The translations under genes and the position numbers were made by a program. Below are positions 1-55,653 of a stretch of 55,653 bases of DNA, piece by piece. The DNA lies in the NCBI GenBank assembly GCA_027315245.1, contig DAHUYK010000033.1, positions 1 to 55,653 of the forward strand, in the 5' to 3' direction. The notes under the pieces are model-generated. The model was not told where the DNA came from. It worked only from the letters and a program-made list of their open reading frames with translations, and ran no database searches. The DNA comes from Vulcanimicrobiota bacterium (GTDB taxonomy: Bacteria; Vulcanimicrobiota; Vulcanimicrobiia; Vulcanimicrobiales; Vulcanimicrobiaceae). Position 1 is the stretch's first letter, and every line of letters starts with the position of its first letter.

Positions 1-77
1 GTAGAATCCAACGGGTCAGATAGCGGTCCAGAAATGACAGGCGCGAAGCACGCACGAGAGAACGGCCCTGGGGCCTG

Positions 78-392
78 CTATGACGACGCGCCAGAGAAGA
101 TGACGCTCTCTCCAAAGACAAGATTGATCGCGTCATACAAGCGCTGCAGCGCATCGGGCGCAAGACGGTAGTAGACCCAGGTGCCGCGACGCTCACATGT
201 CACGAGTCCGGCGTCGCGCAGGACCTTGAGATGGTGGGAGACCGTGGGCTGATTGAGCGGCAATCCAGCCGTGAAGTCGCAGACGCAGATCTCTCCTTCG
301 ACGCGGGCTAACGAGGCCAGAATCGTGAGCCGGTGCGGATCCGCGATCGCCTTCAAGAGCGCCGCGGGCAGCTGGAAGGCTTGCATCGACAC
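78..392 (-). CDS. ArsR-family winged-helix repressor
   Basis: A 104-residue protein of typical ArsR/SmtB length. The winged-helix core is clear: the recognition helix region reads PTVSHHLKVLRDAGLV at about residues 49-64, followed by a wing with RRGTWVYYRL. An ICVCDF motif at about 35-40 matches the ELCVCDL-type Cys pair that binds As(III), Sb(III) or other soft metals in this family, so metal-responsive derepression is likely. The start is GTG at 392; an ATG two codons in is possible. It sits head to head with the BlaI/efflux operon and may sense the same stress. A textbook promoter lies directly against the start codon, so the mRNA is probably leaderless. A short GC hairpin at 64-75 just past the stop could be a weak terminator. 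The family call is strong; the ligand is inferred. Confidence 0.9.
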   Translation of the reverse strand: MSMQAFQLPAALLKAIADPHRLTILASLARVEGEICVCDFTAGLPLNQPTVSHHLKVLRDAGLVTCERRGTWVYYRLAPDALQRLYDAINLVFGESVIFSGASS

Positions 393-398
393 TAATCA

Positions 399-427
399 AT
401 ACTATGTCTTGAATCGACTACTGTCAA
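399..427 (-). promoter_or_regulatory. Promoter of the ArsR gene
   Basis: On the minus strand the -35 box TTGACA (422-427) and the -10 box TAGTAT (399-404) are separated by exactly 17 bases. Only six bases lie between the -10 box and the GTG start, which places the transcription start at about the first base of the start codon. There is no Shine-Dalgarno sequence. Confidence 0.75.
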
Positions 428-468
428 TATAGCCGCCTCCTCGCATACGCTTCGTACTGCCAAGCGCG

Positions 469-497
469 TTGACACCTCGAACCGCCGATGCTACGGT
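469..497 (+). promoter_or_regulatory. Promoter of the BlaI/efflux operon
   Basis: TTGACA (469-474), a 17-base spacer and TACGGT (492-497) lie just ahead of the ATG at 508. The expected transcription start is about 504, giving a leader of only a few bases. The TTG at 469 is part of the -35 box, so it should not be used as the start of the BlaI gene. The -35 boxes of this promoter and of the divergent ArsR promoter are 41 bases apart, close enough for one bound repressor to affect both. Confidence 0.6.
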
Positions 498-507
498 TCG
501 ATGGCAG

Positions 508-924
508 ATGAACCACTTTCGACCCGACGCCGGCGGCTCGGCCTCCGTGCTGGGCCCGCTCGAAAGCGCCGTCCTCAATGCCCTCTGGGACGTCGACGCG
601 GCGGCGACGGTCGGCGACGTCGTGGAGCACCTCGCATCGCAGGGGCACGCGGTGCACTATTCGTCCGCGAAGACGACGCTGAACACGCTCGTCGCAAAGG
701 GTTACGCCAAGAAGCGCTCCATCGGGCGCGCAAATGCATTCGCGGCAAGGGTTTCACGGGCCGAGTTTGACGCTCGCATCGTTCAGGGCGTCGTGGGCGG
801 GCTGATGCGCAACTACCGCAATCCGCTCCTTGCACATCTGGCCGAACAACTCGCAGACGACGATGCCTCGCTCGAAGAGTTCAGGCGCTTACTCGAAGAG
901 CGCCGCGCGACGAGGAGCACATGA
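508..924 (+). CDS. BlaI/MecI/CopY-family repressor
   Basis: A 138-residue protein (from ATG 508) with the BlaI/MecI layout: an N-terminal winged helix that begins with LGPLESAVLNALW and includes YSSAKTTLNTLVAKGY, then a C-terminal dimerisation segment (LLAHLAEQLADDDASLEEFRRLL). Such repressors dimerise on operators and are removed by proteolysis triggered by a partner M56 peptidase (BlaR1/MecR1) or, in CopY, by metal. The next gene is an M56 peptidase that overlaps it by ATGA, so the two are one regulatory module. The start was moved from the in-frame TTG at 469 because that TTG lies in the -35 box. I could not find a clear TACAnnTGTA-type operator. It most likely controls the downstream RND pump. 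Confidence 0.88.
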   Translation: MNHFRPDAGGSASVLGPLESAVLNALWDVDAAATVGDVVEHLASQGHAVHYSSAKTTLNTLVAKGYAKKRSIGRANAFAARVSRAEFDARIVQGVVGGLMRNYRNPLLAHLAEQLADDDASLEEFRRLLEERRATRST

Positions 925-1886
925 GCGGCATCGTCCAAGCGCTCGTCGCGTGCATCGCCAGCGGCGCCGTCTTCGCCTCGATCTGCGCGGCACTCGTCGT
1001 TCCCGCCGCCGCGTGGTTGGCCGTGAGATCGCTTGCGCCGGCGATCCATACGATGAACGGTGATTGGCGCGGGCAAGCTGCGCTTGCGGCCTTCGCCGCA
1101 TCAATCCCTGGTGCGCTTTTTCTCTTTCTCGTTGCGTACGGGCTTGCCACGAGCGCGTCGTCTCCTTGTCTGCAGACGGTTCCGGGCCGAGTGCTGTTCG
1201 GCATCCTCGCCGCACTCATGCTTGCCGCTATCGGTCGCACGATCGTGCAGTCCGTGGGCCGGAGTCGCGACGCCGCGCGTACCGTCGTCGCAGCCCTGCC
1301 GGCATCATCGCGCCTGGCACGACTCGCCGCCCAAGCGGACGTCAGCGCTTACCACCTTCCGGATGACACACAAGCCATTGTGATGCTGTACGGCGGTCGC
1401 CGAGCGGCGGTGTACGTGAGCACAAAGGCGCTGCGCGACCTCAGTGACGACGAGCTGCTGGCGGCGCTCCACCACGAACGCGCACATCAGGCGCATGGAG
1501 ATCATCGCATCGCGCCGGTCTTGTACTTCCTCACCGATCTGCTCCCCTTACCGGTAGGCGACCTCGTGCGCACGTACCGCCGGTCTCGCGAGCTCTGCGC
1601 CGACGGCCGCGCGGCGCAGCACGTTGCTTCGTTCGATCTTGCCTCAGCGTTGCTACGAATGGTTGCGCCGCGGAACGCGGTGCCTGCTCATGCTGCGGCG
1701 TTTGCCGAAGCCGCCGTCGTGTACGATCGGCTGCGTGCGCTGCTTCTTCACGAGGCTCCCAAGGTGAGTCACGTTCGCCGAGCAATAGTAGCCGCTGCGT
1801 TACTTGGCATCGTTGCGGCGGGCGTGGCGATTCCCCACGTCGCCTCGCTCGTCGTTCACTGCTCGAAGACGGGTCTCTCTGCGTGA
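921..1886 (+). CDS. M56-family (BlaR1-like) membrane metallopeptidase
   Basis: A 321-residue membrane protein with about four hydrophobic segments: residues 5-38, 52-76 and 90-112, plus one near the C-terminus (about 288-310). The zinc motif HERAH is at 185-189 and a likely third ligand Glu is at 224 (RSRELCAD). This is the M56 gluzincin arrangement of BlaR1/MecR1. It is much shorter than BlaR1 (about 585 residues): the extracellular penicillin-binding sensor domain is missing. The signal must therefore be sensed by the membrane part or a partner. It is coupled to the upstream BlaI gene by ATGA and followed by the efflux genes, so it probably cleaves or inactivates BlaI in response to an envelope, metal or drug signal. 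The family call is firm; the stimulus is unknown. Confidence 0.85.
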   Translation: MSGIVQALVACIASGAVFASICAALVVPAAAWLAVRSLAPAIHTMNGDWRGQAALAAFAASIPGALFLFLVAYGLATSASSPCLQTVPGRVLFGILAALMLAAIGRTIVQSVGRSRDAARTVVAALPASSRLARLAAQADVSAYHLPDDTQAIVMLYGGRRAAVYVSTKALRDLSDDELLAALHHERAHQAHGDHRIAPVLYFLTDLLPLPVGDLVRTYRRSRELCADGRAAQHVASFDLASALLRMVAPRNAVPAHAAAFAEAAVVYDRLRALLLHEAPKVSHVRRAIVAAALLGIVAAGVAIPHVASLVVHCSKTGLSA

Positions 1887-3655
1887 TGCGCAGGTCGCTT
1901 TTTTTATGCAGCGTAGTGTCAAGCCTCTTGGCACTTGCGGTCGTTTCCGTATCGGCTGCGCCGGTCGTACAGACCATCGGCAGCGCGCGCGTTACCATCA
2001 GCGTCTCGCCGGATCCGCCGCGCGCCGGTTCGAATGCTTTCGTCGTTCGCGTCACCGGTGCGTCGCCCACGATGCTCAAACGCACGGCGGTGCACTTCTT
2101 GACGCTTATGCCGTCGATGAACATGGCCGGCCCTGCCGGAGCCGCGATGAGAACGGGAACGAGCTCGTGGCGTTTTACCGCTATGCTCGCCATGGCTGCA
2201 CCGTGGACCGTGCGCGTACAGTTCGCGGGCGGGGTGAACGGTGCGGCAAACGTCGATCTGGCGGTCGGTCAGGCGACGGGCGCCGCCACGGCAATGAAGC
2301 CGTCGGGTTCGCTAGCCGGCGCCAGCATGTCGTCCGGCGACGGGGACGCGACCGCCTGGCGCAATGCGACGTTGGCACTATTGCTCGTTATCCTCGTTGC
2401 CGCGCTCGTGCTCTGGCGAGACCGGCGACCGGCGACCATCGGGATGGTTGCAGTGGCAGCGTTCGTCGTCGTCAGCATCGCGCTTGCGCAGTCGCGCATC
2501 GGTTCGTCATCCGCGGGCATGGCGTCGATGCAGTCCGTACGCGGATCGGCGCCTGTTCCGGTAACGCTTTCGACGGTTACCGGCGGCAACGCCGGAAGTA
2601 CGATCTCGGCACCCGCAAGCCTACAGCCGTATCTCATCCAGAACATCGTCGCCCGCGCACCAGGAGTGCTTACCGATTTCCACGCGTATACCGGCGCCCG
2701 CGTGAGCGCGGGCGAGATCGTCGCGCGTCTCAGCGAGCCGGAGTTGCAGAGCAATGCTCAGGCAGCGTTGTCGGGAGCTCAGGCCGCAGAAGAAGGCGTG
2801 ACGGTAGCGCAACATGATGCCACGATCGCTCAAGCGGATCTCGACGCCAAACAGCAACAACGCGTGTACTGGAAATCAGAGATCGCGCGCGAGAAGTGGC
2901 TACTCGGCCAGGGCGCAGTCTCCGTTCAAGAGTATCAAAACGAAAAGGCGCAGGCCGCTACGGCGCAGTCAGATTACGATGCAGCACGCGCGAAGCTCGC
3001 GGGCGCACAGGTCGGCATCATTGCTGCGCAGGCGCAAGCGTCGCAAGCGGCGTCGACCGCACAGGCGCAGGACATCAGCGCAAGCTACACGAGCGTTGTT
3101 GCGCCCGACGACGCGATCGTGATGAAACGCACGGTCGATCCGGGCGTCTACGTGCAGCCCGGCACGCCGATCCTGCAAGTTGCCGTCGTCAGCCGCTTGC
3201 GGGTCCAGGCGCAGATCTCCCAGCAAGATCTCGCCGGCGTGCAGGTTGGAACCCCGGTCGACGTCGTCTTCGGGGACGGCAACGTGCTGCACAGCCGCGT
3301 CTCGTCCGTTTCACCGGTCGTAGACCCCGCGACGCACACCGCCATTGCGGAAGCAATTCTTTCGAATCCGCGTGACCGCTATCAACCAGGCGCGTTCGTA
3401 CACGTCATCCTGCACGAGCAGGGCAGTGCGCAGAGCCATTCCCTCTCCGTTCCCTCGGGCGCCGTCGTCGGAGGCGTGACCACGGGCGTCTGGGTCGATT
3501 TCAACGGCGTCGCGCACCGCGTTCCGGTCAACGTCATCTCGGACGACGGCACGACGGCGCAGGTGACCGGCGATCTGCGTCCAGGGATGCGCGTCGTGGT
3601 GACTGGCGCCGACAATCTCGAAGAAGGCCAAGCAATCGCCGAGAGCAACTCGTGA
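1886..3655 (+). CDS. FixH/YtkA-like domain fused to RND membrane-fusion protein
   Basis: A 589-residue protein with an unusual architecture. A signal peptide is followed by a FixH/YtkA-like beta domain at about 28-130, containing the Met-rich stretch MPSMNMAG. Two close membrane segments follow at about 160-178 and 185-203. From about 225 to the end is a periplasmic adaptor (HlyD/MFP) with a barrel-sandwich lipoyl half (ARAPGVLTDFHAYTGARVSAGEIVA), an alpha-helical hairpin and beta-barrel parts. It would link the RND permease to the outer-membrane factor. FixH-like domains often accompany metal-handling systems, and a second stand-alone copy lies four genes on. ATG at 1886 overlaps the M56 stop by one base; a GTG at 1883 is also possible. 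The fusion is visible in one uninterrupted frame, and its substrate is unknown. Confidence 0.85.
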   Translation: MRRSLFLCSVVSSLLALAVVSVSAAPVVQTIGSARVTISVSPDPPRAGSNAFVVRVTGASPTMLKRTAVHFLTLMPSMNMAGPAGAAMRTGTSSWRFTAMLAMAAPWTVRVQFAGGVNGAANVDLAVGQATGAATAMKPSGSLAGASMSSGDGDATAWRNATLALLLVILVAALVLWRDRRPATIGMVAVAAFVVVSIALAQSRIGSSSAGMASMQSVRGSAPVPVTLSTVTGGNAGSTISAPASLQPYLIQNIVARAPGVLTDFHAYTGARVSAGEIVARLSEPELQSNAQAALSGAQAAEEGVTVAQHDATIAQADLDAKQQQRVYWKSEIAREKWLLGQGAVSVQEYQNEKAQAATAQSDYDAARAKLAGAQVGIIAAQAQASQAASTAQAQDISASYTSVVAPDDAIVMKRTVDPGVYVQPGTPILQVAVVSRLRVQAQISQQDLAGVQVGTPVDVVFGDGNVLHSRVSSVSPVVDPATHTAIAEAILSNPRDRYQPGAFVHVILHEQGSAQSHSLSVPSGAVVGGVTTGVWVDFNGVAHRVPVNVISDDGTTAQVTGDLRPGMRVVVTGADNLEEGQAIAESNS

Positions 3656-6600
3656 TCGAACAGATCAGGGAGACCGAGCGCAGCGTCGCAGCGTGGGCAT
3701 TGCGCAACCCGTACGCGATCTTCGCTGCGTTCTTCGCCATCGTCGCCGGCGCACTTGCTTCGGCGCTCTTCCTGCTGCCCACGCGCATGATGCCCTACGT
3801 GCAGAGCCCGCTGATCTCGGTCATCACGATGACGCCCGGCTACTCGCCGCAAGAGGTCGAGACGTATTTTACCAAGCCGATCGAAGAGCGCATGACCAAC
3901 CTCCGAGGCGTGCGATACATCCGCTCGTATTCGCAGGAAGGCGTTTCGATCGTCACGCTCCAGTTTCATTACGGGGCCGACATGCAGCGCGCCCTGGTGG
4001 ATACGCAGCAGTTGGCAAAGCAAGCCGAGGGCGATCTGCCGTACGACCGCGCGAATCTCAAGCCAAGCTACGTCGTTCCGGTGGATCCGTTGAACGCGCC
4101 GGTACTACAGCTTGCCGTTACGGGCGACGGCTGGGATCCGATCGCGCTGCGCCAGTTCGTCGCCAACACCGTCGTCGACGATCTGAAGAGCGTGCCGGGC
4201 GTGCAGGTAGCATTTCCGCTCGGGGGATTGCAGCGCCAGATTCGGGTGAACGTCAATCGCAACGCTCTTGCGGCCGATCGCCTCTCGATCCTTGACGTTC
4301 GCGACGCGATCGACGCGCAAAACATCAGCCGTTCCGGCGGCACGGTCACCGGAGGCTCATACGAAACGCTCGTGCGCGGCGGTCAGCGGGCGTCCTCTGC
4401 GCAAAGCATGCTCGACTACCCGATAACGACGAAGGACGGGCACACCATCTATCTGAGCAACGTGGCTTCGGTGGTCGACGGGCCGGCCGAGGTTCGCAAC
4501 ACGTACCGCTTCAACGGCAAGAGCGCCGTCGAGCTTTCAATCGTCGAAAACCCCGATGCAAGTTCGCCACGCGTCATCGATGCGGTCATGCAACGCATTC
4601 ACGCGATCGAAGCCGATCACCCGGGCTTGCATTTCGCGCGCGCCTACGACAACTCTCGTTTCGTCAACGATCTCACGCGAAACATGTTCGAAGAGCTGTT
4701 CGTCAGCATCATCCTTGCGGGCATCGTGCTGCTGATCTTTTTGGAGGACGTCAGCGCAACGTTCATCGTCCTGACGTCGATCCCGACATGCCTGGCACTC
4801 GCTGTACTGCTCTTCGTTCCGATGCGATTCTCGATCAACAGCAGCACGCTCATCGGACTGCTGCTCGCCATCGGGCGTCTCGTGGACGACTCCATCGTCG
4901 TCATTCACTCCGTACATCGCAAACTCGACGCAGGTGCGTCTCCGGCTCGTGCCGCGATCGACGGCACGATGGAGGTCATCGTTCCCATCGCTGCGGCGAC
5001 CGGCGTCATGGTGTTGGCCGTGGTGCCGTTGCTCATGAGCGGCGGCATTACACAGATCATGTTCGTCGGCCTCGTGTGGCCGATTATCTTCGCCCTCGTT
5101 GCGTCACTGCTCGTTTCCGTCACGCTCACCCCGCTACTCGCCGCCTTCTTGTTCAAAGACAAAGAGCTGCGCTCACCGGCACGCACGCGCGTGGACCGCG
5201 CGGTCGAGCGGATGTTGCGCCCTTCGCGCAGGGCCCTGCGAACGCTGGACGGCGGGTACCGGCGCGCCCTCTCCTGGAGTCTGGACCACCGCGGTACGGT
5301 GCTCGCCGGCGCAGCGCTCTTGACGTACGCCGGCATCTCGCTCTTGCCGTTCATCGGTCAGGAGATGATGCCGCTGGCCGATACCGGACAAGCGTACGGA
5401 CTGCTCGAGATGGATCCGGGCACGTCGTTCGCAGCGACGAACGGCGCGAGCCGGCACTTCGAAGCGCTGCTTCTCCAAGATCGCGACGTCGAAAGAGTCT
5501 CGGCGTCGATCGGTGAGGAGAACGGCAGCGACTACTTCACCGGAGAGCCGATGAACGGCGTCAACGACGCCTCGTATATGATCACGTTCAAGCCCAAAGA
5601 AGCGCGCAGGCGCTCGATCTGGCAGATCATGGATGCGATGTACGCGCAAGCGATGCGGACCATTCCCGGCATTCGGCGCCTCGCGCTCAAGGAGATGGGT
5701 TCTGACGTCATGGCGAGCAACGACGCACCGGTCGAAATGCTCGTCTACGGGCCCGACAGGCGGGAGCTGTACCATCTTGCCGGCGTCGTGGCCGGCCAAG
5801 CAAAGCAGATCCCGGGCTTGTACGAAGTCGCGACGAGTTCATCATACACGCAGCCCGAGGAAGATCTCGTCGTCGATCGCACGCGCGCCTCAGAGATGGG
5901 GCTTACGCCGCAAGCGGTGCAGCAGCAGGCGTACTACGCGCTGCATGGCGGCTTGACGACGGAGTACTTCAACCCGTCGAACGTGCGGCACGATACGATC
6001 CTCGTGCGGTACGCGCAAGATCAACGTAACAGCACCGGCGACATTGCCGGCGTGCAAATCGTCGGCAGCGACGGGCAGGTCGTACCGCTGAGCGCGGTGG
6101 CGCACCTGAAGCGCAGCGTCGGACCATCGCTCATCGAGCACGACGGGTTGCGCAACAGCGTATCGGTGCTCGGCTTTTACCGGCGCGGCGGTCCGGGCGA
6201 GATGGACCTCGACATGAGCATCCTCATGCGCGGCATGGCAGCCGTACCGTTCCCGCAAGGGTACGGCATGGAGATGCGCGGCGACATGACCGAGATGATG
6301 CAGAGCTTCAATCGGCTGCTCGGGGCGATGGAGGTTGCGATTCTGTTCGTATTCCTGCTGCTCGTGGCGCAGTTCCGCTCCGTCGTGCAGCCGCTTGTCA
6401 TGCTGCTCGCGATTCCGCTGCAGCTCTTCGGCATGTTCGCCGCGCTGCTGCTGTCGCACCAAAACCTTTCCACCGTATCGATTCTCGGTATCGTGGTCGC
6501 CAACGGCATGGCGGTAAGCAACGCAATTCTCCTCCTCGATCTCATCCTTCGCAAGCGCAAGGAAGGTATGTCCCGGCGCGATGCCATTCTCTACGCGGGG

Positions 6601-6861
6601 CCAATCCGTCTGCAGCCGATCCTCATGACGACGATCGTCAGCCTCATCGTGCTCGTTCCCGTCGCGTTCTTCCCGAAGACCGGAATCGATGCGTACTCGC
6701 CGCTCGCGACCGTGATCATCGGGGGGCTTTCGATGTCGACGGTTCTCACGCTCTTCGTCGTTCCCGTGCTGCATGACACACTGGACGGCGTGCCGCAGTG
6801 GTGGCGGCAGTACGTGCTGCGCCGAGCGCCGGACGCGTCGCCGGAGCCCGTCGATGCATAG
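3652..6861 (+). CDS. RND efflux permease
   Basis: A 1069-residue inner-membrane transporter of the usual RND size, with two large periplasmic loops and twelve predicted membrane segments. TM4 carries a VDD pair at 411-413 (GRLVDDSIVVIHS), matching the proton-relay Asp pair of HAE1-type drug pumps rather than the single Asp of CusA-type heavy-metal pumps. The GTG start overlaps the adaptor stop by four bases (GTGA) and its own end overlaps the TolC-like gene, so adaptor, permease and outer-membrane factor are made together. It exports a substrate from periplasm or membrane to the outside using proton motive force. Control by BlaI/M56 is inferred from gene order. The nearby FixH domains hint at metal or copper, while the Asp pair hints at organic substrates, so the substrate stays open. 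Confidence 0.92.
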   Translation: MIEQIRETERSVAAWALRNPYAIFAAFFAIVAGALASALFLLPTRMMPYVQSPLISVITMTPGYSPQEVETYFTKPIEERMTNLRGVRYIRSYSQEGVSIVTLQFHYGADMQRALVDTQQLAKQAEGDLPYDRANLKPSYVVPVDPLNAPVLQLAVTGDGWDPIALRQFVANTVVDDLKSVPGVQVAFPLGGLQRQIRVNVNRNALAADRLSILDVRDAIDAQNISRSGGTVTGGSYETLVRGGQRASSAQSMLDYPITTKDGHTIYLSNVASVVDGPAEVRNTYRFNGKSAVELSIVENPDASSPRVIDAVMQRIHAIEADHPGLHFARAYDNSRFVNDLTRNMFEELFVSIILAGIVLLIFLEDVSATFIVLTSIPTCLALAVLLFVPMRFSINSSTLIGLLLAIGRLVDDSIVVIHSVHRKLDAGASPARAAIDGTMEVIVPIAAATGVMVLAVVPLLMSGGITQIMFVGLVWPIIFALVASLLVSVTLTPLLAAFLFKDKELRSPARTRVDRAVERMLRPSRRALRTLDGGYRRALSWSLDHRGTVLAGAALLTYAGISLLPFIGQEMMPLADTGQAYGLLEMDPGTSFAATNGASRHFEALLLQDRDVERVSASIGEENGSDYFTGEPMNGVNDASYMITFKPKEARRRSIWQIMDAMYAQAMRTIPGIRRLALKEMGSDVMASNDAPVEMLVYGPDRRELYHLAGVVAGQAKQIPGLYEVATSSSYTQPEEDLVVDRTRASEMGLTPQAVQQQAYYALHGGLTTEYFNPSNVRHDTILVRYAQDQRNSTGDIAGVQIVGSDGQVVPLSAVAHLKRSVGPSLIEHDGLRNSVSVLGFYRRGGPGEMDLDMSILMRGMAAVPFPQGYGMEMRGDMTEMMQSFNRLLGAMEVAILFVFLLLVAQFRSVVQPLVMLLAIPLQLFGMFAALLLSHQNLSTVSILGIVVANGMAVSNAILLLDLILRKRKEGMSRRDAILYAGPIRLQPILMTTIVSLIVLVPVAFFPKTGIDAYSPLATVIIGGLSMSTVLTLFVVPVLHDTLDGVPQWWRQYVLRRAPDASPEPVDA

Positions 6862-8131
6862 GGCAGTCGTGATGGCGCTCGTCGCTTCGCTCGTCTCAGC
6901 CGTTCCCGTGTCGGCACAACCCATGCAGTGGAACGGCCGGCTCACGCAAGCGCAGGTGATTGTGCGCGCGCAGGAGTCGTTCGATGCCCAGCTCGCGCAG
7001 CTCGATGCCCAAACCGCAGCGGATCGGGCGCAGGCGGCGCGCGCGCAGACGTTACCGCAACTCTCCGTCAGCGAGACCGCCATGAAGTCGACGTTGGTCC
7101 AGCTCGGAATGCCGGCAGCGCGCCAGATATATGCGTCGCTGAATGCGGACGTTCCACTCTTTGCGCCGCAAGCGTGGGCCGGTGCGCGAGCCGCAGGAGA
7201 CGATGCCTATGCCGCGCGCGCAACCGCCGCGATGGCTGTGAATCAGGTGGTCACGCTCGCGGTGCAGGAGTACGACGCCGCCGGACTCGCCGGCGCCATC
7301 GCCGCGCAGCGGGCCATCGACGTGCACGATCAAGAGGCGCACCTTACGTTCACCGAACAGCGCGTTCGTGCCGGTGCGTCGCCGCGCTATCTCGTAGCAC
7401 GCGACGAGGCGGCGATCGCGCGCGCGCAGCAGTCGGAGGAGAACGCGAAAGCCGATGCGGCGCGTACGGTCCATGCGCTCGACGTGCTGCTCGATATCGC
7501 TGTGTCTTCACATCCCGTCATCGCGTTGGAACCGCCGTCGCTGACGTTCACTCCCGACGTTCCCTTACTCGAACAGCGAGCGTACGCACAGCGTCCCGAC
7601 GTGCTCGCTGCACAGCGCTCGCTGCTCGCCGAGCAGCAACGAGTGACGCGTGCTCGTTCGGCCTATCTTCCCACGATTTCCGCCACGGCGCAGACGTACA
7701 ACGGCTTCTCGAATCCGCCCTTGGGCGCAGCGGGAGCGCAGGTCGGCGTCTCGGCGACCCTGCCGCTCTTCAATGGGGGATCGCGATCCGCCGACGTCCG
7801 CATAGCCCTCGCAGGCTACGAGCGCGCTCATATCGAGTTGGAGCGCACGCGTCTTCAGGCGCAGGCGGACGTGCTCGATGCGGCCCGGGATCTGAAGGCT
7901 GCACAACGCAACGTCGTGACCGCGAACACCGAGTTGATGAACGCGAAGGTCTCGCTTCACATTGCGCAGCTTCGCGCTCGCGCAGGCAAAGGCATCGAAC
8001 TCGACACGCTCGATGCGCTCGCATCGGTTGCAAGCGCGCGCGAGGACGTCGTGCGAGCGCAAGCCCGTTACGCAGACTCCGACGCCGCGCTGCACCGTGC
8101 CGTCGGCGACTACGCGCCGCCACCCTACTAA
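6854..8131 (+). CDS. TolC-family outer-membrane factor
   Basis: A 425-residue protein starting at ATG 6854, with a signal peptide ending near VPVSAQP. Two repeats of long alpha-helices (alanine- and glutamine-rich, with RAQ/AQAR stretches) flank beta strands such as VGVSATLPLFNGGSRSADV, a hallmark of the second OEP repeat. The length fits TolC/OprM proteins. The start overlaps the permease stop by eight bases; a longer frame extending upstream into the permease gene would remove the signal peptide position and is rejected. It forms the outer-membrane duct of the tripartite pump. Confidence 0.9.
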   Translation: MHRAVVMALVASLVSAVPVSAQPMQWNGRLTQAQVIVRAQESFDAQLAQLDAQTAADRAQAARAQTLPQLSVSETAMKSTLVQLGMPAARQIYASLNADVPLFAPQAWAGARAAGDDAYAARATAAMAVNQVVTLAVQEYDAAGLAGAIAAQRAIDVHDQEAHLTFTEQRVRAGASPRYLVARDEAAIARAQQSEENAKADAARTVHALDVLLDIAVSSHPVIALEPPSLTFTPDVPLLEQRAYAQRPDVLAAQRSLLAEQQRVTRARSAYLPTISATAQTYNGFSNPPLGAAGAQVGVSATLPLFNGGSRSADVRIALAGYERAHIELERTRLQAQADVLDAARDLKAAQRNVVTANTELMNAKVSLHIAQLRARAGKGIELDTLDALASVASAREDVVRAQARYADSDAALHRAVGDYAPPPY

Positions 8132-8165
8132 CAGCCCTATCGTCAAAAAGGAAGAGTCACACCAC

Positions 8166-8558
8166 ATGAAGCGTATCACCCTCGCAACCGCCCTTGCCGT
8201 ATCGGCTGTGCTTGCCGGCCCAGTCGCCGGTCTCGCCGCGCAGCCGCTGAACATGGCCGTGACGTTTGCTCCGAACCCGCCACGCCAAGGAACCGAAACG
8301 GTGACGGTCATCCTCACCGACGGCGCGCACAAGCCTGTGAGCGATGCACGCGTCAGTATTGCCGCCAGCATGCCGGCAATGTCGATGAGCGCCCCCATCG
8401 TCAAAGCCGTGCAATCGCGCGTAGGCGTCTACGTCGCCACTCTGACCCTCAACTTTGCGACGCAGTGGAAGTTCGAGGTCAGCGCCAAGTCCGGTTCCGC
8501 TCGGGTGGTTCGATCCTACACGCAGAACGTCAATAGAACGGGCGCACCGTCATTTTGA
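8166..8558 (+). CDS. Small secreted FixH/YtkA-like protein
   Basis: A 130-residue exported protein. A signal peptide (about 1-25, ending GLAAQP) is followed by one beta-rich FixH/YtkA-like domain containing PNPPRQGTETVTVILTD and the Met-rich motif MPAMSMS, closely matching the N-terminal domain of the adaptor gene of the same operon. A GGAAGAG ribosome-binding site lies about ten bases upstream. Such domains are thought to bind or present metal in the periplasm. Its repetition within one operon suggests a role tied to the pump substrate; that link is inference. Confidence 0.75.
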   Translation: MKRITLATALAVSAVLAGPVAGLAAQPLNMAVTFAPNPPRQGTETVTVILTDGAHKPVSDARVSIAASMPAMSMSAPIVKAVQSRVGVYVATLTLNFATQWKFEVSAKSGSARVVRSYTQNVNRTGAPSF

Positions 8559-9160
8559 TGACCGGCTGGTTCTACGACGCGGTAACGTCGATCGGGGAGC
8601 GCAACGTCATGGCGGCGATTCGTTCGGAGCTGCTATCGTCGCTGCGCGGCGAAATCGTCGAGGTCGGAGCCGGAACCGGCCTGACGTTCCCCCATTACGG
8701 CCCAGATGCGCACGTGCAAGCTATCGAACCGAACGCTTCTATGCTGTCCCGGGCGAGGAAGCGTGCCGCGCTCTCGCGAGCACGGATCGAGGTGACGGGC
8801 GGCGACGACGGGGTTCTCGACGCGCTGCCCTCCGAGAGCGTTGACTTCGTCGTTGCAACGCTCGTGCTCTGCAGCGTTCGGAATCCCTTGCAGACGGTCA
8901 GACGCATTCATCGCGTTCTGAAGCCCGGCGGCTCGCTCGTCACGATCGAGCACGTGCGCGCCGAAAGCCGCGCGGCTCGGCTTCAAGATTGGCTAACGCC
9001 GTGTTGGCGCAAGATCGCGAGTAACTGCCACCTGAATCGCGTTCTCGAACCAACGCTGAACAAGGGCGGCTTCTCCAAGGTGCAACTCGAGAGCCGCGCG
9101 CTTCCGATGCCGTTGAGCCGGTTGCTCTACGGCATTGCCACGAAGGAGCGCGCGAGCTGA
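8558..9160 (+). CDS. Class I SAM-dependent methyltransferase
   Basis: A 200-residue Rossmann-fold methyltransferase of the Methyltransf_11/UbiE type. Motif I reads EVGAGTGLTF at about residues 29-38, an acidic post-motif II region follows (VQAIEPNASML), and the substrate-side segment VLKPGGSLVTIEHV is near 120-133. The ATG overlaps the preceding stop by one base (TGATG), making it the last gene of the efflux operon. The C-terminal half resembles small methyltransferases that act on thiols, metalloids or lipids. With an ArsR repressor nearby, metalloid or thiol methylation is a reasonable guess, but the sequence does not decide the substrate. Confidence 0.8.
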   Translation: MTGWFYDAVTSIGERNVMAAIRSELLSSLRGEIVEVGAGTGLTFPHYGPDAHVQAIEPNASMLSRARKRAALSRARIEVTGGDDGVLDALPSESVDFVVATLVLCSVRNPLQTVRRIHRVLKPGGSLVTIEHVRAESRAARLQDWLTPCWRKIASNCHLNRVLEPTLNKGGFSKVQLESRALPMPLSRLLYGIATKERAS

Positions 9161-9162
9161 GA

Positions 9163-9843
9163 CTACGGGATGAAGTACATCGGGTTCGGAAGTTTGTACA
9201 GCCGCTCTGCGTAACCGCCGCGCAGGTCGCTCAACTGATCGCCCGCGCTTGCGAGCACGGTGTATCCCATCGCTTCGATGCGACGGCGTGTTTGCGACTT
9301 GAAGGGGATGACGGAGCTCGCGTGATCCGTTGCCGGGCGCAAGAAGAGTCCCGTTGGCTTGGGATAACCAACCTCAGCGAGTTCTCGTTGCGTCGCTGCT
9401 AAATCCGGCTCGCGGCGACCGGTGATAAAGAATATCGCGACGTGCTCTGCGGCCAAGTGCTTTGCAAGTCTTAGCGTCGGCGCGATGGCCGGGAATCGAT
9501 CCTCGTGCTCCCATCGTGTCCACGAAGCCGGGTCGTACGAGAACTGATGCGAACGTTCGTACGCGAACGACGAGACCGCCGTGTCGTCGATGTCGAAAAC
9601 GACCGCTGGTTTGCGGGCGCCGCTTCGCACACGACCGTCGACGTACGACTCCAAGCTGCCGTCAACCGTTGCAGCATCGTGCGCGTAGCGGCCCGACTGA
9701 TAGTAGGAGAGTATCTCCTGCTCGACGGCATGGAGATTGGGGATCCCGTTGTTGGCCCGAACGACCGGTGCATTGGCAGCGCCTGCCGCGCCGCCGGCGA
9801 GCATGCTGATCGCGAGAAAGGCTATTGCAGCGCGTTTGTTCAT
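9163..9843 (-). CDS. Secreted HAD-family acid phosphatase (subfamily IIIB-like)
   Basis: A 226-residue exported protein. The signal peptide spans about residues 1-24. The HAD nucleophile motif FDIDDT is at 83-88 (Asp84 nucleophile, Asp86 acid/base), motif II is the FFITGR segment near 138-143, and the GDQLSDL segment near the C-terminus is motif IV. This is the plan of class B/vegetative-storage-protein-like acid phosphatases, which hydrolyse phosphomonoesters in the periplasm. It converges with the efflux operon two bases after the methyltransferase stop. No Shine-Dalgarno is seen. A TAGCAA hexamer six bases before the ATG may be a leaderless-type promoter, but it lacks the usual final T. 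Confidence 0.85.
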   Translation of the reverse strand: MNKRAAIAFLAISMLAGGAAGAANAPVVRANNGIPNLHAVEQEILSYYQSGRYAHDAATVDGSLESYVDGRVRSGARKPAVVFDIDDTAVSSFAYERSHQFSYDPASWTRWEHEDRFPAIAPTLRLAKHLAAEHVAIFFITGRREPDLAATQRELAEVGYPKPTGLFLRPATDHASSVIPFKSQTRRRIEAMGYTVLASAGDQLSDLRGGYAERLYKLPNPMYFIP

Positions 9844-9893
9844 GACGCATTGCTACGGCCCCCAACTCGGCCACACCTGTGCAGCGACTGCCG

Positions 9894-12800
9894 TTACGAA
9901 AACAGCGCCTCGATATCGTTCATGCCGAGGTCCAGCGTGCCGCTCGATGCTTCTTCAAAGAGGCCCGCTGCGAGCGCGCCTTTACGTTCCTGCAACTCGA
10001 GGATGCGTTCTTCGACGGTTCCTTCGGCAATGAGCTTGTAAACGAACACGCGCTGTGTTTGGCCGATGCGATGCGCCCTGTCCGTCGCTTGCCGTTCCAC
10101 CGCCGGATTCCACCAAGGATCGTAGTGGATGACGGTATCGGCGGCGGTCAGATTCAAGCCTGTTCCCCCGGCCTTGAGGCTGATGAGGAAGAGCGGCGTC
10201 TCGCCACGCTGGAACTGCGCTACCGGCGTCTCACGGTCGCGTGTGTCGCCGCGAAGCTCGACGAACGGCTGCCCGCGCTTTTGCAGCTCGGGCTTGATAA
10301 GATCGAGCATCGACGTAAACTGTGAAAAGAGCAGGATGCGCCGCCCGTCTTCCACCAAGCTGTCGAGCATCTCGAGCAGAGCTTCGAGCTTCTGCGACTC
10401 CTCGACGTTCTGCGCAGCCGCCACCTTCAGCAGCCGCGGATCACAGCACACCTGACGCAGTTTCAGAAGCGCATCGAGTACGACGATGCGGCTGCGCGCC
10501 AAGCCTCGCTTCGACACCTCGTCTCGAACCCGCTTGTGCATAGCGGTACGAATGGTTTCATACAGGTCACGCTGCGCTCCCGACAGCTCGATGCGTTGCA
10601 CGATCTCGCTCTTCTCGGGTAGCTCCAGCGCGACGTTCTCTTTCGTGCGACGCAGGAAAAACGGCTTGATGCGAGCGGCGAGAGCACGCCGGCGTTCGTT
10701 GTCGCCGCGCGTTTCGATGGGTGCACGGAAGACCCGCGCGAAGCGCGTGCGATCGGAGAGCAATCCTGGCACCGTCGCGTTGTAGAGCGACCACAGCTCC
10801 TCGAGATGGTTTTCGACCGGCGTACCCGTTAGCGCAATCCGCTGGCCGGCTTGGATGCGGAGCGCAGCCGCCGCGCCTTTGGAGCGAGGATTCTTGATCG
10901 CCTGCGCCTCGTCCAGCACGAACATCGACCACTCGCGCTCCTCGAGTTCATGGATGTCGCGCTGCAGAAGCGCATAGCTCGTCAACGCGATGTCGGCGTC
11001 GTCAATCTCGGGAAAGCGCGCGGCACGCTCTTTCCCGGTGAGCGTTACGACGCGTGCACTCGGCAAGAAGCGTGCAATCTCGGCGCGCCAGTTCGGAACG
11101 ACGCTCGTCGGCGCCACAACGAGCACGGGTGCGCCGCGCCGGTTGCGCGGTCGTTCTATAGCAACGTGCGCGAGCAGTTGAACGGTCTTGCCAAGGCCCA
11201 TGTCGTCGGCAAGAATGCCGCCGAATCCGTGCCGCCGCAGCATTTGCAGCCATGCGACGCCGTCACGCTGGTAGCCGCGAAGCGTCGCCTTGAAGCGCTT
11301 CGGGATAACAAGGCGCTGCTGCGACTGCGCCGTGAGATCCTCGACGAGTGCGCGCAACGGCTCCGCATTATTCCAGCGAACGGCAATGCCGTCCATCCCC
11401 CAGAGCGACGCTGCGCGCAACGCCGGCATGCGCATGCGCTCGTCGCCGGCCTCTGCATCGGATTCACCGAAGAGCACGCCGATGGTTGCAAGCACGCGAG
11501 CAACGCGTGCCGCAGGAAGCTCGACGAGCATCCCGCTCTCCAGTTTTCCGAGCAGCGGCGCGGTGCGCCTGGCAATCGTCTGCGGGTCCGTGGCAACGGT
11601 GTAGCCTTCGCGATCGAGCGCATCGAGCAGTAAGGGAATGAGCGAGACCCGCTGCCCGTTGACGTCGATGCCAAGCTCGAACTCGAACCACTGCGTGCTG
11701 TCGGTCTCGATGACGTCCGCGTACCATTCTCCGTCTGCCTGCGCGATCGCAAACGGAAAGGACCGGTCGACCTCCACACGCCAGCCTTCGAGTGCGAGCG
11801 CGGCTCGCGCGCCGCGGAAAAACTTGAGCCAGCGGTCGTCGTCGTAAGCGTAGGTGAGAACGACGCGTTCCCGTTCCACTTCGTACGGCCAACGCAAATC
11901 CGTCAAGCCTTCCTTCTGCAGTCGCGCAAGCGCAGCGTGCTCGAACGAAAAGCGCCGTGCCCAGACGGTGACCCGCTCGCCTTGCGTCGTTTGAAACTCT
12001 TGTATCGGTTCGCCGGGATTCACCACGTGATCGCCGTACACAAACGAAAGCTCCGCGACCGCGCGACGGGGATCATACGGATTGGCACGTGGGTTATTCA
12101 TCGAAAAGAGCCGCAAAAGTGGTATCGGGTTCGCATCGATAGCCTCCACTTCCACGTTCGCAGCCGGAGCATCGATGGCGCCGGGCGTGAAAACGTGACG
12201 CAGTGACACGTACGCGCGTTCGGCCTGTGCCGGAGAAAGCGCCGGCGATCGTGCGATCATCGCCACGATGGGCGCTGGCGCCTCGACGCGCGCGATGCCG
12301 GCCACATGGTTCTCGGGATCGACATACCATAACGGCACGCTCGGCAACAGTATCGTTGAGGGTCGCCCGTCGAGATGTGGCCGCTGCCGGCCCCTGGCGT
12401 CGAGGCTCCACGTTATGTGGGCGGAATCGAGGGCCTGATTCCGCAGCACCGGATCGCTGGCGAAGCGCCAGTGCAGCCGCTGCGTTCGCATGAGGATTTC
12501 GAGGAGCGCGCCAACGAGGGTCGGCGAAAATGCGCGTCCGAGGTCGTCGGCCAACCCGGCCGCTTCTGCGAGCTGGCCGATCGTGCGATCGATCGGCGTC
12601 GTAGCGTTGTGATGGCCGAATGCGACGTTGCGTACCTCGTAAGGGCGTGGCGTTCCACGCTCGCCGCTTTTGCGGATCGCGCCGATGAAGGCGCTGAGCG
12701 TCAGTGTCGGCGTGTACGGGGCCGGCTGCAGATCGATGGCGTAACGAATGTGTTCCCGTGACTCCAGGGCCTGCGTTATCAGTGTCTGCTCGTACTGCTC

Positions 12801-13142
12801 GCGAAGCTCTTGGATCCACATCTCGACCGCCCCGCTGCCGGCTTCCGCGTCCGGCGCGGCGTCGTCTTCGGCAATGGCAAAGGCGGCAGCGGCAACGTGC
12901 TTACAATTGTGACGCACCGGACACGAGCACGTTCCGCTGACCCCTGCTACCCCGCGCGCGCGAGACTTACGAAGGAGCACGGAGTACGGATGCTGCCGCG
13001 AACCGCTGACGAGCGCCGCGACGCTGTCGGCCTCGTGCGTCGGGCCCACACGAAGCACGTGCCCCAACTTGTAGTAGCGGTATCCCCGATCGATGGTCGA
13101 CGCGTCGAACGAACGCTCGATCTCGGAACGGTCGATCGTCAC
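9894..13142 (-). CDS. SWIM-domain SNF2-family helicase
   Basis: A 1082-residue DNA/RNA translocase. An N-terminal SWIM zinc finger has ligands C72, C74, C80 and H82 (CxC-x5-CxH). A long middle region of unknown fold (about 110-610) follows, then the SNF2 core: Walker A DDMGLGKT at 646-653, DEAQ box at 744-747, helicase-C with FSQFTSMLDLI and a final AHRIGQTQRVFVYKL block. This architecture is a common bacterial SWIM-SNF2 protein that remodels nucleoprotein or RNA polymerase complexes; the precise role is not known. The GTG start at 13142 lies seven bases from a palindromic element, so its promoter may lie in or beyond that element. Downstream is the phosphatase gene. Confidence 0.93.
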   Translation of the reverse strand: MTIDRSEIERSFDASTIDRGYRYYKLGHVLRVGPTHEADSVAALVSGSRQHPYSVLLRKSRARGVAGVSGTCSCPVRHNCKHVAAAAFAIAEDDAAPDAEAGSGAVEMWIQELREQYEQTLITQALESREHIRYAIDLQPAPYTPTLTLSAFIGAIRKSGERGTPRPYEVRNVAFGHHNATTPIDRTIGQLAEAAGLADDLGRAFSPTLVGALLEILMRTQRLHWRFASDPVLRNQALDSAHITWSLDARGRQRPHLDGRPSTILLPSVPLWYVDPENHVAGIARVEAPAPIVAMIARSPALSPAQAERAYVSLRHVFTPGAIDAPAANVEVEAIDANPIPLLRLFSMNNPRANPYDPRRAVAELSFVYGDHVVNPGEPIQEFQTTQGERVTVWARRFSFEHAALARLQKEGLTDLRWPYEVERERVVLTYAYDDDRWLKFFRGARAALALEGWRVEVDRSFPFAIAQADGEWYADVIETDSTQWFEFELGIDVNGQRVSLIPLLLDALDREGYTVATDPQTIARRTAPLLGKLESGMLVELPAARVARVLATIGVLFGESDAEAGDERMRMPALRAASLWGMDGIAVRWNNAEPLRALVEDLTAQSQQRLVIPKRFKATLRGYQRDGVAWLQMLRRHGFGGILADDMGLGKTVQLLAHVAIERPRNRRGAPVLVVAPTSVVPNWRAEIARFLPSARVVTLTGKERAARFPEIDDADIALTSYALLQRDIHELEEREWSMFVLDEAQAIKNPRSKGAAAALRIQAGQRIALTGTPVENHLEELWSLYNATVPGLLSDRTRFARVFRAPIETRGDNERRRALAARIKPFFLRRTKENVALELPEKSEIVQRIELSGAQRDLYETIRTAMHKRVRDEVSKRGLARSRIVVLDALLKLRQVCCDPRLLKVAAAQNVEESQKLEALLEMLDSLVEDGRRILLFSQFTSMLDLIKPELQKRGQPFVELRGDTRDRETPVAQFQRGETPLFLISLKAGGTGLNLTAADTVIHYDPWWNPAVERQATDRAHRIGQTQRVFVYKLIAEGTVEERILELQERKGALAAGLFEEASSGTLDLGMNDIEALFS

Positions 13143-13148
13143 GCGTTA

Positions 13149-13319
13149 CCTAGGAGCCTGTAGGGTTATGGCACATTTCCGTCTTTGGGCCGCCTTTTAT
13201 CCGAATACTTCGTTGCTCATCGGTCATGAAGCTACGGCTTCACTCCCTCTTCGCGCCTTGCCTCCGAACAAAATGCGGCACCAAGTCCGAAAACGGCCAT
13301 AACCCTACAGGCTCCTAGG
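13149..13319. mobile_element. 171-bp MITE-like palindromic element
   Basis: Perfect 24-base terminal inverted repeats (CCTAGGAGCCTGTAGGGTTA...) occupy 13149-13172 and 13296-13319. The arms continue as imperfect inverted repeats for roughly 35 more bases, and the exact centre is a small palindrome, TGAAGC-TACG-GCTTCA, at 13227-13242. The whole unit could therefore fold into one long hairpin. CTAG abuts both ends of GAGCCTG...CAGGCTC, which could be a 4-bp target duplication of an IS5-like element. It has no coding capacity and its base composition is less GC-rich than its surroundings. It fills the entire space between the S41 and SNF2 genes and supplies the last codons and the stop of the S41 gene. 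No second copy is present in the window. Confidence 0.75.
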
Positions 13320-14645
13320 CAGGGCCGCGATCTTCTTCTGGAGGTACGTCACGGCTGCGCGCAGCTGTGCGTCGTGGCTAAGCTCACCGAAGTGCGCTCC
13401 ACGATTTTCATCGACGGCGAAGTCCGGCTCGATGCCGCGCAGATTGATGTCGCGGTGTCGCGGCGTTAGGTAATGGGCGGTCGTAATCTTGATCGCGGCA
13501 CCGTCAGGCAGCTCGGTGAGCGTCTGCATGACACCCTTGCCGAAGGTTTTCGTTCCCATGAGCGTCGCTGCGCCGTCGTCTTGCAGCGCCCCGGCGGTGA
13601 TCTCCGATGCCGATGCCGTGTATGCGTTCACGAGCACGGTCATCGGCAGCGCCACTTGACCTTCGTTGTCGGAGTCGATGGTCGTGTCGCGAGTCCCCCG
13701 CTCCTCGACCGTGAGGATGGGTTGCTTTCCAACGAAGTGCGAGCTGATGTCGAGCGCGGAGTCCACGTATCCGCCGGTATCGTTGCGCAGGTCCAGCACG
13801 AGCGCGCGTGCACCCTGCTCGCGCAGCCGCTGCAGTGCGACGTCGAACTCATCGGGTGTCGCGCGCCCGAATGCGATCACCCACACGTAGCCGATGTCGC
13901 CCGGAAGCATCTTGAAGACGACCGTCGGCGGCTGTACCTCCGAGCGTGTGATCGTCACCGTGTGCCCTGCGGAGGTCGCGGTCGCCGCAAGCTCCACGCT
14001 CACCTGCGTTCCTGCTTTCCCGCGCAACAGCGTGCTGACGCCGTCGACGGTCAGACCGCGCGCCGACGTACCGTCGACCGCGATGATGAGATCGCCTTCA
14101 CGCAAGCCAGCGCGATCGGCCGGCGTGTTGGGAAGCACGTACGAGATGCGGATGTACGGCGAATCCTGCTCGACGAGCACGCCGATACCCGAGATACGCT
14201 GCGGGTCGAGCGCATCGTTGAACTGCCGGTATTCATCGGGCGTCATGAAGACGGTGTAGCGGTCGCCGAACGCGGATGCCATGCCACGCATCGCCGCATA
14301 CGCGTAGTCGGTTGCGTTGCCGCGAGCGTTTGCCGCGGCCGACTCGATCTCTTCGTCGAGATCGTTGAGCGCCCGAACGTCGTCGCCGTTGTCGGTGACG
14401 GGAGGGGGCGAGAACGCCGCCGAGCCGTGGCGATGCGCGTAGTCGACGAGCGCGGCGCGTGCGGCATCGAAGATCTGCTGCGCGTCGACTTGTTTGTATG
14501 CCGTCGTCTCGAGCAGATGGAACGTCTCTCCCACGTCCTGCGCCGTTGCAGCCGGCAACTCCGTTTGCGCGGAGATCGGATTCGAGGCGGCGGCAACGAG
14601 CAAAGCGAAGGCGGCGCAGGAAACGCGCCGTGAAAGTACGTGCAT
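13305..14645 (-). CDS. S41-family C-terminal-processing peptidase
   Basis: A 446-residue exported serine protease of the CtpA/Tsp type. A signal peptide spans about 1-26. An N-terminal helical region (30-145) precedes a PDZ domain (about 150-235, with GIGVLVEQ and AGLREGDLIIAVDG). The S41 core has the dyad Ser345 (TASASEI) and Lys370 (KTFGK), 25 residues apart as in E. coli Tsp. It would process or degrade periplasmic proteins by their C-termini. The ATG at 14645 has TACTCT seven bases upstream and no Shine-Dalgarno, so it is probably leaderless. The last residues PRSL and the TAG stop are encoded inside the palindromic element, so the original C-terminus has been replaced. Confidence 0.93.
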   Translation of the reverse strand: MHVLSRRVSCAAFALLVAAASNPISAQTELPAATAQDVGETFHLLETTAYKQVDAQQIFDAARAALVDYAHRHGSAAFSPPPVTDNGDDVRALNDLDEEIESAAANARGNATDYAYAAMRGMASAFGDRYTVFMTPDEYRQFNDALDPQRISGIGVLVEQDSPYIRISYVLPNTPADRAGLREGDLIIAVDGTSARGLTVDGVSTLLRGKAGTQVSVELAATATSAGHTVTITRSEVQPPTVVFKMLPGDIGYVWVIAFGRATPDEFDVALQRLREQGARALVLDLRNDTGGYVDSALDISSHFVGKQPILTVEERGTRDTTIDSDNEGQVALPMTVLVNAYTASASEITAGALQDDGAATLMGTKTFGKGVMQTLTELPDGAAIKITTAHYLTPRHRDINLRGIEPDFAVDENRGAHFGELSHDAQLRAAVTYLQKKIAALPRSL

Positions 14646-14690
14646 GACCGTTAGAGTATTGGCAGCGTTTCGCGCGATTCCTCGACGGCG

Positions 14691-15638
14691 CTACGTGGCT
14701 GCCCGCCGCAGGCGGTCCATGATGGCGAGACCCAGACCGCGCTCATCGACCGGCTCGGCGTCGATGCGCGTGCACTCGAGCGCATCGAGCTCGTACAAGC
14801 ATTCGAAGAGCCGGGCGGCGGCTTCTCGGAGGCTTCCTTGCGTCGAAAGGACGCGCGAGGCCGCGTAGCCTTCGGCGCTCTCGGCCCAACCCAAGTAGGC
14901 CGCTCCCGCTCGCTGCTCCAGTGGCACATCCGCGGCACGCGCGATGCGAAGCCGCGTACGCGGAGCGTAGTGGTGCTCCAGGCGTCCCGGCGCGGCGGAA
15001 GACTCGTGCCGCACGATTCGTTCGACAGGACCGATCGCCGCTTCGATCTCCTCGACGGGCAGCGCCCCAGGACGAAGCAGCGCGGGTTGGGGTTCGAGAC
15101 GGACGATCGTCGACTCTAGGCCGAGAGTGGTTGCTCCGGCGTCGAGGACGAGCGCTACCCGATCGCCCAGCGAGTGCACGACGTGCTCTGCGCGCGTCGG
15201 GCTGAGCGCACCGAACGCATTCGCGCTCGGCGCGGCGATCGGCAGGCGCGTCTGAGCGAGCAACGCGCGGGCGACGTCGTGCGAGGGGCTGCGCACCGCC
15301 ACGGTCTCCATGCCCGCCGTGACGACGAGTGGAATGCGCCGCGCGCGCGAGAGCACGAGCGTAAGCGGTCCCGGCCAAAAACGCTCGATGAGAATGCGAG
15401 CGCTCGCTGGAACCGCCGACACGACGCCGGCGAGCATCTCGTCGTCGAGAACGTGCACGATGAGCGGATCGAACGAAGGACGGCCCTTCGCTTCGAACAC
15501 GCGCGTGACGGCCCGCGCATCGACGGCGACGGCGCCCAGACCGTAGACCGTCTCAGTCGGAAACGCAACGATGCCTCCGCCGCGCAACGCGCGCGCAGCC
15601 TCCCGAACTCCTGCGTCATCCGCACGAACGAGTGCCAT
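14691..15638 (-). CDS. Threonylcarbamoyl-AMP synthase (Sua5-type)
   Basis: A 315-residue two-domain Sua5 protein. The YrdC/TsaC domain covers about residues 8-200: KGRPSFDPLIVHV, FWPGPLTLVLSR and SANAFGALSPT are all diagnostic. It makes threonylcarbamoyl-AMP from threonine, bicarbonate and ATP, the first step of t6A formation at position 37 of ANN-decoding tRNAs. A C-terminal Sua5 domain (about 230-315) distinguishes it from the shorter TsaC. The ATG at 15638 was chosen because it begins the conserved domain and has TACTCT seven bases upstream; a longer frame runs back through the divergent gene and is a shadow. Probably leaderless. Confidence 0.93.
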   Translation of the reverse strand: MALVRADDAGVREAARALRGGGIVAFPTETVYGLGAVAVDARAVTRVFEAKGRPSFDPLIVHVLDDEMLAGVVSAVPASARILIERFWPGPLTLVLSRARRIPLVVTAGMETVAVRSPSHDVARALLAQTRLPIAAPSANAFGALSPTRAEHVVHSLGDRVALVLDAGATTLGLESTIVRLEPQPALLRPGALPVEEIEAAIGPVERIVRHESSAAPGRLEHHYAPRTRLRIARAADVPLEQRAGAAYLGWAESAEGYAASRVLSTQGSLREAAARLFECLYELDALECTRIDAEPVDERGLGLAIMDRLRRAAT

Positions 15639-15693
15639 CCGAGCAAGAGTATTCTTCGGCACGGCGTATGCCCTTGAAAAAGGAGGCACGGGC

Positions 15694-16014
15694 ATGATCG
15701 TCGCTACTTCGGAGAACGTGGCGGGCCACCGCGTCACACAGACGCTCGGGCAGGTCTTCGGCCTCGTCGTTCGCAGCCGCGGCTTGGGCGGCAACATCAT
15801 GGCCGGACTGCGTTCCATCGTCGGCGGCGAGATCGTCGAGTACACGCAGATGCTGGAGGACGCGCGCCGTCACGCCACGGATCGCATGGTCGCAAACGCC
15901 CAAGCGATGGGCGCGAACGGCGTCGTGATGATGCGTTTCGACTCCTCGGAACTCGGCCAGACCATGAGCGAGATCGTCGCATACGGCACGGCGGTCGTGC
16001 TCGAACAAGCGTAG
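15694..16014 (+). CDS. YbjQ-family (DUF74) protein
   Basis: A 106-residue cytosolic protein with the YbjQ fold: MIVATSENVAGHRV at the start, GLVVRSRGLGGNI in the middle and NAIG/QAMGANGVVMMRFDS near the end. Members form pentamers and have been called heavy-metal-binding by structure, but no function is proven. An ideal AAGGAGG ribosome-binding site at 15680-15686, eight bases before the ATG, sets the start, in contrast to the leaderless look of its divergent neighbour. It is followed after ten bases by a small membrane protein, probably cotranscribed. Confidence 0.88.
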   Translation: MIVATSENVAGHRVTQTLGQVFGLVVRSRGLGGNIMAGLRSIVGGEIVEYTQMLEDARRHATDRMVANAQAMGANGVVMMRFDSSELGQTMSEIVAYGTAVVLEQA

Positions 16015-16024
16015 GAAGGCTCTC

Positions 16025-16321
16025 GTGCTGCGCGCGACCGTCATCGTCTTCGCCCTCGGCTGCATCGCCGGCGGTCTCGTCATGCTCGCGCGAGGGCAAG
16101 GCTCAAACGCAGCGCCGCTCTTCATTATAGGCGTGCTCTTCGCACTCGGAACGATTTTCGAAGCGCGACGCTATCGACCCAAGCCGGAACCCGACGCAGC
16201 AGGCTGGGAGAAGACGAGCGAGCGGTTCGTCGATCCAAGTACGGGAAAGCTCACGGAAGTTCGCTACAATCCGCAGACCGGCGAGCGCGAATACCTCGAT
16301 GCCCCTTTAAGTAAGCTGTAG
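16025..16321 (+). CDS. Small two-helix membrane protein
   Basis: A 98-residue protein not assigned to a named family. Two hydrophobic helices span about residues 4-23 and 30-46, followed by a charged soluble tail of about 50 residues that ends TGEREYLDAPLSKL and contains a Pro/Arg-rich hinge. The GTG start has GGAAGG about eight bases upstream. It lies ten bases after the YbjQ gene and 31 bases before the TamB-like gene, so it may belong to the same transcript. Confidence 0.6.
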   Translation: MLRATVIVFALGCIAGGLVMLARGQGSNAAPLFIIGVLFALGTIFEARRYRPKPEPDAAGWEKTSERFVDPSTGKLTEVRYNPQTGEREYLDAPLSKL

Positions 16322-16352
16322 CAACGGGCCGCCGCCTGGGAACAACAGGCGC

Positions 16353-19300
16353 ATGCGCCGCCGCCCCGCGCTCCTGAGCTTTCTTGCCCTCGCAGTCCTC
16401 ATCGCAGTCTTTCACCACGTCATCGCAATGGGCATCGTCGCCAGCGCCCTGAGCTGGGCGACGAAGACGAACGTCTCGTTCTCGACGATGCAGCTGAGCA
16501 CGAGCGGCGCGACGTTCACCGGGCTCGCGGTGCGTTCGCGTTCCGGCGAGCCAATCGCGCGGATCGCTCGGCTGCGCGTGCGCTATGATCTGCACGAGTT
16601 CCTCTTCGGCGGCGGCCGCCAGTACGGTCTTCGCAGCATCTCGATCGATCGCCCGCGCCTCACCGTCATTCGCAACCGGAACGGTACGTTCAACATCCCA
16701 ATCCCAAAGCTCGCAAAGGGAAAGCCGGGCGGTCCACCGCTCGTCTTCACCGGTGCGGTACGCGAGGGCAGTGCGACATTCGTCGACGCAGCACGCGCCG
16801 GACCGAACATGCAGCCAATTGCCATCGAGCGCGCGAATGCGACCTTCGACGTCGACACTGCTGCACGAACCACGTACGCCGTCACGGCGTCGTACGTCGC
16901 GCAAGGCCGCCTCTATCCGTTGCACGGATGCGGCCTCATCGATGCGTCGCATCCGTTCGAGATGCAACACGTTTGGGCGCCTCGCATTCCGATCGCGAGT
17001 CTTCTGAACGACGCAGTCGCCAATAGTACGCTGCACGTCGACTCCGCAAGCCTTGCCGGGTTGGACGTTCGCGTCTTCGGCATCGCACCCCAGGGCGGCA
17101 CGATGCATCCGCACGTGGCAGGAAGCGTGCGGCTTGAAAACGGCAACGTGCGCCTCGCAGCGCTGGCGCAGCCGATCACCGGCCTTCACGGCACCCTTGA
17201 CATCACCGAGAGCGCGATCACGACGACCGGCCTGCGCGGAACGCTCGGCGGCATCGCAGCGAGTCTCAAAGGCGGGGTATATGACCTGCGCCATCCGCAA
17301 GCGCGCTTCTCGCTCGACGCGCGCGCGAGCCTCTCGCAGTTTCGCCGCCTGGTGCACGCCGCTGCACATCTGCCGAACGTCAGCGGCCTCGTCGCGTTGC
17401 ATGTTCTCGTCGAAGGCCCGGCGCTCAAGCCCGCTGCTCTCGTCGCTGTCGACTCGCCTCGCATCCTCTACAACGGCGTGGCGCTCGCGCACACGAGCGC
17501 TCTCCTCAATGCCTCGACGTCCGGTGTCGACATCGTCGGCGCGCGCACCACGTACGGAAACGTCACGCTCGCTGCAACGGGAAGCGTTCGGTTCGCGCGG
17601 GCTCCCGGCGCGCTGCAGCTGCTCTTCACAGGAGCCGCTCCTGCGACGAGCCTGCCGTTCGTCTCCGGCATCGTACCGGGAATGACGCTGCACGCTACCG
17701 CCCTCGCGACCGCTACGGATCTGCGCCGCATCCACCTCTCCGGCTTCGTCGCCGGACGGACGTCCACACAGCGCGCATCGAGTCTCTTCGCGGTGAGTTC
17801 GCTCGGCGTCGGCACCGTCGGACCGCTCGTCGTCGGAAACGCCCAGCACTGGCTCTACGCGCGAATTGCGCTCGATCATCCCCACGCAAGCATCGTCGCG
17901 CTCGCGCAGGCGCATCGCTTTCACATCGCGCCAGCGCCGCGCGTGCCGCTTGGAAACTTCCGAGTTTCCCAGATCCCGCTCGTTGCCGGCAGCATCGACG
18001 GCGTCGTCATCGGCGCGCAACGGCGCGGCAACGTCGTCGTGCGCGTGCGTAACGGCGCCTTCACCGCGAAGAACGGCACGCCGTGGGTGAGCGCCCTCGA
18101 TGCAACCATCGCCATGCGCGGCGGCAGCCTGGACGTCTCGCCCGCTTCGGCACGCATCTTTGGCGGCCAGGCACAAATCGCGGGCCACGTCGCCGCGGGA
18201 CGCGGCGCGCTGACCTTTCTGCTCGCAGGAGCGCGTTTCGGGGGACTCGCTCTCAGCGGCGCAGGCTCGCTCGGGCTCTCGGGCAGCACGGCGCACGTCG
18301 AAGACGTGCTCTTGAACGCCGGCGGATCGGTGCTGACCGGTCAGGGCAACGTCGCGTTGACCGGCTCGCATCGCTACTCGATCGACGGGCGCCTCCGTGA
18401 TCTCGACCTGCAGCGCGCAGCGGCGATCGCATATCCAAAGCTTGCATCGAACGTCGCCGGCATCGCGGACGCGCGTTTTCACATCGCCGGAACTGGAGCG
18501 TCACCTTCGATCGCGGGCGACATCGCCGTTGCGCAAGGCTCGTTCGACGGAGAGGGCTTTCGGGCACTGCAGTTCCACGTCGCCGGAAGCCGCAGCGATA
18601 TCGCGCTCGACAACGGCAGCGTCGCAGTGGGAACGTCGCATATCGGCTTCCACGGCTCCGTGGCAGCCGGCGGCGCATCGAGCCTCGCGCTCTGGGCGCC
18701 GCACGTGAATCTCGCCGACTTCAACGATTTCTTCAACGCCGGCGACATGCTCGCCGGCCACGGGCGCCTGCAGATCGCACTGGCAACCGGCTCGGCGCTC
18801 AGCACGAGCGGCAGTGCGCATCTCGCCGGCGCGCGGCTGCGCCAGTACGATCTCGGCACGGCAAACGCGCGCTGGAGCACGATCGGATCGTCGATCCATC
18901 TCGTTGCGAATGCTACGAGTCCAACCGGGCGCCTTCGCATCGCCGGCAACGTCGCGCCTCCACCGCTCGCGCTGCTCTCACAGGGAGCCCCGGCGCTCCT
19001 GCGTTCGACCGCGCTAGATCTCTCGCTGCGCGCGCGCAACGTCGCGCTCGCGTCGTGGGCGCCGCCGCTCAGCCTCAACGCACCGTTGACGGGTACCGCG
19101 AATGCCTCGGCGACGGTGCGTGGACGGTACCCCACACTCGCCGTCGCTGCGTCGGCGTCGGTCGATCGTGCCATGGCAGGCCGCGTTCCGATAGAGTCGC
19201 TGCGCTTCTCCGGGACGATGCGCGGCAACCGCGGCACGATCCGCTCGCTTACGCTGCAGATGCCGTACCTCAACGCAGCGGCGTCTGGCTCGTTCGGCCT

Positions 19301-21068
19301 GGCCAGAACGGCGCCGTTTGCGTTGCACGCAAGCGCCACGAGTCCAAACGTCGGGCTGCTCGCAACGACGGCGACCGGAGAGAGGAGCGCGCTCGGCGGC
19401 GCGTTGCGCGCGAGCGCGACGCTGCGCGGCACGCTCGCAAACCCGCACGTCGCAGCGTCCTTCGCTCTGCGCTCGGCACGCTTCGCACGTTTCGTCGTGC
19501 CGCGCGTTCGTGGCGAGGTCATCGCCAGCCGCGCCTCGGTCGCCCTTCGCAACGGCGAAGCGGATCTCGTGCGTGGGCGGCTGCTCGCCAGTGGACACAT
19601 ACCGCTTCGCGTCCGCGGCCGGTCGATCGCCGGGGCGCCGCTCTTCGCACGCGTGACGGCGCAGTCAGTTGCGCTTGCGAACTTCGCATCGCTCATGCCG
19701 CAAGGCACGGTTCTCGGCGGCACGATCGGTGGATCGCTCGCCGTTCTCGGCACGACGACGAATCCCCGGCTGCGCGGTTCGATGCGCTTGGCGAACGGTT
19801 CGTACAACGGCCCGCTCGACAAAGCACCGCTCGATCGTGTGACCGGCATCGTCGCGTTCGCCGGCAGGACGATTCACCTGCAATCGTTGCGCGCGCGCGC
19901 GGGTTCCGGCACGCTCGCCGGAAGCGGCACCGTCGTCGTTCCGAACGTTCTCAATCCAGGTGACGCGACGGTCGCGCTCACGCTCGACGCAACACACGCG
20001 ACGGTCGACTCACCGCAGTACTTCAGCGGACAGGTCGACGCGCACGTTGCAACGGCGTACGCACACGGACGGCCGATTTCGCTGCGCGGCCGCGTCGCGG
20101 TCTCGCACGCGACCATTCCGGTCAGCGCGCTCTACCATAGCGGCGCGAAAGGTCCGCCGCCGAAGCTGCCCGCAGTTGCGTTCCACCTGCGTATCGCCGC
20201 GTCGGACGTTCGGGTGAAGAACTCCGTCGTCGACGTCGGGGGAGCTGGGAATGCGCTCTTGACCGGAACGCTCAGCGCGCCAGTCATGGCGGGCGTCTTT
20301 CACTCCACCGGCGGAACGCTCAACTTCTATCAGCTCTTTCGCGTTGCGCGCGCCAACATCGTGTTCACACCCAGCAACGGTCTCACGCCGTACGTGAACG
20401 CCGTCGCGACGACGATCGTCGCGCAGCCGCCGACGACCGTGCACATTCACGTCACGGGCCCGGCAACGAGCATGCACCTCGCGCTTTCGTCGTCGCCGCG
20501 ATACGACCGCTCGCAGATCCTCGGCTTGCTCGTAGGCATGCAGACGTTCGGGGCCGTGCAGGGCATCCCGGCACCGACGGCAAGCCCCTTCTCTGCATCC
20601 TCGGTCGTCAGAAGCGTGGGCTTCGGCGAAGCAAACCACATCTTCACGCAGAGCATCCTCGCTCCGATTGCGACGACGCTCGGCGGAGCGCTCGGCACGC
20701 AGAACCTGCAGATCTACAGCAACATCGGGTCGGGCTACGGCACCGGCATCGGTGCGAGCATCGTCAAGCGCATCGCGCAGCACATAACGATCACGACGTC
20801 GGCGAACTTCGGTTACCCGTGGCAGGAGCTGGTGAAGCTGCGCTACGTGCGTCCAAACGCCACCGAGGTCGTCATGAGCCTGTACAACCAACAGCAGAGC
20901 TTCTTGAACAGCGTGCCGCCGCTCATCCATCAGAGCCCCGATAATCTCGGCTTACGTCCGTCGTCGCAGATGATCGACTCAGCGTCGTCCGGCATCGTGC
21001 TCAGCTTCGAAAGGAGGTACTGGTCGTGCGGCTTGTTCCGCTACTGCCTTTCCTGCTCTCGCTGCTAG
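16353..21068 (+). CDS. TamB-like translocation/assembly protein (AsmA/DUF490 family)
   Basis: A 1571-residue protein with an N-terminal signal anchor (about 5-33). A very long beta-rich region of repeated short strands with GxL/xGS patterns follows, and then a C-terminal TamB domain (from about 1150), including QILGLLVGMQ and SGYGTGIGASIVKRI. TamB/AsmA-like proteins span the periplasm as a hydrophobic beta-groove and move phospholipids, or assist outer-membrane protein assembly. Its presence supports a diderm envelope. The expected terminal aromatic motif LSFERRY is present, but the frame runs on for 13 extra residues (Cys-rich tail) into the next gene; an ancestral stop may have been lost here. 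Antisense frames across this gene are shadows. Confidence 0.88.
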   Translation: MRRRPALLSFLALAVLIAVFHHVIAMGIVASALSWATKTNVSFSTMQLSTSGATFTGLAVRSRSGEPIARIARLRVRYDLHEFLFGGGRQYGLRSISIDRPRLTVIRNRNGTFNIPIPKLAKGKPGGPPLVFTGAVREGSATFVDAARAGPNMQPIAIERANATFDVDTAARTTYAVTASYVAQGRLYPLHGCGLIDASHPFEMQHVWAPRIPIASLLNDAVANSTLHVDSASLAGLDVRVFGIAPQGGTMHPHVAGSVRLENGNVRLAALAQPITGLHGTLDITESAITTTGLRGTLGGIAASLKGGVYDLRHPQARFSLDARASLSQFRRLVHAAAHLPNVSGLVALHVLVEGPALKPAALVAVDSPRILYNGVALAHTSALLNASTSGVDIVGARTTYGNVTLAATGSVRFARAPGALQLLFTGAAPATSLPFVSGIVPGMTLHATALATATDLRRIHLSGFVAGRTSTQRASSLFAVSSLGVGTVGPLVVGNAQHWLYARIALDHPHASIVALAQAHRFHIAPAPRVPLGNFRVSQIPLVAGSIDGVVIGAQRRGNVVVRVRNGAFTAKNGTPWVSALDATIAMRGGSLDVSPASARIFGGQAQIAGHVAAGRGALTFLLAGARFGGLALSGAGSLGLSGSTAHVEDVLLNAGGSVLTGQGNVALTGSHRYSIDGRLRDLDLQRAAAIAYPKLASNVAGIADARFHIAGTGASPSIAGDIAVAQGSFDGEGFRALQFHVAGSRSDIALDNGSVAVGTSHIGFHGSVAAGGASSLALWAPHVNLADFNDFFNAGDMLAGHGRLQIALATGSALSTSGSAHLAGARLRQYDLGTANARWSTIGSSIHLVANATSPTGRLRIAGNVAPPPLALLSQGAPALLRSTALDLSLRARNVALASWAPPLSLNAPLTGTANASATVRGRYPTLAVAASASVDRAMAGRVPIESLRFSGTMRGNRGTIRSLTLQMPYLNAAASGSFGLARTAPFALHASATSPNVGLLATTATGERSALGGALRASATLRGTLANPHVAASFALRSARFARFVVPRVRGEVIASRASVALRNGEADLVRGRLLASGHIPLRVRGRSIAGAPLFARVTAQSVALANFASLMPQGTVLGGTIGGSLAVLGTTTNPRLRGSMRLANGSYNGPLDKAPLDRVTGIVAFAGRTIHLQSLRARAGSGTLAGSGTVVVPNVLNPGDATVALTLDATHATVDSPQYFSGQVDAHVATAYAHGRPISLRGRVAVSHATIPVSALYHSGAKGPPPKLPAVAFHLRIAASDVRVKNSVVDVGGAGNALLTGTLSAPVMAGVFHSTGGTLNFYQLFRVARANIVFTPSNGLTPYVNAVATTIVAQPPTTVHIHVTGPATSMHLALSSSPRYDRSQILGLLVGMQTFGAVQGIPAPTASPFSASSVVRSVGFGEANHIFTQSILAPIATTLGGALGTQNLQIYSNIGSGYGTGIGASIVKRIAQHITITTSANFGYPWQELVKLRYVRPNATEVVMSLYNQQQSFLNSVPPLIHQSPDNLGLRPSSQMIDSASSGIVLSFERRYWSCGLFRYCLSCSRC

Positions 21069-22114
21069 CCGGATGCGCCGTGTCGGCCCGCCCGGCATCG
21101 GCACCTCTTCCGCCGATGAACGTGCGTCCGCTCTACGCCGAACTGACACACTACGATCGTGCAATCGCTGCGCTGCAGGCAACGGAGCGAAGCTGGAACG
21201 AGCGTGAGCGCGCAGCCACGCTGGCGCGAGACCGCGCCGGAGACGCGGCGGCCTTTGCGCACGCGCGCGCGACGCTCGCAACGCTCTTGCGTCGCTCGCG
21301 GGCGTACTCGGGACGGGAGAACGCGGCGTTGAGCACGCTACAGTCTTCGGCAGCGCTCTCTTCGAGCGCAGCACTACCGCGTTATCGGTCGGAGATCCTG
21401 TCGAACGAACGCCGTGCGATCGCACAGACGCGCGCGGCCGCCGTGGAGCGTGTCTCGCAGGCCGATGCGTTGCGCCAGCAGCAGCTCGACGAAGACGTCT
21501 CGACGCTGGCCTGGCGCCTGACGCAGCGTGACGCGATACGCACCATGCTCCTGCGCGTGCGAGCAGACGATCTCCATAACTCGGCAGCGCAACGGCGATC
21601 GGCGCAGCGCAAGCTCAGCGCGCTGCTCGCGCAAGAGCAAATGCGTCTCGCTGGCCGGCGCGTGCACGATGCGCGCGTGCTTGCTGCGTATCGTGCGGCG
21701 CTCGTCGCGACGGCGGCGACGCAGTCCGCCCATACGATCGCTCAGATCCGAGCGCGCACGCAGGCCAACCTCGCCGCACGGCAGCGCATCGCCCCGGCAC
21801 GCGAGCCGAGCATCGCCGGTGCGCTACGCGTCGTGCGCTCTTCGCAGCGCGCACCGATGACGAACACGTCGGCGGCACAGCGTGCGCTCGTTGCGGCGCA
21901 GCAGACCACCGGCGACAGCTTTGCCGCCATCGCAGCCGCCGACCGTGCCGCCGCGGTCGCCGTGCACGCCGAGATCGTGCGCCTGCGCACCGAGCGCCGC
22001 GCGCTCTACGGCGACATCGTCGAGTACGAACGTGAAAGGGCAGCGTCTTCGGCACGCACGCGCCACCACAGCAAGGCTGCGTTCAGGAGCGTGAAGAGGC
22101 CGGCGATCCAGTAA
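21026..22114 (+). CDS. Helical lipoprotein following TamB
   Basis: A 362-residue protein of unknown family. The N-terminus is a lipoprotein signal with lipobox LLAGC (Cys17). The rest is Ala/Arg/Gln-rich and strongly helical, likely coiled coil, with few hydrophobic stretches. It may be a periplasmic chaperone- or scaffold-like partner of the TamB-like protein. The start is GTG with a perfect AAGGAGGT ribosome-binding site at 21011-21018, so translation initiates inside the end of the TamB frame (43-base overlap). Its 3' end runs 109 bases into the convergent ICMT-like gene. Confidence 0.65.
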   Translation: MRLVPLLPFLLSLLAGCAVSARPASAPLPPMNVRPLYAELTHYDRAIAALQATERSWNERERAATLARDRAGDAAAFAHARATLATLLRRSRAYSGRENAALSTLQSSAALSSSAALPRYRSEILSNERRAIAQTRAAAVERVSQADALRQQQLDEDVSTLAWRLTQRDAIRTMLLRVRADDLHNSAAQRRSAQRKLSALLAQEQMRLAGRRVHDARVLAAYRAALVATAATQSAHTIAQIRARTQANLAARQRIAPAREPSIAGALRVVRSSQRAPMTNTSAAQRALVAAQQTTGDSFAAIAAADRAAAVAVHAEIVRLRTERRALYGDIVEYERERAASSARTRHHSKAAFRSVKRPAIQ

Positions 22115-22521
22115 GCGTGCAGCGCGCACGGGAGCAGCGCGATCTCGAGCACGACGACGGCGTAGTTCGGGTGGCGTAGAAAGCGGTACGGGCCGCGCCG
22201 TACGAGCGGCGCCCCAGGCAACACGATGATTCGCGTCGTCCAGCGTTCACGTAACGACGCGAAAATCCAGAGACGTCCAACCTGCACGAGCGCGTAGGCC
22301 GCGATGAGATACCAGTTCACCGGCGTGCTGGATGAGACGACGATCGCCATCGCGGCGAGCCAGCCCGCATGCACCGCAACGAAGAACGGGTACTGCTCCG
22401 GTGCTGCCTCGACCGCCCCACGCCGCAGGAGGGCGTGCGTGTTGCGCCGTGCGTAGAGGATTTCGCCGATACGCTGCAGCGCGACTGCCCCGAGCACGGC
22501 GTAGACCGGTGAAACGCTCAT
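22006..22521 (-). CDS. ICMT-family (isoprenylcysteine-type) methyltransferase
   Basis: A 171-residue integral membrane protein with about five hydrophobic segments and the ICMT/PEMT signature RRGPYRFLRHPNY at about 108-120, followed by RVRAEDAAL. The ATG at 22521 overlaps the stop of the type III PKS gene (ATGA), so the two are translationally coupled. In characterised pairs such as BpsA-BpsB of Bacillus and SrsA-SrsB of Streptomyces, a methyltransferase of this family O-methylates the alkylpyrone or alkylresorcinol made by the PKS. The same role is inferred here. The 3' end overlaps the opposite-strand lipoprotein gene. Confidence 0.85.
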   Translation of the reverse strand: MSVSPVYAVLGAVALQRIGEILYARRNTHALLRRGAVEAAPEQYPFFVAVHAGWLAAMAIVVSSSTPVNWYLIAAYALVQVGRLWIFASLRERWTTRIIVLPGAPLVRRGPYRFLRHPNYAVVVLEIALLPCALHAYWIAGLFTLLNAALLWWRVRAEDAALSRSYSTMSP

Positions 22522-23612
22522 CGCTCGAGGGTCACGAATCCCGCCGTAAAGCCGGGCCCCATCGACGTGAGGAGCGCACGTCGCCACGATCCGTCGGCAA
22601 GCGCGCCGCGCGCCAGCGCTCGCTCGAGCACGAACATGACCGTCGCCGCCGACATGTTCCCGTACTCGCGCAGTACTGCACGCGAATCGTCGAGCGCTCC
22701 AGGCCGTAGGCCGAAGGCGCGCTCGAGCGCATCGAGCACCTTGACGCCGCCCGGATGCGGAAGCACGCGGTCGACGTCGGCCATCGTCATGCCGCTGCGC
22801 GCGAGATAATCGTCCAACACGGGGCGAAACTGCCGTTCCACGAGCGCGGGAATGTCGCGCGAAAAGATCGCGCGCAGACCATCGGCGGCCACGTCCCATC
22901 CCATGACGTCGAGCGTGTCCTCGAAGAGATGCTCGCCCGAAGCGGTCACTGCAGGGCCGCGCTCTGATTCGACGGAGAGCAATGCTGCCGCTGCGCCGTC
23001 ACCGAAGAGCGCCGTCGCAACGACATTGCTCTTCGTCACGTCATCGCGGCGAAACGAAAGCGCGCACAGCTCGACGACGAGAAAGAGCGTCAGCGCCCCG
23101 GGAAGATCGCGCGCGACGCTCGCCGCACGCGCGAGCCCGAGCGCTCCGCCGGCGCAGCCGAGGCCGAACACGGGCAGACGCCGCACGGTCCGGCGAAAAC
23201 CCATACGCTCGACGAGCAGAGCGTCGAGGCTAGGCGTTGCGACACCGGTGGTGGAGACCGCGACGATGGCGCCGACGTCCTCGAGCCGCGCATGCGCGCG
23301 ATCGAGCGCCTCGCGCGTCGCCGCCTCCAGCAGGGTCAATGCCGCCTCGACGTAGATGGCATTGCGATCGGCCCAGTCGTGGGGCTCGTAGTACCACTCG
23401 ACGGGCACGCAGGAGTACCGCCGCTCGATGCCGCTGTTTTCGAAGACCGGCAAGAGACGCTGCACAAGAGCGTCGTCGGCAAACATCGTACGCACGCGCC
23501 GGGCAACGTCGGCCTGATCGAGCACATAGGGCGGTACGGCCGTAGCGACCGCTACCAGACGCGGCAATCCAGGCATGCCAGCGCCTTCGGCAACGCCCTG
23601 TGCAGCGCCCAT
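22518..23612 (-). CDS. Type III polyketide synthase
   Basis: A 364-residue chalcone-synthase-like enzyme of normal length. The Cys-His-Asn triad is visible: Cys153 (VFGLGCAGG), His286 (VLPHPGG) and Asn319 (YGNMSAA). It condenses malonyl units onto an acyl-CoA or acyl-ACP starter without a carrier protein. With the coupled ICMT-like methyltransferase, the likely products are alkylpyrones or alkylresorcinols, phenolic lipids of the membrane. The start was set at ATG 23612, where AAGG lies just upstream; ATG 23576 is an alternative. The longer frame to 23843 would run through infA and is rejected. It is transcribed divergently from infA. Confidence 0.92.
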
Positions 23613-23642
23613 CTGCCTTGCCTCTACCCGTGAAATATGGGA

Positions 23643-23648
23643 TAGTAT
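23643..23648 (+). promoter_or_regulatory. Putative -10 box of infA
   Basis: TAGTAT, identical to the -10 box of the ArsR gene, lies 37 bases before the proposed infA start codon. A weak -35 candidate TTGCCT (23618-23623) sits at a long 19-base spacing. It places the transcription start near 23655, downstream of the only in-frame ATG (23575), which therefore cannot be the initiator of this transcript. Confidence 0.45.
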
Positions 23649-23685
23649 CCGGACTAGAGCACTTTGCATTGAGGGAGCATCAACC

Positions 23686-23988
23686 ATAGCGGGTCGCAAC
23701 AACCGGCGCAGGCGGACCGAAGCGCGACCGCCCAAGGCCGCCGTCGCCGATACGAAGGAAGCCCCGCTCGAGGTCTTCGGGACGATCAAACAGGTCTTTC
23801 CGAGCACGACGTTCTCAGTCGAGCTGGATAACGGCCACGTCATCCTGGCGCATATCGCCGGACGGCTGCGCCGTCATCGTATCAAGATTCTCCCGGGAGA
23901 CCGCGTCGACGTCGAAATATCGCCCTACGATCTGACGAAGGGGCGCATCGTTTATCGTTACCGAGCCGGCGAAGCCCGCCGTACTTGA
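23686..23988 (+). CDS. infA: Translation initiation factor IF-1
   Basis: The C-terminal ~65 residues are an unmistakable IF-1 OB fold: [36 protein letters not shown] and [16 protein letters not shown]-1 binds the 30S A site during initiation. There is a basic N-terminal extension of about 30 residues ([17 protein letters not shown]). No ATG, GTG or TTG occurs in frame between 23578 and the OB fold. The proposed start is ATA at 23686, followed by GCG and preceded by GAGGGAG with eight bases spacing, giving a 100-residue protein; it would be a rare initiator, comparable to AUU of infC. Its TGA overlaps the TTG of the cytochrome gene. Confidence 0.85.
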
Positions 23989-24572
23989 GCCGTGGAAGGT
24001 GGTCGCTGCTGCGGGGCATTGGGATTGGCGTCGTCCTCACCGTCGCCGTCGCGGCGGCCGCCCTCTATCTCTGCGTCGAGTTCGGACTCGTTCCCGCGAA
24101 CGCCGACGCGCGGCCCAGCCGTTTCGAAGGCTGGGTCGCCCGAACGTCGCTGCACGCGACGCTCGCGCGCGACGCGAAGAACCTTGCCAATCCGCTGCCG
24201 GCGAACGACACGGTGCTCCTCGCCGGCGTCAAAATCTACGCGGCGGACTGCGCCGTCTGCCACGGCGACGCCACGGGAAGACCGACGCTCGTGGGCTACG
24301 GTCTCTATCAGAGAGGCCCGACGCTGGGCCGGTACGGCGTCGAAGACGACCCCGACGGCGTCATCTACTGGAAAGTCACGCACGGCATTCGTTTTACGGG
24401 CATGCCATCGTTTGCGCGCACACTCTCCGATACGCAGCGCTGGCAAGTTTCGACGTTTCTCAAACACATGAAGGCGCTGCCGCCGGCAGCCCGGCGCGCT
24501 TGGCGTGCCGTGCACGTCGCAGCGGTGCCCGCCTCGCTCATTCCGCCTCGGCGGTCGCGGCGGTTTCGCTAG
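23985..24572 (+). CDS. Membrane-anchored monohaem cytochrome c
   Basis: A 195-residue protein: N-terminal membrane anchor (about 10-36), then one class I cytochrome c domain with haem motif CAVCH at 89-93 and a likely axial Met140 in TGMPSF. It would carry electrons on the periplasmic face of the inner membrane. The TTG start overlaps the infA stop (TTGA), an odd pairing of a translation factor with a respiratory protein. A basic C-terminal tail (PPRRSRRFR) follows the haem domain. Its stop overlaps the stop of the convergent pilin gene. Confidence 0.87.
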
Positions 24573-24739
24573 CGCAGCCGAAGATCTCGCGCCGCGAGCA
24601 GAAACTCTCGGTGTATCTTCAGTTCGAGTTTGTGCAGCGCGGTGATGGCCATCAAGGCAACGAGTGCCAAGAGCACAGCGTACTCGACCAGCGTTGCGCC
24701 TGCGTCGTCCCTTACAAGGTTCTTCAGTCCGGTGATCAT
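24569..24739 (-). CDS. Flp-type (class IVb) pilin
   Basis: A 56-residue protein found by direct translation of the minus strand. It begins MITGLKNLVRDDAG and has the Flp prepilin signature: cleavage after Gly14, Glu at mature position 5 and Tyr at 6 (ATLVEY), then a hydrophobic helix AVLLALVALMAITAL and a short basic tail. It would be inserted in the inner membrane, cut by a TadV-like peptidase and assembled into a Flp/Tad pilus. No tad assembly gene lies in the window. A GAAGGG ribosome-binding site lies about nine bases upstream, within a short hairpin (CCCTTCGGTCGAAGGG). It shares three stop-codon bases with the cytochrome gene. Confidence 0.8.
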   Translation of the reverse strand: MITGLKNLVRDDAGATLVEYAVLLALVALMAITALHKLELKIHREFLLAARDLRLR

Positions 24740-24863
24740 CAATTGTACCCTTCGACCGAAGGGTGTCTCCGCCTGACCGGGTTTACCGATTCCATACCGA
24801 GCGGCCGCACCGTCGCAGCCGGTATGCCAATCGAGGGGCGCCTTGAAACTGTGGAAACTTGGG

Positions 24864-24869
24864 TACCAT
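24864..24869 (+). promoter_or_regulatory. Putative -10 box of the 18-residue peptide gene
   Basis: TACCAT lies seven bases before the ATG at 24877, with TTGAAA at 24843-24848 (15-base spacing). The layout matches the other leaderless-type starts in the window. Confidence 0.35.
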
Positions 24870-24876
24870 CGGGAGC

Positions 24877-24933
24877 ATGTGGTTCCTCATAGCGATCATC
24901 CTCGGCGTCCTCATCGCAAAGGTGCTCCTCTAA
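24877..24933 (+). CDS. 18-residue hydrophobic mini-protein
   Basis: ATG to TAA encodes MWFLIAIILGVLIAKVLL, a single membrane-spanning helix with one Lys near its C-terminal end. Such peptides exist as small membrane regulators or toxin-like peptides, but no family can be assigned. In favour of a real gene: the promoter-like hexamers just upstream, the GGGAG before the ATG, and a strong hairpin beginning at the stop codon. Against: very short length and no conservation evidence available here. Confidence 0.4.
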   Translation: MWFLIAIILGVLIAKVLL

Positions 24934-24954
24934 GGAGCCCTACGGGCCCCTTAG
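24930..24954. terminator. Bidirectional hairpin between mini-protein and topoisomerase IB
   Basis: CTAAGGAGCCC-TAC-GGGCCCCTTAG forms a stem of ten pairs with one mismatch and a three-base loop. It overlaps the stop of the mini-protein on the plus strand and the stop of topoisomerase IB on the minus strand. There is no T tract, so intrinsic termination is plausible but not certain. Confidence 0.5.
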
Positions 24955-25979
24955 GAGCCCTGCGGCGACGCCCTCGCAGAGCGCGCGATGAAGCGGAGCA
25001 TTGCGCGCTCGCGTGCGAGGCTCGCCGGCAGTCGCAGATCGCGAGCGTACGCCTGGAGCAAGGCGGGATGCACGTAGGCTTTGCGACACACCGCAACGGT
25101 GTTGCCTAGACGTGCCGCAGCGCGCGCGAGCGCGGCGTTCACGTTCTCTTTCGCTTCGCTCGCGTCGCGTGCAGGCCGTGCGAGCGCACGAGCGCACTCG
25201 AGCGTGCCGATCCACGTGCGAAAATCCTTGGCCGTGAACTCGCCACCGGAGATCTCGCGCAGGTAGTCGTTGACGTCTTCCGAGCTTACCAAGCGGGCGC
25301 CGGCATCGCCGGCATACGTGAAGAGCTCTTCGCCGGGCAAGTCGCGGCAGCGTCGCAGGATGCGCGCGATGCGCGCGTCGTTGATCGCGACGGCATGCTC
25401 CCGCCCGGTCTTGCCGCGAAAGCGAACCTCGATCTTCGTTCCGTGAAGGCGCACGTGCCGCGCGCGCAGCGTCGTCAAGCCGAAGGAACCGTTCGCCCGA
25501 GCGTACTCCTCGTTTCCAACGCGAACGGCGGTCGCTTCGAGCAGCGCGACGACGGCGGCGAGCACCTTGCGACGCGGCAGGGCCGGTGCAGGGAGATCGC
25601 GTCGCACGGCGGCGCGAATCTTCGGCAGGACGCGGCCAAAAGCGACGAGCCGATGGAACTTCGCCTCGTCGCGCACCTCGCGCCACTTCGGGTGGTAACG
25701 GTACTGCTTGCGCCCGCGCGCGTCGCGGCCAGTCGCCTGCAGATGGCCGCTCGGAAGCGGACAGATCCAGACGTCGCGGTATGCCGGAGGTATCGCGAGC
25801 GCGCGGATACGCTGCAGCACTGCCTTCGATCTCACCCGGCTGCCGTCCGTGTCGACGTAAAAAAAGCTCTTGCCGCGGCGGCGCCGCGTGATGCCTCGCA
25901 TGCGATCGTCGACGTAGCGAAGGCCGGCTTGCCGTGCCGCCGCTTGCGACTGCTCTGCGGGCGCTTCATTGCTCGACAC
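24951..25979 (-). CDS. DNA topoisomerase IB (poxvirus-type)
   Basis: A 342-residue bacterial topoisomerase IB of usual length. The N-terminal domain starts GLRYVDDRMRGI. The catalytic domain contains Arg153 (VRVGNEEYAR), Lys190 (GKTGREH), Arg254 (KDFRTW) and the nucleophilic Tyr302 (CRKAYVHP). It relaxes supercoils through a 3'-phosphotyrosine intermediate. The start is GTG at 25979, with TATAAC seven bases upstream and no Shine-Dalgarno, again a leaderless pattern; the -10 region lies inside a palindrome GCGGGTTATACCCGC. The upstream 82-residue gene ends 27 bases before the start. Confidence 0.93.
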   Translation of the reverse strand: MSSNEAPAEQSQAAARQAGLRYVDDRMRGITRRRRGKSFFYVDTDGSRVRSKAVLQRIRALAIPPAYRDVWICPLPSGHLQATGRDARGRKQYRYHPKWREVRDEAKFHRLVAFGRVLPKIRAAVRRDLPAPALPRRKVLAAVVALLEATAVRVGNEEYARANGSFGLTTLRARHVRLHGTKIEVRFRGKTGREHAVAINDARIARILRRCRDLPGEELFTYAGDAGARLVSSEDVNDYLREISGGEFTAKDFRTWIGTLECARALARPARDASEAKENVNAALARAAARLGNTVAVCRKAYVHPALLQAYARDLRLPASLARERAMLRFIARSARASPQGS

Positions 25980-25982
25980 TTT

Positions 25983-25997
25983 GCGGGTTATACCCGC
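25983..25997. promoter_or_regulatory. Palindrome over the topoisomerase IB -10 region
   Basis: GCGGGTTATACCCGC is a perfect inverted repeat (GCGGGT-TAT-ACCCGC) that contains the TATAAC hexamer on the minus strand and ends a few bases from the GTG. It could be an operator that blocks the promoter, or a small transcription-attenuating hairpin for the gene upstream. Confidence 0.35.
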
Positions 25998-26006
25998 GTT
26001 CGGGGT

Positions 26007-26255
26007 TTAAAGCCCGGCTTGAACGATCTCGTTGATGAACATCTGCGTGCGCGGATCGTCGAACCAGTTGGCGACGATCGCCGCAATCGGTGCGTGTTTG
26101 CGCAGCTCGGCAACGTGTTCGTTGATGCTCTCTGCCCTGGGCCGCTCGCAGGTCAGTTCGCGATGGAGCGCGTCGATTCGCGCGCGCGTCGCTTCATTTT
26201 CGCCGGCAGCTGCATGCAGGGATTCGAGGGGAAACTCAGGGCGGTGGTCAGGCAT
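26007..26255 (-). CDS. Hypothetical 82-residue helical protein
   Basis: Not recognised. It is mostly helical and charged, has no signal or membrane segment, and ends with WFDDPRTQMFINEIVQAGL. A GGAG box about seven bases before the ATG supports the start. It is located 27 bases before topoisomerase IB on the same strand and may be cotranscribed with it, although that gene seems to have its own promoter. Confidence 0.5.
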   Translation of the reverse strand: MPDHRPEFPLESLHAAAGENEATRARIDALHRELTCERPRAESINEHVAELRKHAPIAAIVANWFDDPRTQMFINEIVQAGL

Positions 26256-26315
26256 GATGATCTCCGCGCAGCGGCTTTCGCATGGGAAACCAGCCTCCCT
26301 TCCGCACGGGAACGC

Positions 26316-27086
26316 TTATGGCTGGTGCCTATCGAGTACGTGCGTGAGCAGTGCACCGAAGAGAAAGAGCAAGGCCGAATAGTAGACCCAGAGCAGCACG
26401 AGCATCGTCGACCCGGCGCTGCCGTACGCGGTTTCGGGATGAACGTGTGCGAAGTAGAACGCGAGCGCGGCCTGACCGAACACCAGGATAACGCCGGTGA
26501 CGAGCGCTCCGATCGCACTGCTCTTCCATCCCACCTGGACGCGCGGAAGAAAGCGGTACGCGACGGTCAGGAGCATCACGACGGCGATTGCGTCTGCAGC
26601 GAATGACGCGACGCGGCCTGCGGTTGCAGCGATAAAGAGCGTGACGAGCGAGACGAGCGCGAGCGCGCTGACGAGGAGTAGCGCGTGCAAGCGCAAGCCG
26701 ACGATCTGCCAGGGGCCACCGCGTGCGTGTTCGGGAATGCCCCAAACGTCGTCGAGCGCCTCCTGCACTTGCATGAAGATCGTAAAGCCGGCGAAGAGCA
26801 CGATCGCGGTGCCGACGAAGACGGGCAACGTCGTCACGTTGTGCTGCGAAGCTCGCACGAGCGTGTCGACGCCGTGCGCTCCCCTCGAGCCGATGAGCGG
26901 GGCGAGTTCGGCGTCGATGATGCGCAACGCGTGGGCACGACCCAGTACCAATCGTGCAGCGGCAACGACCATGAAGAGTAGCGGCGGAAGCGTGAACACC
27001 GCATAAAACGCAAGCGCCGCCGCGACGCGAGATGCGCGGTGCCGCTGCCACAAATGGACGACGAGCCGCACGTCGCTCCTATTCAT
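26316..27086 (-). CDS. YihY/BrkB-family membrane protein
   Basis: A 256-residue integral membrane protein with six predicted helices. Family features include the early [19 protein letters not shown] and the segment QEALDDVWGIPEHARGGPW after TM2; near the end are YGSAGSTMLVLLWVYYSALLFLFGA and a final TM. The family is common and was once annotated as ribonuclease BN, which is wrong; its transport or envelope role remains unproven. The TM count and length fit. No Shine-Dalgarno is obvious. Confidence 0.88.
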   Translation of the reverse strand: MNRSDVRLVVHLWQRHRASRVAAALAFYAVFTLPPLLFMVVAAARLVLGRAHALRIIDAELAPLIGSRGAHGVDTLVRASQHNVTTLPVFVGTAIVLFAGFTIFMQVQEALDDVWGIPEHARGGPWQIVGLRLHALLLVSALALVSLVTLFIAATAGRVASFAADAIAVVMLLTVAYRFLPRVQVGWKSSAIGALVTGVILVFGQAALAFYFAHVHPETAYGSAGSTMLVLLWVYYSALLFLFGALLTHVLDRHQP

Positions 27087-27103
27087 CGTGGAGAGCTATC
27101 GTT

Positions 27104-27358
27104 TTGCGGAAGCAGCCACGCACCGGCGTCTCCGATGATTCGTACTTGCAGCGTGCGCTGCTGCTCCGGCTCATGACGCACGATGTCGGCGCCTCGCTGC
27201 CCGACGCTTGCTTGGCCGTCGCGGCTCGGTGGCGCGCATCCGGCATGGGGAACCGCCAGTACTTCTCGCATCGTACGCCGGACGGACGTTCGCCATGGAG
27301 CATCGTGCGCATGCAGGGATGCGCATTTCACGGCGCTGGCATCGGCGCGAAGCGCTAA
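27104..27358 (+). pseudogene. Remnant of a CAP/SCP-domain secreted protein
   Basis: This 315-base stretch between BrkB and the MFS gene has no intact gene. One plus-strand frame carries a short piece resembling the middle of a CAP (SCP/PR1) domain: LAVAARWRASGMGNRQYFSH followed by RTPDGRSPWSIVRMQG, then GAGIGAKR and a stop. Bacterial CAP proteins have YFSHTSPDGRSPFDRM at this place. The signal peptide and the C-terminal half of the domain are missing, so this looks like a decayed gene; a real short protein cannot be excluded. Confidence 0.4.
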
Positions 27359-27401
27359 AGTCATGGTGAGCGCACTTGGTTAGGAAGAACGGCGCAGCGA
27401 G

Positions 27402-28658
27402 CTAGGCCAGGAGATGCTCGCGTTCTTCGGGCGGCAACATGTCGCCAAAGAGTACCCAGTACGCGTACGCATTCAAAAGCTGCAAGCCGGCAGCCGCTTC
27501 GAGCATCGTTCCGATCCAGGTCTCCGTCAGCAAGAAGCCGGCAATGCCGGGCCCGAGCATCGAGAAGAACTGAGACGGCAGGTTCGAAAGCGAGGCGACG
27601 CGCGAGCGTTCGTGCGGCGCTGCTATTCCCATGACGTATGACTGTCGCACGGGCATCGTGATGCTATTGAAGATCATGCGCGCGAGATACACGAGGCCGG
27701 CCAGCCAGAGCGTCGGCATGAGCGGCATGACGGCGAGCAGCGCGCATGCAAAGATGCGCAGCAGGACGATCGCTTTTACCGCACCACCGACACGCGCCAC
27801 CACGCGTCCGACGAAGAGATACGAAAAGGCCGACGTCAATGCGACCGCGAGATACACCGCGCCGATCTCGTGACTCGTCGCTCCATAGCGCAGATGAAAC
27901 CAGAGCACGAGCATCGGGCCGAGAAATCCAATCGCAAGGCCATTGAGCGAGTTCGTCACCCAAAACCGTCCGATGAGCGCACGCGTACCCGGCGCCAGAG
28001 GCCGCGACTGCGGACGCGTGCCGTCTGTTGGGGTGGCGGCACGAGGCGCCTCTTCGACCGGTAATGTCGCCGCAATGAGCACCGCAGCGACGACGGCCGT
28101 CACCGCAAAGAGCAGGCGATACGCGCTCATCTGCGAGCCGAGATGCAGGCGCACGACGACCTGCGGCAATCCCGTCAGCAGCAGACCCGCAGCTCCCCCG
28201 AGCGCACCGTAGAGCGAGAACGCCGAGAAAATGCGCGTGCGGTCCGCGTTCGGCGCGTGCTCGGCGATAAGCGCTTGCTCCGCGGAGTAGAACGGTCCGA
28301 AGGCGCCGCCCGACGCTGGACCGCCACCGCGTCCGATCGTGCCGAGCGCGCCGGCGACGCCGAGAACCCAGAGCGGCGGACCTGCGTAGAAGACGAGCGC
28401 GCCCACCAGCGAGAGCGCTCCGAACGCGAGCAGCACGTTCTTACGCCCGTAGCGATCGCTGACGAAGCCGGCCACCGTTCCGAGCAACGCCGCGCCCAAC
28501 GCCCAAGACGCGACGATGATGCCGACCTGCGCCGGCGTCGCTCCGCGCGCGAGCAGGTAGAGCGGGACGATGACGACGAGGTAACTCTGTCCAAAACTGC
28601 GCAGAACGCGACCCAGCACGAGAAAGAGCAGGGAGCGGTCGCGCGCGATACGACGCAT
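27402..28658 (-). CDS. MFS transporter
   Basis: A 418-residue major facilitator with twelve predicted helices. The loop 2-3 motif is GFVSDRYGRKN, and the two halves are separated by a hydrophilic loop near residues 195-220 (PTDGTRPQSRP). The family exports drugs, metabolites or sugars; the substrate cannot be told. The ATG at 28658 is preferred; a GTG three codons earlier (28667) is possible. It faces away from the RNase T2-like gene. Confidence 0.87.
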   Translation of the reverse strand: MRRIARDRSLLFLVLGRVLRSFGQSYLVVIVPLYLLARGATPAQVGIIVASWALGAALLGTVAGFVSDRYGRKNVLLAFGALSLVGALVFYAGPPLWVLGVAGALGTIGRGGGPASGGAFGPFYSAEQALIAEHAPNADRTRIFSAFSLYGALGGAAGLLLTGLPQVVVRLHLGSQMSAYRLLFAVTAVVAAVLIAATLPVEEAPRAATPTDGTRPQSRPLAPGTRALIGRFWVTNSLNGLAIGFLGPMLVLWFHLRYGATSHEIGAVYLAVALTSAFSYLFVGRVVARVGGAVKAIVLLRIFACALLAVMPLMPTLWLAGLVYLARMIFNSITMPVRQSYVMGIAAPHERSRVASLSNLPSQFFSMLGPGIAGFLLTETWIGTMLEAAAGLQLLNAYAYWVLFGDMLPPEEREHLLA

Positions 28659-28792
28659 CGCGCTCACACTGCGCGGTTCGCGCGAGCGTGCCTGTAGCCC
28701 CGCGCTGGCGCTGGGAAGCAGGCGTTCTTCGCGGCAATACTCCGCACCGCCGCACGCAGGCACTCGAGGACTCGTGCGCCAACGACAGCGGC

Positions 28793-29494
28793 GTGCACCC
28801 AGTTCTGCTCGTCGCGATCCTGGCGCTCTTACGGCCTTCGCAGCACGGCGACTTCGGCCATTACACGTTTGCTCTCATGTGGCAGCCCGGTATCTGCAGC
28901 ACCGAGGGCGGCTGCACGGCGGACCAACCGCACGCGACGCTCATCGGCCTGCACGGACTCTGGGCCTCGCGTCCACGCGCGCTCGTCGCGAAGGGCGTTC
29001 CGGTGCGCGTCTGGTGGTCGCGCGGGTGCGATTACTACGCGTACAGCACCGCACCGCCGCCGATCCCGGCGCAGCTGCGGCGCGAACTCGACGCGGTCAT
29101 GCCGCACTTCCGACACAGTCTGCTGACGCACGTGTCCGACAAGCACGTGCGCTGTTTTGGGTTCGATCCGGCGCTCTTCTTTTCAACCGAACTCGCCATG
29201 CGCTACGCGGTCGTGTCGAGCGGGTTCGGACGCTATCTCGTGGCGCACCGCGGCGAGCGTGTCACGCAATCGGCGCTCGGCGCGCGCTTCGAGAGCGCCT
29301 TCACGACGCGTGACCGCACGTCGCTGCAGCTGCAGTGCGGGCGCGACGCTTCGGGACGCACGGTGCTCACGCAGTTCTGGATTACGATCCGCTCGCAGAA
29401 GTTAGCGCGGTTTCCACGCAGCGGCTCGCTCATGGATGCCATCCAGAACCAGACGAACTGCCCGGCGTCCTTCTTGCTTCCGAACTGGCGCTAG
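28793..29494 (+). CDS. RNase T2-family protein with altered active site
   Basis: A 233-residue exported protein. The first active-site block reads IGLHGLWAS (His54), corresponding to the FTIHGLWP motif. The second block reads HVSDKHVRC (113-121), aligning with the usual HEWxKHGTC: His113, Lys117, His118 and Cys121 are kept, while the catalytic-site Glu is Val114. Paired Cys residues remain. It is either a weak ribonuclease or a non-catalytic member. GTG 28793 gives a hydrophobic signal (VLLVAILALL) but few positive charges and no clear ribosome-binding site; a GTG at 28688 in the same frame is the alternative start. Confidence 0.75.
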   Translation: MHPVLLVAILALLRPSQHGDFGHYTFALMWQPGICSTEGGCTADQPHATLIGLHGLWASRPRALVAKGVPVRVWWSRGCDYYAYSTAPPPIPAQLRRELDAVMPHFRHSLLTHVSDKHVRCFGFDPALFFSTELAMRYAVVSSGFGRYLVAHRGERVTQSALGARFESAFTTRDRTSLQLQCGRDASGRTVLTQFWITIRSQKLARFPRSGSLMDAIQNQTNCPASFLLPNWR

Positions 29495-29502
29495 CGCTCT
29501 CG

Positions 29503-29904
29503 CTAGGGCCGCACCTTCGCCATGAAGTTCCAGAGGCGCTCGTGCCAGTGCGCGGTGCCTGCGATCGTTCCGTCGCGCCGCATCGTCGCATCCGGTATCC
29601 AGATGGGGCCGATGTGCAGCATCACGTGCCCGTCCTGCTGTACGCTGCCGAGCACCTGAACGATGTGACCCCGTAGGGGGTCGGGACGGATCGAGGTCGA
29701 CCAGTAGGTGCCCGTGATGGCACTACGGTTGAAGTGGAGGGTGAGATCGCCTGAGAACAGCGCCGAGCCAATGCCGACCGCGGGCTCGTAGGCGGCGACG
29801 TAGCGCGCCGTCCAGACCGGCCCGTGACCCTCGATCGCGGCGCCGTAACCGGCGCAGAGCAATGCAATGCCCATCGCGAGGCAGACGGTTTGCAGGAGCT
29901 TCAT
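29503..29904 (-). CDS. Hypothetical secreted beta-rich protein
   Basis: A 133-residue protein of no recognised family. It has a signal peptide (about 1-22) and a short beta-rich domain with evenly spaced Gly/Thr/His, such as SGDLTLHFNRSAITGTYW and GTIAGTAHWHERLW, reminiscent of small lipocalin-like or META-like folds. A GAGG box lies five bases before the ATG. It lies between the RNase T2-like gene (convergent, eight bases apart) and the four-gene conflict operon. The 112 bases on its other side, up to 30016, hold no gene. Confidence 0.55.
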   Translation of the reverse strand: MKLLQTVCLAMGIALLCAGYGAAIEGHGPVWTARYVAAYEPAVGIGSALFSGDLTLHFNRSAITGTYWSTSIRPDPLRGHIVQVLGSVQQDGHVMLHIGPIWIPDATMRRDGTIAGTAHWHERLWNFMAKVRP

Positions 29905-30016
29905 GGTGACCTCGTTCTGTTACCCGCAACGGCCTACGTGTATGCGAATACCGAACAATTTCAAGAGGCCGGCACCCGGGGCTCGTCGACGTGGATCTGC
30001 ACCCTGCGGTGGCAGT

Positions 30017-33000
30017 TCACCATCGATACATCTGAGCCGCGTACGGCAGGCAGCCGTCGCGATACGGGAATCCCGGCCCGACGTACTGCCGGAACTCCGT
30101 CGCGGTCAGCGACCTTCCCGCCATGAGGCAGGCCGAGCGTGCCCAGATGGCGGGGTCGACGGCATAGACCGCAAGGCGATGGTCTTTGGCCTGGTCATCG
30201 TACGACGCCAGCAGGTAATGACCGTCTGCGCTGAACGCTAGAGAGTCGTACCGGCCCAGATCCGGGGGATTTGGAAGCGCGGCCGGATACGTTTCGTGCG
30301 TCGCCCAGTCGTAAAGATGCAGCGTCGCATTACCGTTGCCGTCTGCGCTCCAGTACGCGACGGTGCGTCCGTCAGGACTGCTCGCGAGCTGTTGGACCGT
30401 CGTCGGAATTCCAAGAAACGCTCCTGCTTTCCAATCGGGAAGACTAAACGCTACCTCGCGATAATCGCCGGAAACACCGCTCGTCGCGATCGCTCGGCGC
30501 TCGTCCGGCGAGACGTAGTCGATGGAGAAGGCCTTTCCGACGAGCGCGCCGTTCCAGCGAACGATGACGTCCGGAGCAGGCTCACGGACCTTGATGAAGA
30601 CGTAGTTGCCTCTGTCGCTTAGATTCCAGTTGACGATGGACGCCGGTGACACCCGAGCCGCACGCAGGAGCTGCGCGCGTTCGACGACGTTCAGCAATCG
30701 GCCGCGCGCGCTGTAGCGCTTTAAGGTTGCAAACGACGCCGCGTGCGAGAGAATCGTCACGACGTTCGCGCGCGGATCGTAGGCCGGCAAGACGAAGTAC
30801 TGATAGTATCCGTTCTTCACGGGAACGCGGGAAACCATAAAGCGGTCGAGCGTCACCGGCGTCGCCGACCGAATGTCGAGCACGCGCACCTCGCCGGTCA
30901 CCATGTTGAATGCGATAGCGTGTTCACCGTCGCCGCAGTCGAACATGTGCACGTGGTAGCTAACATCGTACGTCCGCTGGAAAGCGCGGCGAAACTGCCG
31001 CAGATTGAACTGCGCGTAGCCTGACCTCGTCGCCATGAGAAGATCGTGCCCGTGTAATCCGTAGCTCCCCGTCCACTGCGAATCCGGGATCGTGCCCAGC
31101 ATGGGGCCGTCGATGCGCGAGAACGACTGCAACGCAATCCCGCTTCCGTACGGATTCGGCTGCTCCGCGCGCGCCGGATCGTAGGGCGTGACGTACATGT
31201 TGAACTCCGGATCTGCTATCGGCAGCCGCTGCGCGCCGGCGTGGTCATCGTACTCGACGGCGTAGGCCTTTGTCTGCCCGTCGTAGTACAGTGTGCCGCC
31301 CTTTGCGACGACGTACGGCATCGACGCGCCCCGCGCGAAGTACAGCAGCGCCGCTGAAGCGCAGATCTCAACCGGGCAAGCGTACGCGCTGTCGGCCGAC
31401 GATGCGACCGGGCCAACGTGAAGGCTGCCGGCATCGTACCACGCAATCATCTTCTCGTCGGGCGTCATCGCGAGCGCACCCGCACATCCGGCAATGGGCG
31501 AGCAATCGTCACCTTGGGTAAAGAACCGCCTCTTGGAGAGCAAACGTCCCGTCGGGAGCGAGTAGATAGCGACGTCGCCGCCTCGCATCGTCACCGCAGC
31601 GATCCTTCCCGAATGTGAAAGCACGATACCGTCCGCTTCGCCGTTGACGCGTGCGACGATATGCGAGCCGCCAGGTTCGCCGATGCGCAGCGAGCCGGCA
31701 TCATCGACGTATGCGACGCGACCATCCGGCAGGCAACCGAGCGCACTCACGGACCCGCTGTGCAGACGTGCGACCTGCAACGGATGCGCAGAGACGTCGT
31801 ACCACGCGATTGCACCGGCACTCGCGATCGCGACGCGCGACGAGTCGTCAAATCCGCACATGAGCGAACCGCGGACATTCGGCAGACGTCCGAGTACGGC
31901 AAGGTTGGCCGCGTCGACAGTCACGAGCGACCCCGTGACGAGCTCTCCGTAGCGCTGCTGCCGCACGCCCGCGAGCACCGCGACGTCGCGGCCGCGATTC
32001 GTCACCGCCCCCAGCGTCCAGGGCGGCAACGCGACGCGGCCGATTGCATACGGGGTCCACGCAGCGGTGAGCAAAATGTCGCGACTTCCGCCAGCGCTGT
32101 CGGAGGCGTAGGCATCGGCGCCAAAGAGCCCGGCAACGCGATTGTCGACACCCGCTTGGTACATGCCGTAATCCATGTCGACGAGCGAGAGCGAATGCTC
32201 CACGTTCGACTCTCGTGCTGCGATCGTCGAGGCCTTCGCCTCCGACCGCCGCGCAACCGCGCTCTCTCGCCGAGCGATCGCCGCTTGCTCGTTCGCACGA
32301 CGAGCCGCACTCCGTGCGCTGCGCGCCCGCGCGACCGCCACGCCTTGCGCGACGACGAGACTCTTCAGCGCGGTCTGCGCAATCGCGGCCTCCCGCCGGG
32401 CTCCCTGCTCGGAGACGCGCGCTTTCGCTTCAGCAACCCGCGATCGAGCGCCCAGCACGATAGCGGTCATCGCAGCTCCGAGAGCGAGCACGGCGATGAC
32501 GCTCATGACTGCCGCCAGCAGGCGCGTGCGCTGCGCGAGCAGCCGCGCCGCGTTCGCCTGTTCTTGTGCGAGTTTCGTTTCGAGCACCAGACGCTCGCGC
32601 CGCTGCGTCTCTTCGGCCTCGATGCGCCGGCTCTCGGCTTCCCGCGATTGCGTGAGCGCGAGCCGGCTGTCGTTGAGCAGCTGCTCGACGCGTTCGAACG
32701 ATCCGCCGTAGCGTTCGGCCCAGGCGGCCGTGCGCGGTCGCGACGTCCAGCGCTCCCACCGTTCCTCCACCTGATCGAGCGGCAGCGTCACCGTCGCCGC
32801 GAGCGAGACGCCCTCGAGCATTGCCAGTAGACCGCGATAGAATCGCCCGTCCGCTTCCTCCCGCGCAAGCCAGCCGGTGTCTTGCGCGCTGATTTTACTC
32901 CAACGGCGCAGGAGCGCTTCGTGCACGACGTCGATGCGCGTGTCGTCACGCAGCATCGGCACCGCGGACGTCGACGGAACGATGAAGGAACAGTCTTCGG

Positions 33001-34105
33001 ACCGAAACCGATCGAGAATTCGCACGAGCTGCTCGCGCTGTAGGCCAGTCTCCGCGAGTAGTCGTTCGAAGAGCAGCGCGCGCCGCGTCGCCCGGCCCTC
33101 TTTGTCACGTTCGCTGAGCGCACGAAAGACGAGCTCGACGCCGTCTTCGAGCCCCGCCAGCGTTCTCGATGCGAGCACGTCGTTCGCGTGCTTCGAAAGC
33201 GCACCGTCGATGCCGCCGACGGACGCGTACGCCTGCAGCGTCAGATGCCGCTCTTTTGCGCGGCTCCACAAGCGCGCGAGACAATGCGAGAGCACGGGCA
33301 GCTGATCGAGTTCCGGACCGATGTCATTGAGCAACCGCTCAACGAGCTCCGGCTCGATCGTCGCGCCTGCCTTGACGATCGGCTCGCGTATGACTTCTTC
33401 GCGTTGATCGCGCGTCAGCGAGGGAACGAGAAACTGCGCCGCGCTCACGGCCTCAGGAAGGCCGTTGTAACGCGCACAATCGCCGATGAAGTCGGAGCGC
33501 ATCGTGATGAGGACGCAGATCTGGCGATCGGCGCTGCGCGTCGCCTCCAAGAGCGACTGCACGAAGAATGCGGCTTCGTCGCGTGAGAGCGTATCTTCGA
33601 CACGCTGTTTCTCGCCGGCGCCGAGGCCGGCATAGCGAAAGAGCTCCTCGAACTGATCGACGAGCAGCAGCACCGACGCGTCCGCAAGCTTCGGCATCTC
33701 GCCGAGCGCGGCCGAAATGCCGAAGCTGGAGCGTCCGAGAGCGAGCTCGATGCGGCGCCGGCGGATCTCGCGATGCGTCTCGTCGTCGTCCTCTTCGACG
33801 CGCGCTGCCAAATCGGAGAACGCCTCGGTGAGCTCCACCAACGGATGGTCGCCGGGATGGAGCGTTACCGTCTTCCACGTCTTCTCGTCTTCGAGTAGCG
33901 GCAGCAGCCCAGCGCGCACGAGCGACGATTTCCCGCTGCCGGAGCTGCCGATGACGGCGATGAACCGGCTCAGATCCAAGAGCCGATATATCTCCAAGAC
34001 GTGGCGGCGCCGGCCGAAGAAGAACGCGCGATCCGCGAACTCGAACGGACGCAGGCCCGGGAACGGCCGGTCGACCGAGAGTGCCGTTCCGGAGCGTGCC
34101 TTCAT
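30017..34105 (-). CDS. nSTAND ATPase with membrane segment and beta-propeller
   Basis: A 1362-residue protein. The nSTAND1-type NTPase begins with PFPGLRPFEFADRAFFFGR; Walker A GSSGSGKSS is at 53-61 and Walker B LLLVDQFEEL at 147-156. The helical part has LPVLSHCLARLW and DVVHEALLRRW (about 269-403). A coiled coil (485-525), one membrane helix (about 529-551) and a second coiled coil (555-635) lead to a C-terminal WD40-like propeller (about 660-1325). The tail AGRSLTATEFRQYVG...PYRDGC matches the conserved end of such proteins. STAND proteins oligomerise after sensing a trigger. It is the last gene of the operon, coupled by ATGA to the TIR gene, and is the probable sensor or scaffold. Confidence 0.9.
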   Translation of the reverse strand: MKARSGTALSVDRPFPGLRPFEFADRAFFFGRRRHVLEIYRLLDLSRFIAVIGSSGSGKSSLVRAGLLPLLEDEKTWKTVTLHPGDHPLVELTEAFSDLAARVEEDDDETHREIRRRRIELALGRSSFGISAALGEMPKLADASVLLLVDQFEELFRYAGLGAGEKQRVEDTLSRDEAAFFVQSLLEATRSADRQICVLITMRSDFIGDCARYNGLPEAVSAAQFLVPSLTRDQREEVIREPIVKAGATIEPELVERLLNDIGPELDQLPVLSHCLARLWSRAKERHLTLQAYASVGGIDGALSKHANDVLASRTLAGLEDGVELVFRALSERDKEGRATRRALLFERLLAETGLQREQLVRILDRFRSEDCSFIVPSTSAVPMLRDDTRIDVVHEALLRRWSKISAQDTGWLAREEADGRFYRGLLAMLEGVSLAATVTLPLDQVEERWERWTSRPRTAAWAERYGGSFERVEQLLNDSRLALTQSREAESRRIEAEETQRRERLVLETKLAQEQANAARLLAQRTRLLAAVMSVIAVLALGAAMTAIVLGARSRVAEAKARVSEQGARREAAIAQTALKSLVVAQGVAVARARSARSAARRANEQAAIARRESAVARRSEAKASTIAARESNVEHSLSLVDMDYGMYQAGVDNRVAGLFGADAYASDSAGGSRDILLTAAWTPYAIGRVALPPWTLGAVTNRGRDVAVLAGVRQQRYGELVTGSLVTVDAANLAVLGRLPNVRGSLMCGFDDSSRVAIASAGAIAWYDVSAHPLQVARLHSGSVSALGCLPDGRVAYVDDAGSLRIGEPGGSHIVARVNGEADGIVLSHSGRIAAVTMRGGDVAIYSLPTGRLLSKRRFFTQGDDCSPIAGCAGALAMTPDEKMIAWYDAGSLHVGPVASSADSAYACPVEICASAALLYFARGASMPYVVAKGGTLYYDGQTKAYAVEYDDHAGAQRLPIADPEFNMYVTPYDPARAEQPNPYGSGIALQSFSRIDGPMLGTIPDSQWTGSYGLHGHDLLMATRSGYAQFNLRQFRRAFQRTYDVSYHVHMFDCGDGEHAIAFNMVTGEVRVLDIRSATPVTLDRFMVSRVPVKNGYYQYFVLPAYDPRANVVTILSHAASFATLKRYSARGRLLNVVERAQLLRAARVSPASIVNWNLSDRGNYVFIKVREPAPDVIVRWNGALVGKAFSIDYVSPDERRAIATSGVSGDYREVAFSLPDWKAGAFLGIPTTVQQLASSPDGRTVAYWSADGNGNATLHLYDWATHETYPAALPNPPDLGRYDSLAFSADGHYLLASYDDQAKDHRLAVYAVDPAIWARSACLMAGRSLTATEFRQYVGPGFPYRDGCLPYAAQMYRW

Positions 34106-35637
34106 ATTTTCGTGATGATCGGGTCGAGGCCGTCCGGCGGAAGGGTGGCATACTCGGTGAGATCGAGCGTGACGTCGATGCCTTTGCTCTGCTTGCGCTT
34201 GAGGCGCACCTTCTTTGCAGGAAGATTTGGCGGTGGCCCCGCGACGAGCGCGCGTAGGGTGAACGGCTTCGGACGCCCGAGTTTGGAAACGTCCTTGAGC
34301 GTCTCTTCCTTTGCGTCGACCCAGTTGTCGGGCGCTTTCGCCCAGCAGAGCACGACGGCATCGCAGCTCTGCATCTTCTTGCGGTTGACGGCCTCGGTCT
34401 TGCGCGGCTCCTCTTTGTCGAAGGCGGGAATGGACGCGTATATCTTACGCTCTTCGAGCACATCGATGCACTGCTCCGCGTACTCCCAATCTTTCTCCGA
34501 AAAATCGAGGTAGACGCTGTCGCCCGCGACGAGCTGCTTGCCGGAGACGTCCGGCAACGCCGCAATACGCTCGAGGTGCTCCACGACGAACTCGACGAAG
34601 GCGCTGAGCTCACTGCCATCGATTTTGTCGCTTGGCAGTTGCTCACCAAACCTCTTGAGCACGTCGAGAGGATCGCGCTCGGTTTCGCGCACCGCCGTGC
34701 CGTCGTCGCCGACGAGTACCTTGGGAGCCCATACCATCCGCTTGAAGTCGGCATTCGTCTTCGCCCGCTCTGCCGCGAGCTCGAGCTGGAACTGCACGAT
34801 TGGAGGGCACCCGTCGGGTTGGCCACCCGGCGACTCACCGAGGAGATGGATCGACACTTCAGCGTCCCGCAATGCGTCCTGCGCAAACGCGCGCGCGTCC
34901 TCGACGGGAATGCTCTGGGCGAGCGAAGGCCTCACGTCATAGTCGCGCCGCGCAAGCTCTTCGACGACGCGCGCATACGCCGAGCGCATGTCGGCAGCGG
35001 GCTTTGCCACGTAGATGGCGCGGCGTTTCCCGCTCGCGGGAGCCGGCGCAGCGCATGGCGCGGACGCCGGGGGCGCCTCGACGTTGGATGCCGAGCCGGT
35101 CGACTGCGCCCGTTTCCACAGGTTCTGAGCAAGCGTTCGAATCACGTCGTCGTATCCTGCTTGCGGCTTGCCGTAGCGAAAGTACTCGAGCTCCTCTCCC
35201 TCCGCGTCGGTCTTTTCACGCGAATAGAACTCGTACGACGACTGGCCTTGCAGTGTCGCGGGCCGCCGGTCGAAATCGATGTACTGCTTGGAGACGATCC
35301 AGATGCGCTCTTTGAGCGCGCGCTGGCCGGCCGTCTTCCAGCGGTCTGCGAAGAGTTCCAGTTCGTGCTTGCAGTAGGCGCTCGCGAGCCAGTTTCTCGA
35401 AAGGATGACGAGCAGGAGATCCGATCTCTCAATGCCTTCTTGAATGACGGGGTCGAACTGCTCATGCGGTGCGATTTTGCGGCGATCCCACCACATCTCC
35501 GGAACGACGCCGCCTTTGTCGCGAAACTCGAAGGCGAGATTCTCGCGAAGCGCGGTGGCGAAGCCTTTCGCGCCTTGCGCGGACGGCGGTATGGTATCGT
35601 CATCTCGCGCATACGAAATGAAGAACTGGAACGGCAT
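34102..35637 (-). CDS. Triple TIR-like domain protein
   Basis: A 511-residue protein. TIR1 (about 1-125) starts FQFFISYARDDD and keeps the WxxxxYCKHEL segment, with Glu92 at the place of the NADase catalytic Glu. After a Pro/Ala linker (185-203), TIR2 (about 206-310) starts RRAIYVAKPAADMRSAY but has PIVQFQLELA where the Glu is expected, so it may be inactive. TIR3 (about 372-475) starts DSVYLDFSEKDWEYAEQC and contains AVVLCWAKAPDNWV. TIR domains bind or hydrolyse NAD+ in bacterial immunity or make cyclic ADP-ribose signals. The ATG overlaps the patatin stop by one base (TGATG). The first module is well supported; the second and third are structural inferences. Confidence 0.85.
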   Translation of the reverse strand: MPFQFFISYARDDDTIPPSAQGAKGFATALRENLAFEFRDKGGVVPEMWWDRRKIAPHEQFDPVIQEGIERSDLLLVILSRNWLASAYCKHELELFADRWKTAGQRALKERIWIVSKQYIDFDRRPATLQGQSSYEFYSREKTDAEGEELEYFRYGKPQAGYDDVIRTLAQNLWKRAQSTGSASNVEAPPASAPCAAPAPASGKRRAIYVAKPAADMRSAYARVVEELARRDYDVRPSLAQSIPVEDARAFAQDALRDAEVSIHLLGESPGGQPDGCPPIVQFQLELAAERAKTNADFKRMVWAPKVLVGDDGTAVRETERDPLDVLKRFGEQLPSDKIDGSELSAFVEFVVEHLERIAALPDVSGKQLVAGDSVYLDFSEKDWEYAEQCIDVLEERKIYASIPAFDKEEPRKTEAVNRKKMQSCDAVVLCWAKAPDNWVDAKEETLKDVSKLGRPKPFTLRALVAGPPPNLPAKKVRLKRKQSKGIDVTLDLTEYATLPPDGLDPIITKI

Positions 35638-36917
35638 CACGGTACGCCTTCTTGCGGCCGGGGAACGCCCCCTTCGCTCGGCGGGCGGCCAGGCTGGCGC
35701 GCGAAGAGAAAGCCGCCGAAGTGCTCCGGCCGGACACACCGCTCCGCCGCTGCCCGGCCCACTCGTTCCAGCTCGTCCAGGTATTCGACGCTGTCGAGCG
35801 GCTGTAGGGTACGCGGGTCGATTCCGGGTGGCGAAGCATTCGGATCGTAGAGGCCGAGCTGCGCGAGCGACGTCGCGGAGAGCTCCACGTTGTACCGCGC
35901 ATAGGTGAAGAGCTTCTCGCTTAACGGCGAAGCGTTTTCGACGAGCGTTCCGATCTCGGAGTCGATAGGCGAGAGCCCGCAGTCGGCCACGGTCTTGCCG
36001 AACAAGCGACAGAGCATGTCCTGCTCGACGGTCGCGCCCCGAATGAGCGCAGCCGGCGTCGATCGCGCACTGTAGAGCAAGCTCATGTCGCGCAGACGCA
36101 GATCGAGGTTCGCGCTTTCGCAGAAGCCTGTTCCGACGGAGAGCAAGAGTACGTCCTGCGCGCCGGCCTTCCATTTGACTTCATACTCGGGCATCGTCGC
36201 CATGAGGAAGAGCTGAAACGCAGGATTGTTGTACACGGTAATCCCGCCGTCCATGAAGACGAACGGCTTTGCAACGCCGGGAATCTCGATACGTTCGGAG
36301 GGAAAATAGACCGGTGCCGCGGTGCTCGCTCGAACGAGTTGCCAGAGCGGCAGGTCCAGATTAGACGGGCCGCCGTCCGCGCCGCGGCGATTGTACATCG
36401 CGCGCGGATTGTTGGAAAGCGTCCACGGGGAATCGGTGCTCTCATTGCGCATTACCACCATGAGCAGCGTCGCAAGACGCTGCGCGCCGAGCGTCGTGTC
36501 GTCACCGGCGATTCGTTTGATCTGCCGCTCCAAGGGCTTTGCGTCGTACATCGCACGATACAGCAGCATGCCGAGGACTCCCACCACCACCGAGAGCGGT
36601 GCCGGCAGATGCCGTGCGACGCGCTGGAGAACGTTTGGGTCGAACATCGTGTGCGCGCCCACGCGATACTGAGCGCGGATCTCGTTCATCGTGTAGCCGA
36701 GTGCGACGAGCATCGCAATGATGGCGCCGGTGCTCGTTCCTCCAACGTAATCGAAGTACTCGCAGAGACGCAACTCGGGCCGCTTCAGTTCGTCGCGCAG
36801 CAACGCTTCGACGCGCGCCAGCATCTCGATGGCGATGAGCCCTCGGATCCCGCCGCCGTCGATCGAGAGCAGCTTCTTCGGACCCGGAGCATCGATGAGT
36901 GCGTCGAGGTGGCTCAT
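35637..36917 (-). CDS. Patatin-like phospholipase
   Basis: A 426-residue patatin. The oxyanion loop DGGGIRG is at 20-26, the nucleophile elbow GTSTG at 60-64 (Ser62) and the catalytic-dyad DGG at 223-225 (MDGGITVYNNP). The dyad is complete, so it should cleave acyl ester bonds of phospholipids. A hydrophobic segment near 105-122 may help membrane contact. Patatins of this type (CapV in CBASS) kill the cell by membrane damage when activated. The ATG overlaps the upstream SLOG-TM stop by four bases and the TGA overlaps the TIR start. No CD-NTase is nearby, so activation is probably by the operon's own components. Confidence 0.92.
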   Translation of the reverse strand: MSHLDALIDAPGPKKLLSIDGGGIRGLIAIEMLARVEALLRDELKRPELRLCEYFDYVGGTSTGAIIAMLVALGYTMNEIRAQYRVGAHTMFDPNVLQRVARHLPAPLSVVVGVLGMLLYRAMYDAKPLERQIKRIAGDDTTLGAQRLATLLMVVMRNESTDSPWTLSNNPRAMYNRRGADGGPSNLDLPLWQLVRASTAAPVYFPSERIEIPGVAKPFVFMDGGITVYNNPAFQLFLMATMPEYEVKWKAGAQDVLLLSVGTGFCESANLDLRLRDMSLLYSARSTPAALIRGATVEQDMLCRLFGKTVADCGLSPIDSEIGTLVENASPLSEKLFTYARYNVELSATSLAQLGLYDPNASPPGIDPRTLQPLDSVEYLDELERVGRAAAERCVRPEHFGGFLFARQPGRPPSEGGVPRPQEGVP

Positions 36918-38551
36918 ACGACGATAACCTTCATCGGACGCTCGCGCCGGGCGATGAGCCAGTCTGCGTGTTCGACCAATGCCGCGCGCCCAAGTTCGTA
37001 CAGAATCTGAGACGGCGCGCCGGGCTTTCCACGGCGGATGTCGAGCAGCGAACGCCGCGCACGGTCGAAGACCCGAAACATGCGCGCGTAACGGCGTGCG
37101 TTCGCACCGAGGTTCTGCTTCTCTGCGTAGACGCCGAAGAGCGCGACGAGCACTGCAACCATCGCGATCGGAACGGTGAGAAAGTTCACGTACAGATCGA
37201 AGTGCGTGATCGCAAGAACCGCCGGCGACGGGCAGCGCGCGCCAAAGAGTGCGCAGTACCATTGCCCGTCCACGACCAGCGCCGCGAACGAAGCGGCCGT
37301 GCACGCCATGGCGACGACAATCGCTACACGCCCGATGCGATCGAGAAGTGTCTTGGAGCGCGCCTCCCTGCGGCCGGCCTTGTAGTAGTAGCGCCACTGC
37401 GAGCGCACCCAGGTCGCGCAGTCGGGGTGCTCCGCGCCGGCCTGCGCGCAAGGGCGCCCTTCGCAACAGGCGAGATAGAAGTAGCGCAGCGCCATACGTA
37501 TCCACTGCAGCTCGCCTTCCTGCATCTTGAGGTACTCGTTGTCAACGAGCCTGCCGGTAAGGCCTGCGCAGTGCCAGGCGTTCTGCACGCGCAAGCCTTC
37601 GGCGACGGCGCGATAATCTTGGTAGCGGTTCTCGTAATCATGCGTCTTCGCCCACTCGTACACGAGAAAAGCGACGAGCAGTCCGGCAACCTTCCATATC
37701 GCCGGGAAGTGCGTGACGAACTGCACGCCGGCTACGACGAACGCACAGGAGAGCAGGGCCGTTTGAAAGCGATTGGCGCTTCGCTGCAGCCGATTTGCCG
37801 CGACGTCCGTTCGCTCGACGAGCGCGTGCAGCTCGGAGCCGCGCGCAACGACGGCAACGTGCGCGAGATCGGCGTTGTAGAGATCGATCGCCGCGACGGC
37901 TCTGCGAAAGGCGTCGCCGGCATCGCTCTCGCGCAGGAAGAGCCGCGGGTAACGTCGCCGCACGACGAATGCGTCCGCCGAGCGTCCACCCTCCGCGCGC
38001 GGAGTGACGATCTGATCGACCGGGCCCACATCGGGCAGATACCGAACGCTCTCGATGTCGCCATGCGCCTCGCCAGTGAGGCGCATGGACACGACATCCG
38101 CGGTGCCGCCCGCGCCCCGCCCCGCCTCGCCGTCCCAAAAGGCGACGACGACGTGACTGTACTGCGTGATGAACCGTCCCGCAGCGACGTAGCCGCTCTC
38201 ACGCTGCGGCGACGTGACGATGACGCGTGCCGCCTGCGCGAGCAGCACGTGAAAGCGCTCCAACTCTGCGGGCGCGAAGTCTCGCTCGTACTCCTCCACC
38301 GGCATCGGGAGGCACGCGACGATCGCAACGTTTCGTGCCAGAGCCTCCTCGGCCGCGAGGCTGTCCGCGCCGGCGGCCAGGCCCGAGAGCACGAGCAGCG
38401 GCGTGTGCGGGCACGATCGCGACAGGTCGTCCAAGATTCCCGCAAAGGCAGCGCGCAGCGGCGCTTCGTCGGCCGGCGCGACGTCGCGATGACCCGTCAC
38501 GCCCACGACGAGCGCGACGCGGTCCGCTTGCATCTGGGGCATCCGCTGCAT
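36914..38551 (-). CDS. SLOG-like sensor with four membrane helices
   Basis: A 545-residue protein, first gene of the operon. The N-terminal Rossmann-like domain (about 10-140) has VGVTGHRD at 17-22, LVLSGLAAGAD at 53-63 and a VACLPMP strand end, as in SLOG (LOG/DprA-like) nucleotide- or NAD-derivative-binding domains. Two membrane helices at about 262-300 and two more at about 408-427 and 455-475 flank a cytosolic helical region with a Cys-rich patch (360-378). This resembles SLOG proteins joined to SLATT-type pore-forming helices. It may sense a nucleotide signal and open a membrane pore. Family assignment is from motif pattern only. No strong promoter is seen in the 48 bases to the divergent MFS gene. 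Confidence 0.7.
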   Translation of the reverse strand: MQRMPQMQADRVALVVGVTGHRDVAPADEAPLRAAFAGILDDLSRSCPHTPLLVLSGLAAGADSLAAEEALARNVAIVACLPMPVEEYERDFAPAELERFHVLLAQAARVIVTSPQRESGYVAAGRFITQYSHVVVAFWDGEAGRGAGGTADVVSMRLTGEAHGDIESVRYLPDVGPVDQIVTPRAEGGRSADAFVVRRRYPRLFLRESDAGDAFRRAVAAIDLYNADLAHVAVVARGSELHALVERTDVAANRLQRSANRFQTALLSCAFVVAGVQFVTHFPAIWKVAGLLVAFLVYEWAKTHDYENRYQDYRAVAEGLRVQNAWHCAGLTGRLVDNEYLKMQEGELQWIRMALRYFYLACCEGRPCAQAGAEHPDCATWVRSQWRYYYKAGRREARSKTLLDRIGRVAIVVAMACTAASFAALVVDGQWYCALFGARCPSPAVLAITHFDLYVNFLTVPIAMVAVLVALFGVYAEKQNLGANARRYARMFRVFDRARRSLLDIRRGKPGAPSQILYELGRAALVEHADWLIARRERPMKVIVV

Positions 38552-38599
38552 CGTTCGCGGGCCAGGGGCACATTACCGGCGACGGGAACGCGGCCCACG

Positions 38600-40030
38600 A
38601 TGACGAGGAGCGCCGGCGAGGCCCGGGCGACGCGCACCGCCGTGCTCGTCGCTGCCATCATCGCCTCGAGCATGAGCTACATCGACGGCACCGCGATCAC
38701 CGTAGCTCTGCCGGTCATCAAAGCGCGTCTGCCCGCTTCGGACGCGCAAGCGCAGTGGACCGTCGAGGGATACCTGCTTTTCCTTTCGGCACTCATTCTC
38801 GTGGGCGGCGGTTTGGGCGATCGCTACGGACGGCGGCGCCTTTTCACGCTAGGTATTTGGACGTTTGCCCTCGCCTCCATCGCGTGCGCCTTGGCGAGCA
38901 GCGCATCGCTGCTCGTCGCGGCGCGATGCGTGCAAGGCATCGGAGCAGCGCTCATGATTCCGGAGAGCCTTGCGCTCATCACTGCGGTATACGATCCTAA
39001 AGCGCGCGGGGGCGCGATCGGCGTATGGGCCGCCGCATCGGCGCTCACGATGGCAGTCGGACCACTCGTGGGAGGATGGCTGACGCAAAGCATGTCGTGG
39101 CGGTTCGTCTTTTGGATCAACGTGCCGCTCGCAATCGCCGTGCTCGTTCTCTGTGCGACCCGCGTCCCCGAGAGCCGCGCACGCGACGTTCGAGGACGCC
39201 CCGACGTCGTTGGAAGCGCGTGCGCCGCCGCAGGCCTCGGGCTCGTCGTCGTCGCGATGATGCAGCTCCAAGAGGCGCGGCATCCGTTTGCCGTGTGGCT
39301 CGCTGCCGGCGGCATCGCGTTGCTCGTCGCGTTCGTTTTCATCGAACGCATTGCATCGGCTCCGGTTGCGCCGCTTCGCCTCTTCACCTCGCGCGCGTTC
39401 TCGCTCGCCAACCTCTATACGCTGCTCCTCTATGCTGCGCTCGGCGGCGCCCTTTTTTACGTGCCGTTCGAACTGCAACACGTCATGAACTACACGCCGC
39501 TGAGTTCCGGGCTCGCGCTGCTTCCGACGATCGCCCTCGTCGCGCTCTTCTCGCCGGGCGCCGGAAAGCTCTCCGGCCGCATCGGCGCGCGCCTTCCGCT
39601 CGTGGCCGGCGGCGCCACGGCGGCGCTCGGCTTTGCGCTCTTCGCGCGGCTGCACGCAGGCGCAGCGTATCTCGAAAACGTCTTTCCTCCGACGATGCTC
39701 GTGGGGATCGGCCTTTCCATCCTCGTGGCGCCGCTCGTCGCAGCCGTCATGGGTGCTGCCGATTCCGACGATGTCGGCGCCGCTTCAGGCATCAACAACG
39801 CAATCTCGCGCGTGGGAAACTTGGTCGCGATTGCCACGCTCGGCCTCATCATCGCGCTGCGCGGCGGCGGCCCGCTGCCGCAAGCCTCGCATCCTCACGG
39901 CTTTGCAAACGCGATGTTTGCCGCGGCGCTCATGGCCGCAGCAGCCGCGCTCGTCGCGCTCTTCCTTCCAGCACGTGCTTCGAGCGAGGAGGCGCCCGCT
40001 CGGGGAAGGAACGCGTCATCTTCAGGGTAG
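38600..40030 (+). CDS. DHA2-family (EmrB/QacA-type) MFS drug exporter
   Basis: A 476-residue transporter with about fourteen helices, as expected for DHA2. Helix 1 contains SMSYIDGTAITVALPVI; motif A is GGGLGDRYGRRR; motif C follows in ALTMAVGPLVGGWLT. It exports drugs or other hydrophobic compounds by proton antiport. The ATG at 38600 was chosen; a much longer frame reaching back to 36899 is a shadow of the opposite-strand operon. It is divergent from the conflict operon and followed 16 bases later by a secreted protein. Confidence 0.9.
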   Translation: MTRSAGEARATRTAVLVAAIIASSMSYIDGTAITVALPVIKARLPASDAQAQWTVEGYLLFLSALILVGGGLGDRYGRRRLFTLGIWTFALASIACALASSASLLVAARCVQGIGAALMIPESLALITAVYDPKARGGAIGVWAAASALTMAVGPLVGGWLTQSMSWRFVFWINVPLAIAVLVLCATRVPESRARDVRGRPDVVGSACAAAGLGLVVVAMMQLQEARHPFAVWLAAGGIALLVAFVFIERIASAPVAPLRLFTSRAFSLANLYTLLLYAALGGALFYVPFELQHVMNYTPLSSGLALLPTIALVALFSPGAGKLSGRIGARLPLVAGGATAALGFALFARLHAGAAYLENVFPPTMLVGIGLSILVAPLVAAVMGAADSDDVGAASGINNAISRVGNLVAIATLGLIIALRGGGPLPQASHPHGFANAMFAAALMAAAAALVALFLPARASSEEAPARGRNASSSG

Positions 40031-40046
40031 AGCGGAGGCACGCAAC

Positions 40047-41372
40047 ATGAGGCTCGTGATCGTTCGGGGTTTCGTCGCGCAGACGATCGTGCTCGCGCTC
40101 GTTGCGAGCGCACTCGGCGCACCTGCGATCGCCGCGCCCGAAGGGCTCTCGAGCGCAACGTGCAGCACCGCGCAACTCACCGACGTCATGGCCGTCTACT
40201 TTAGCGCACCGCATCCGCACGCAACGCCCATGCCGGTCCCGGCCGGCGCCGCATCATACTTGAGCAAGCTCTTGCGCCTGCGTCTGCAGGCGTGCCGGCG
40301 TGCGCTTGGGAAGGGACGGATGACGGCGTGTGTGCCGACAGGACGCGAGCAAAATGACCCGCGTCTGCTCTGGACGCACCTGCGCTTCTGCGAGCTGTTG
40401 GCGAAGCCGCCGTCCCACACGCGCACGGCGGGAATAGCGTGGCAGCTCCCCGCCACGCAAGGCACGCGTCCGATCATCTTCGTCCTCGGTACGGGTGCCG
40501 ATCCGGGGATCGTTTCCAAGCTCGTTTCGACGTTGACGGTCTACCTCAACGCCGGGCACGACGAAGCCGGATACCGCTTCCTCGACGACGCAGTCCTCAT
40601 CCCGGAGCCGACGTGGACGCCTTCGGTCTTTGCGGACGCCTGCGAGAACTCGGCAAGCGTGGCAGGCGCGATCGTCGTCGACCTCACCGCGAGCGGAAGC
40701 GGCTCGAACGACGAGTTCATCAGCCGGCGCAGTTGGGATGCCATCGAGGCGACGGCACTCTACGCGCAGTGTTCGCAGACCTCGTCGGGCGGCGCGCCGG
40801 CATACGTCTGGGTCTCGAACATCCAACAAGCGCAGAGCCAGAAGAGTACCTTCACGCCGCTCATGCCCCTCGCGATGCTTCTCACGCTCGGCGCAATGTA
40901 CGAGGAGTTCGTCCCCGCGCGCTCGACGAGCACGACGTCGAAGCGACTCTTCCCCGCTCCCCATCCGACGCCGCCGTCGGGCTACGTCAGCGAGACCGAC
41001 ACGACGAACACGTCGTCGATCAACTCGGCGCAGCTCGGCTCCGTCGCAGGCGGTTTCCTTTCGAGTTCAATCGCGTACACGAACAGCGCGGTACCGCTGA
41101 CGTCGACCGCCGTCGATCTTCAGAGCTGGAACACGCTCCAAACGCTCGCCATGCACCTGATCGCGGACATGAACTGCTGGCAGCCCGCTCCGGAGACGAT
41201 CCACGCCCCACGCGCGCAAGACATCGTCGGCGCCGCGCGGTCACTGCCTGCGTACAATCCGCCTCCCGGCCTCGGCGCCTATACCGCAGGGCGGCCGTCG
41301 GCGCCGTTCTGCGTCGAGCCTACGGGGCACGCATCCATTCACCTCATGCTGCCGCACACGTCAAAGCCGTGA
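40047..41372 (+). CDS. Large secreted protein of unknown family
   Basis: A 441-residue exported protein, not recognised. A signal peptide (about 1-29, ending APAIAAPE) is followed by a soluble domain with several Cys (possible disulfides), a Rossmann-like IIFVLGTGADPGIVSKL stretch near 142-158 and a low-complexity Ser/Thr part around 315-345. GGAGG eight bases before the ATG supports the start. It is 16 bases after the MFS gene and 16 bases before another secreted protein, all on the plus strand, so the three may form a transcript. Confidence 0.6.
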   Translation: MRLVIVRGFVAQTIVLALVASALGAPAIAAPEGLSSATCSTAQLTDVMAVYFSAPHPHATPMPVPAGAASYLSKLLRLRLQACRRALGKGRMTACVPTGREQNDPRLLWTHLRFCELLAKPPSHTRTAGIAWQLPATQGTRPIIFVLGTGADPGIVSKLVSTLTVYLNAGHDEAGYRFLDDAVLIPEPTWTPSVFADACENSASVAGAIVVDLTASGSGSNDEFISRRSWDAIEATALYAQCSQTSSGGAPAYVWVSNIQQAQSQKSTFTPLMPLAMLLTLGAMYEEFVPARSTSTTSKRLFPAPHPTPPSGYVSETDTTNTSSINSAQLGSVAGGFLSSSIAYTNSAVPLTSTAVDLQSWNTLQTLAMHLIADMNCWQPAPETIHAPRAQDIVGAARSLPAYNPPPGLGAYTAGRPSAPFCVEPTGHASIHLMLPHTSKP

Positions 41373-41388
41373 GCGTTTCGGAGCACCC

Positions 41389-42261
41389 ATGACGAAACAC
41401 ATTCTCTCCACGATTTTCATCGCAGCCGCCGTTTGCACGCTCGCCCCGGGACGCGCCTCGGCGGTACCGCGCGCGCCGGTACACGCCGCCCGAGCACAAG
41501 CGGCAGCCCTGCTCTCGACGTGGAACTGCGAAACGACACAAGCAAACGGGACCGTGCACGAGGAAACCGACACCATCGAGCCGATGGGCCACTGGCTGCG
41601 CGGCATGGCCCGAGATGGAACGGGCCCTCTCTACGACTATTACCTGGGTTACGCGCACGGACACTGGATCTACATTCAAGTCTCTGCGTTGCAGGGCTCG
41701 TACTTCGTTGGCACGAGCACCGGCGGACCGCACGGTGCGCTCAACGGCTCCCGGTGGCGCGTCGTCTTCCCGCAAGGGCGAGACGCCTACTCGTTTTCGG
41801 AGACACCGACGCAGTTCACGATCGACTTCGTCGGCCTGCGCCAGGTATGCAACAAGATCGCGCAGCCCCCAGCTCCGCCACCACCGCCAACGCTGCAATG
41901 TTCGACGCGAGCCACGGGTAGCGCGACCGCATTCGAGAGTTACGCGAGCATCGTGCCGCTCGGCCCGCACTGGTGGCAAGGTGTTGGGAGCGAAGCACCT
42001 GGCGGAGGACGCGCGATCTATGCGTACGACATCTTCAATGCGGGGCTCCGCCGCGTCGCCGTTGCGGTCAATGGAAGCACCGGCGACTACGCGATTGCGA
42101 CGAGCTACCTCGCGCCGACGCTCGACAACACCGTGTGGACCGTCGTTTATCCGACCGAAGAGCGCGGCTTTTCGTTCCGCAACGTCTGGCCGAACAATGC
42201 GCTGCCGCAGCGCTTCACGCTCGTCTTCGCGGACGGCTACCAGACGTGTTCGCCGTTCTAG
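41389..42261 (+). CDS. Secreted protein with two tandem repeat domains
   Basis: A 290-residue exported protein. After a signal peptide (about 1-25) come two related beta-rich modules of about 110 residues, joined by a Pro-rich linker (PPAPPPPPT). Each module has a Cys near the start (STWNCETTQANG / LQCSTRATGS), a central pattern of PMGHWLRGM / PLGPHWWQGV, then YDYYLGYAHG / YAYDIFNAG and ends with a Cys (QVCNK / QTCSPF). This internal duplication is visible directly. The function is unknown; the layout suggests a binding or structural protein outside the cell. A GGAG box precedes the ATG. Confidence 0.6.
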   Translation: MTKHILSTIFIAAAVCTLAPGRASAVPRAPVHAARAQAAALLSTWNCETTQANGTVHEETDTIEPMGHWLRGMARDGTGPLYDYYLGYAHGHWIYIQVSALQGSYFVGTSTGGPHGALNGSRWRVVFPQGRDAYSFSETPTQFTIDFVGLRQVCNKIAQPPAPPPPPTLQCSTRATGSATAFESYASIVPLGPHWWQGVGSEAPGGGRAIYAYDIFNAGLRRVAVAVNGSTGDYAIATSYLAPTLDNTVWTVVYPTEERGFSFRNVWPNNALPQRFTLVFADGYQTCSPF

Positions 42262-42268
42262 CTCGAAG

Positions 42269-43408
42269 CTAGCAGCGCAACGGAACGCCTGCGAAGCGCT
42301 GGTCGACCCATGCCGCGGCGTCGCTGGCCGCCTGCAAAAGCACACTCCCGTGCATAGCGCTTGGATAAGCTTTGAACGTCACCGGCGTACCTTTGCGGCA
42401 GAGCGCATTACGCACTTCAATCGTCACGCGCGGATCGATGACCTGGTCCGATACGCCTTGCAAGAGCAGCACCGGAACGGTGATCGTGAAGCCTTCGGGA
42501 TCGGTATTCGCGGCGACGTCATCGTAGAAGCCTTGAACGTCCGCATCGGCCCGGAAGATTTGGCGTGGAACGATGCGGCTCCAGCCTGAGTCGGCGGCGA
42601 GTTCGTCGATGCACATCTCTTGAAGCTGCGGCACGATTGCCAGTGCTTGCGGCGTGAGCATTCGCGTCAAGGTGAAGCGCGGATCGACCGTAGAAAAGCC
42701 CTCGATCGCAAGACCCAAGAATCCGTCTGCACCCGTTGGAGTGTCGCTCAGGAGCGCGCCTTGCACGAGGCCCTCCATGTGCGTCGCCGGCGCGTACGCA
42801 ACGGCGCCGACGAGATCGAGTTCGGGCGCCCACTCTTGACCGTACGCGGCCGTGTCGAGCGCGGCCTGACCACCCTCGGAGTGTCCCATAACGATCCACT
42901 TCTTGCCGATCTGCGGATCGATGATGCGAGCGGCGCGAACGATGTCGGTGAGATCGCGTGCGAGCGGCGTTGCAACCATGTAGGGGTGGATACCCGGCGT
43001 TCCGTTCCCTTCGTAGTCGGTCTGCGCGACGGCGTAGCCGCGGCGAACGAAGGCATCCATAGCGAGTTGCTCTCTATCGTTGTGCGCAAAGCGCGACGGT
43101 GCACATTGTGGTGCGTTTCCCGTCGTTCCGTGCGCCCAACTCACGATCGGCCAACCGCCCGGCGGCGGCGCACCGTGCGGAATCGCGAGCATTCCGGAGA
43201 CCGCGGTGAACTTGCCGTCAGCTGCGAGTGTCTCGTAAAGCAGGCGGTAGTTGATCGCCGCGGAGCGCAGCGCCGGTCCACCTTGGAAGCGGCGCACCCA
43301 GACGACTGCGCCGTCCCGCTGCGCAGGCAGCGGATTCGGCGGCACATAGAATGCGGCGCCGGCCGGACCGGCCATTAACGCGCCGAGAACGAGCGCCACC
43401 ATCGGCAT
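42269..43408 (-). CDS. Secretory lipase-like alpha/beta hydrolase
   Basis: A 379-residue exported hydrolase with a signal peptide (about 1-19). The nucleophile elbow is GHSEGG with Ser177; the acid is probably the Asp in QGVSDQVIDP and the base the His in SAMHGS, completing a triad in the expected order. Sequence style (WAHGTTGNAPQCAPS, YEGNGTPGIHPYM) matches the LIP-type secretory lipases. It would cleave lipid or ester substrates outside the cell or in the periplasm. The start has GAGGAAG about seven bases upstream. Confidence 0.85.
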   Translation of the reverse strand: MPMVALVLGALMAGPAGAAFYVPPNPLPAQRDGAVVWVRRFQGGPALRSAAINYRLLYETLAADGKFTAVSGMLAIPHGAPPPGGWPIVSWAHGTTGNAPQCAPSRFAHNDREQLAMDAFVRRGYAVAQTDYEGNGTPGIHPYMVATPLARDLTDIVRAARIIDPQIGKKWIVMGHSEGGQAALDTAAYGQEWAPELDLVGAVAYAPATHMEGLVQGALLSDTPTGADGFLGLAIEGFSTVDPRFTLTRMLTPQALAIVPQLQEMCIDELAADSGWSRIVPRQIFRADADVQGFYDDVAANTDPEGFTITVPVLLLQGVSDQVIDPRVTIEVRNALCRKGTPVTFKAYPSAMHGSVLLQAASDAAAWVDQRFAGVPLRC

Positions 43409-43468
43409 CGCACTTCCTCGGCGAATCCCGGGAATCCCCGCCTCCCAACGTGCAGCGAAATGCGCTCG

Positions 43469-46063
43469 CTATGGGAGCTTGTGCGGCCTCATTCGCTTCA
43501 TCCGGGCGAGCCGCGCGTCGTACGCGCGCATCGCCGCCGCGTCACGAATTGCAAGCACCGCGTTCCACGCGCCGATTTGCACCATCTGCTGCGAGTCCGT
43601 CTGCTCGACGCGCTCGAGCGTCGGAATCGCGGCGGTGTCGCCGAGGATGCCGAGCGCCCTAGCAGCGGTAATGCGCGTGCTGATGAGCGGATCGTGCGAG
43701 ACGAGCGCGAGCAGTGTTGCCAGCGCCAGTTGCGGTCGCTTCAGGCTCGATGCGAGCTGCGCCGTCGCGATGACGGCGGCGTTGCGTTCCTGTTCTTGCG
43801 TTCCGTATGCCGTGCGTGCTTCGAGCAGCGGGAATGCGCGCGCGTCGCCATACGCCGCCAAGCCGAGGAGCGCGCCGCTTGCGACGCCTTGCCGGAACGA
43901 CGGTCGCCCCAGCGCCGCAACGAGCGCTGCGTATGCTCCCGGAGCCTTGAGCTTGCCGAGCGACGTCAGCGCGGGCGCCGCAAGATTCGGGTCTTCCTCG
44001 CGCGAGAGCACGTACAGAGCGTCAATGACCGCGGCCGGTCTGCCCTTCAGATCGCCGGCAGCGCCTGCGGCCGCAATACGAACGCGCTTGTCCCGGTCGT
44101 GCAGTGCGGCGTCCACCGTTCGCGCATCGTCGAACGACGCCGATGCTGCGCTCGCGTCGGCTCGCAGCCCGTAAAACGGATCAAACTCCGCCACTTCTCC
44201 AACCACACGCATCGCGGCGATGCGCTCCTTGCCGCGCGTCTTGGCAAACTTCGACAGCTCGCCGAGCGCCCACTCGCGATCGGCGACATAGGGAGCGTGG
44301 ACAGCCTGATAGGCGAGCTGCGCTACGGTTTTGTGAAAGGTCAGCTTGCGAATGACGTTGTTGTTGGGATCGAAAAGTACCATCTGCGGAGCCACGGGTA
44401 CGTGGTCGATCGTCACGATCTGCGCGTTTGCATCGATTGTCGGCTCCTGCGTGTACGTCTTGCCGTTCGCAAACGCCTCGACCACGATCGGCATCCGGAA
44501 CGGCCGGCCACCGTAGTTCTTCTGTCGCACGTCGAGCGTCAGACGCTGCGCTGCGGCATCGTATCGCTGCGTTACGTAGTAATGCGGGTACCCAGCGCGA
44601 TAGAACCACTCGCGCTCGAACCATGTCAAGTTCGTCCGCAGCGATGCACCGATGGCTGCAAAGAACTGGTGCGTGTCGGCATTCTTGTACTGATACGCGG
44701 CAAGATAGTCGTGCAGCGCCGCAAAGAAGCGCTTATCCCCGAACATATAGCGCAACATATGCAAGACTTCTCCGGGGCGCTCGTAGCCGCTTGCGTCGAA
44801 AAGGTCGAGTGGCGTGTCGTAGACGTAATCGACGATGGGCCGGTAATACTGCTTCGTTTCGGCGAAGTAACGCTGCTGCGCGTTGTAACGCTGGTATTGA
44901 AACTCCGCCTCGCCGAAGCGCTTCTCGAACCAGAGCTCCTGGAAGTACGTTGCGAAGCCTTCATTGATCCACGTGTTCGACCAGTCCGAGAGCGAGACGT
45001 CGTCGCCAAACCACTGGTGCGCGAGCTCGTGTGCGACGAGACCGTCGCACGGCCGCTCGAAGTTTTCGACCGCCGGATGCAGCGCGAGGGCGGTCTGAAT
45101 CGTTGCGGAAGCGTTCTCCATGCCGCCGTACGTAAAGCGCTCCGCCGTCGTCTGATCGTACTTCTCCCACGGAAACTTGATGCCGATGATTTGCTGGAAG
45201 TACGCGACGATGTTGTTCGTGTGCCCGAAGCAGAGCGCGTTGAGATCGGCGTAACGCGGTTGCACGTAGGAATCGACGTTCATCTCGCCGTTACCGTACA
45301 CATCGACGTTCCCGTCGTTCGCTTGACCGAGCGTCGTGTGGTGGCGCGCCAGCGGACCGGCGGCGAACGCGATGAGATACGTTGATTTGGGATGGGGCGC
45401 GTTCCAGTCCCACGTCTCCGTCGTTTGCGCGACCCGGTGCGAGCGCAGATATCCGTTGGCGACGACGGTCCAACCACGCGGCACGGTGACGACGAGCTCG
45501 CTGGGCGTCTTTTGGTTCGGCTCGTCCCACGTCGGAAACCAGCGCCGGTTGTCGATCATCTCGCCCTGCGACCAGATCTCCGGCGTCAGATTCGGATATC
45601 CGCGATCCGGACGAATGAAGTAGACGCCGCGCTGCGGCTGCGCCCAGTAGCGGAAGTGAACGGCAAGCCGCGCACCCGCGCGAGCCGGCGCGTGCAGATG
45701 TACCTCGACGAGTTGGTGTTCCGCGTCAAACGAGTAGGTGACAGGTGCGCCGTTGACGGTAACGCGCTCGTAGTGGATTCCGAGCGTATTGAAGGGGAGC
45801 GTTCGCAACCCGTCGCGTTTCGGCTCGACGATCGCGGTTTCGTCGCCGTAGACGATGCCGCGCGCGAAGTCGAAGTGCACGCGGACGATCGTATTCGCAA
45901 AGCGATACGGTGCGAACGCGGTCGGATGGAAGTATGCGTGGCCGCGCCCGAAAACTCTCGGAAGGGGCGTCGGCGGCGCCGGCGGTGCGCCGGCTGCAAA
46001 GGCCGTGCCGCCGAAGAGCGTCAACGCGAGCATCCCGGCGAAGCGAAAGGAAGCGAGCCTCAT
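43469..46063 (-). CDS. M1-family zinc aminopeptidase with HEAT-like tail
   Basis: An 864-residue exported protein. A signal peptide (about 1-25) precedes the M1 N-terminal beta domain, the GGMEN exopeptidase motif at 313-317 and the zinc site HELAH at 345-349 with the third ligand Glu368 (INEGF). A C-terminal region from about 600 is made of Ala/Leu-rich helical repeats (HEAT-like, as in ERAP-type aminopeptidases). It would trim N-terminal residues from peptides in the periplasm or outside. The ATG at 46063 directly begins the signal peptide; a start 21 codons earlier adds a basic tail and is less likely. Confidence 0.92.
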   Translation of the reverse strand: MRLASFRFAGMLALTLFGGTAFAAGAPPAPPTPLPRVFGRGHAYFHPTAFAPYRFANTIVRVHFDFARGIVYGDETAIVEPKRDGLRTLPFNTLGIHYERVTVNGAPVTYSFDAEHQLVEVHLHAPARAGARLAVHFRYWAQPQRGVYFIRPDRGYPNLTPEIWSQGEMIDNRRWFPTWDEPNQKTPSELVVTVPRGWTVVANGYLRSHRVAQTTETWDWNAPHPKSTYLIAFAAGPLARHHTTLGQANDGNVDVYGNGEMNVDSYVQPRYADLNALCFGHTNNIVAYFQQIIGIKFPWEKYDQTTAERFTYGGMENASATIQTALALHPAVENFERPCDGLVAHELAHQWFGDDVSLSDWSNTWINEGFATYFQELWFEKRFGEAEFQYQRYNAQQRYFAETKQYYRPIVDYVYDTPLDLFDASGYERPGEVLHMLRYMFGDKRFFAALHDYLAAYQYKNADTHQFFAAIGASLRTNLTWFEREWFYRAGYPHYYVTQRYDAAAQRLTLDVRQKNYGGRPFRMPIVVEAFANGKTYTQEPTIDANAQIVTIDHVPVAPQMVLFDPNNNVIRKLTFHKTVAQLAYQAVHAPYVADREWALGELSKFAKTRGKERIAAMRVVGEVAEFDPFYGLRADASAASASFDDARTVDAALHDRDKRVRIAAAGAAGDLKGRPAAVIDALYVLSREEDPNLAAPALTSLGKLKAPGAYAALVAALGRPSFRQGVASGALLGLAAYGDARAFPLLEARTAYGTQEQERNAAVIATAQLASSLKRPQLALATLLALVSHDPLISTRITAARALGILGDTAAIPTLERVEQTDSQQMVQIGAWNAVLAIRDAAAMRAYDARLARMKRMRPHKLP

Positions 46064-46155
46064 GGGGGCTATTTGCCTGCCGCTGCGGCGCACACCTCGC
46101 GTCTCGAGAGAAGGACGAGAAGGCAAGACGCGTGGCGCGAATAAGGCTCCGGGCG

Positions 46156-46905
46156 ATGAATGCGATTCCGCTCTTCCTCGTACAGCGCGCGGCGAGCCGC
46201 GCGTATGCCGATCACGGCTGGCTGCGGACGTACCACTCCTTCAGCTTTGCCGACTATTACGATCCGCAGAACGAGAACTGGGGAACGCTGCGCGTGCTCA
46301 ACGACGACCGCATCGCACCCGGCCAAGGTTTCGGCACGCATCCGCATCGTGACATGGAGATCCTCACGTACGTGCTGGAGGGAGAGCTCGAGCACGAGGA
46401 TAGCATGGGGAACGCCGGCGTCGTCGGTCCGGGCGGCGTACAGTATCTCAGTGCCGGAACCGGCATACGGCACTCCGAGTACAACCATTCCAAGACGGAG
46501 CCATTGCACTTGCTGCAGATGTGGGTTCTCCCGGGAGAACGCGATACGCGCCCGTCATACGGACAGGTCGCGTTCGCAGACAGCGACCGTCTCAATCGCT
46601 GGCTTGCCATCGCCGGCGGACCGCGCAGCGCTGGCGCACCGGTGCGCTTGACGCAGGATGCGTCGTTCATGGTGAGCCGCATTGAGGCCGGCAAAGAGAT
46701 TCAGTACGTTTTTGAGCCGAATCGGCTCGGCTTTCTCTTCGTCGCAAGCGGAAGCGTGTCGACGCGCGCGGAGGCCGCAGCCGGGACCATCGGGGGCGAG
46801 GATCTACGGGCTGGCGACGCCGTACGCATGGCAAACGTCGCGCGCCTCGTGGTTCAAGGCCCCGGTCTCGCGGTTCTCTGGGACGTCGGCGAAACGCCGG
46901 CCTAG
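46156..46905 (+). CDS. Pirin-family bicupin
   Basis: A 249-residue pirin-like protein. The N-terminal cupin keeps the metal-binding set His62, His64 (THPHRDMEI), His106 and Glu108 (IRHSEYN), with the same spacing as human pirin. Bacterial members often have quercetin dioxygenase or redox-sensing activity. The ATG at 46156 is used; a longer frame from 45910 overlaps the opposite M1 gene and is a shadow. The last four bases overlap the end of the convergent transglycosylase gene. Confidence 0.9.
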   Translation: MNAIPLFLVQRAASRAYADHGWLRTYHSFSFADYYDPQNENWGTLRVLNDDRIAPGQGFGTHPHRDMEILTYVLEGELEHEDSMGNAGVVGPGGVQYLSAGTGIRHSEYNHSKTEPLHLLQMWVLPGERDTRPSYGQVAFADSDRLNRWLAIAGGPRSAGAPVRLTQDASFMVSRIEAGKEIQYVFEPNRLGFLFVASGSVSTRAEAAAGTIGGEDLRAGDAVRMANVARLVVQGPGLAVLWDVGETPA

Positions 46906-47405
46906 CGTTTCGGTTCCGCTGGCCCTGCCGCGGCGGATGCGGTCTGGTAGAGTGTCATCACGCGCTGCACGTACCCTTGCGACTTCGGTGGAATCCCGTG
47001 CGCCCGCGTCACCGCCTCGGGGCCGGCGTTGTAGGCGGCAACCGCAAGCGTGAGGTCGTCGTGGAAACGCGCGAGCATCTGCGAGAGATATGATGCTCCG
47101 CATTCTAGATTGCCGTGCGGATCGAACGGACGCGTGAGCCCGCACTGCGTGGCCGTTGCCGGCATGAGCTGCATGAGTCCCATCGCGCCGTGGGCTGAAA
47201 TCGCGTTGGGGTCACCGCCCGATTCGGCCTGTACGACGGCGTAGAGCAACGCCGCCGGGACGCGATTGTCGCTCGCAGCTTGGCTTACGAGCGTCAGCAG
47301 CGCACCCTGGCCAAAACTCGTCGACGGCGTTGGCGGCAAATAATTATTGTTGCACCCTGAGACGAGGAGTGCGAAGGCCACCGCCCCGAGGGTGCGCACA
47401 CGCAT
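46902..47405 (-). CDS. Lytic transglycosylase lipoprotein (SLT domain)
   Basis: A 167-residue lipoprotein with lipobox LVSGC (Cys18), then an SLT goose-lysozyme-like domain with catalytic Glu61 (VVQAESGGDP), the GLMQLMPATA segment and the AYNAGPEAV motif. It cleaves the glycan strands of peptidoglycan to leave 1,6-anhydro ends, from the outer-membrane inner face. The ATG at 47405 has TAGGAT six bases upstream and no Shine-Dalgarno, a leaderless pattern. The domain is compact and complete. Confidence 0.9.
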   Translation of the reverse strand: MRVRTLGAVAFALLVSGCNNNYLPPTPSTSFGQGALLTLVSQAASDNRVPAALLYAVVQAESGGDPNAISAHGAMGLMQLMPATATQCGLTRPFDPHGNLECGASYLSQMLARFHDDLTLAVAAYNAGPEAVTRAHGIPPKSQGYVQRVMTLYQTASAAAGPAEPKR

Positions 47406-47529
47406 GCCAACATCCTACCCGACTTCAGGCGCGGATTCCCAGAGAGCGGCGTACGCATCATGTGAAGATTTGGTATGCTCGACGCAACGGATGTCGCAGC
47501 ACGCCCGGCGAAGATGCACGGCGAGCGCC

Positions 47530-48534
47530 ATGAACTCGGACTTTCTATGGGACATGCACGTCTGTGCACCGCGAAACCCAGGCACCGATCTCATAAAAGC
47601 ATTGCAAGAACATCGCGACGCGGGTGTTTCGATGGTCGCCGTCAACGTCTCGGATGCCGGCTACACGCTCGAGGACGCCGTTCGCACGATCTCGTCCTAT
47701 CGCGCACACATCGCGGCGCGGCCCGATGCATTTATCTTGGTCGACCACGCCGAAGACATGGCGGAGGCTCAAGCGAGCGGGCGACTCGGCATCTGCTTCG
47801 ACGTCGAAGGTGCGCTTTTGCTTGGCAATCAAGTCGATGTCGCGCGTCTGCTCTACGATCTCGGCGTCCGATGGATGGCCTTTGCATATAATCGCGCGAA
47901 CCCGTTCGGCGCGGGGTGCCACGAGCAGCGTGACGACGGCCTAACGCCGCTTGGCCGGGAACTCGTCGAGACGATGGATGAGATCGGCATGATCAAGTGC
48001 TGTTCCCATACGGGTTACCGCACGGCGCGCGACGTATTCGAGCGCAGCCGCAAGCCATGCATCCTCTCACACTCTAATCCTCGAGCGCTTGTCGATCACC
48101 CACGCAACGTCCCCGACGATCTCATGAAAGCGCTCGCGCAGACCCGAGGCGTAATGGGAATCACCGGCGTCGGCATCTTCCTTGGAACGGCAACACCGGA
48201 CGTCGACGATCTCTTCGCGCACGTCGACTATGCCGTCGATCTCATCGGACCCGAACACGTCGGAATCGGGCTCGATTATGCGATCGACGCCGGGTCTGAT
48301 TTCATGGCATATATTTCCGACAAGACGTACTGGCCTGGAGGGTTTGGGTACGACACCGGTTCGGTCGTCATCCTCGGACCGCAGGCGTTTCCGGCACTTG
48401 CCGAACGCATGCGCTCCGCAGGGTATCCGGATGCTGCCATCCGCGGGGTCCTCGGTGAAAACTTCCGCCGGGTCGCCAGCGAAGTATGGCGCACCTCGAA
48501 GAGAACCTCGTCCACGGCATCCATCACGACGTAG
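47530..48534 (+). CDS. M19 membrane dipeptidase-like protein
   Basis: A 334-residue TIM-barrel amidohydrolase of the renal dipeptidase family. Zinc ligands Glu93 (FDVEGA), His160 (CSHTGYR) and His181 (SHSNPR) have the family spacing. At the N-terminus the expected HxD ligand pair is HVC (His10, Cys12 in WDMHVCAPR), so one ligand is replaced by Cys. The protein has no signal peptide when started at ATG 47530; an ATG at 47491 in the same frame is an alternative, and TATGCT (47474-47479) just before it may be the promoter. The role may be dipeptide or lactone hydrolysis. Confidence 0.82.
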   Translation: MNSDFLWDMHVCAPRNPGTDLIKALQEHRDAGVSMVAVNVSDAGYTLEDAVRTISSYRAHIAARPDAFILVDHAEDMAEAQASGRLGICFDVEGALLLGNQVDVARLLYDLGVRWMAFAYNRANPFGAGCHEQRDDGLTPLGRELVETMDEIGMIKCCSHTGYRTARDVFERSRKPCILSHSNPRALVDHPRNVPDDLMKALAQTRGVMGITGVGIFLGTATPDVDDLFAHVDYAVDLIGPEHVGIGLDYAIDAGSDFMAYISDKTYWPGGFGYDTGSVVILGPQAFPALAERMRSAGYPDAAIRGVLGENFRRVASEVWRTSKRTSSTASITT

Positions 48535-48563
48535 CGCCTACGCGTCGAGAGCGAGGGGCTCGA

Positions 48564-48583
48564 ACGCTTGCTGGCGCAAGCGT
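48564..48583. terminator. Hairpin between convergent genes
   Basis: ACGCTTGC-TGGC-GCAAGCGT is a perfect eight-pair stem with a four-base loop, lying between the stop of the M19 gene (48534) and the stop of the TonB receptor gene (48625). No T tract adjoins it; a short TTTTT appears about 22 bases further on the plus strand. It probably serves both transcripts. Confidence 0.55.
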
Positions 48584-48624
48584 CGGGCCGGTTTACGCGC
48601 CTGCTTTTTCTCGCGAGTTCGATG

Positions 48625-51600
48625 TCAGAGGTCTTGCGTGAGAATGACACGGAACGTCACGGGCCCATAGTTGCCGGCCGGCGTCGCAGCGAGCGAGACC
48701 GGCACCGGCTGGCCCGTGAGAAGACTGGTCTGCGTTGCTCCCTTGACGAGTGGCAGGGGAATGCCGTTGAAGAAGCCCGCGTACGGGTTCGCATACGCGC
48801 CCGTAAGGTTGTCGGCGGAGAGCTGCAGCGCCGTGCCGTGGTCGTTGATATTGAAGCGACCGTTGGCCGAGAGCACCGTGAACGGCGCCTCGTTGAAGCT
48901 GTTGTTGTTGCCGAAGTACATCAGGCCGATGCTGTAGTACTGGCCGAAGTGCCCGCTCCAGCTCGCCTCACCGTAGCCCAACGCGTACGGCACGCGAGCG
49001 CCGGCGACACCGTTCGGAGCTCCGGCTATTGCCGTGGGCTGACCGCCGAAGTTTACGTTCGGAAGAACCGCGAGGTTCGTGTTGTATATGCAGCCCGGTC
49101 CCGGCGGAGTGGTTACGCCGGTCGTCGGATTCGTCGAACCGGCGCAGTAGAAGTACGGCGGCAAGTTGTACGTGAAGGCACGCTGCAACGACCCTTGCAC
49201 CCTCCAGCCAAAGCCGTATTGCGGCACGTGTTTGATCGCGAGCTCGATGCCTTCATAGCGCGCCTGACCAAGGTTCGCGGTCTCCGACACCTCGCACGGC
49301 ACGTTCGGGCAGCCTGTGGCCGCCGCCCCAGTGACGACCGACGTCTGCGTCAGGAATAAGTTGTGCAACTGCGTGAAGTAGAAGTCGACGGAGAACGCAG
49401 TTGCGCGCGCGATGCGGTGGTCCATGCCGAGGTCATAGCCGAAGGCCGTCTCCGCGTTGATGTCGCCGTTATTTGCATTCTGCAGCCATCCGGCAGCCGG
49501 CACGCCGCCGATGATTTGACTCCACGTCGGACCGCCGGAGGAGACCAGGCTGATGTAAGGCGGCGCGACCGATCCGCCGGCCGAGAGCCGGTAGATCGTG
49601 TCACTCGACGGATGCCACGTGAGCGCTGCGCGCGGCTCGTTGTAGGAGTGCGAAGAGTCCTTCCACGCTGCGCCGCCGTTAATCGAATAGTGACTCAGAT
49701 AGTTGACCACGTAATCGCCGAGGTTCAGCAAAAGGTCCGGCGTGAGGATGATGTTCCCGCGCAGGGCGAGGGTTTGAAAGGTCTGCTTTGAGCCGGCAAC
49801 GGGGCTGTTGACGATAATGCCAACGGACGGCTCATCGGTGGTTGAGGATGATCCCTGTTCCGAGCGGTCGTACGAGAGCGTGAACGTATTCTCGCCGAGC
49901 TGTTCCTGCAGTTCTAGCGTCTCGCCGCTCATCGTGTCGTTCGTGAGAAACAGATTTGCCTGGCTGGCCGTTGCAAGGGTGACCTTCTGGCCGCTGAACG
50001 TCGTGTTCGTAGGCGCGACGCTGCCGCCGCCTGCGGTGTTGCACATAAACGTCGCGAGATCAAACGTTGCGCCGACCGGGCAAAGCGGAACCGTACCGAA
50101 TGCGTTCAGCGATACGTTCACAGGCGACGAGGATCCCTCAACGGCATACGTGTTCAACGCACCGGTGTAGTAGCGCGCGAGCAGCGTGCCCGTCTGGCCG
50201 ACCGTCGTGCGGAACTCACCTTGGAAGAGATTCTGCCGTTCCCATGTGTAGCCGAGGCCGTTAAATGAGCTGAGGTCGAAGGGAATCGCCGTGCCGCAGG
50301 CGGGCCCGCGGCCCGTGCTCGCGCAGTTGTAGGGCGTTCCCGTCGCAAACGGATTGCACGTCAGCCCGGCGTTCGCGGTGCCGCACGGTTCAAAAGAGAA
50401 TGCGGGCAAGCCCGTGTTGCCGACCTGCGAAGTGTCATACGCGTTCACATCGCCGTTTCCCGTGACGGACTGTCCGCCTAGGAACGAGAGCTTCAGCGAC
50501 GTGTTATTCGAAAAGTTGAAGACGAGCTTCCCGAGTTCCGAGGCAGAGTGGTAGCCCGTGTTCATCGTGTAGCAGCAGCCGATGAGCGGCTCCGTAAAGA
50601 CGATTCCCATGCCGTCGTACGGAGCGAACGCGGGCGGTCCGAGACCTTCACCGACCGGGGTGCCGAGCATTGCGAGTTGCTGGCCGTTCACGTAATATGG
50701 GCCGCCGGGCGGCCCGCCGTCGAGTTGAATCTGCGAGCCGAGGAAGCGGAAGTTCTGCAGCGGCCCCGGTGCGCCGTCGGTCACATAGCCGGCTGCATAC
50801 CCGATCTTGTGGTTCGCCGTGGTACCCGTCGCCCGGAACCCCGTCGAGATCCCGCCCCACCTGTCTGCGCTGAACATTCCGGACTCTCTATTCTGCGCGG
50901 TGGGTTCGAGCGTCCGATAGTTGATCGTTCCGTTGATCGCGTAGTTGATCTCCGCGGGCATCGAGCCGGGGCCTTTGACAAGCTCGACGTCGTCTAGGAG
51001 GAACGGGTTGATGAGGTTCGGTGAGAATGTTCCCTCGGAACCGACCGAGACAGGGTGACCGTCGATGAGCGACTCCGTCTCGTATGGCAGCGCACCGCGG
51101 ATCTGCGGCGTCTGCTCTGAGCCGGGCGAGGCACCGTTGCTCGGATTCCCGTTTCCCGGTGAATACGGCGTCGTGAAGATGCCCGGTATCTCGTTGAGCA
51201 CCTTCGTCACTTGCTCGCTGCCCTGATTCGCAAACGTCTGCGCGCTAACCGTGTCGATCGCCGCAGTCGACGTGTTGATCTGCGCGACGCCCGCTGCGAT
51301 CGTGGAGACCGAGGCAATCGTTCGCAATGAAGAAAACGATGACTCGCTGAGCGTCACGTTCGCCATTACCGTTTCGCCAGCGACGGCCGCAACGGAGTCG
51401 TCGCGATAGACGCGATAGCCAGCCTTGGTGACCTGCAACGTGTAGAGCCCCGCCGGAACGGCGGGAAACGTAAATGCACCGTGCGCGTCCGTCGCGATCG
51501 AAAGGTGGGTGGCGCCGATGAGCTCCACTTGCGCGCCGCCGAGCGGCGCTCCACTCGAAGCGCGCACGACGCCGCTCACGGCTGCAGTCGCCCCCGCAGC

Positions 51601-51693
51601 GTTTGCCGCGATCGGCGCCAAGGCGCACCCGAATATAAGCGCTGCCAGCACGGCTGATAACCGCGCCAGCCGGAAATTCGTAGAACCCATCAT
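48625..51693 (-). CDS. TonB-dependent receptor with carboxypeptidase-like N-domain
   Basis: A 1022-residue outer-membrane receptor. After the signal peptide (about 5-33) comes a carboxypeptidase regulatory-like beta sandwich (about 40-125, with APLGGAQVELIGATH). A plug domain follows (TVSAQTFANQGSEQVTKVLNEIPGIF, then NPFLLDDVELVKGPGSMPAEINY), and a 22-strand-type barrel ends in VTFRVILTQDL. Such receptors import scarce ligands (siderophores, sugars, peptides) using TonB energy; the ligand is unknown. The start lies four bases after GAGAGG. A strong TATAAT promoter lies about 60 bases upstream with a structured leader, shared with the divergent oxidoreductase gene. Confidence 0.9.
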   Translation of the reverse strand: MMGSTNFRLARLSAVLAALIFGCALAPIAANAAGATAAVSGVVRASSGAPLGGAQVELIGATHLSIATDAHGAFTFPAVPAGLYTLQVTKAGYRVYRDDSVAAVAGETVMANVTLSESSFSSLRTIASVSTIAAGVAQINTSTAAIDTVSAQTFANQGSEQVTKVLNEIPGIFTTPYSPGNGNPSNGASPGSEQTPQIRGALPYETESLIDGHPVSVGSEGTFSPNLINPFLLDDVELVKGPGSMPAEINYAINGTINYRTLEPTAQNRESGMFSADRWGGISTGFRATGTTANHKIGYAAGYVTDGAPGPLQNFRFLGSQIQLDGGPPGGPYYVNGQQLAMLGTPVGEGLGPPAFAPYDGMGIVFTEPLIGCCYTMNTGYHSASELGKLVFNFSNNTSLKLSFLGGQSVTGNGDVNAYDTSQVGNTGLPAFSFEPCGTANAGLTCNPFATGTPYNCASTGRGPACGTAIPFDLSSFNGLGYTWERQNLFQGEFRTTVGQTGTLLARYYTGALNTYAVEGSSSPVNVSLNAFGTVPLCPVGATFDLATFMCNTAGGGSVAPTNTTFSGQKVTLATASQANLFLTNDTMSGETLELQEQLGENTFTLSYDRSEQGSSSTTDEPSVGIIVNSPVAGSKQTFQTLALRGNIILTPDLLLNLGDYVVNYLSHYSINGGAAWKDSSHSYNEPRAALTWHPSSDTIYRLSAGGSVAPPYISLVSSGGPTWSQIIGGVPAAGWLQNANNGDINAETAFGYDLGMDHRIARATAFSVDFYFTQLHNLFLTQTSVVTGAAATGCPNVPCEVSETANLGQARYEGIELAIKHVPQYGFGWRVQGSLQRAFTYNLPPYFYCAGSTNPTTGVTTPPGPGCIYNTNLAVLPNVNFGGQPTAIAGAPNGVAGARVPYALGYGEASWSGHFGQYYSIGLMYFGNNNSFNEAPFTVLSANGRFNINDHGTALQLSADNLTGAYANPYAGFFNGIPLPLVKGATQTSLLTGQPVPVSLAATPAGNYGPVTFRVILTQDL

Positions 51694-51750
51694 CCTGCCT
51701 CTCTTTCGCGCAGAGCGCATCGACCGGCCGATGCGCGCAGGTATCGGTCG

Positions 51751-51779
51751 ATTATAGGATATTTAGGACAGAAAAGCAA
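51751..51779 (-). promoter_or_regulatory. Promoter of the TonB receptor gene
   Basis: On the minus strand TTGCTT (51774-51779) and TATAAT (51751-51756) are 17 bases apart. The roughly 50-base leader that follows contains inverted segments (CGACCG and CGGTCG), which may fold and regulate translation. The A/T-rich block here also serves the divergent oxidoreductase. Confidence 0.65.
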
Positions 51780-51796
51780 TATTTCGTCCCAACAGC

Positions 51797-53053
51797 ATGA
51801 GCCAGACCTTTGATGCCGATGTCGCCGTCGTGGGGAGCGGCATCGTTGGGACGATGACTGCTCTGGCACTGCAGGACGCGGGCTCCTGCGTGCTGGCGAT
51901 CGAAGCCGACGAACCCGGCGCGGGAACGGCCGCAGGAAGTGCCGGGTACGTGCACGACGGCGAAATATTTCCCGTCGCGCAGCCGCGCCTGCTGGCAGAT
52001 CTTCCACGCCTCTTCTTCGATCCGTTCGGCCCGCTCGTGTTTCGGCTGTCGTATCTGCCACAGATGCTCGGATGGAGCGCCCGTTTCTTGGGATCGATGC
52101 GCGCGCCCGCGATCGCGCACGGCATCGCCGCGCTTGCGAGCCTCAACCGCCTCGCGATCGACGCGCTCTTCGCCGTCGCGAACGCCGCCCAAGCGCAGGA
52201 CCTGCTCGTGCATCGCGGTGGCCTGAAGATTGCGCACGCCGCGCGCACGTTCGAGGGCTTCGCGCACGAGGTCGAGCTGCTGCAGCGTGCGGGCATCCCC
52301 GCGCGGATCGTCGGAGCAGACGCACTGCACGCCATGGAGCCGGCGCTCGGAGGCGACAACGCAGGAGCTATCCTTTTTCCGAACTCGGCGCACTGCATCG
52401 ATCCTTCCGCTTTCGGCAAGCGTCTTGCGGCGCGCGTGCGCGCCCGCGGAACGATCGTGCGCGCGCGCGCAAGCGCCTTGCTGCCGCAGCGAGACGGATC
52501 GTGGTCGGTGAGTCTGAACGGCTCGGCGTCCAGGGTGGACGTGCAACGCGTCGTCGTGACTGCGGGCTACGCGTCGCCTGCGCTCTTGCGGCCGCTCGGG
52601 TATCGAGCACCGCTCGCCGCGGCGCGGGGATACCATCTCATGATCGAGCATCCCGGAATCGAGCTAGGGCATCCGATGATCTTTCACGAGCCCCACGTCG
52701 GTGCGACGCCGATGCGCAGTGGACTACGCCTTGCGGGAACGATGGAGTTCGCGTCACCCGACGCGCGGCCCGATTTTCGGCGCGCCGAGATGCTCTATCC
52801 CATCATACGACGGTACGTTCCATCGTTGCAGAACGATACTGCGACGACGTGGGCTGGAATACGGCCCTCGATGCCCGACTCGCTGCCCGCGATTGGGAAA
52901 GCATCGCGTCACGACAACCTCTACTACTGTTTCGGCCATGGGCATCTCGGCTTCACGCAGGCGGCGATCTCCGCACGGTGCATCGCCGAGCTGGTGACGC
53001 ACACGAAACCGGCGATCGATCTCGCACCATTCGACTTAGAGCGCTTTTCATGA
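51797..53053 (+). CDS. DadA-like FAD-dependent amino-acid oxidoreductase
   Basis: A 418-residue flavoprotein of the D-amino-acid dehydrogenase (DAO) family. The FAD dinucleotide fold is VVGSGIVGTMTALALQDAG, residues about 11-29, with the acidic IEAD end of strand 2. The C-terminal GHGHLGFTQAAISARC segment is typical for DadA. It would oxidise D- or L-amino acids or related amines to keto acids at the membrane. The ATG lies about 40 bases from the receptor promoter in the divergent region. Gene pairing with the TonB receptor hints at uptake and use of an amino compound, but this is speculative. Confidence 0.85.
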   Translation: MSQTFDADVAVVGSGIVGTMTALALQDAGSCVLAIEADEPGAGTAAGSAGYVHDGEIFPVAQPRLLADLPRLFFDPFGPLVFRLSYLPQMLGWSARFLGSMRAPAIAHGIAALASLNRLAIDALFAVANAAQAQDLLVHRGGLKIAHAARTFEGFAHEVELLQRAGIPARIVGADALHAMEPALGGDNAGAILFPNSAHCIDPSAFGKRLAARVRARGTIVRARASALLPQRDGSWSVSLNGSASRVDVQRVVVTAGYASPALLRPLGYRAPLAAARGYHLMIEHPGIELGHPMIFHEPHVGATPMRSGLRLAGTMEFASPDARPDFRRAEMLYPIIRRYVPSLQNDTATTWAGIRPSMPDSLPAIGKASRHDNLYYCFGHGHLGFTQAAISARCIAELVTHTKPAIDLAPFDLERFS

Positions 53054-53059
53054 TACGCT
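53054..53059 (+). promoter_or_regulatory. Putative -10 box of the CHRD-like gene
   Basis: TACGCT lies six bases before the ATG at 53066, with TTCGAC 18 bases upstream. It overlaps the end of the oxidoreductase gene, so the small secreted protein probably has its own leaderless transcript. Confidence 0.4.
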
Positions 53060-53065
53060 CCTGCC

Positions 53066-53488
53066 ATGAACCTTTGCCGTTTCACGCTGGCCGCCGCAGC
53101 GCTGCCGTTCCTCGTCACGATCCCGCATGTCTCGGCGCAAACGCCGTTGACGGTCGACGTCACGATGCATGCGCAAAGCGGATCGGGACAGACCGGAACG
53201 GCCACGATCACGCGAACGACCGATGGCGTTGAAGTCGTTATCTCGCTTGCGAGTCCCACGACGACGCGGGAACCGGCGCACATTCACTTCGGCGTTTGTT
53301 CGGATCTCGGCGGCGTTCAGAACGCCCTTGCCGACGTCGTCAACGGCACGTCGGTAACCGCCCTTCGCGGCGTGACGATGTCGGATCTGCTTTCGGCCCC
53401 GTTAGCGATCAACGTGCACAAGAGTGCCGGCGATCTCGGAACGTCCGTCTCGTGCGGCGATATTCCGAACCCGGCGCCGGACCGTTAG
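53066..53488 (+). CDS. Small secreted CHRD-like protein
   Basis: A 140-residue exported protein: a signal peptide (about 1-25, ending HVSAQT) and one beta-rich domain. The stretch [15 protein letters not shown] resembles the PAHIH motif of CHRD and Cu/Zn-superoxide-dismutase-like folds, and two Cys residues in the mature part (in GVCSDL and VSCGDI) could form a disulfide. Function is unknown. There is no Shine-Dalgarno; the -10-like TACGCT is six bases away. It converges with the phosphoesterase gene, overlapping it by four bases. Confidence 0.6.
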
Positions 53489-55014
53489 TGGAACGTCAGG
53501 TTCGTCTTCAACGTCGTTTTTGGGTAGACGGGCAAGAGCATCGCGGGTAGCGGCCGCTGGTTGAAATCGAAGTCACGGATAAGGTTTCCGAGAATCGGCG
53601 CATTCTCCCGAACGTCCGGCCGGCGATCGGGACGACCGTCGGTCCTGGGATCGATGCGCTCGCCGTTCAGAAAGTCGTCCTCGATGAAGCGCAGGTACGC
53701 ATCGAAACTCAGCGTTTGATGGTCGATATACCCGCGTCGTGCATACGGGCTGATGACGAGAGCCGGCACCCGCAGTCCGTAACCGTCGCCGTCGACGCGC
53801 GGAGGAACGACGTGATCGTAAAATCCGCCCCAGTCGTCCCAGACGAGGAAGATCGCGGTCGAGTTCCAGTCAGGCCCGCTCATGATGGCGTTGATGAGCC
53901 GCGTCACATAACTCTGGCCGACGCTCACGAGCGCGGGCGGATGCTCGCTCTGCAACCCTCCCGGTGAGATCCACGACACCGCGGGAAGATTTCCGCTGGC
54001 CACGGCTGCATAAAAGTGACGTACGTCTTGAATATTGCGGACCTGTCCATCTTCGCGGACGTCCGTTGCCGTGAGCAGCGGGCTCCAAATGTACGGCGTC
54101 GTGCGGTGATTGTTCTGTGCGTTGATGCAGGCCTCGACTTGAGCGACCGTCTTGCATCCTGTCGGCGTCCCGTTCGCGACGTAGTATCTCCAGCTGACAC
54201 CGTGTTTGGAGAGCAGGTACGTCAGATCGGTCCACGCGACGACGTGCACCATGCTCGCGGAGTTGCGAACCTCGTCTTCGGGCCCGCGGGGACGTTGGTT
54301 TGCCGCTTGACGAAGTTGGGCCGACTTCGGAGCAGGAACGAGCGCTGGATCGTTTCTGCATGACATTGGGTTGACGTGGAACATATCCTGGAGATCCGTT
54401 AACGGCGACGGTTGCGGACACGTTGCCGACCACGCGGAGACCTCGTAGTAGTGCGCCGGCAGACTCCATGACTCCACGGATTCGAACATGTGGTCCTGAA
54501 GCGTGAAGTGCTTCGCGTACGCCCAGTAGTTGGGGATGTCGCGGCCGTCGTGGTAGCCCATGACGTCGGGCGGTGCAGCTGCGGCGCACTTCGGATCGTT
54601 GTAGTTCCACATGCAGCCGCGCTCGGAGGCTTCGGCCTCGCGAATGAAGCCGTCCATCTTACCGCCGTCGACGTCCGCGATGGCCTGTTTGGCGAGGTGC
54701 TGGCCGCCCGCGTTGTCGTCGGACGAGTCATGGTATGGCTTCTGGCACGAATGCCTTCGCGGGTCCGGAACGCAGACAGCAAAGTGGCCGTGAGCATCGC
54801 GGGGAATGCCGTCGGCGCCGGGATACGTGCCGAAGTAGGAGTCGAAAGAGCGATTCTCTTGCATGATGATAATGATGTGCCGTATACGGTGTATGCCGGC
54901 GTCCGTCGCATCATGCCCGTTATGCGTCACACCGCCGCGGGCTGCAACCGCAAGCGCCACGAGCGCGAGCGCAACCGGCATGCCCAGCCAAAGGAATCTA
55001 CGGTACTGCATCAT
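53485..55014 (-). CDS. Phospholipase C / phosphoesterase-family enzyme
   Basis: A 509-residue exported protein of the bacterial phospholipase C and AcpA family. A signal anchor covers about 8-25. Active-site regions include [20 protein letters not shown] (about 47-66), [11 protein letters not shown] and [11 protein letters not shown] near 380-425. It would hydrolyse phosphodiester or phosphomonoester bonds of lipids or sugars outside the inner membrane. Two adjacent ATGs (55014 and 55011) both fit. It starts four bases after the stop of the M3 peptidase gene, so the two are cotranscribed. Confidence 0.88.
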
Positions 55015-55018
55015 GCTC

Positions 55019-55653
55019 TTAGCGGCCCAAGCCGAGGTCTTTGAGGAGTGGACCAACCTTTGGATCGCTGCCGTAGAAGGCGCGGAACATCTGCAGATAA
55101 CCCTCCGAGTGGCCTTTCGAGAGAATGAGATCGCGGAAGCGCTGACCGTTTGCGCGCGTCATGCCGCCGTGCTCTAGGAACCACTGGTACGTGTCGTCGT
55201 CGAGCATTGCCGTCCAGGTGTACGAGTAGTAGCCGGCCGCGTACCCGTTCGACCAGATATGCGCGAAGTAACTCGAGCGGTACCGCGGCGGAATGCTGGG
55301 GAAGTTGACGCCCGCCGCTGCGAGCGCGTGCCGCTCGAAGGTATCGGCATTCTGCTTTGGCGCGCTCGCGGGCAGATCGTGCCACGCCATGTCGAGTTCG
55401 TCCGCGGCGAGCAGCTCGCCGTAGTCGTATCCGACGTTGGACTTCGACGATGCTTCGATCTTCGCGACGAGTGCTTGAGGAATGGGCTTCCCGGTGCGAT
55501 AGTCGAAGGCGTAATGACGCAGTACCGCTGGGTAGAACGCCCAGTGCTGGTTGAACTGTGACGGATACTCGACGAAGTCGCGCGCGGTGTTCGTGCCGGC
55601 GAGCGACGCATACTCTTGGTCGGCGAAAAACGCGTTGAGCGCGTGGCCGAACT
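55019..55653 (-). CDS. M3-family metallopeptidase (Dcp/OpdA-type), 5' end cut
   Basis: The window edge cuts this gene. Translating back from the stop at 55019 to base 55651 gives 210 residues starting [15 protein letters not shown], which is the end of the HEFGH zinc motif of M3 oligopeptidases, so the His-Glu half lies just outside. Next come [20 protein letters not shown] and [15 protein letters not shown], both typical of peptidyl-dipeptidase Dcp and oligopeptidase A, and the usual C-terminal helix ending KDLGLGR. An internal ATG at 55390 is not the start. Confidence 0.93.

Follow-up and report, generated by a model that had tools for sequence, protein, structure and literature searches.

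What kind of element is the palindrome that separates an S41-family protease gene from its neighbour in a Vulcanimicrobiota bacterium, and which part of it is inherited as it spreads? It occupies positions 13149–13319 of the window (the whole stretch of DNA that was analysed, 55,653 nt), and a preliminary description offered two readings of it: a non-autonomous (MITE) derivative of an IS5-like element, or a structure-forming repeat. The analysis indicates that the two readings hold together, although 'IS5-like', while close, is too narrow. The element is very probably a non-autonomous mobile palindrome that targets CTAG and is moved in trans, and that has a structured core more widely conserved than its ends.

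Form, site and copies of the element

The 171 bp include one flanking base at each end, and the distance from CTAG to CTAG is 169 bp. The left terminal inverted repeat, CCTAGGAGCCTGTAGGGTTATGGC (13149–13172, plus strand), has a perfect copy as its right counterpart (13296–13319, minus strand), and direct reading confirms the perfect complementarity of these outer 24 bases. The longer, imperfect arms described earlier (13149–13203 and 13265–13319) are 82% complementary across 55 nt, and the central palindrome is indeed a hairpin at the midpoint (TGAAGC-TACG-GCTTCA, 13227–13242). CTAG is present at both ends as reported (13150–13153 and 13315–13318); we take these as the two copies of a target-site duplication, on the evidence of the joined flanks and of other copies of the element. 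The claim that the element can fold as a hairpin is borne out by RNA folds of −81.6 kcal/mol for the plus strand (z −10.9) and −106.6 kcal/mol for the minus strand (z −13.1), none of 200 shuffles being as good in either case. No Rfam 15 family matched either strand of 13000–13450 up to E 10, no ORF of at least 80 aa lies inside the 171-bp element, and a promoter and terminator scan found none, nor any terminator-like site.

The element had been said to fill an intergenic gap. It is a real element, but the ORF of the protease gene (an S41-family C-terminal processing protease, 13305–14645, minus strand) enters it by 15 bases and stops inside it, with its last codons and stop now belonging to the insertion. 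When the flanks are joined at one CTAG, the protease (minus strand) ends in KKIAALPR*, comparable with KKIASLPR* in two relatives (G002 and G004) and KIAVAPR* in a third (G003), R* being the ending in six of nine; with the element present, it continues to ...PRSL*. Thus, at this one site, there is CTAG on both sides, and the flanks rebuild the protease end of relatives, in which, among those compared, the protease site is empty. The neighbouring gene differs in relatives, so the comparison is valid for the protease side alone. On the other side lies a 1082-aa ORF (9894–13142, minus strand), which we take from its motifs to be an SNF2-type helicase; in the joined site it begins 3 bases past the S41 stop, and the hairpin has therefore separated two tightly packed genes. 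Downstream of the S41 gene of G002 (L120:1200–1400), a tRNA-like sequence is accompanied by a short, tandem-like repeat, AGCTTGTCGTAGCGAGCCGTC.

The host genome is a 2.12-Mb metagenome-assembled genome (MAG) in 169 contigs, 96% complete, and contains 14 full or near-full copies of the element (93–100% identity) as well as fragments. Matches were found in 13 of 60 relatives, with up to 16 in a single one. Wherever a copy in the host genome has both ends, its borders are CTAG, some with an additional C/G. The element is thus mobile, and it has the usual attributes of a MITE: it is short, lacks coding capacity, has terminal inverted repeats and is dispersed in near-identical copies. An attempt to refute the preliminary description by the absence of other copies, or of related insertion sequence (IS) ends, failed, as copies are numerous in the genome and in relatives and related ends exist.

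Shortened derivatives are also present, of 114 bp at C124, 46 bp in G002, 37 bp in G007 and 23 bp in G013, and those looked at in the host genome are all mutually different. Several remnants of about 23–46 bp (L047, L163:1996–2032, L166:2987–3009, L029:1760 and L030:2270) lack the core and keep both ends, and give the impression that a deletion between the arms removed the middle. In viral contigs, 14 stretches contain the 16-base end, but no paired full element was seen in the contexts inspected (except for two close inverted ends in L220), and the core pattern was not found there; plasmids gave no match. Ends of the CTAGGAGCCTGTCGGGGTT type surround other interiors in records from Lautropia, Billgrantia and Oceanospirillaceae (L201:59–333, L199:6084–6155 and L205:2209–2445).

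The core and its changing ends

The central 51 nt (13208–13258, the GA-rich structured strand being the minus strand) are a conserved module that occurs in elements with many different ends. Of 149 genomes from the phylum, 58 contain the core as found by a model (R1) of the central 56 nt with E up to 1e-4, and these 58 belong to a single order (56 in the same family and two in another family of that order). Inverted repeats lie at a near-constant distance of 51–65 nt from the core in 44 of 62 core loci, the 44 being those with an inverted repeat score of at least 11 at 45–70 nt, and the 18 dropped including elements with two cores. The elements so defined are 160–182 bp long (median 167), and their ends fall into 13 similarity clusters; the input to clustering differed slightly (no L055), again with 44 loci kept, and clusters were linked at 0.75, shuffled ends reaching 0.78 at most. 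Between clusters, identity is 0.79 in the core, 0.44 in the adjoining 25 nt and 0.48 in the ends (the last being the best of four comparisons, against 0.42 for shuffled ends in a single comparison); the corresponding values within clusters are 0.87, 0.73 and 0.77.

A further group of elements in the host genome itself carries the ends CTAGTGGCCTGTAACATCC, and elsewhere the core is found between CTAGCACGCTGCGGAAAAA (G024), AGTGCGCCCCTTGCAGAGTAGCGCAACA (G008), CTAGTGTGCTGAATCATAATTG (G094), CTAATGCGCCGCGCCGTACGTC (G086) and TAGCGCTCCGATTCAGGGGTTC (G096). The ends of a set in G036, CTAGGGAAGCTCTGAAGAAG, are one base of 20 away from an end of an IS5_4 element discussed below (L103). Cluster A contains intermediate forms (L306 is probably a variant of it), and in many clusters the first bases of the ends are CTAG or close to it (TAG, TTAG, CTAA). 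Six genomes (G060, G036, G064, G065, G070 and G071; loci L350–L358) have two cores head to head, inverted and about 108 nt apart, and these double-core elements have yet other ends, such as TTAGTGGCCTGTAACACCC in L353.

The GA-rich strand of the core can pair into a ladder made up of tandem G·A motifs and covarying Watson–Crick pairs. On the minus strand, the apical hairpin, TGAAGC-CGTA-GCTTCA (13227–13242), covaries; it is flanked on its 5′ side (13244–13252) by GA at 13251–13252, 13248–13249 and 13244–13245, and on its 3′ side (13217–13225) by GA at 13217–13218, 13220–13221 and 13224–13225. At these dinucleotides the two sides of the core are not complementary, and the Watson–Crick pairs between them covary. 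Tandem 5′-GA/5′-GA steps form stable sheared pairs in RNA and DNA. In an alignment of 55 of the 90 cores, from which near-duplicates, off-register sequences and chance hits were left out by eye, the three GA/GA dinucleotides are present on both sides in 52, 53 and 51 sequences, and all three together in 48; a fourth such motif occurs in 12 of the 55. Across 13 pairs, 93.7% of 715 cells are paired (the cells count sequences, not events, so that related copies inflate the counts), and 10 of the 13 change on both sides; pair 9–40, for example, is A-T in 25 sequences, G-C in 13 and T-A in 11. The covariation value is 0.354, against 0.153 for shuffles (0 of 500) and a maximum of 0.096 when slid, and the six outer pairs alone, without the apical hairpin, give 0.292 against 0.111. 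The ladder does not appear with DNA parameters, under which the single-stranded core folds weakly on either strand (z about −1.8), and the counts of 18 G·T and 10 A·C cells leave strand polarity unclear. Repair templated by the opposite arm can homogenize palindromes and could also yield such compensations, but it ought then to have removed the GA/GA mismatches too, and these persist. We read this as a structured MITE core dressed by several transposon ends, with a function that we infer.

The most serious alternative, and one that we hold to be plausible though short of an even prospect, is an ordinary MITE derived from IS5/IS1182, in which the centre is passive, the core being inherited from one old element while the ends drift with their transposases. 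The CTAG-like beginnings shared by so many clusters, the intermediates within cluster A and the existence of deletion derivatives without the core are all in keeping with this. A passive centre should, however, lose similarity no more slowly than the ends, yet between clusters the core retains 79% identity where the adjoining 25 nt retain 44%; nor would passivity lead one to expect tandem GA motifs that are near-invariant while the pairs between them covary.

Stop codons, target and transposase

An ORF next to the element takes its in-frame stop from the TAG of a border CTAG in 25 of 53 copies. The 53 comprise 13 of the 14 copies in the host genome (L009 was omitted, its left end being cut by a contig end) and 40 loci (several being partial copies) in seven further genomes, and the ORFs were assigned mechanically (at least 90 aa, longest non-overlapping). 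Among 82 background CTAGs of the same loci, only five are stop codons, 62 lie within ORFs and 15 between them (Fisher p 5e-8). Against the non-disruptive CTAGs alone (5 of 20), the excess is not significant (p 0.11), and so targeting need not be its cause; harmful insertions may instead have been lost. The host genome considered separately has nine of 13 copies at stop codons, compared with six of the 23 CTAGs of the window outside the element, which form stop codons of predicted ORFs (p 0.017); six of the nine genes concerned have Pfam matches, including ClpX, MoaA, MGMT and cysteine dioxygenase. The copy in the window, for its part, does not coincide with a stop codon. Most simply read, the pattern reflects a CTAG target combined with the loss of insertions that break genes. 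The position at stop codons also shows how an element that targets CTAG can find room in gene-dense genomes and leave proteins intact. CTAG occurs 25 times in the window, against 42 expected from trinucleotides.

It might be supposed from this position that the element serves the host, as a 3′ RNA structure (a terminator, or a processing or stabilizing hairpin) behind stop codons, and both the great stability of the RNA fold and the frequency of copies at stop codons would suit such a role. Of the 25 copies at stop codons, though, 24 were scored (L290, which has genes to its left and right, was dropped): 14 are sense and 10 antisense with respect to the gene, i.e. there is no orientation bias, although one strand alone forms the ladder; and there is neither a terminator-like site nor an element at the protease site of the relatives compared. 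We therefore regard service to the host as unlikely.

Which transposase might move the element? Model searches of the host genome (an incomplete MAG, and MAGs often lose repeats) found no DDE_3, DUF4096, DUF772 or IS1182 transposase, and because no autonomous element with shared ends was found there, we use the label 'MITE-like'. More widely, DUF4096 occurs in two of 37 genomes (not in the host genome) and DUF772 in 11 of 60, and none of 32 loci scanned (30 DUF772 and two DUF4096) has the exact end motifs searched for. There are nevertheless relatives in which DUF772/DDE transposases, of both IS5 and IS1182 type, are flanked by similar ends. In the same genus, a 1226-bp IS of G007 (L228) has ends CTAGGAGTTTGCTGAAAAAC / CTAGGAGTTCGCTGAAAAGC and a 359-aa transposase that scores 264.8 bits with IS5_4 and 204.8, under the cut-off, with IS1182; the first 11 bases of the G007 IS (CTAGGAGTTTG) are the end of a copy of the element in G007. 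In the same family, a disrupted IS1182 gene is enclosed by CTGGGAGCCCGTAGG and CTAGGAGTTTGTCGACTTTGAGC in a 1542-bp stretch of G026 (L223). The ends of a 1253-bp IS5_4 element of G002 (L103) begin CTAGGGAAGCTCTGA. Finally, in a Spirochaetes MAG (L190), the 19 bases CTAGGAGCCTGTCGGGGTT, one of the end forms among copies in relatives, lie about 128 bases from the C-terminal part of an IS1182 transposase (76 bits across 73 positions), which makes a shortened fragment in another phylum the only place where the exact end of this wider family was found beside a transposase. A search for the complete IS to which the CTAGGAGCCCGTCGGGG ends of G024 belong did not find it, the contigs stopping about 50 bases inside it. 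Several contigs of that genome (L151–L160, L171–L181) end about 50 bases inside CTAGGAGCCCGTCGGGGTT, and a left end runs to ...TATAGTGTAAGCAATGA; from contigs that end inside the repeat, it seems that the body of a multicopy IS is missing from the assembly.

The IS5/IS1182 group is expected at CTAG/YTAR, with a duplication of 2–4 bp, and this is the pattern found here. From the like-ended transposases of relatives, together with published IS5/IS1182 MITEs, the group appears to be the best candidate for a partner, and the candidate autonomous element would be a whole IS with CTAGGAGCCTGTAGGG ends. A MITE of the IS630/Tc1-mariner type, with a TA duplication inside CTAG, would fit the joined-flank site equally well, and IS630 favours TA in CTAG; an IS630 partner was rejected in view of the absence of DDE_3 from the host genome, and with like-ended transposases belonging to the IS5/IS1182 group we consider this origin very improbable. 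Hairpins in inverted order, and the two head-to-head cores per element of some relatives, might suggest a REPIN-like element mobilized by a RAYT (Y1) transposase, but the duplicated borders of CTAG and the length and perfection of the terminal repeats make this scarcely credible.

For the CTAG-targeting MITE-like element that we favour, we suggest that a DDE transposase of the IS5/IS1182 group (DUF772 + DDE_Tnp_1) would bind the ends in trans, cut at the border and insert the element into CTAG with a 4-bp duplication (or into the TA within it). As CTAG contains TAG, the duplication would rebuild a stop codon on either side, so that insertions at stop codons would leave proteins whole and survive. 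A folded single strand of the core (ssDNA or RNA) may then aid the element's own propagation, which would explain how the core is kept while the ends, and hence the mobilizing transposase, change. Action of the core in cis for spreading is the interpretation that we prefer to host service or passivity. It is conceivable, if rather doubtful, that what is inherited as a unit is the folded core and not the ends: a cis-acting module that has been given the terminal repeats of about a dozen transposon types across one order, some elements having two cores. It would then be a satellite of insertion sequences whose nucleic-acid structure is functional. The customary view of MITEs is that they are inert remnants recognized by their terminal sequences. 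In this case the termini vary and the middle is conserved, and a folded single strand, as the easiest explanation of the covariation, would point to a structured element riding on several transposases.

Comparison with known elements

As judged by titles and the openings of abstracts, the literature searches made here listed no paper on MITEs of Eremiobacterota or on one MITE core under unrelated ends. Among described elements, MITEPsy1 of Pseudomonas syringae pv. phaseolicola is likewise small and non-autonomous and has a CTAG target: in the available part of its description it inserts into CTAG or YTAA with a 4-nt duplication, is listed as 'IS5?' and transposes in vivo (PMC3189936). It differs in length (100 nt, against about 170 here) and in its ends, GGAAGGTCTGAAAAAGCC (PMC3189936). 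Target CTAG is also given, in the portion seen, for ISPsy32 (PMC8027508), and an IS1182-family insertion sequence with 4-bp repeats is among those listed in the part available of PMC3281130. Two MITEs of ISMac2 (IS1182 family) in Methanosarcina acetivorans resemble the present element in length and copy number; according to the accessible text they are 160 and 169 bp long, in 14 and seven copies, with repeats of 25–26 bp and, in one of them, a 4-bp duplication (PMC3852290). They belong to another domain of life, and the likeness is one of description (PMC3852290). QMITE2 of Coxiella burnetii has terminal repeats, a core and a stable RNA fold of the whole element, but its direct repeats are of 7–9 bp, and one core under different ends is unmentioned in the part of the review that was available (PMC10969869). 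Insertion sequences of the IS5_4 and IS1182 types (NCBIfam NF033581, NF033551) encode a transposase, unlike our element, and their inner sequence is unrelated as far as seen, but they share with it ends that start with CTAG followed by related bases, and the family of organisms in which they occur.

Follow-up and report, generated by a model that had tools for sequence, protein, structure and literature searches.

A four-gene SLOG-4TM, patatin, triple-TIR and nSTAND1 locus as a candidate NLR-like conflict system of two cassettes

Relation to described systems

In Thoeris, cADPR made by a TIR protein is read by a SLOG domain (PMC11204291). The locus considered here lies within a window of 55,653 nucleotides, the whole stretch of DNA analysed, from a soil bacterium of Candidatus Eremiobacterota with a genome of 2.1 Mb. 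It resembles type I Thoeris, which couples the TIR protein ThsB to the SIR2-SLOG protein ThsA, in placing a Glu-bearing TIR beside a SLOG protein that would read an NAD-derived messenger. Unlike type I Thoeris, its effector lacks SIR2, its SLOG domain is joined to a SLATT-like part with four TM helices and has YpsA/DprA as nearest fold, and a patatin is added together with a STAND ATPase as the TIR partner. No SIR2 or macro domain was found in gene 1, ThsA was recovered neither by sequence models nor among the top fold matches to this protein, and Thoeris membership was ruled out for lack of ThsA. In Thoeris variants with a TM-macro ThsA the TIR product is likewise thought to cluster a TM effector and perturb the membrane (PMC11204291), whereas the reader at this locus is SLOG rather than macro, the TM organisation is different and the STAND protein and patatin are extra.

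The CapV-group patatin-like phospholipase recalls CBASS with a CapV effector. However, a genome-wide search with the SMODS model (PF18144), the one CD-NTase model used, gave no match, which ruled out CBASS membership, and gene 2 scores 96.7 bits against the CBASS lipase model NF041079, far under its cut-off of 200. FxsC of FxSxx-COOH systems also combines TIR with a STAND-type ATPase, but the similarity of its N-terminal model to TIR domain 1 of gene 3 is weak (3e-7, 30.5 bits against a cut-off of 130), the genes examined included neither an Fxs peptide nor a radical SAM gene, and this assignment was rejected. In TRPM2-like channels a SLOG-type domain is fused to a membrane part and the channel is gated by ADP-ribose. 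Gene 1 shares this general plan, with weak, non-significant Foldseek matches to TRPM8 and the TRPM2 chanzyme, but its membrane part is SLATT-like and not a TRP channel.

Conceptually related are the SLOG/SLATT/TIR and STAND networks predicted by Aravind and colleagues, in which SLATT acts as a nucleotide-responsive pore with TIR and nSTAND1 occurs in conflict systems (PMC7159879, PMC9503650, PMC8195603); the pairing of a SLOG-4TM/patatin cassette with a TIR3/nSTAND1 cassette is not described in these papers. A literature search short of subscription papers returned no defence system with this combination. The earlier note knew of no described system with all four parts. This literature agrees for the combination, but the parts and the TIR-to-SLOG/SLATT logic had been predicted in outline: SLATT as a nucleotide-gated pore of TIR-bearing systems (PMC7159879), and TIR together with SLATT in phages (PMC9503650).

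Gene order and predicted products

Profile searches and structural models identify the products of four successive minus-strand genes as a SLOG–4TM (SLATT-like) protein, a CapV-like patatin, a triple-TIR protein and an nSTAND1 ATPase (Table 1). The gene coordinates bear out the overlaps of 4, 1 and 4 nucleotides between neighbours that had been described. Patatin, TIR_2, SLOG-4TM and nSTAND1 (above cut-off) each occur once in the genome, all at this locus, so their clustering is not due to chance. The flanking genes, encoding an RND pump, a helicase and a TonB receptor, are ordinary, and there is thus no defence island around the locus. Promoter and terminator scans stayed at chance level and an Rfam search gave no match. 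A divergent MFS gene adjoins gene 1 and recurs in four related genomes; its recurrence was taken as shared ancestry and it was set aside as a system component.

Table 1. Features of the locus, in window coordinates
Feature	Position	Strand	Type or match
Gene 1, SLOG-SLATT-like membrane effector (predicted), 545 aa	36914..38551	minus	
Gene 1 SLOG domain	about 37862-38551	minus	
Gene 1 helical four-TM part	about 36932-37834	minus	
Gene 2, patatin-like phospholipase, 426 aa	35637..36917	minus	
Gene 2 Ser62 of GTSTG	about 36732-36734	minus	
Gene 2 Asp223 of DGG	about 36249-36251	minus	
Gene 3, triple-TIR protein, 511 aa	34102..35637	minus	
Gene 3 TIR 1	about 35098-35637	minus	TIR_2
Gene 3 Glu92 (TIR 1)	35362-35364	minus	
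Gene 3 TIR-like 2	about 34558-35025	minus	orthologue matches DUF4062
Gene 3 TIR-like 3	about 34153-34521	minus	
Gene 4, nSTAND1 ATPase with C-terminal sensor, 1362 aa	30017..34105	minus	
Gene 4 nSTAND1 ATPase domain	32828..34066	minus	type of another family of the class (f3)
Gene 4 membrane helix, residues 533-551, between ATPase and sensor	32453..32509	minus	
Gene 4 C-terminal sensor half, degenerate beta-propeller	30017..32188	minus	type of own genus

Gene 1 gives weak Pfam and NCBIfam matches to SLOG (DprA/YspA) and SLATT/DUF4231, and a PDB sequence search gave a chance match only. Its AlphaFold2 model has a mean pLDDT of 91.9 and a pTM of 0.90, with the SLOG domain above pLDDT 90, and Foldseek matched it to YpsA (1.4e-4, probability 1.00), DprA, ShosA and LOG. 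On this model, gene 1 is predicted to have a SLOG fold of the YpsA/DprA/LOG type, and the check by structure prediction for a missing fold left the claim unrefuted. Four hydrophobic segments (262-280, 279-297, 409-427 and 457-475) agree with the four membrane helices first proposed. The DUF4231 score is just below its cut-off (24.2 against 24.7 bits), which the Caballeronia orthologue exceeds at 30.9 bits.

Gene 2 matches Pfam Patatin at 1.7e-25 and CapV structures at 3e-25. The oxyanion motif GGGIRG at 21, GTSTG at 60 and DGG at 223 are all present, in keeping with the complete patatin and intact catalytic site attributed to it, and are invariant among its relatives save for DGG to DGA in some. 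One related patatin bears a C-terminal SLOG-like region and others precede a small SLOG gene; the SLOG-domain scores of these SLOG-patatins are modest, a three-sequence search giving E 1e-6 to 2e-8.

Three TIR-like modules had been assigned to gene 3. The model contains three domains, but only the first, which gives the single good TIR_2 match (2e-12), retains the catalytic Glu; the other two are divergent TIR-like Rossmann domains, and with a pTM of only 0.39 the packing of the domains is unreliable. Glu92 (WCxxE-type) is invariant across homologues, and matches to ThsB models are weak. DUF4062 is a family of TIR-like enzymes that hydrolyse NAD+ (PMC13174449).

The nSTAND1 match of gene 4 is strong (8.9e-84), with Walker A (GSSGSGKS at 53) and Walker B (LLLVDQFEE at 146) intact. 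One strong TM is predicted at 533-551, where a hydrophobic peak recurs in 21 of 21 STAND homologues scanned. The earlier description of a membrane-anchored nSTAND ATPase with a propeller is upheld for its first two elements, but the propeller is weakly supported in gene 4 itself (WD40 0.04; beta-propeller 2e-4 in a close homologue); more distant orthologues have canonical WD40. The same ATPase is joined to propeller, WD40 or TPR sensors in different STAND homologues, a pattern indicating that sensor types are exchanged among them. At this locus the TIR3–ATPase segment is of a distant type and the junction falls inside the STAND gene. An assembly chimaera is an improbable origin of this mosaic, as two false junctions within 3 kb would be needed and GC3 is even over the locus genes (76-80%).

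Distribution of the gene families

The phylum survey comprised 149 genomes from 70 genera, of which 36 genomes carry SLOG-4TM. The patatin family occurs in 20, every one with the SLOG gene (hypergeometric 2e-15), and triple-TIR in 22, with SLOG in 21 of these (6e-15) and nSTAND following TIR3 in every complete case. As genome-level tests ignore phylogeny, the genus-level value is safer: SLOG is found in 9/9 patatin genera and in 14/70 genera overall (3e-8). Conservation falls on two separable cassettes, SLOG with patatin and TIR3 with nSTAND, which vary in orientation and are unlinked in some genomes. Co-occurrence persists where they lie on separate contigs or 20 kb apart (genomes G110, G112, G059, G129 and G128). 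The proposal that the four families are found together is borne out in the phylum, but as two cassettes, and none of the loci examined in other genomes has the four-in-line order.

By hand count, a TIR_2 gene lies no more than 10 kb from the SLOG gene in about 27 of the 36 genomes that carry SLOG; roughly 155 TIR_2 matches were found across all 149 genomes. These neighbouring TIRs differ in architecture (triple-TIR, CHASE2-TIR with TPR proteins, short TIR-TM), and within the phylum SLOG-4TM usually lies near some TIR gene, not just one of triple-TIR type. Signal-peptide-bearing TPR or RHS genes and CHASE2-TIR adjoin SLOG or TIR3-nSTAND in relatives.

An alignment search with gene 1 recovered 381 SLOG relatives, 80 of which were examined. 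Beyond the phylum a TIR lies within 10 kb at 22 of 56 SLOG loci (hand count); as the other 34, several on short contigs, form the majority, the SLOG protein may also respond to other signals. Patatin is mostly absent from loci beyond the phylum, and this, with the variety of TIRs near SLOG-4TM, points to a core of TIR (with or without STAND) and SLOG-SLATT to which patatin is accessory. SLOG-TIR3-nSTAND triads occur in Scleromatobacter humisilvae (L132) and on the mobilizable plasmid pSBC2-4 of Caballeronia SBC2; Burkholderiales also hold TIR3-nSTAND pairs with no adjoining SLOG. A single-sequence search of genome contigs with the triple-TIR protein gave no match, whereas the gene 1 alignment search did find relatives. 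With gene 1 as the single query, plasmids and phages likewise gave no match, a weak result given that the Caballeronia plasmid does carry a divergent SLOG-4TM. A scan of viral sequences turned up five loci.

Proposed circuit and competing explanations

With a probability of about 0.6, we read the locus as an NLR-like conflict system that is modular and split into two cassettes, where a TIR signal drives a SLOG membrane effector and a patatin. In the circuit that we infer, including its NAD+ chemistry, ligand, pore formation, order of events and defence role, the nSTAND1 protein, with its C-terminal repeat sensor beside a membrane helix, would hold the triple-TIR protein inactive. Engagement of the sensor would cause the ATPase to oligomerise and release the catalytic first TIR domain, which would cleave NAD+ to an ADP-ribose-type signal. 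Binding of this signal by the SLOG domain of gene 1 may open or cluster the four-helix SLATT-type part and so depolarise or permeabilise the inner membrane. The co-translated patatin would meanwhile attack membrane lipid, and the outcome would be arrested growth or death of the cell, blocking the invader. The nucleotide product would probably also open the patatin, whose relatives elsewhere have a SLOG domain of their own, either on the protein or encoded next to it. The roles originally proposed, with STAND as sensor, TIR as signal maker, SLOG-TM as reader and membrane permeabiliser and patatin as a source of added lipolysis, agree with the comparative evidence.

An alternative that appears rather unlikely is that TIR3, once released by STAND, kills directly by draining NAD+, with SLOG-4TM and patatin acting as effectors or regulators in their own right, responding to the resulting ADP-ribose or to membrane damage and with no dedicated messenger involved. 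The conserved TIR Glu, the match of an orthologue's middle domain to the NAD+-hydrolysing DUF4062 family (PMC13174449) and the TIR3-nSTAND pairs without a neighbouring SLOG are consistent with it, but retention of SLOG in 21 of the 22 TIR3 genomes of the phylum would be unexpected for a self-sufficient TIR3. We regard as improbable an envelope-stress or regulated-death circuit not directed at phage, in which the membrane-anchored STAND, and in relatives also CHASE2-TIR with secreted FecR-TPR or RHS-repeat proteins, monitors conditions beyond the cytoplasm and sets off dormancy or lysis. The TM between ATPase and sensor in all 21 STAND homologues scanned, the lack of a defence island, and the CHASE2-TIR and signal-peptide-bearing TPR or RHS genes that neighbour SLOG or TIR3-nSTAND in relatives would suit such a role; a patchy, modular occurrence with exchange of sensors is however typical of conflict systems and not of housekeeping stress responses, and carriage on a mobilizable plasmid also argues against it. 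That two independent operons of functionally separate genes were joined by chance is very improbable: the unique four-in-line order and the unlinked cassettes of some genomes would allow it, but the families co-occur strongly even when unlinked, the reading frames overlap, triads exist in other phyla and four singletons share 8.5 kb of a 2.1 Mb genome.

A more specific version of the conflict-system reading is put forward tentatively. The STAND protein may be a transmembrane split NLR, with the ATPase and its TIR partner in the cytoplasm, an exchangeable propeller, WD40 or TPR sensor outside the inner membrane, and a messenger that opens a pore and a phospholipase, both gated by SLOG. The charges flanking the STAND helix do not settle its orientation. 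If true, recognition outside the cytoplasm by an NLR-like sensor of a bacterium would be linked to a messenger made by TIR.

If the two-cassette conflict system is real, TIR-to-SLOG immune signalling would reach past Thoeris to a circuit that has its NLR-like sensor as a separate part and acts through two membrane effectors, and the old prediction of SLOG-SLATT proteins as nucleotide-gated pores would become directly testable. The swapped sensor halves and TIR-ATPase segments amount to a natural experiment that can show which surfaces need to match, and the Burkholderiales triads offer cultured, closed-plasmid versions open to testing.

Gene order and co-occurrence

Translation of the window bears out the earlier note's description of four minus-strand genes overlapping by 4, 1 and 4 bases. 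The window is an entire 55.7-kb contig of a 2.1 Mb metagenome-assembled genome (96% complete), in which the four families are represented by one good copy each, all of them clustered here. Those relatives of gene 1 that have names place the group in Candidatus Eremiobacterota.

Positions of the four genes in the window
Gene	Coordinates	Strand	Basis
Gene 1 (SLOG-4TM)	38551..36914	minus	translation
Gene 2 (patatin)	36917..35637	minus	translation
Gene 3 (triple-TIR, TIR3)	35637..34102	minus	translation
Gene 4 (nSTAND1 ATPase)	34105..30017	minus	translation

An MFS transporter gene (38600-40030, plus strand) lies divergent from gene 1, an arrangement that recurs in four related genomes, and in Caballeronia an annotated MFS gene is also divergent from the SLOG gene. 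A ribonuclease T2-like protein (1.1e-4, just under the cut-off) is encoded at 28688-29494 (plus), downstream of the operon and on the opposite strand.

A survey of 149 genomes from the phylum found gene 1 in 36 of them. The patatin family is present in 20, all of which have gene 1, and 21 of the 22 genomes that carry the triple-TIR have gene 1 as well. Co-occurrence tests give about 1e-15 uncorrected and 3e-8 counted by genus, which is only a rough handling of relatedness within the sample. Each complete triple-TIR gene, in the phylum and in the Burkholderiales cases, is followed by an nSTAND gene. By hand count about 27 of the 36 SLOG genomes in the phylum have a TIR_2 match within 10 kb, three of the others having SLOG on a very short contig. 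Among SLOG loci from outside the phylum, also counted by hand, 22/56 have a TIR within 10 kb, so the SLOG-TIR association is frequent without being universal.

The neighbourhoods form two cassettes, SLOG with patatin and TIR3 with nSTAND, rather than one operon. At the homologous loci (L-numbers, each with its own coordinates) these are convergent in L036, L038 and L069, face apart or have a divergent patatin in L045-L049, and are unlinked in some members; no other neighbourhood examined showed the in-line order found in the window. Beyond the phylum, Scleromatobacter humisilvae has TIR3, nSTAND and SLOG-4TM in line, and plasmid pSBC2-4 of Caballeronia SBC2 has SLOG-4TM (annotated DUF4231), TIR3 and nSTAND1-WD40 in line. 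The triple-TIR gene, single in SBC2, is annotated as two pieces in the sister copy (L191, Caballeronia SBC1, pSBC1_3). A SIR2-TIR fusion lies upstream of SLOG-4TM at L138:5094-9733 and L149:5042-6730, with an nSTAND1 gene between the two in L138.

The TIR gene next to SLOG varies among the other members: some have CHASE2-TIR together with proteins of the TPR and TPR-S types, some a short divergent TIR-TM gene. The CHASE2-TIR genes near SLOG-4TM (L050:3423-9162, accompanied by FecR-TPR and TPR-S genes; L039:7622-9628; L032:2687-4453) form an alternative sensing module that is apparently extracytoplasmic.

The SLOG and patatin proteins

Gene 1 carries a SLOG domain. Its family matches are weak (DUF4231 4.6e-5, DprA 2.4e-4, SLATT models 1e-3). 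Its AlphaFold2 model, built with 57 homologues as input, is confident (pLDDT 91.9, pTM 0.90), and the N-terminal part matches structures of YpsA, DprA, ShosA and LOG. Towards the C terminus the protein is helical and contains the four TM-like hydrophobic segments; we read this part as a tandem SLATT. SLOG-SLATT relatives are also encoded at five places on viral contigs (L186-L190), some as fragments only.

Gene 2 is a patatin with every motif intact, related to CapV yet far below the CBASS lipase cut-off. Relatives suggest how the signal could reach the patatin. A SLOG-gated patatin is plausible because the patatin at L131:11551-13254 (the same gene as L056:10666-12369) has a C-terminal SLOG-like region, and small 180-aa SLOG genes overlap the end of the patatin gene at L050:2867-3409 and L052:3142-3684. 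SLOG scores of these regions are modest; their CGADxLA and WDG motifs are conserved and align with gene 1.

Exchange of the TIR3-nSTAND cassette

Of the three modules in gene 3, one is a typical TIR domain and its Glu92 is invariant among relatives; the other two are divergent TIR-like domains in the predicted model. The middle one matches DUF4062 in one orthologue, a family reported as NADases (PMC13174449). In gene 4 an nSTAND1 ATPase domain (8.9e-84) precedes a membrane helix and a propeller that is hard to recognise. Directly downstream of nSTAND, a gene for a secreted RHS-repeat protein, perhaps a periplasmic partner, lies at L046:1610-3316, L047, L048:341-2521, L049 and L056:12366-14015, the RHS matches being confirmed for L046 and L048 only.

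The sensor cassette has been exchanged. TIR3 of the window shares 43-44% identity with the TIR3 proteins of another family but just 24% with those of its own genus, whereas for gene 1 the identity within the genus is 54-61%. The STAND protein resembles the other family over residues 1-480 (about 50-80% vs 30-57%) and its own genus past residue 600 or so (about 35-75% vs 10-30%); the switch falls near residues 480-540, immediately before the membrane helix. TIR3 appears to move as a unit with the ATPase, and the sensor half separately, as expected if TIR3 and ATPase touch. Elsewhere among the homologues the same ATPase is found with sensor halves of WD40, TPR or unrelated kinds, and a hydrophobic peak separates ATPase and sensor in 21/21 STAND homologues scanned. 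This is the picture that a putative plug-in sensor would give.

A proposed signalling route

The locus is not Thoeris, because ThsA is absent, and not CBASS, because there is no SMODS match and the patatin is under the cut-off. No published account of the combination was found within a partial literature coverage that leaves the founding SLOG/SLATT work outside, so no priority is claimed. Judged from fold, motif and association, with Thoeris as precedent (PMC11204291) and with published SLATT predictions (PMC7159879, PMC9503650), the most likely route is that nSTAND would sense in an NLR-like manner and release TIR activity, which would make an NAD-derived messenger acting on SLOG-gated membrane effectors. 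The locus may work like a hybrid of Thoeris and CBASS.
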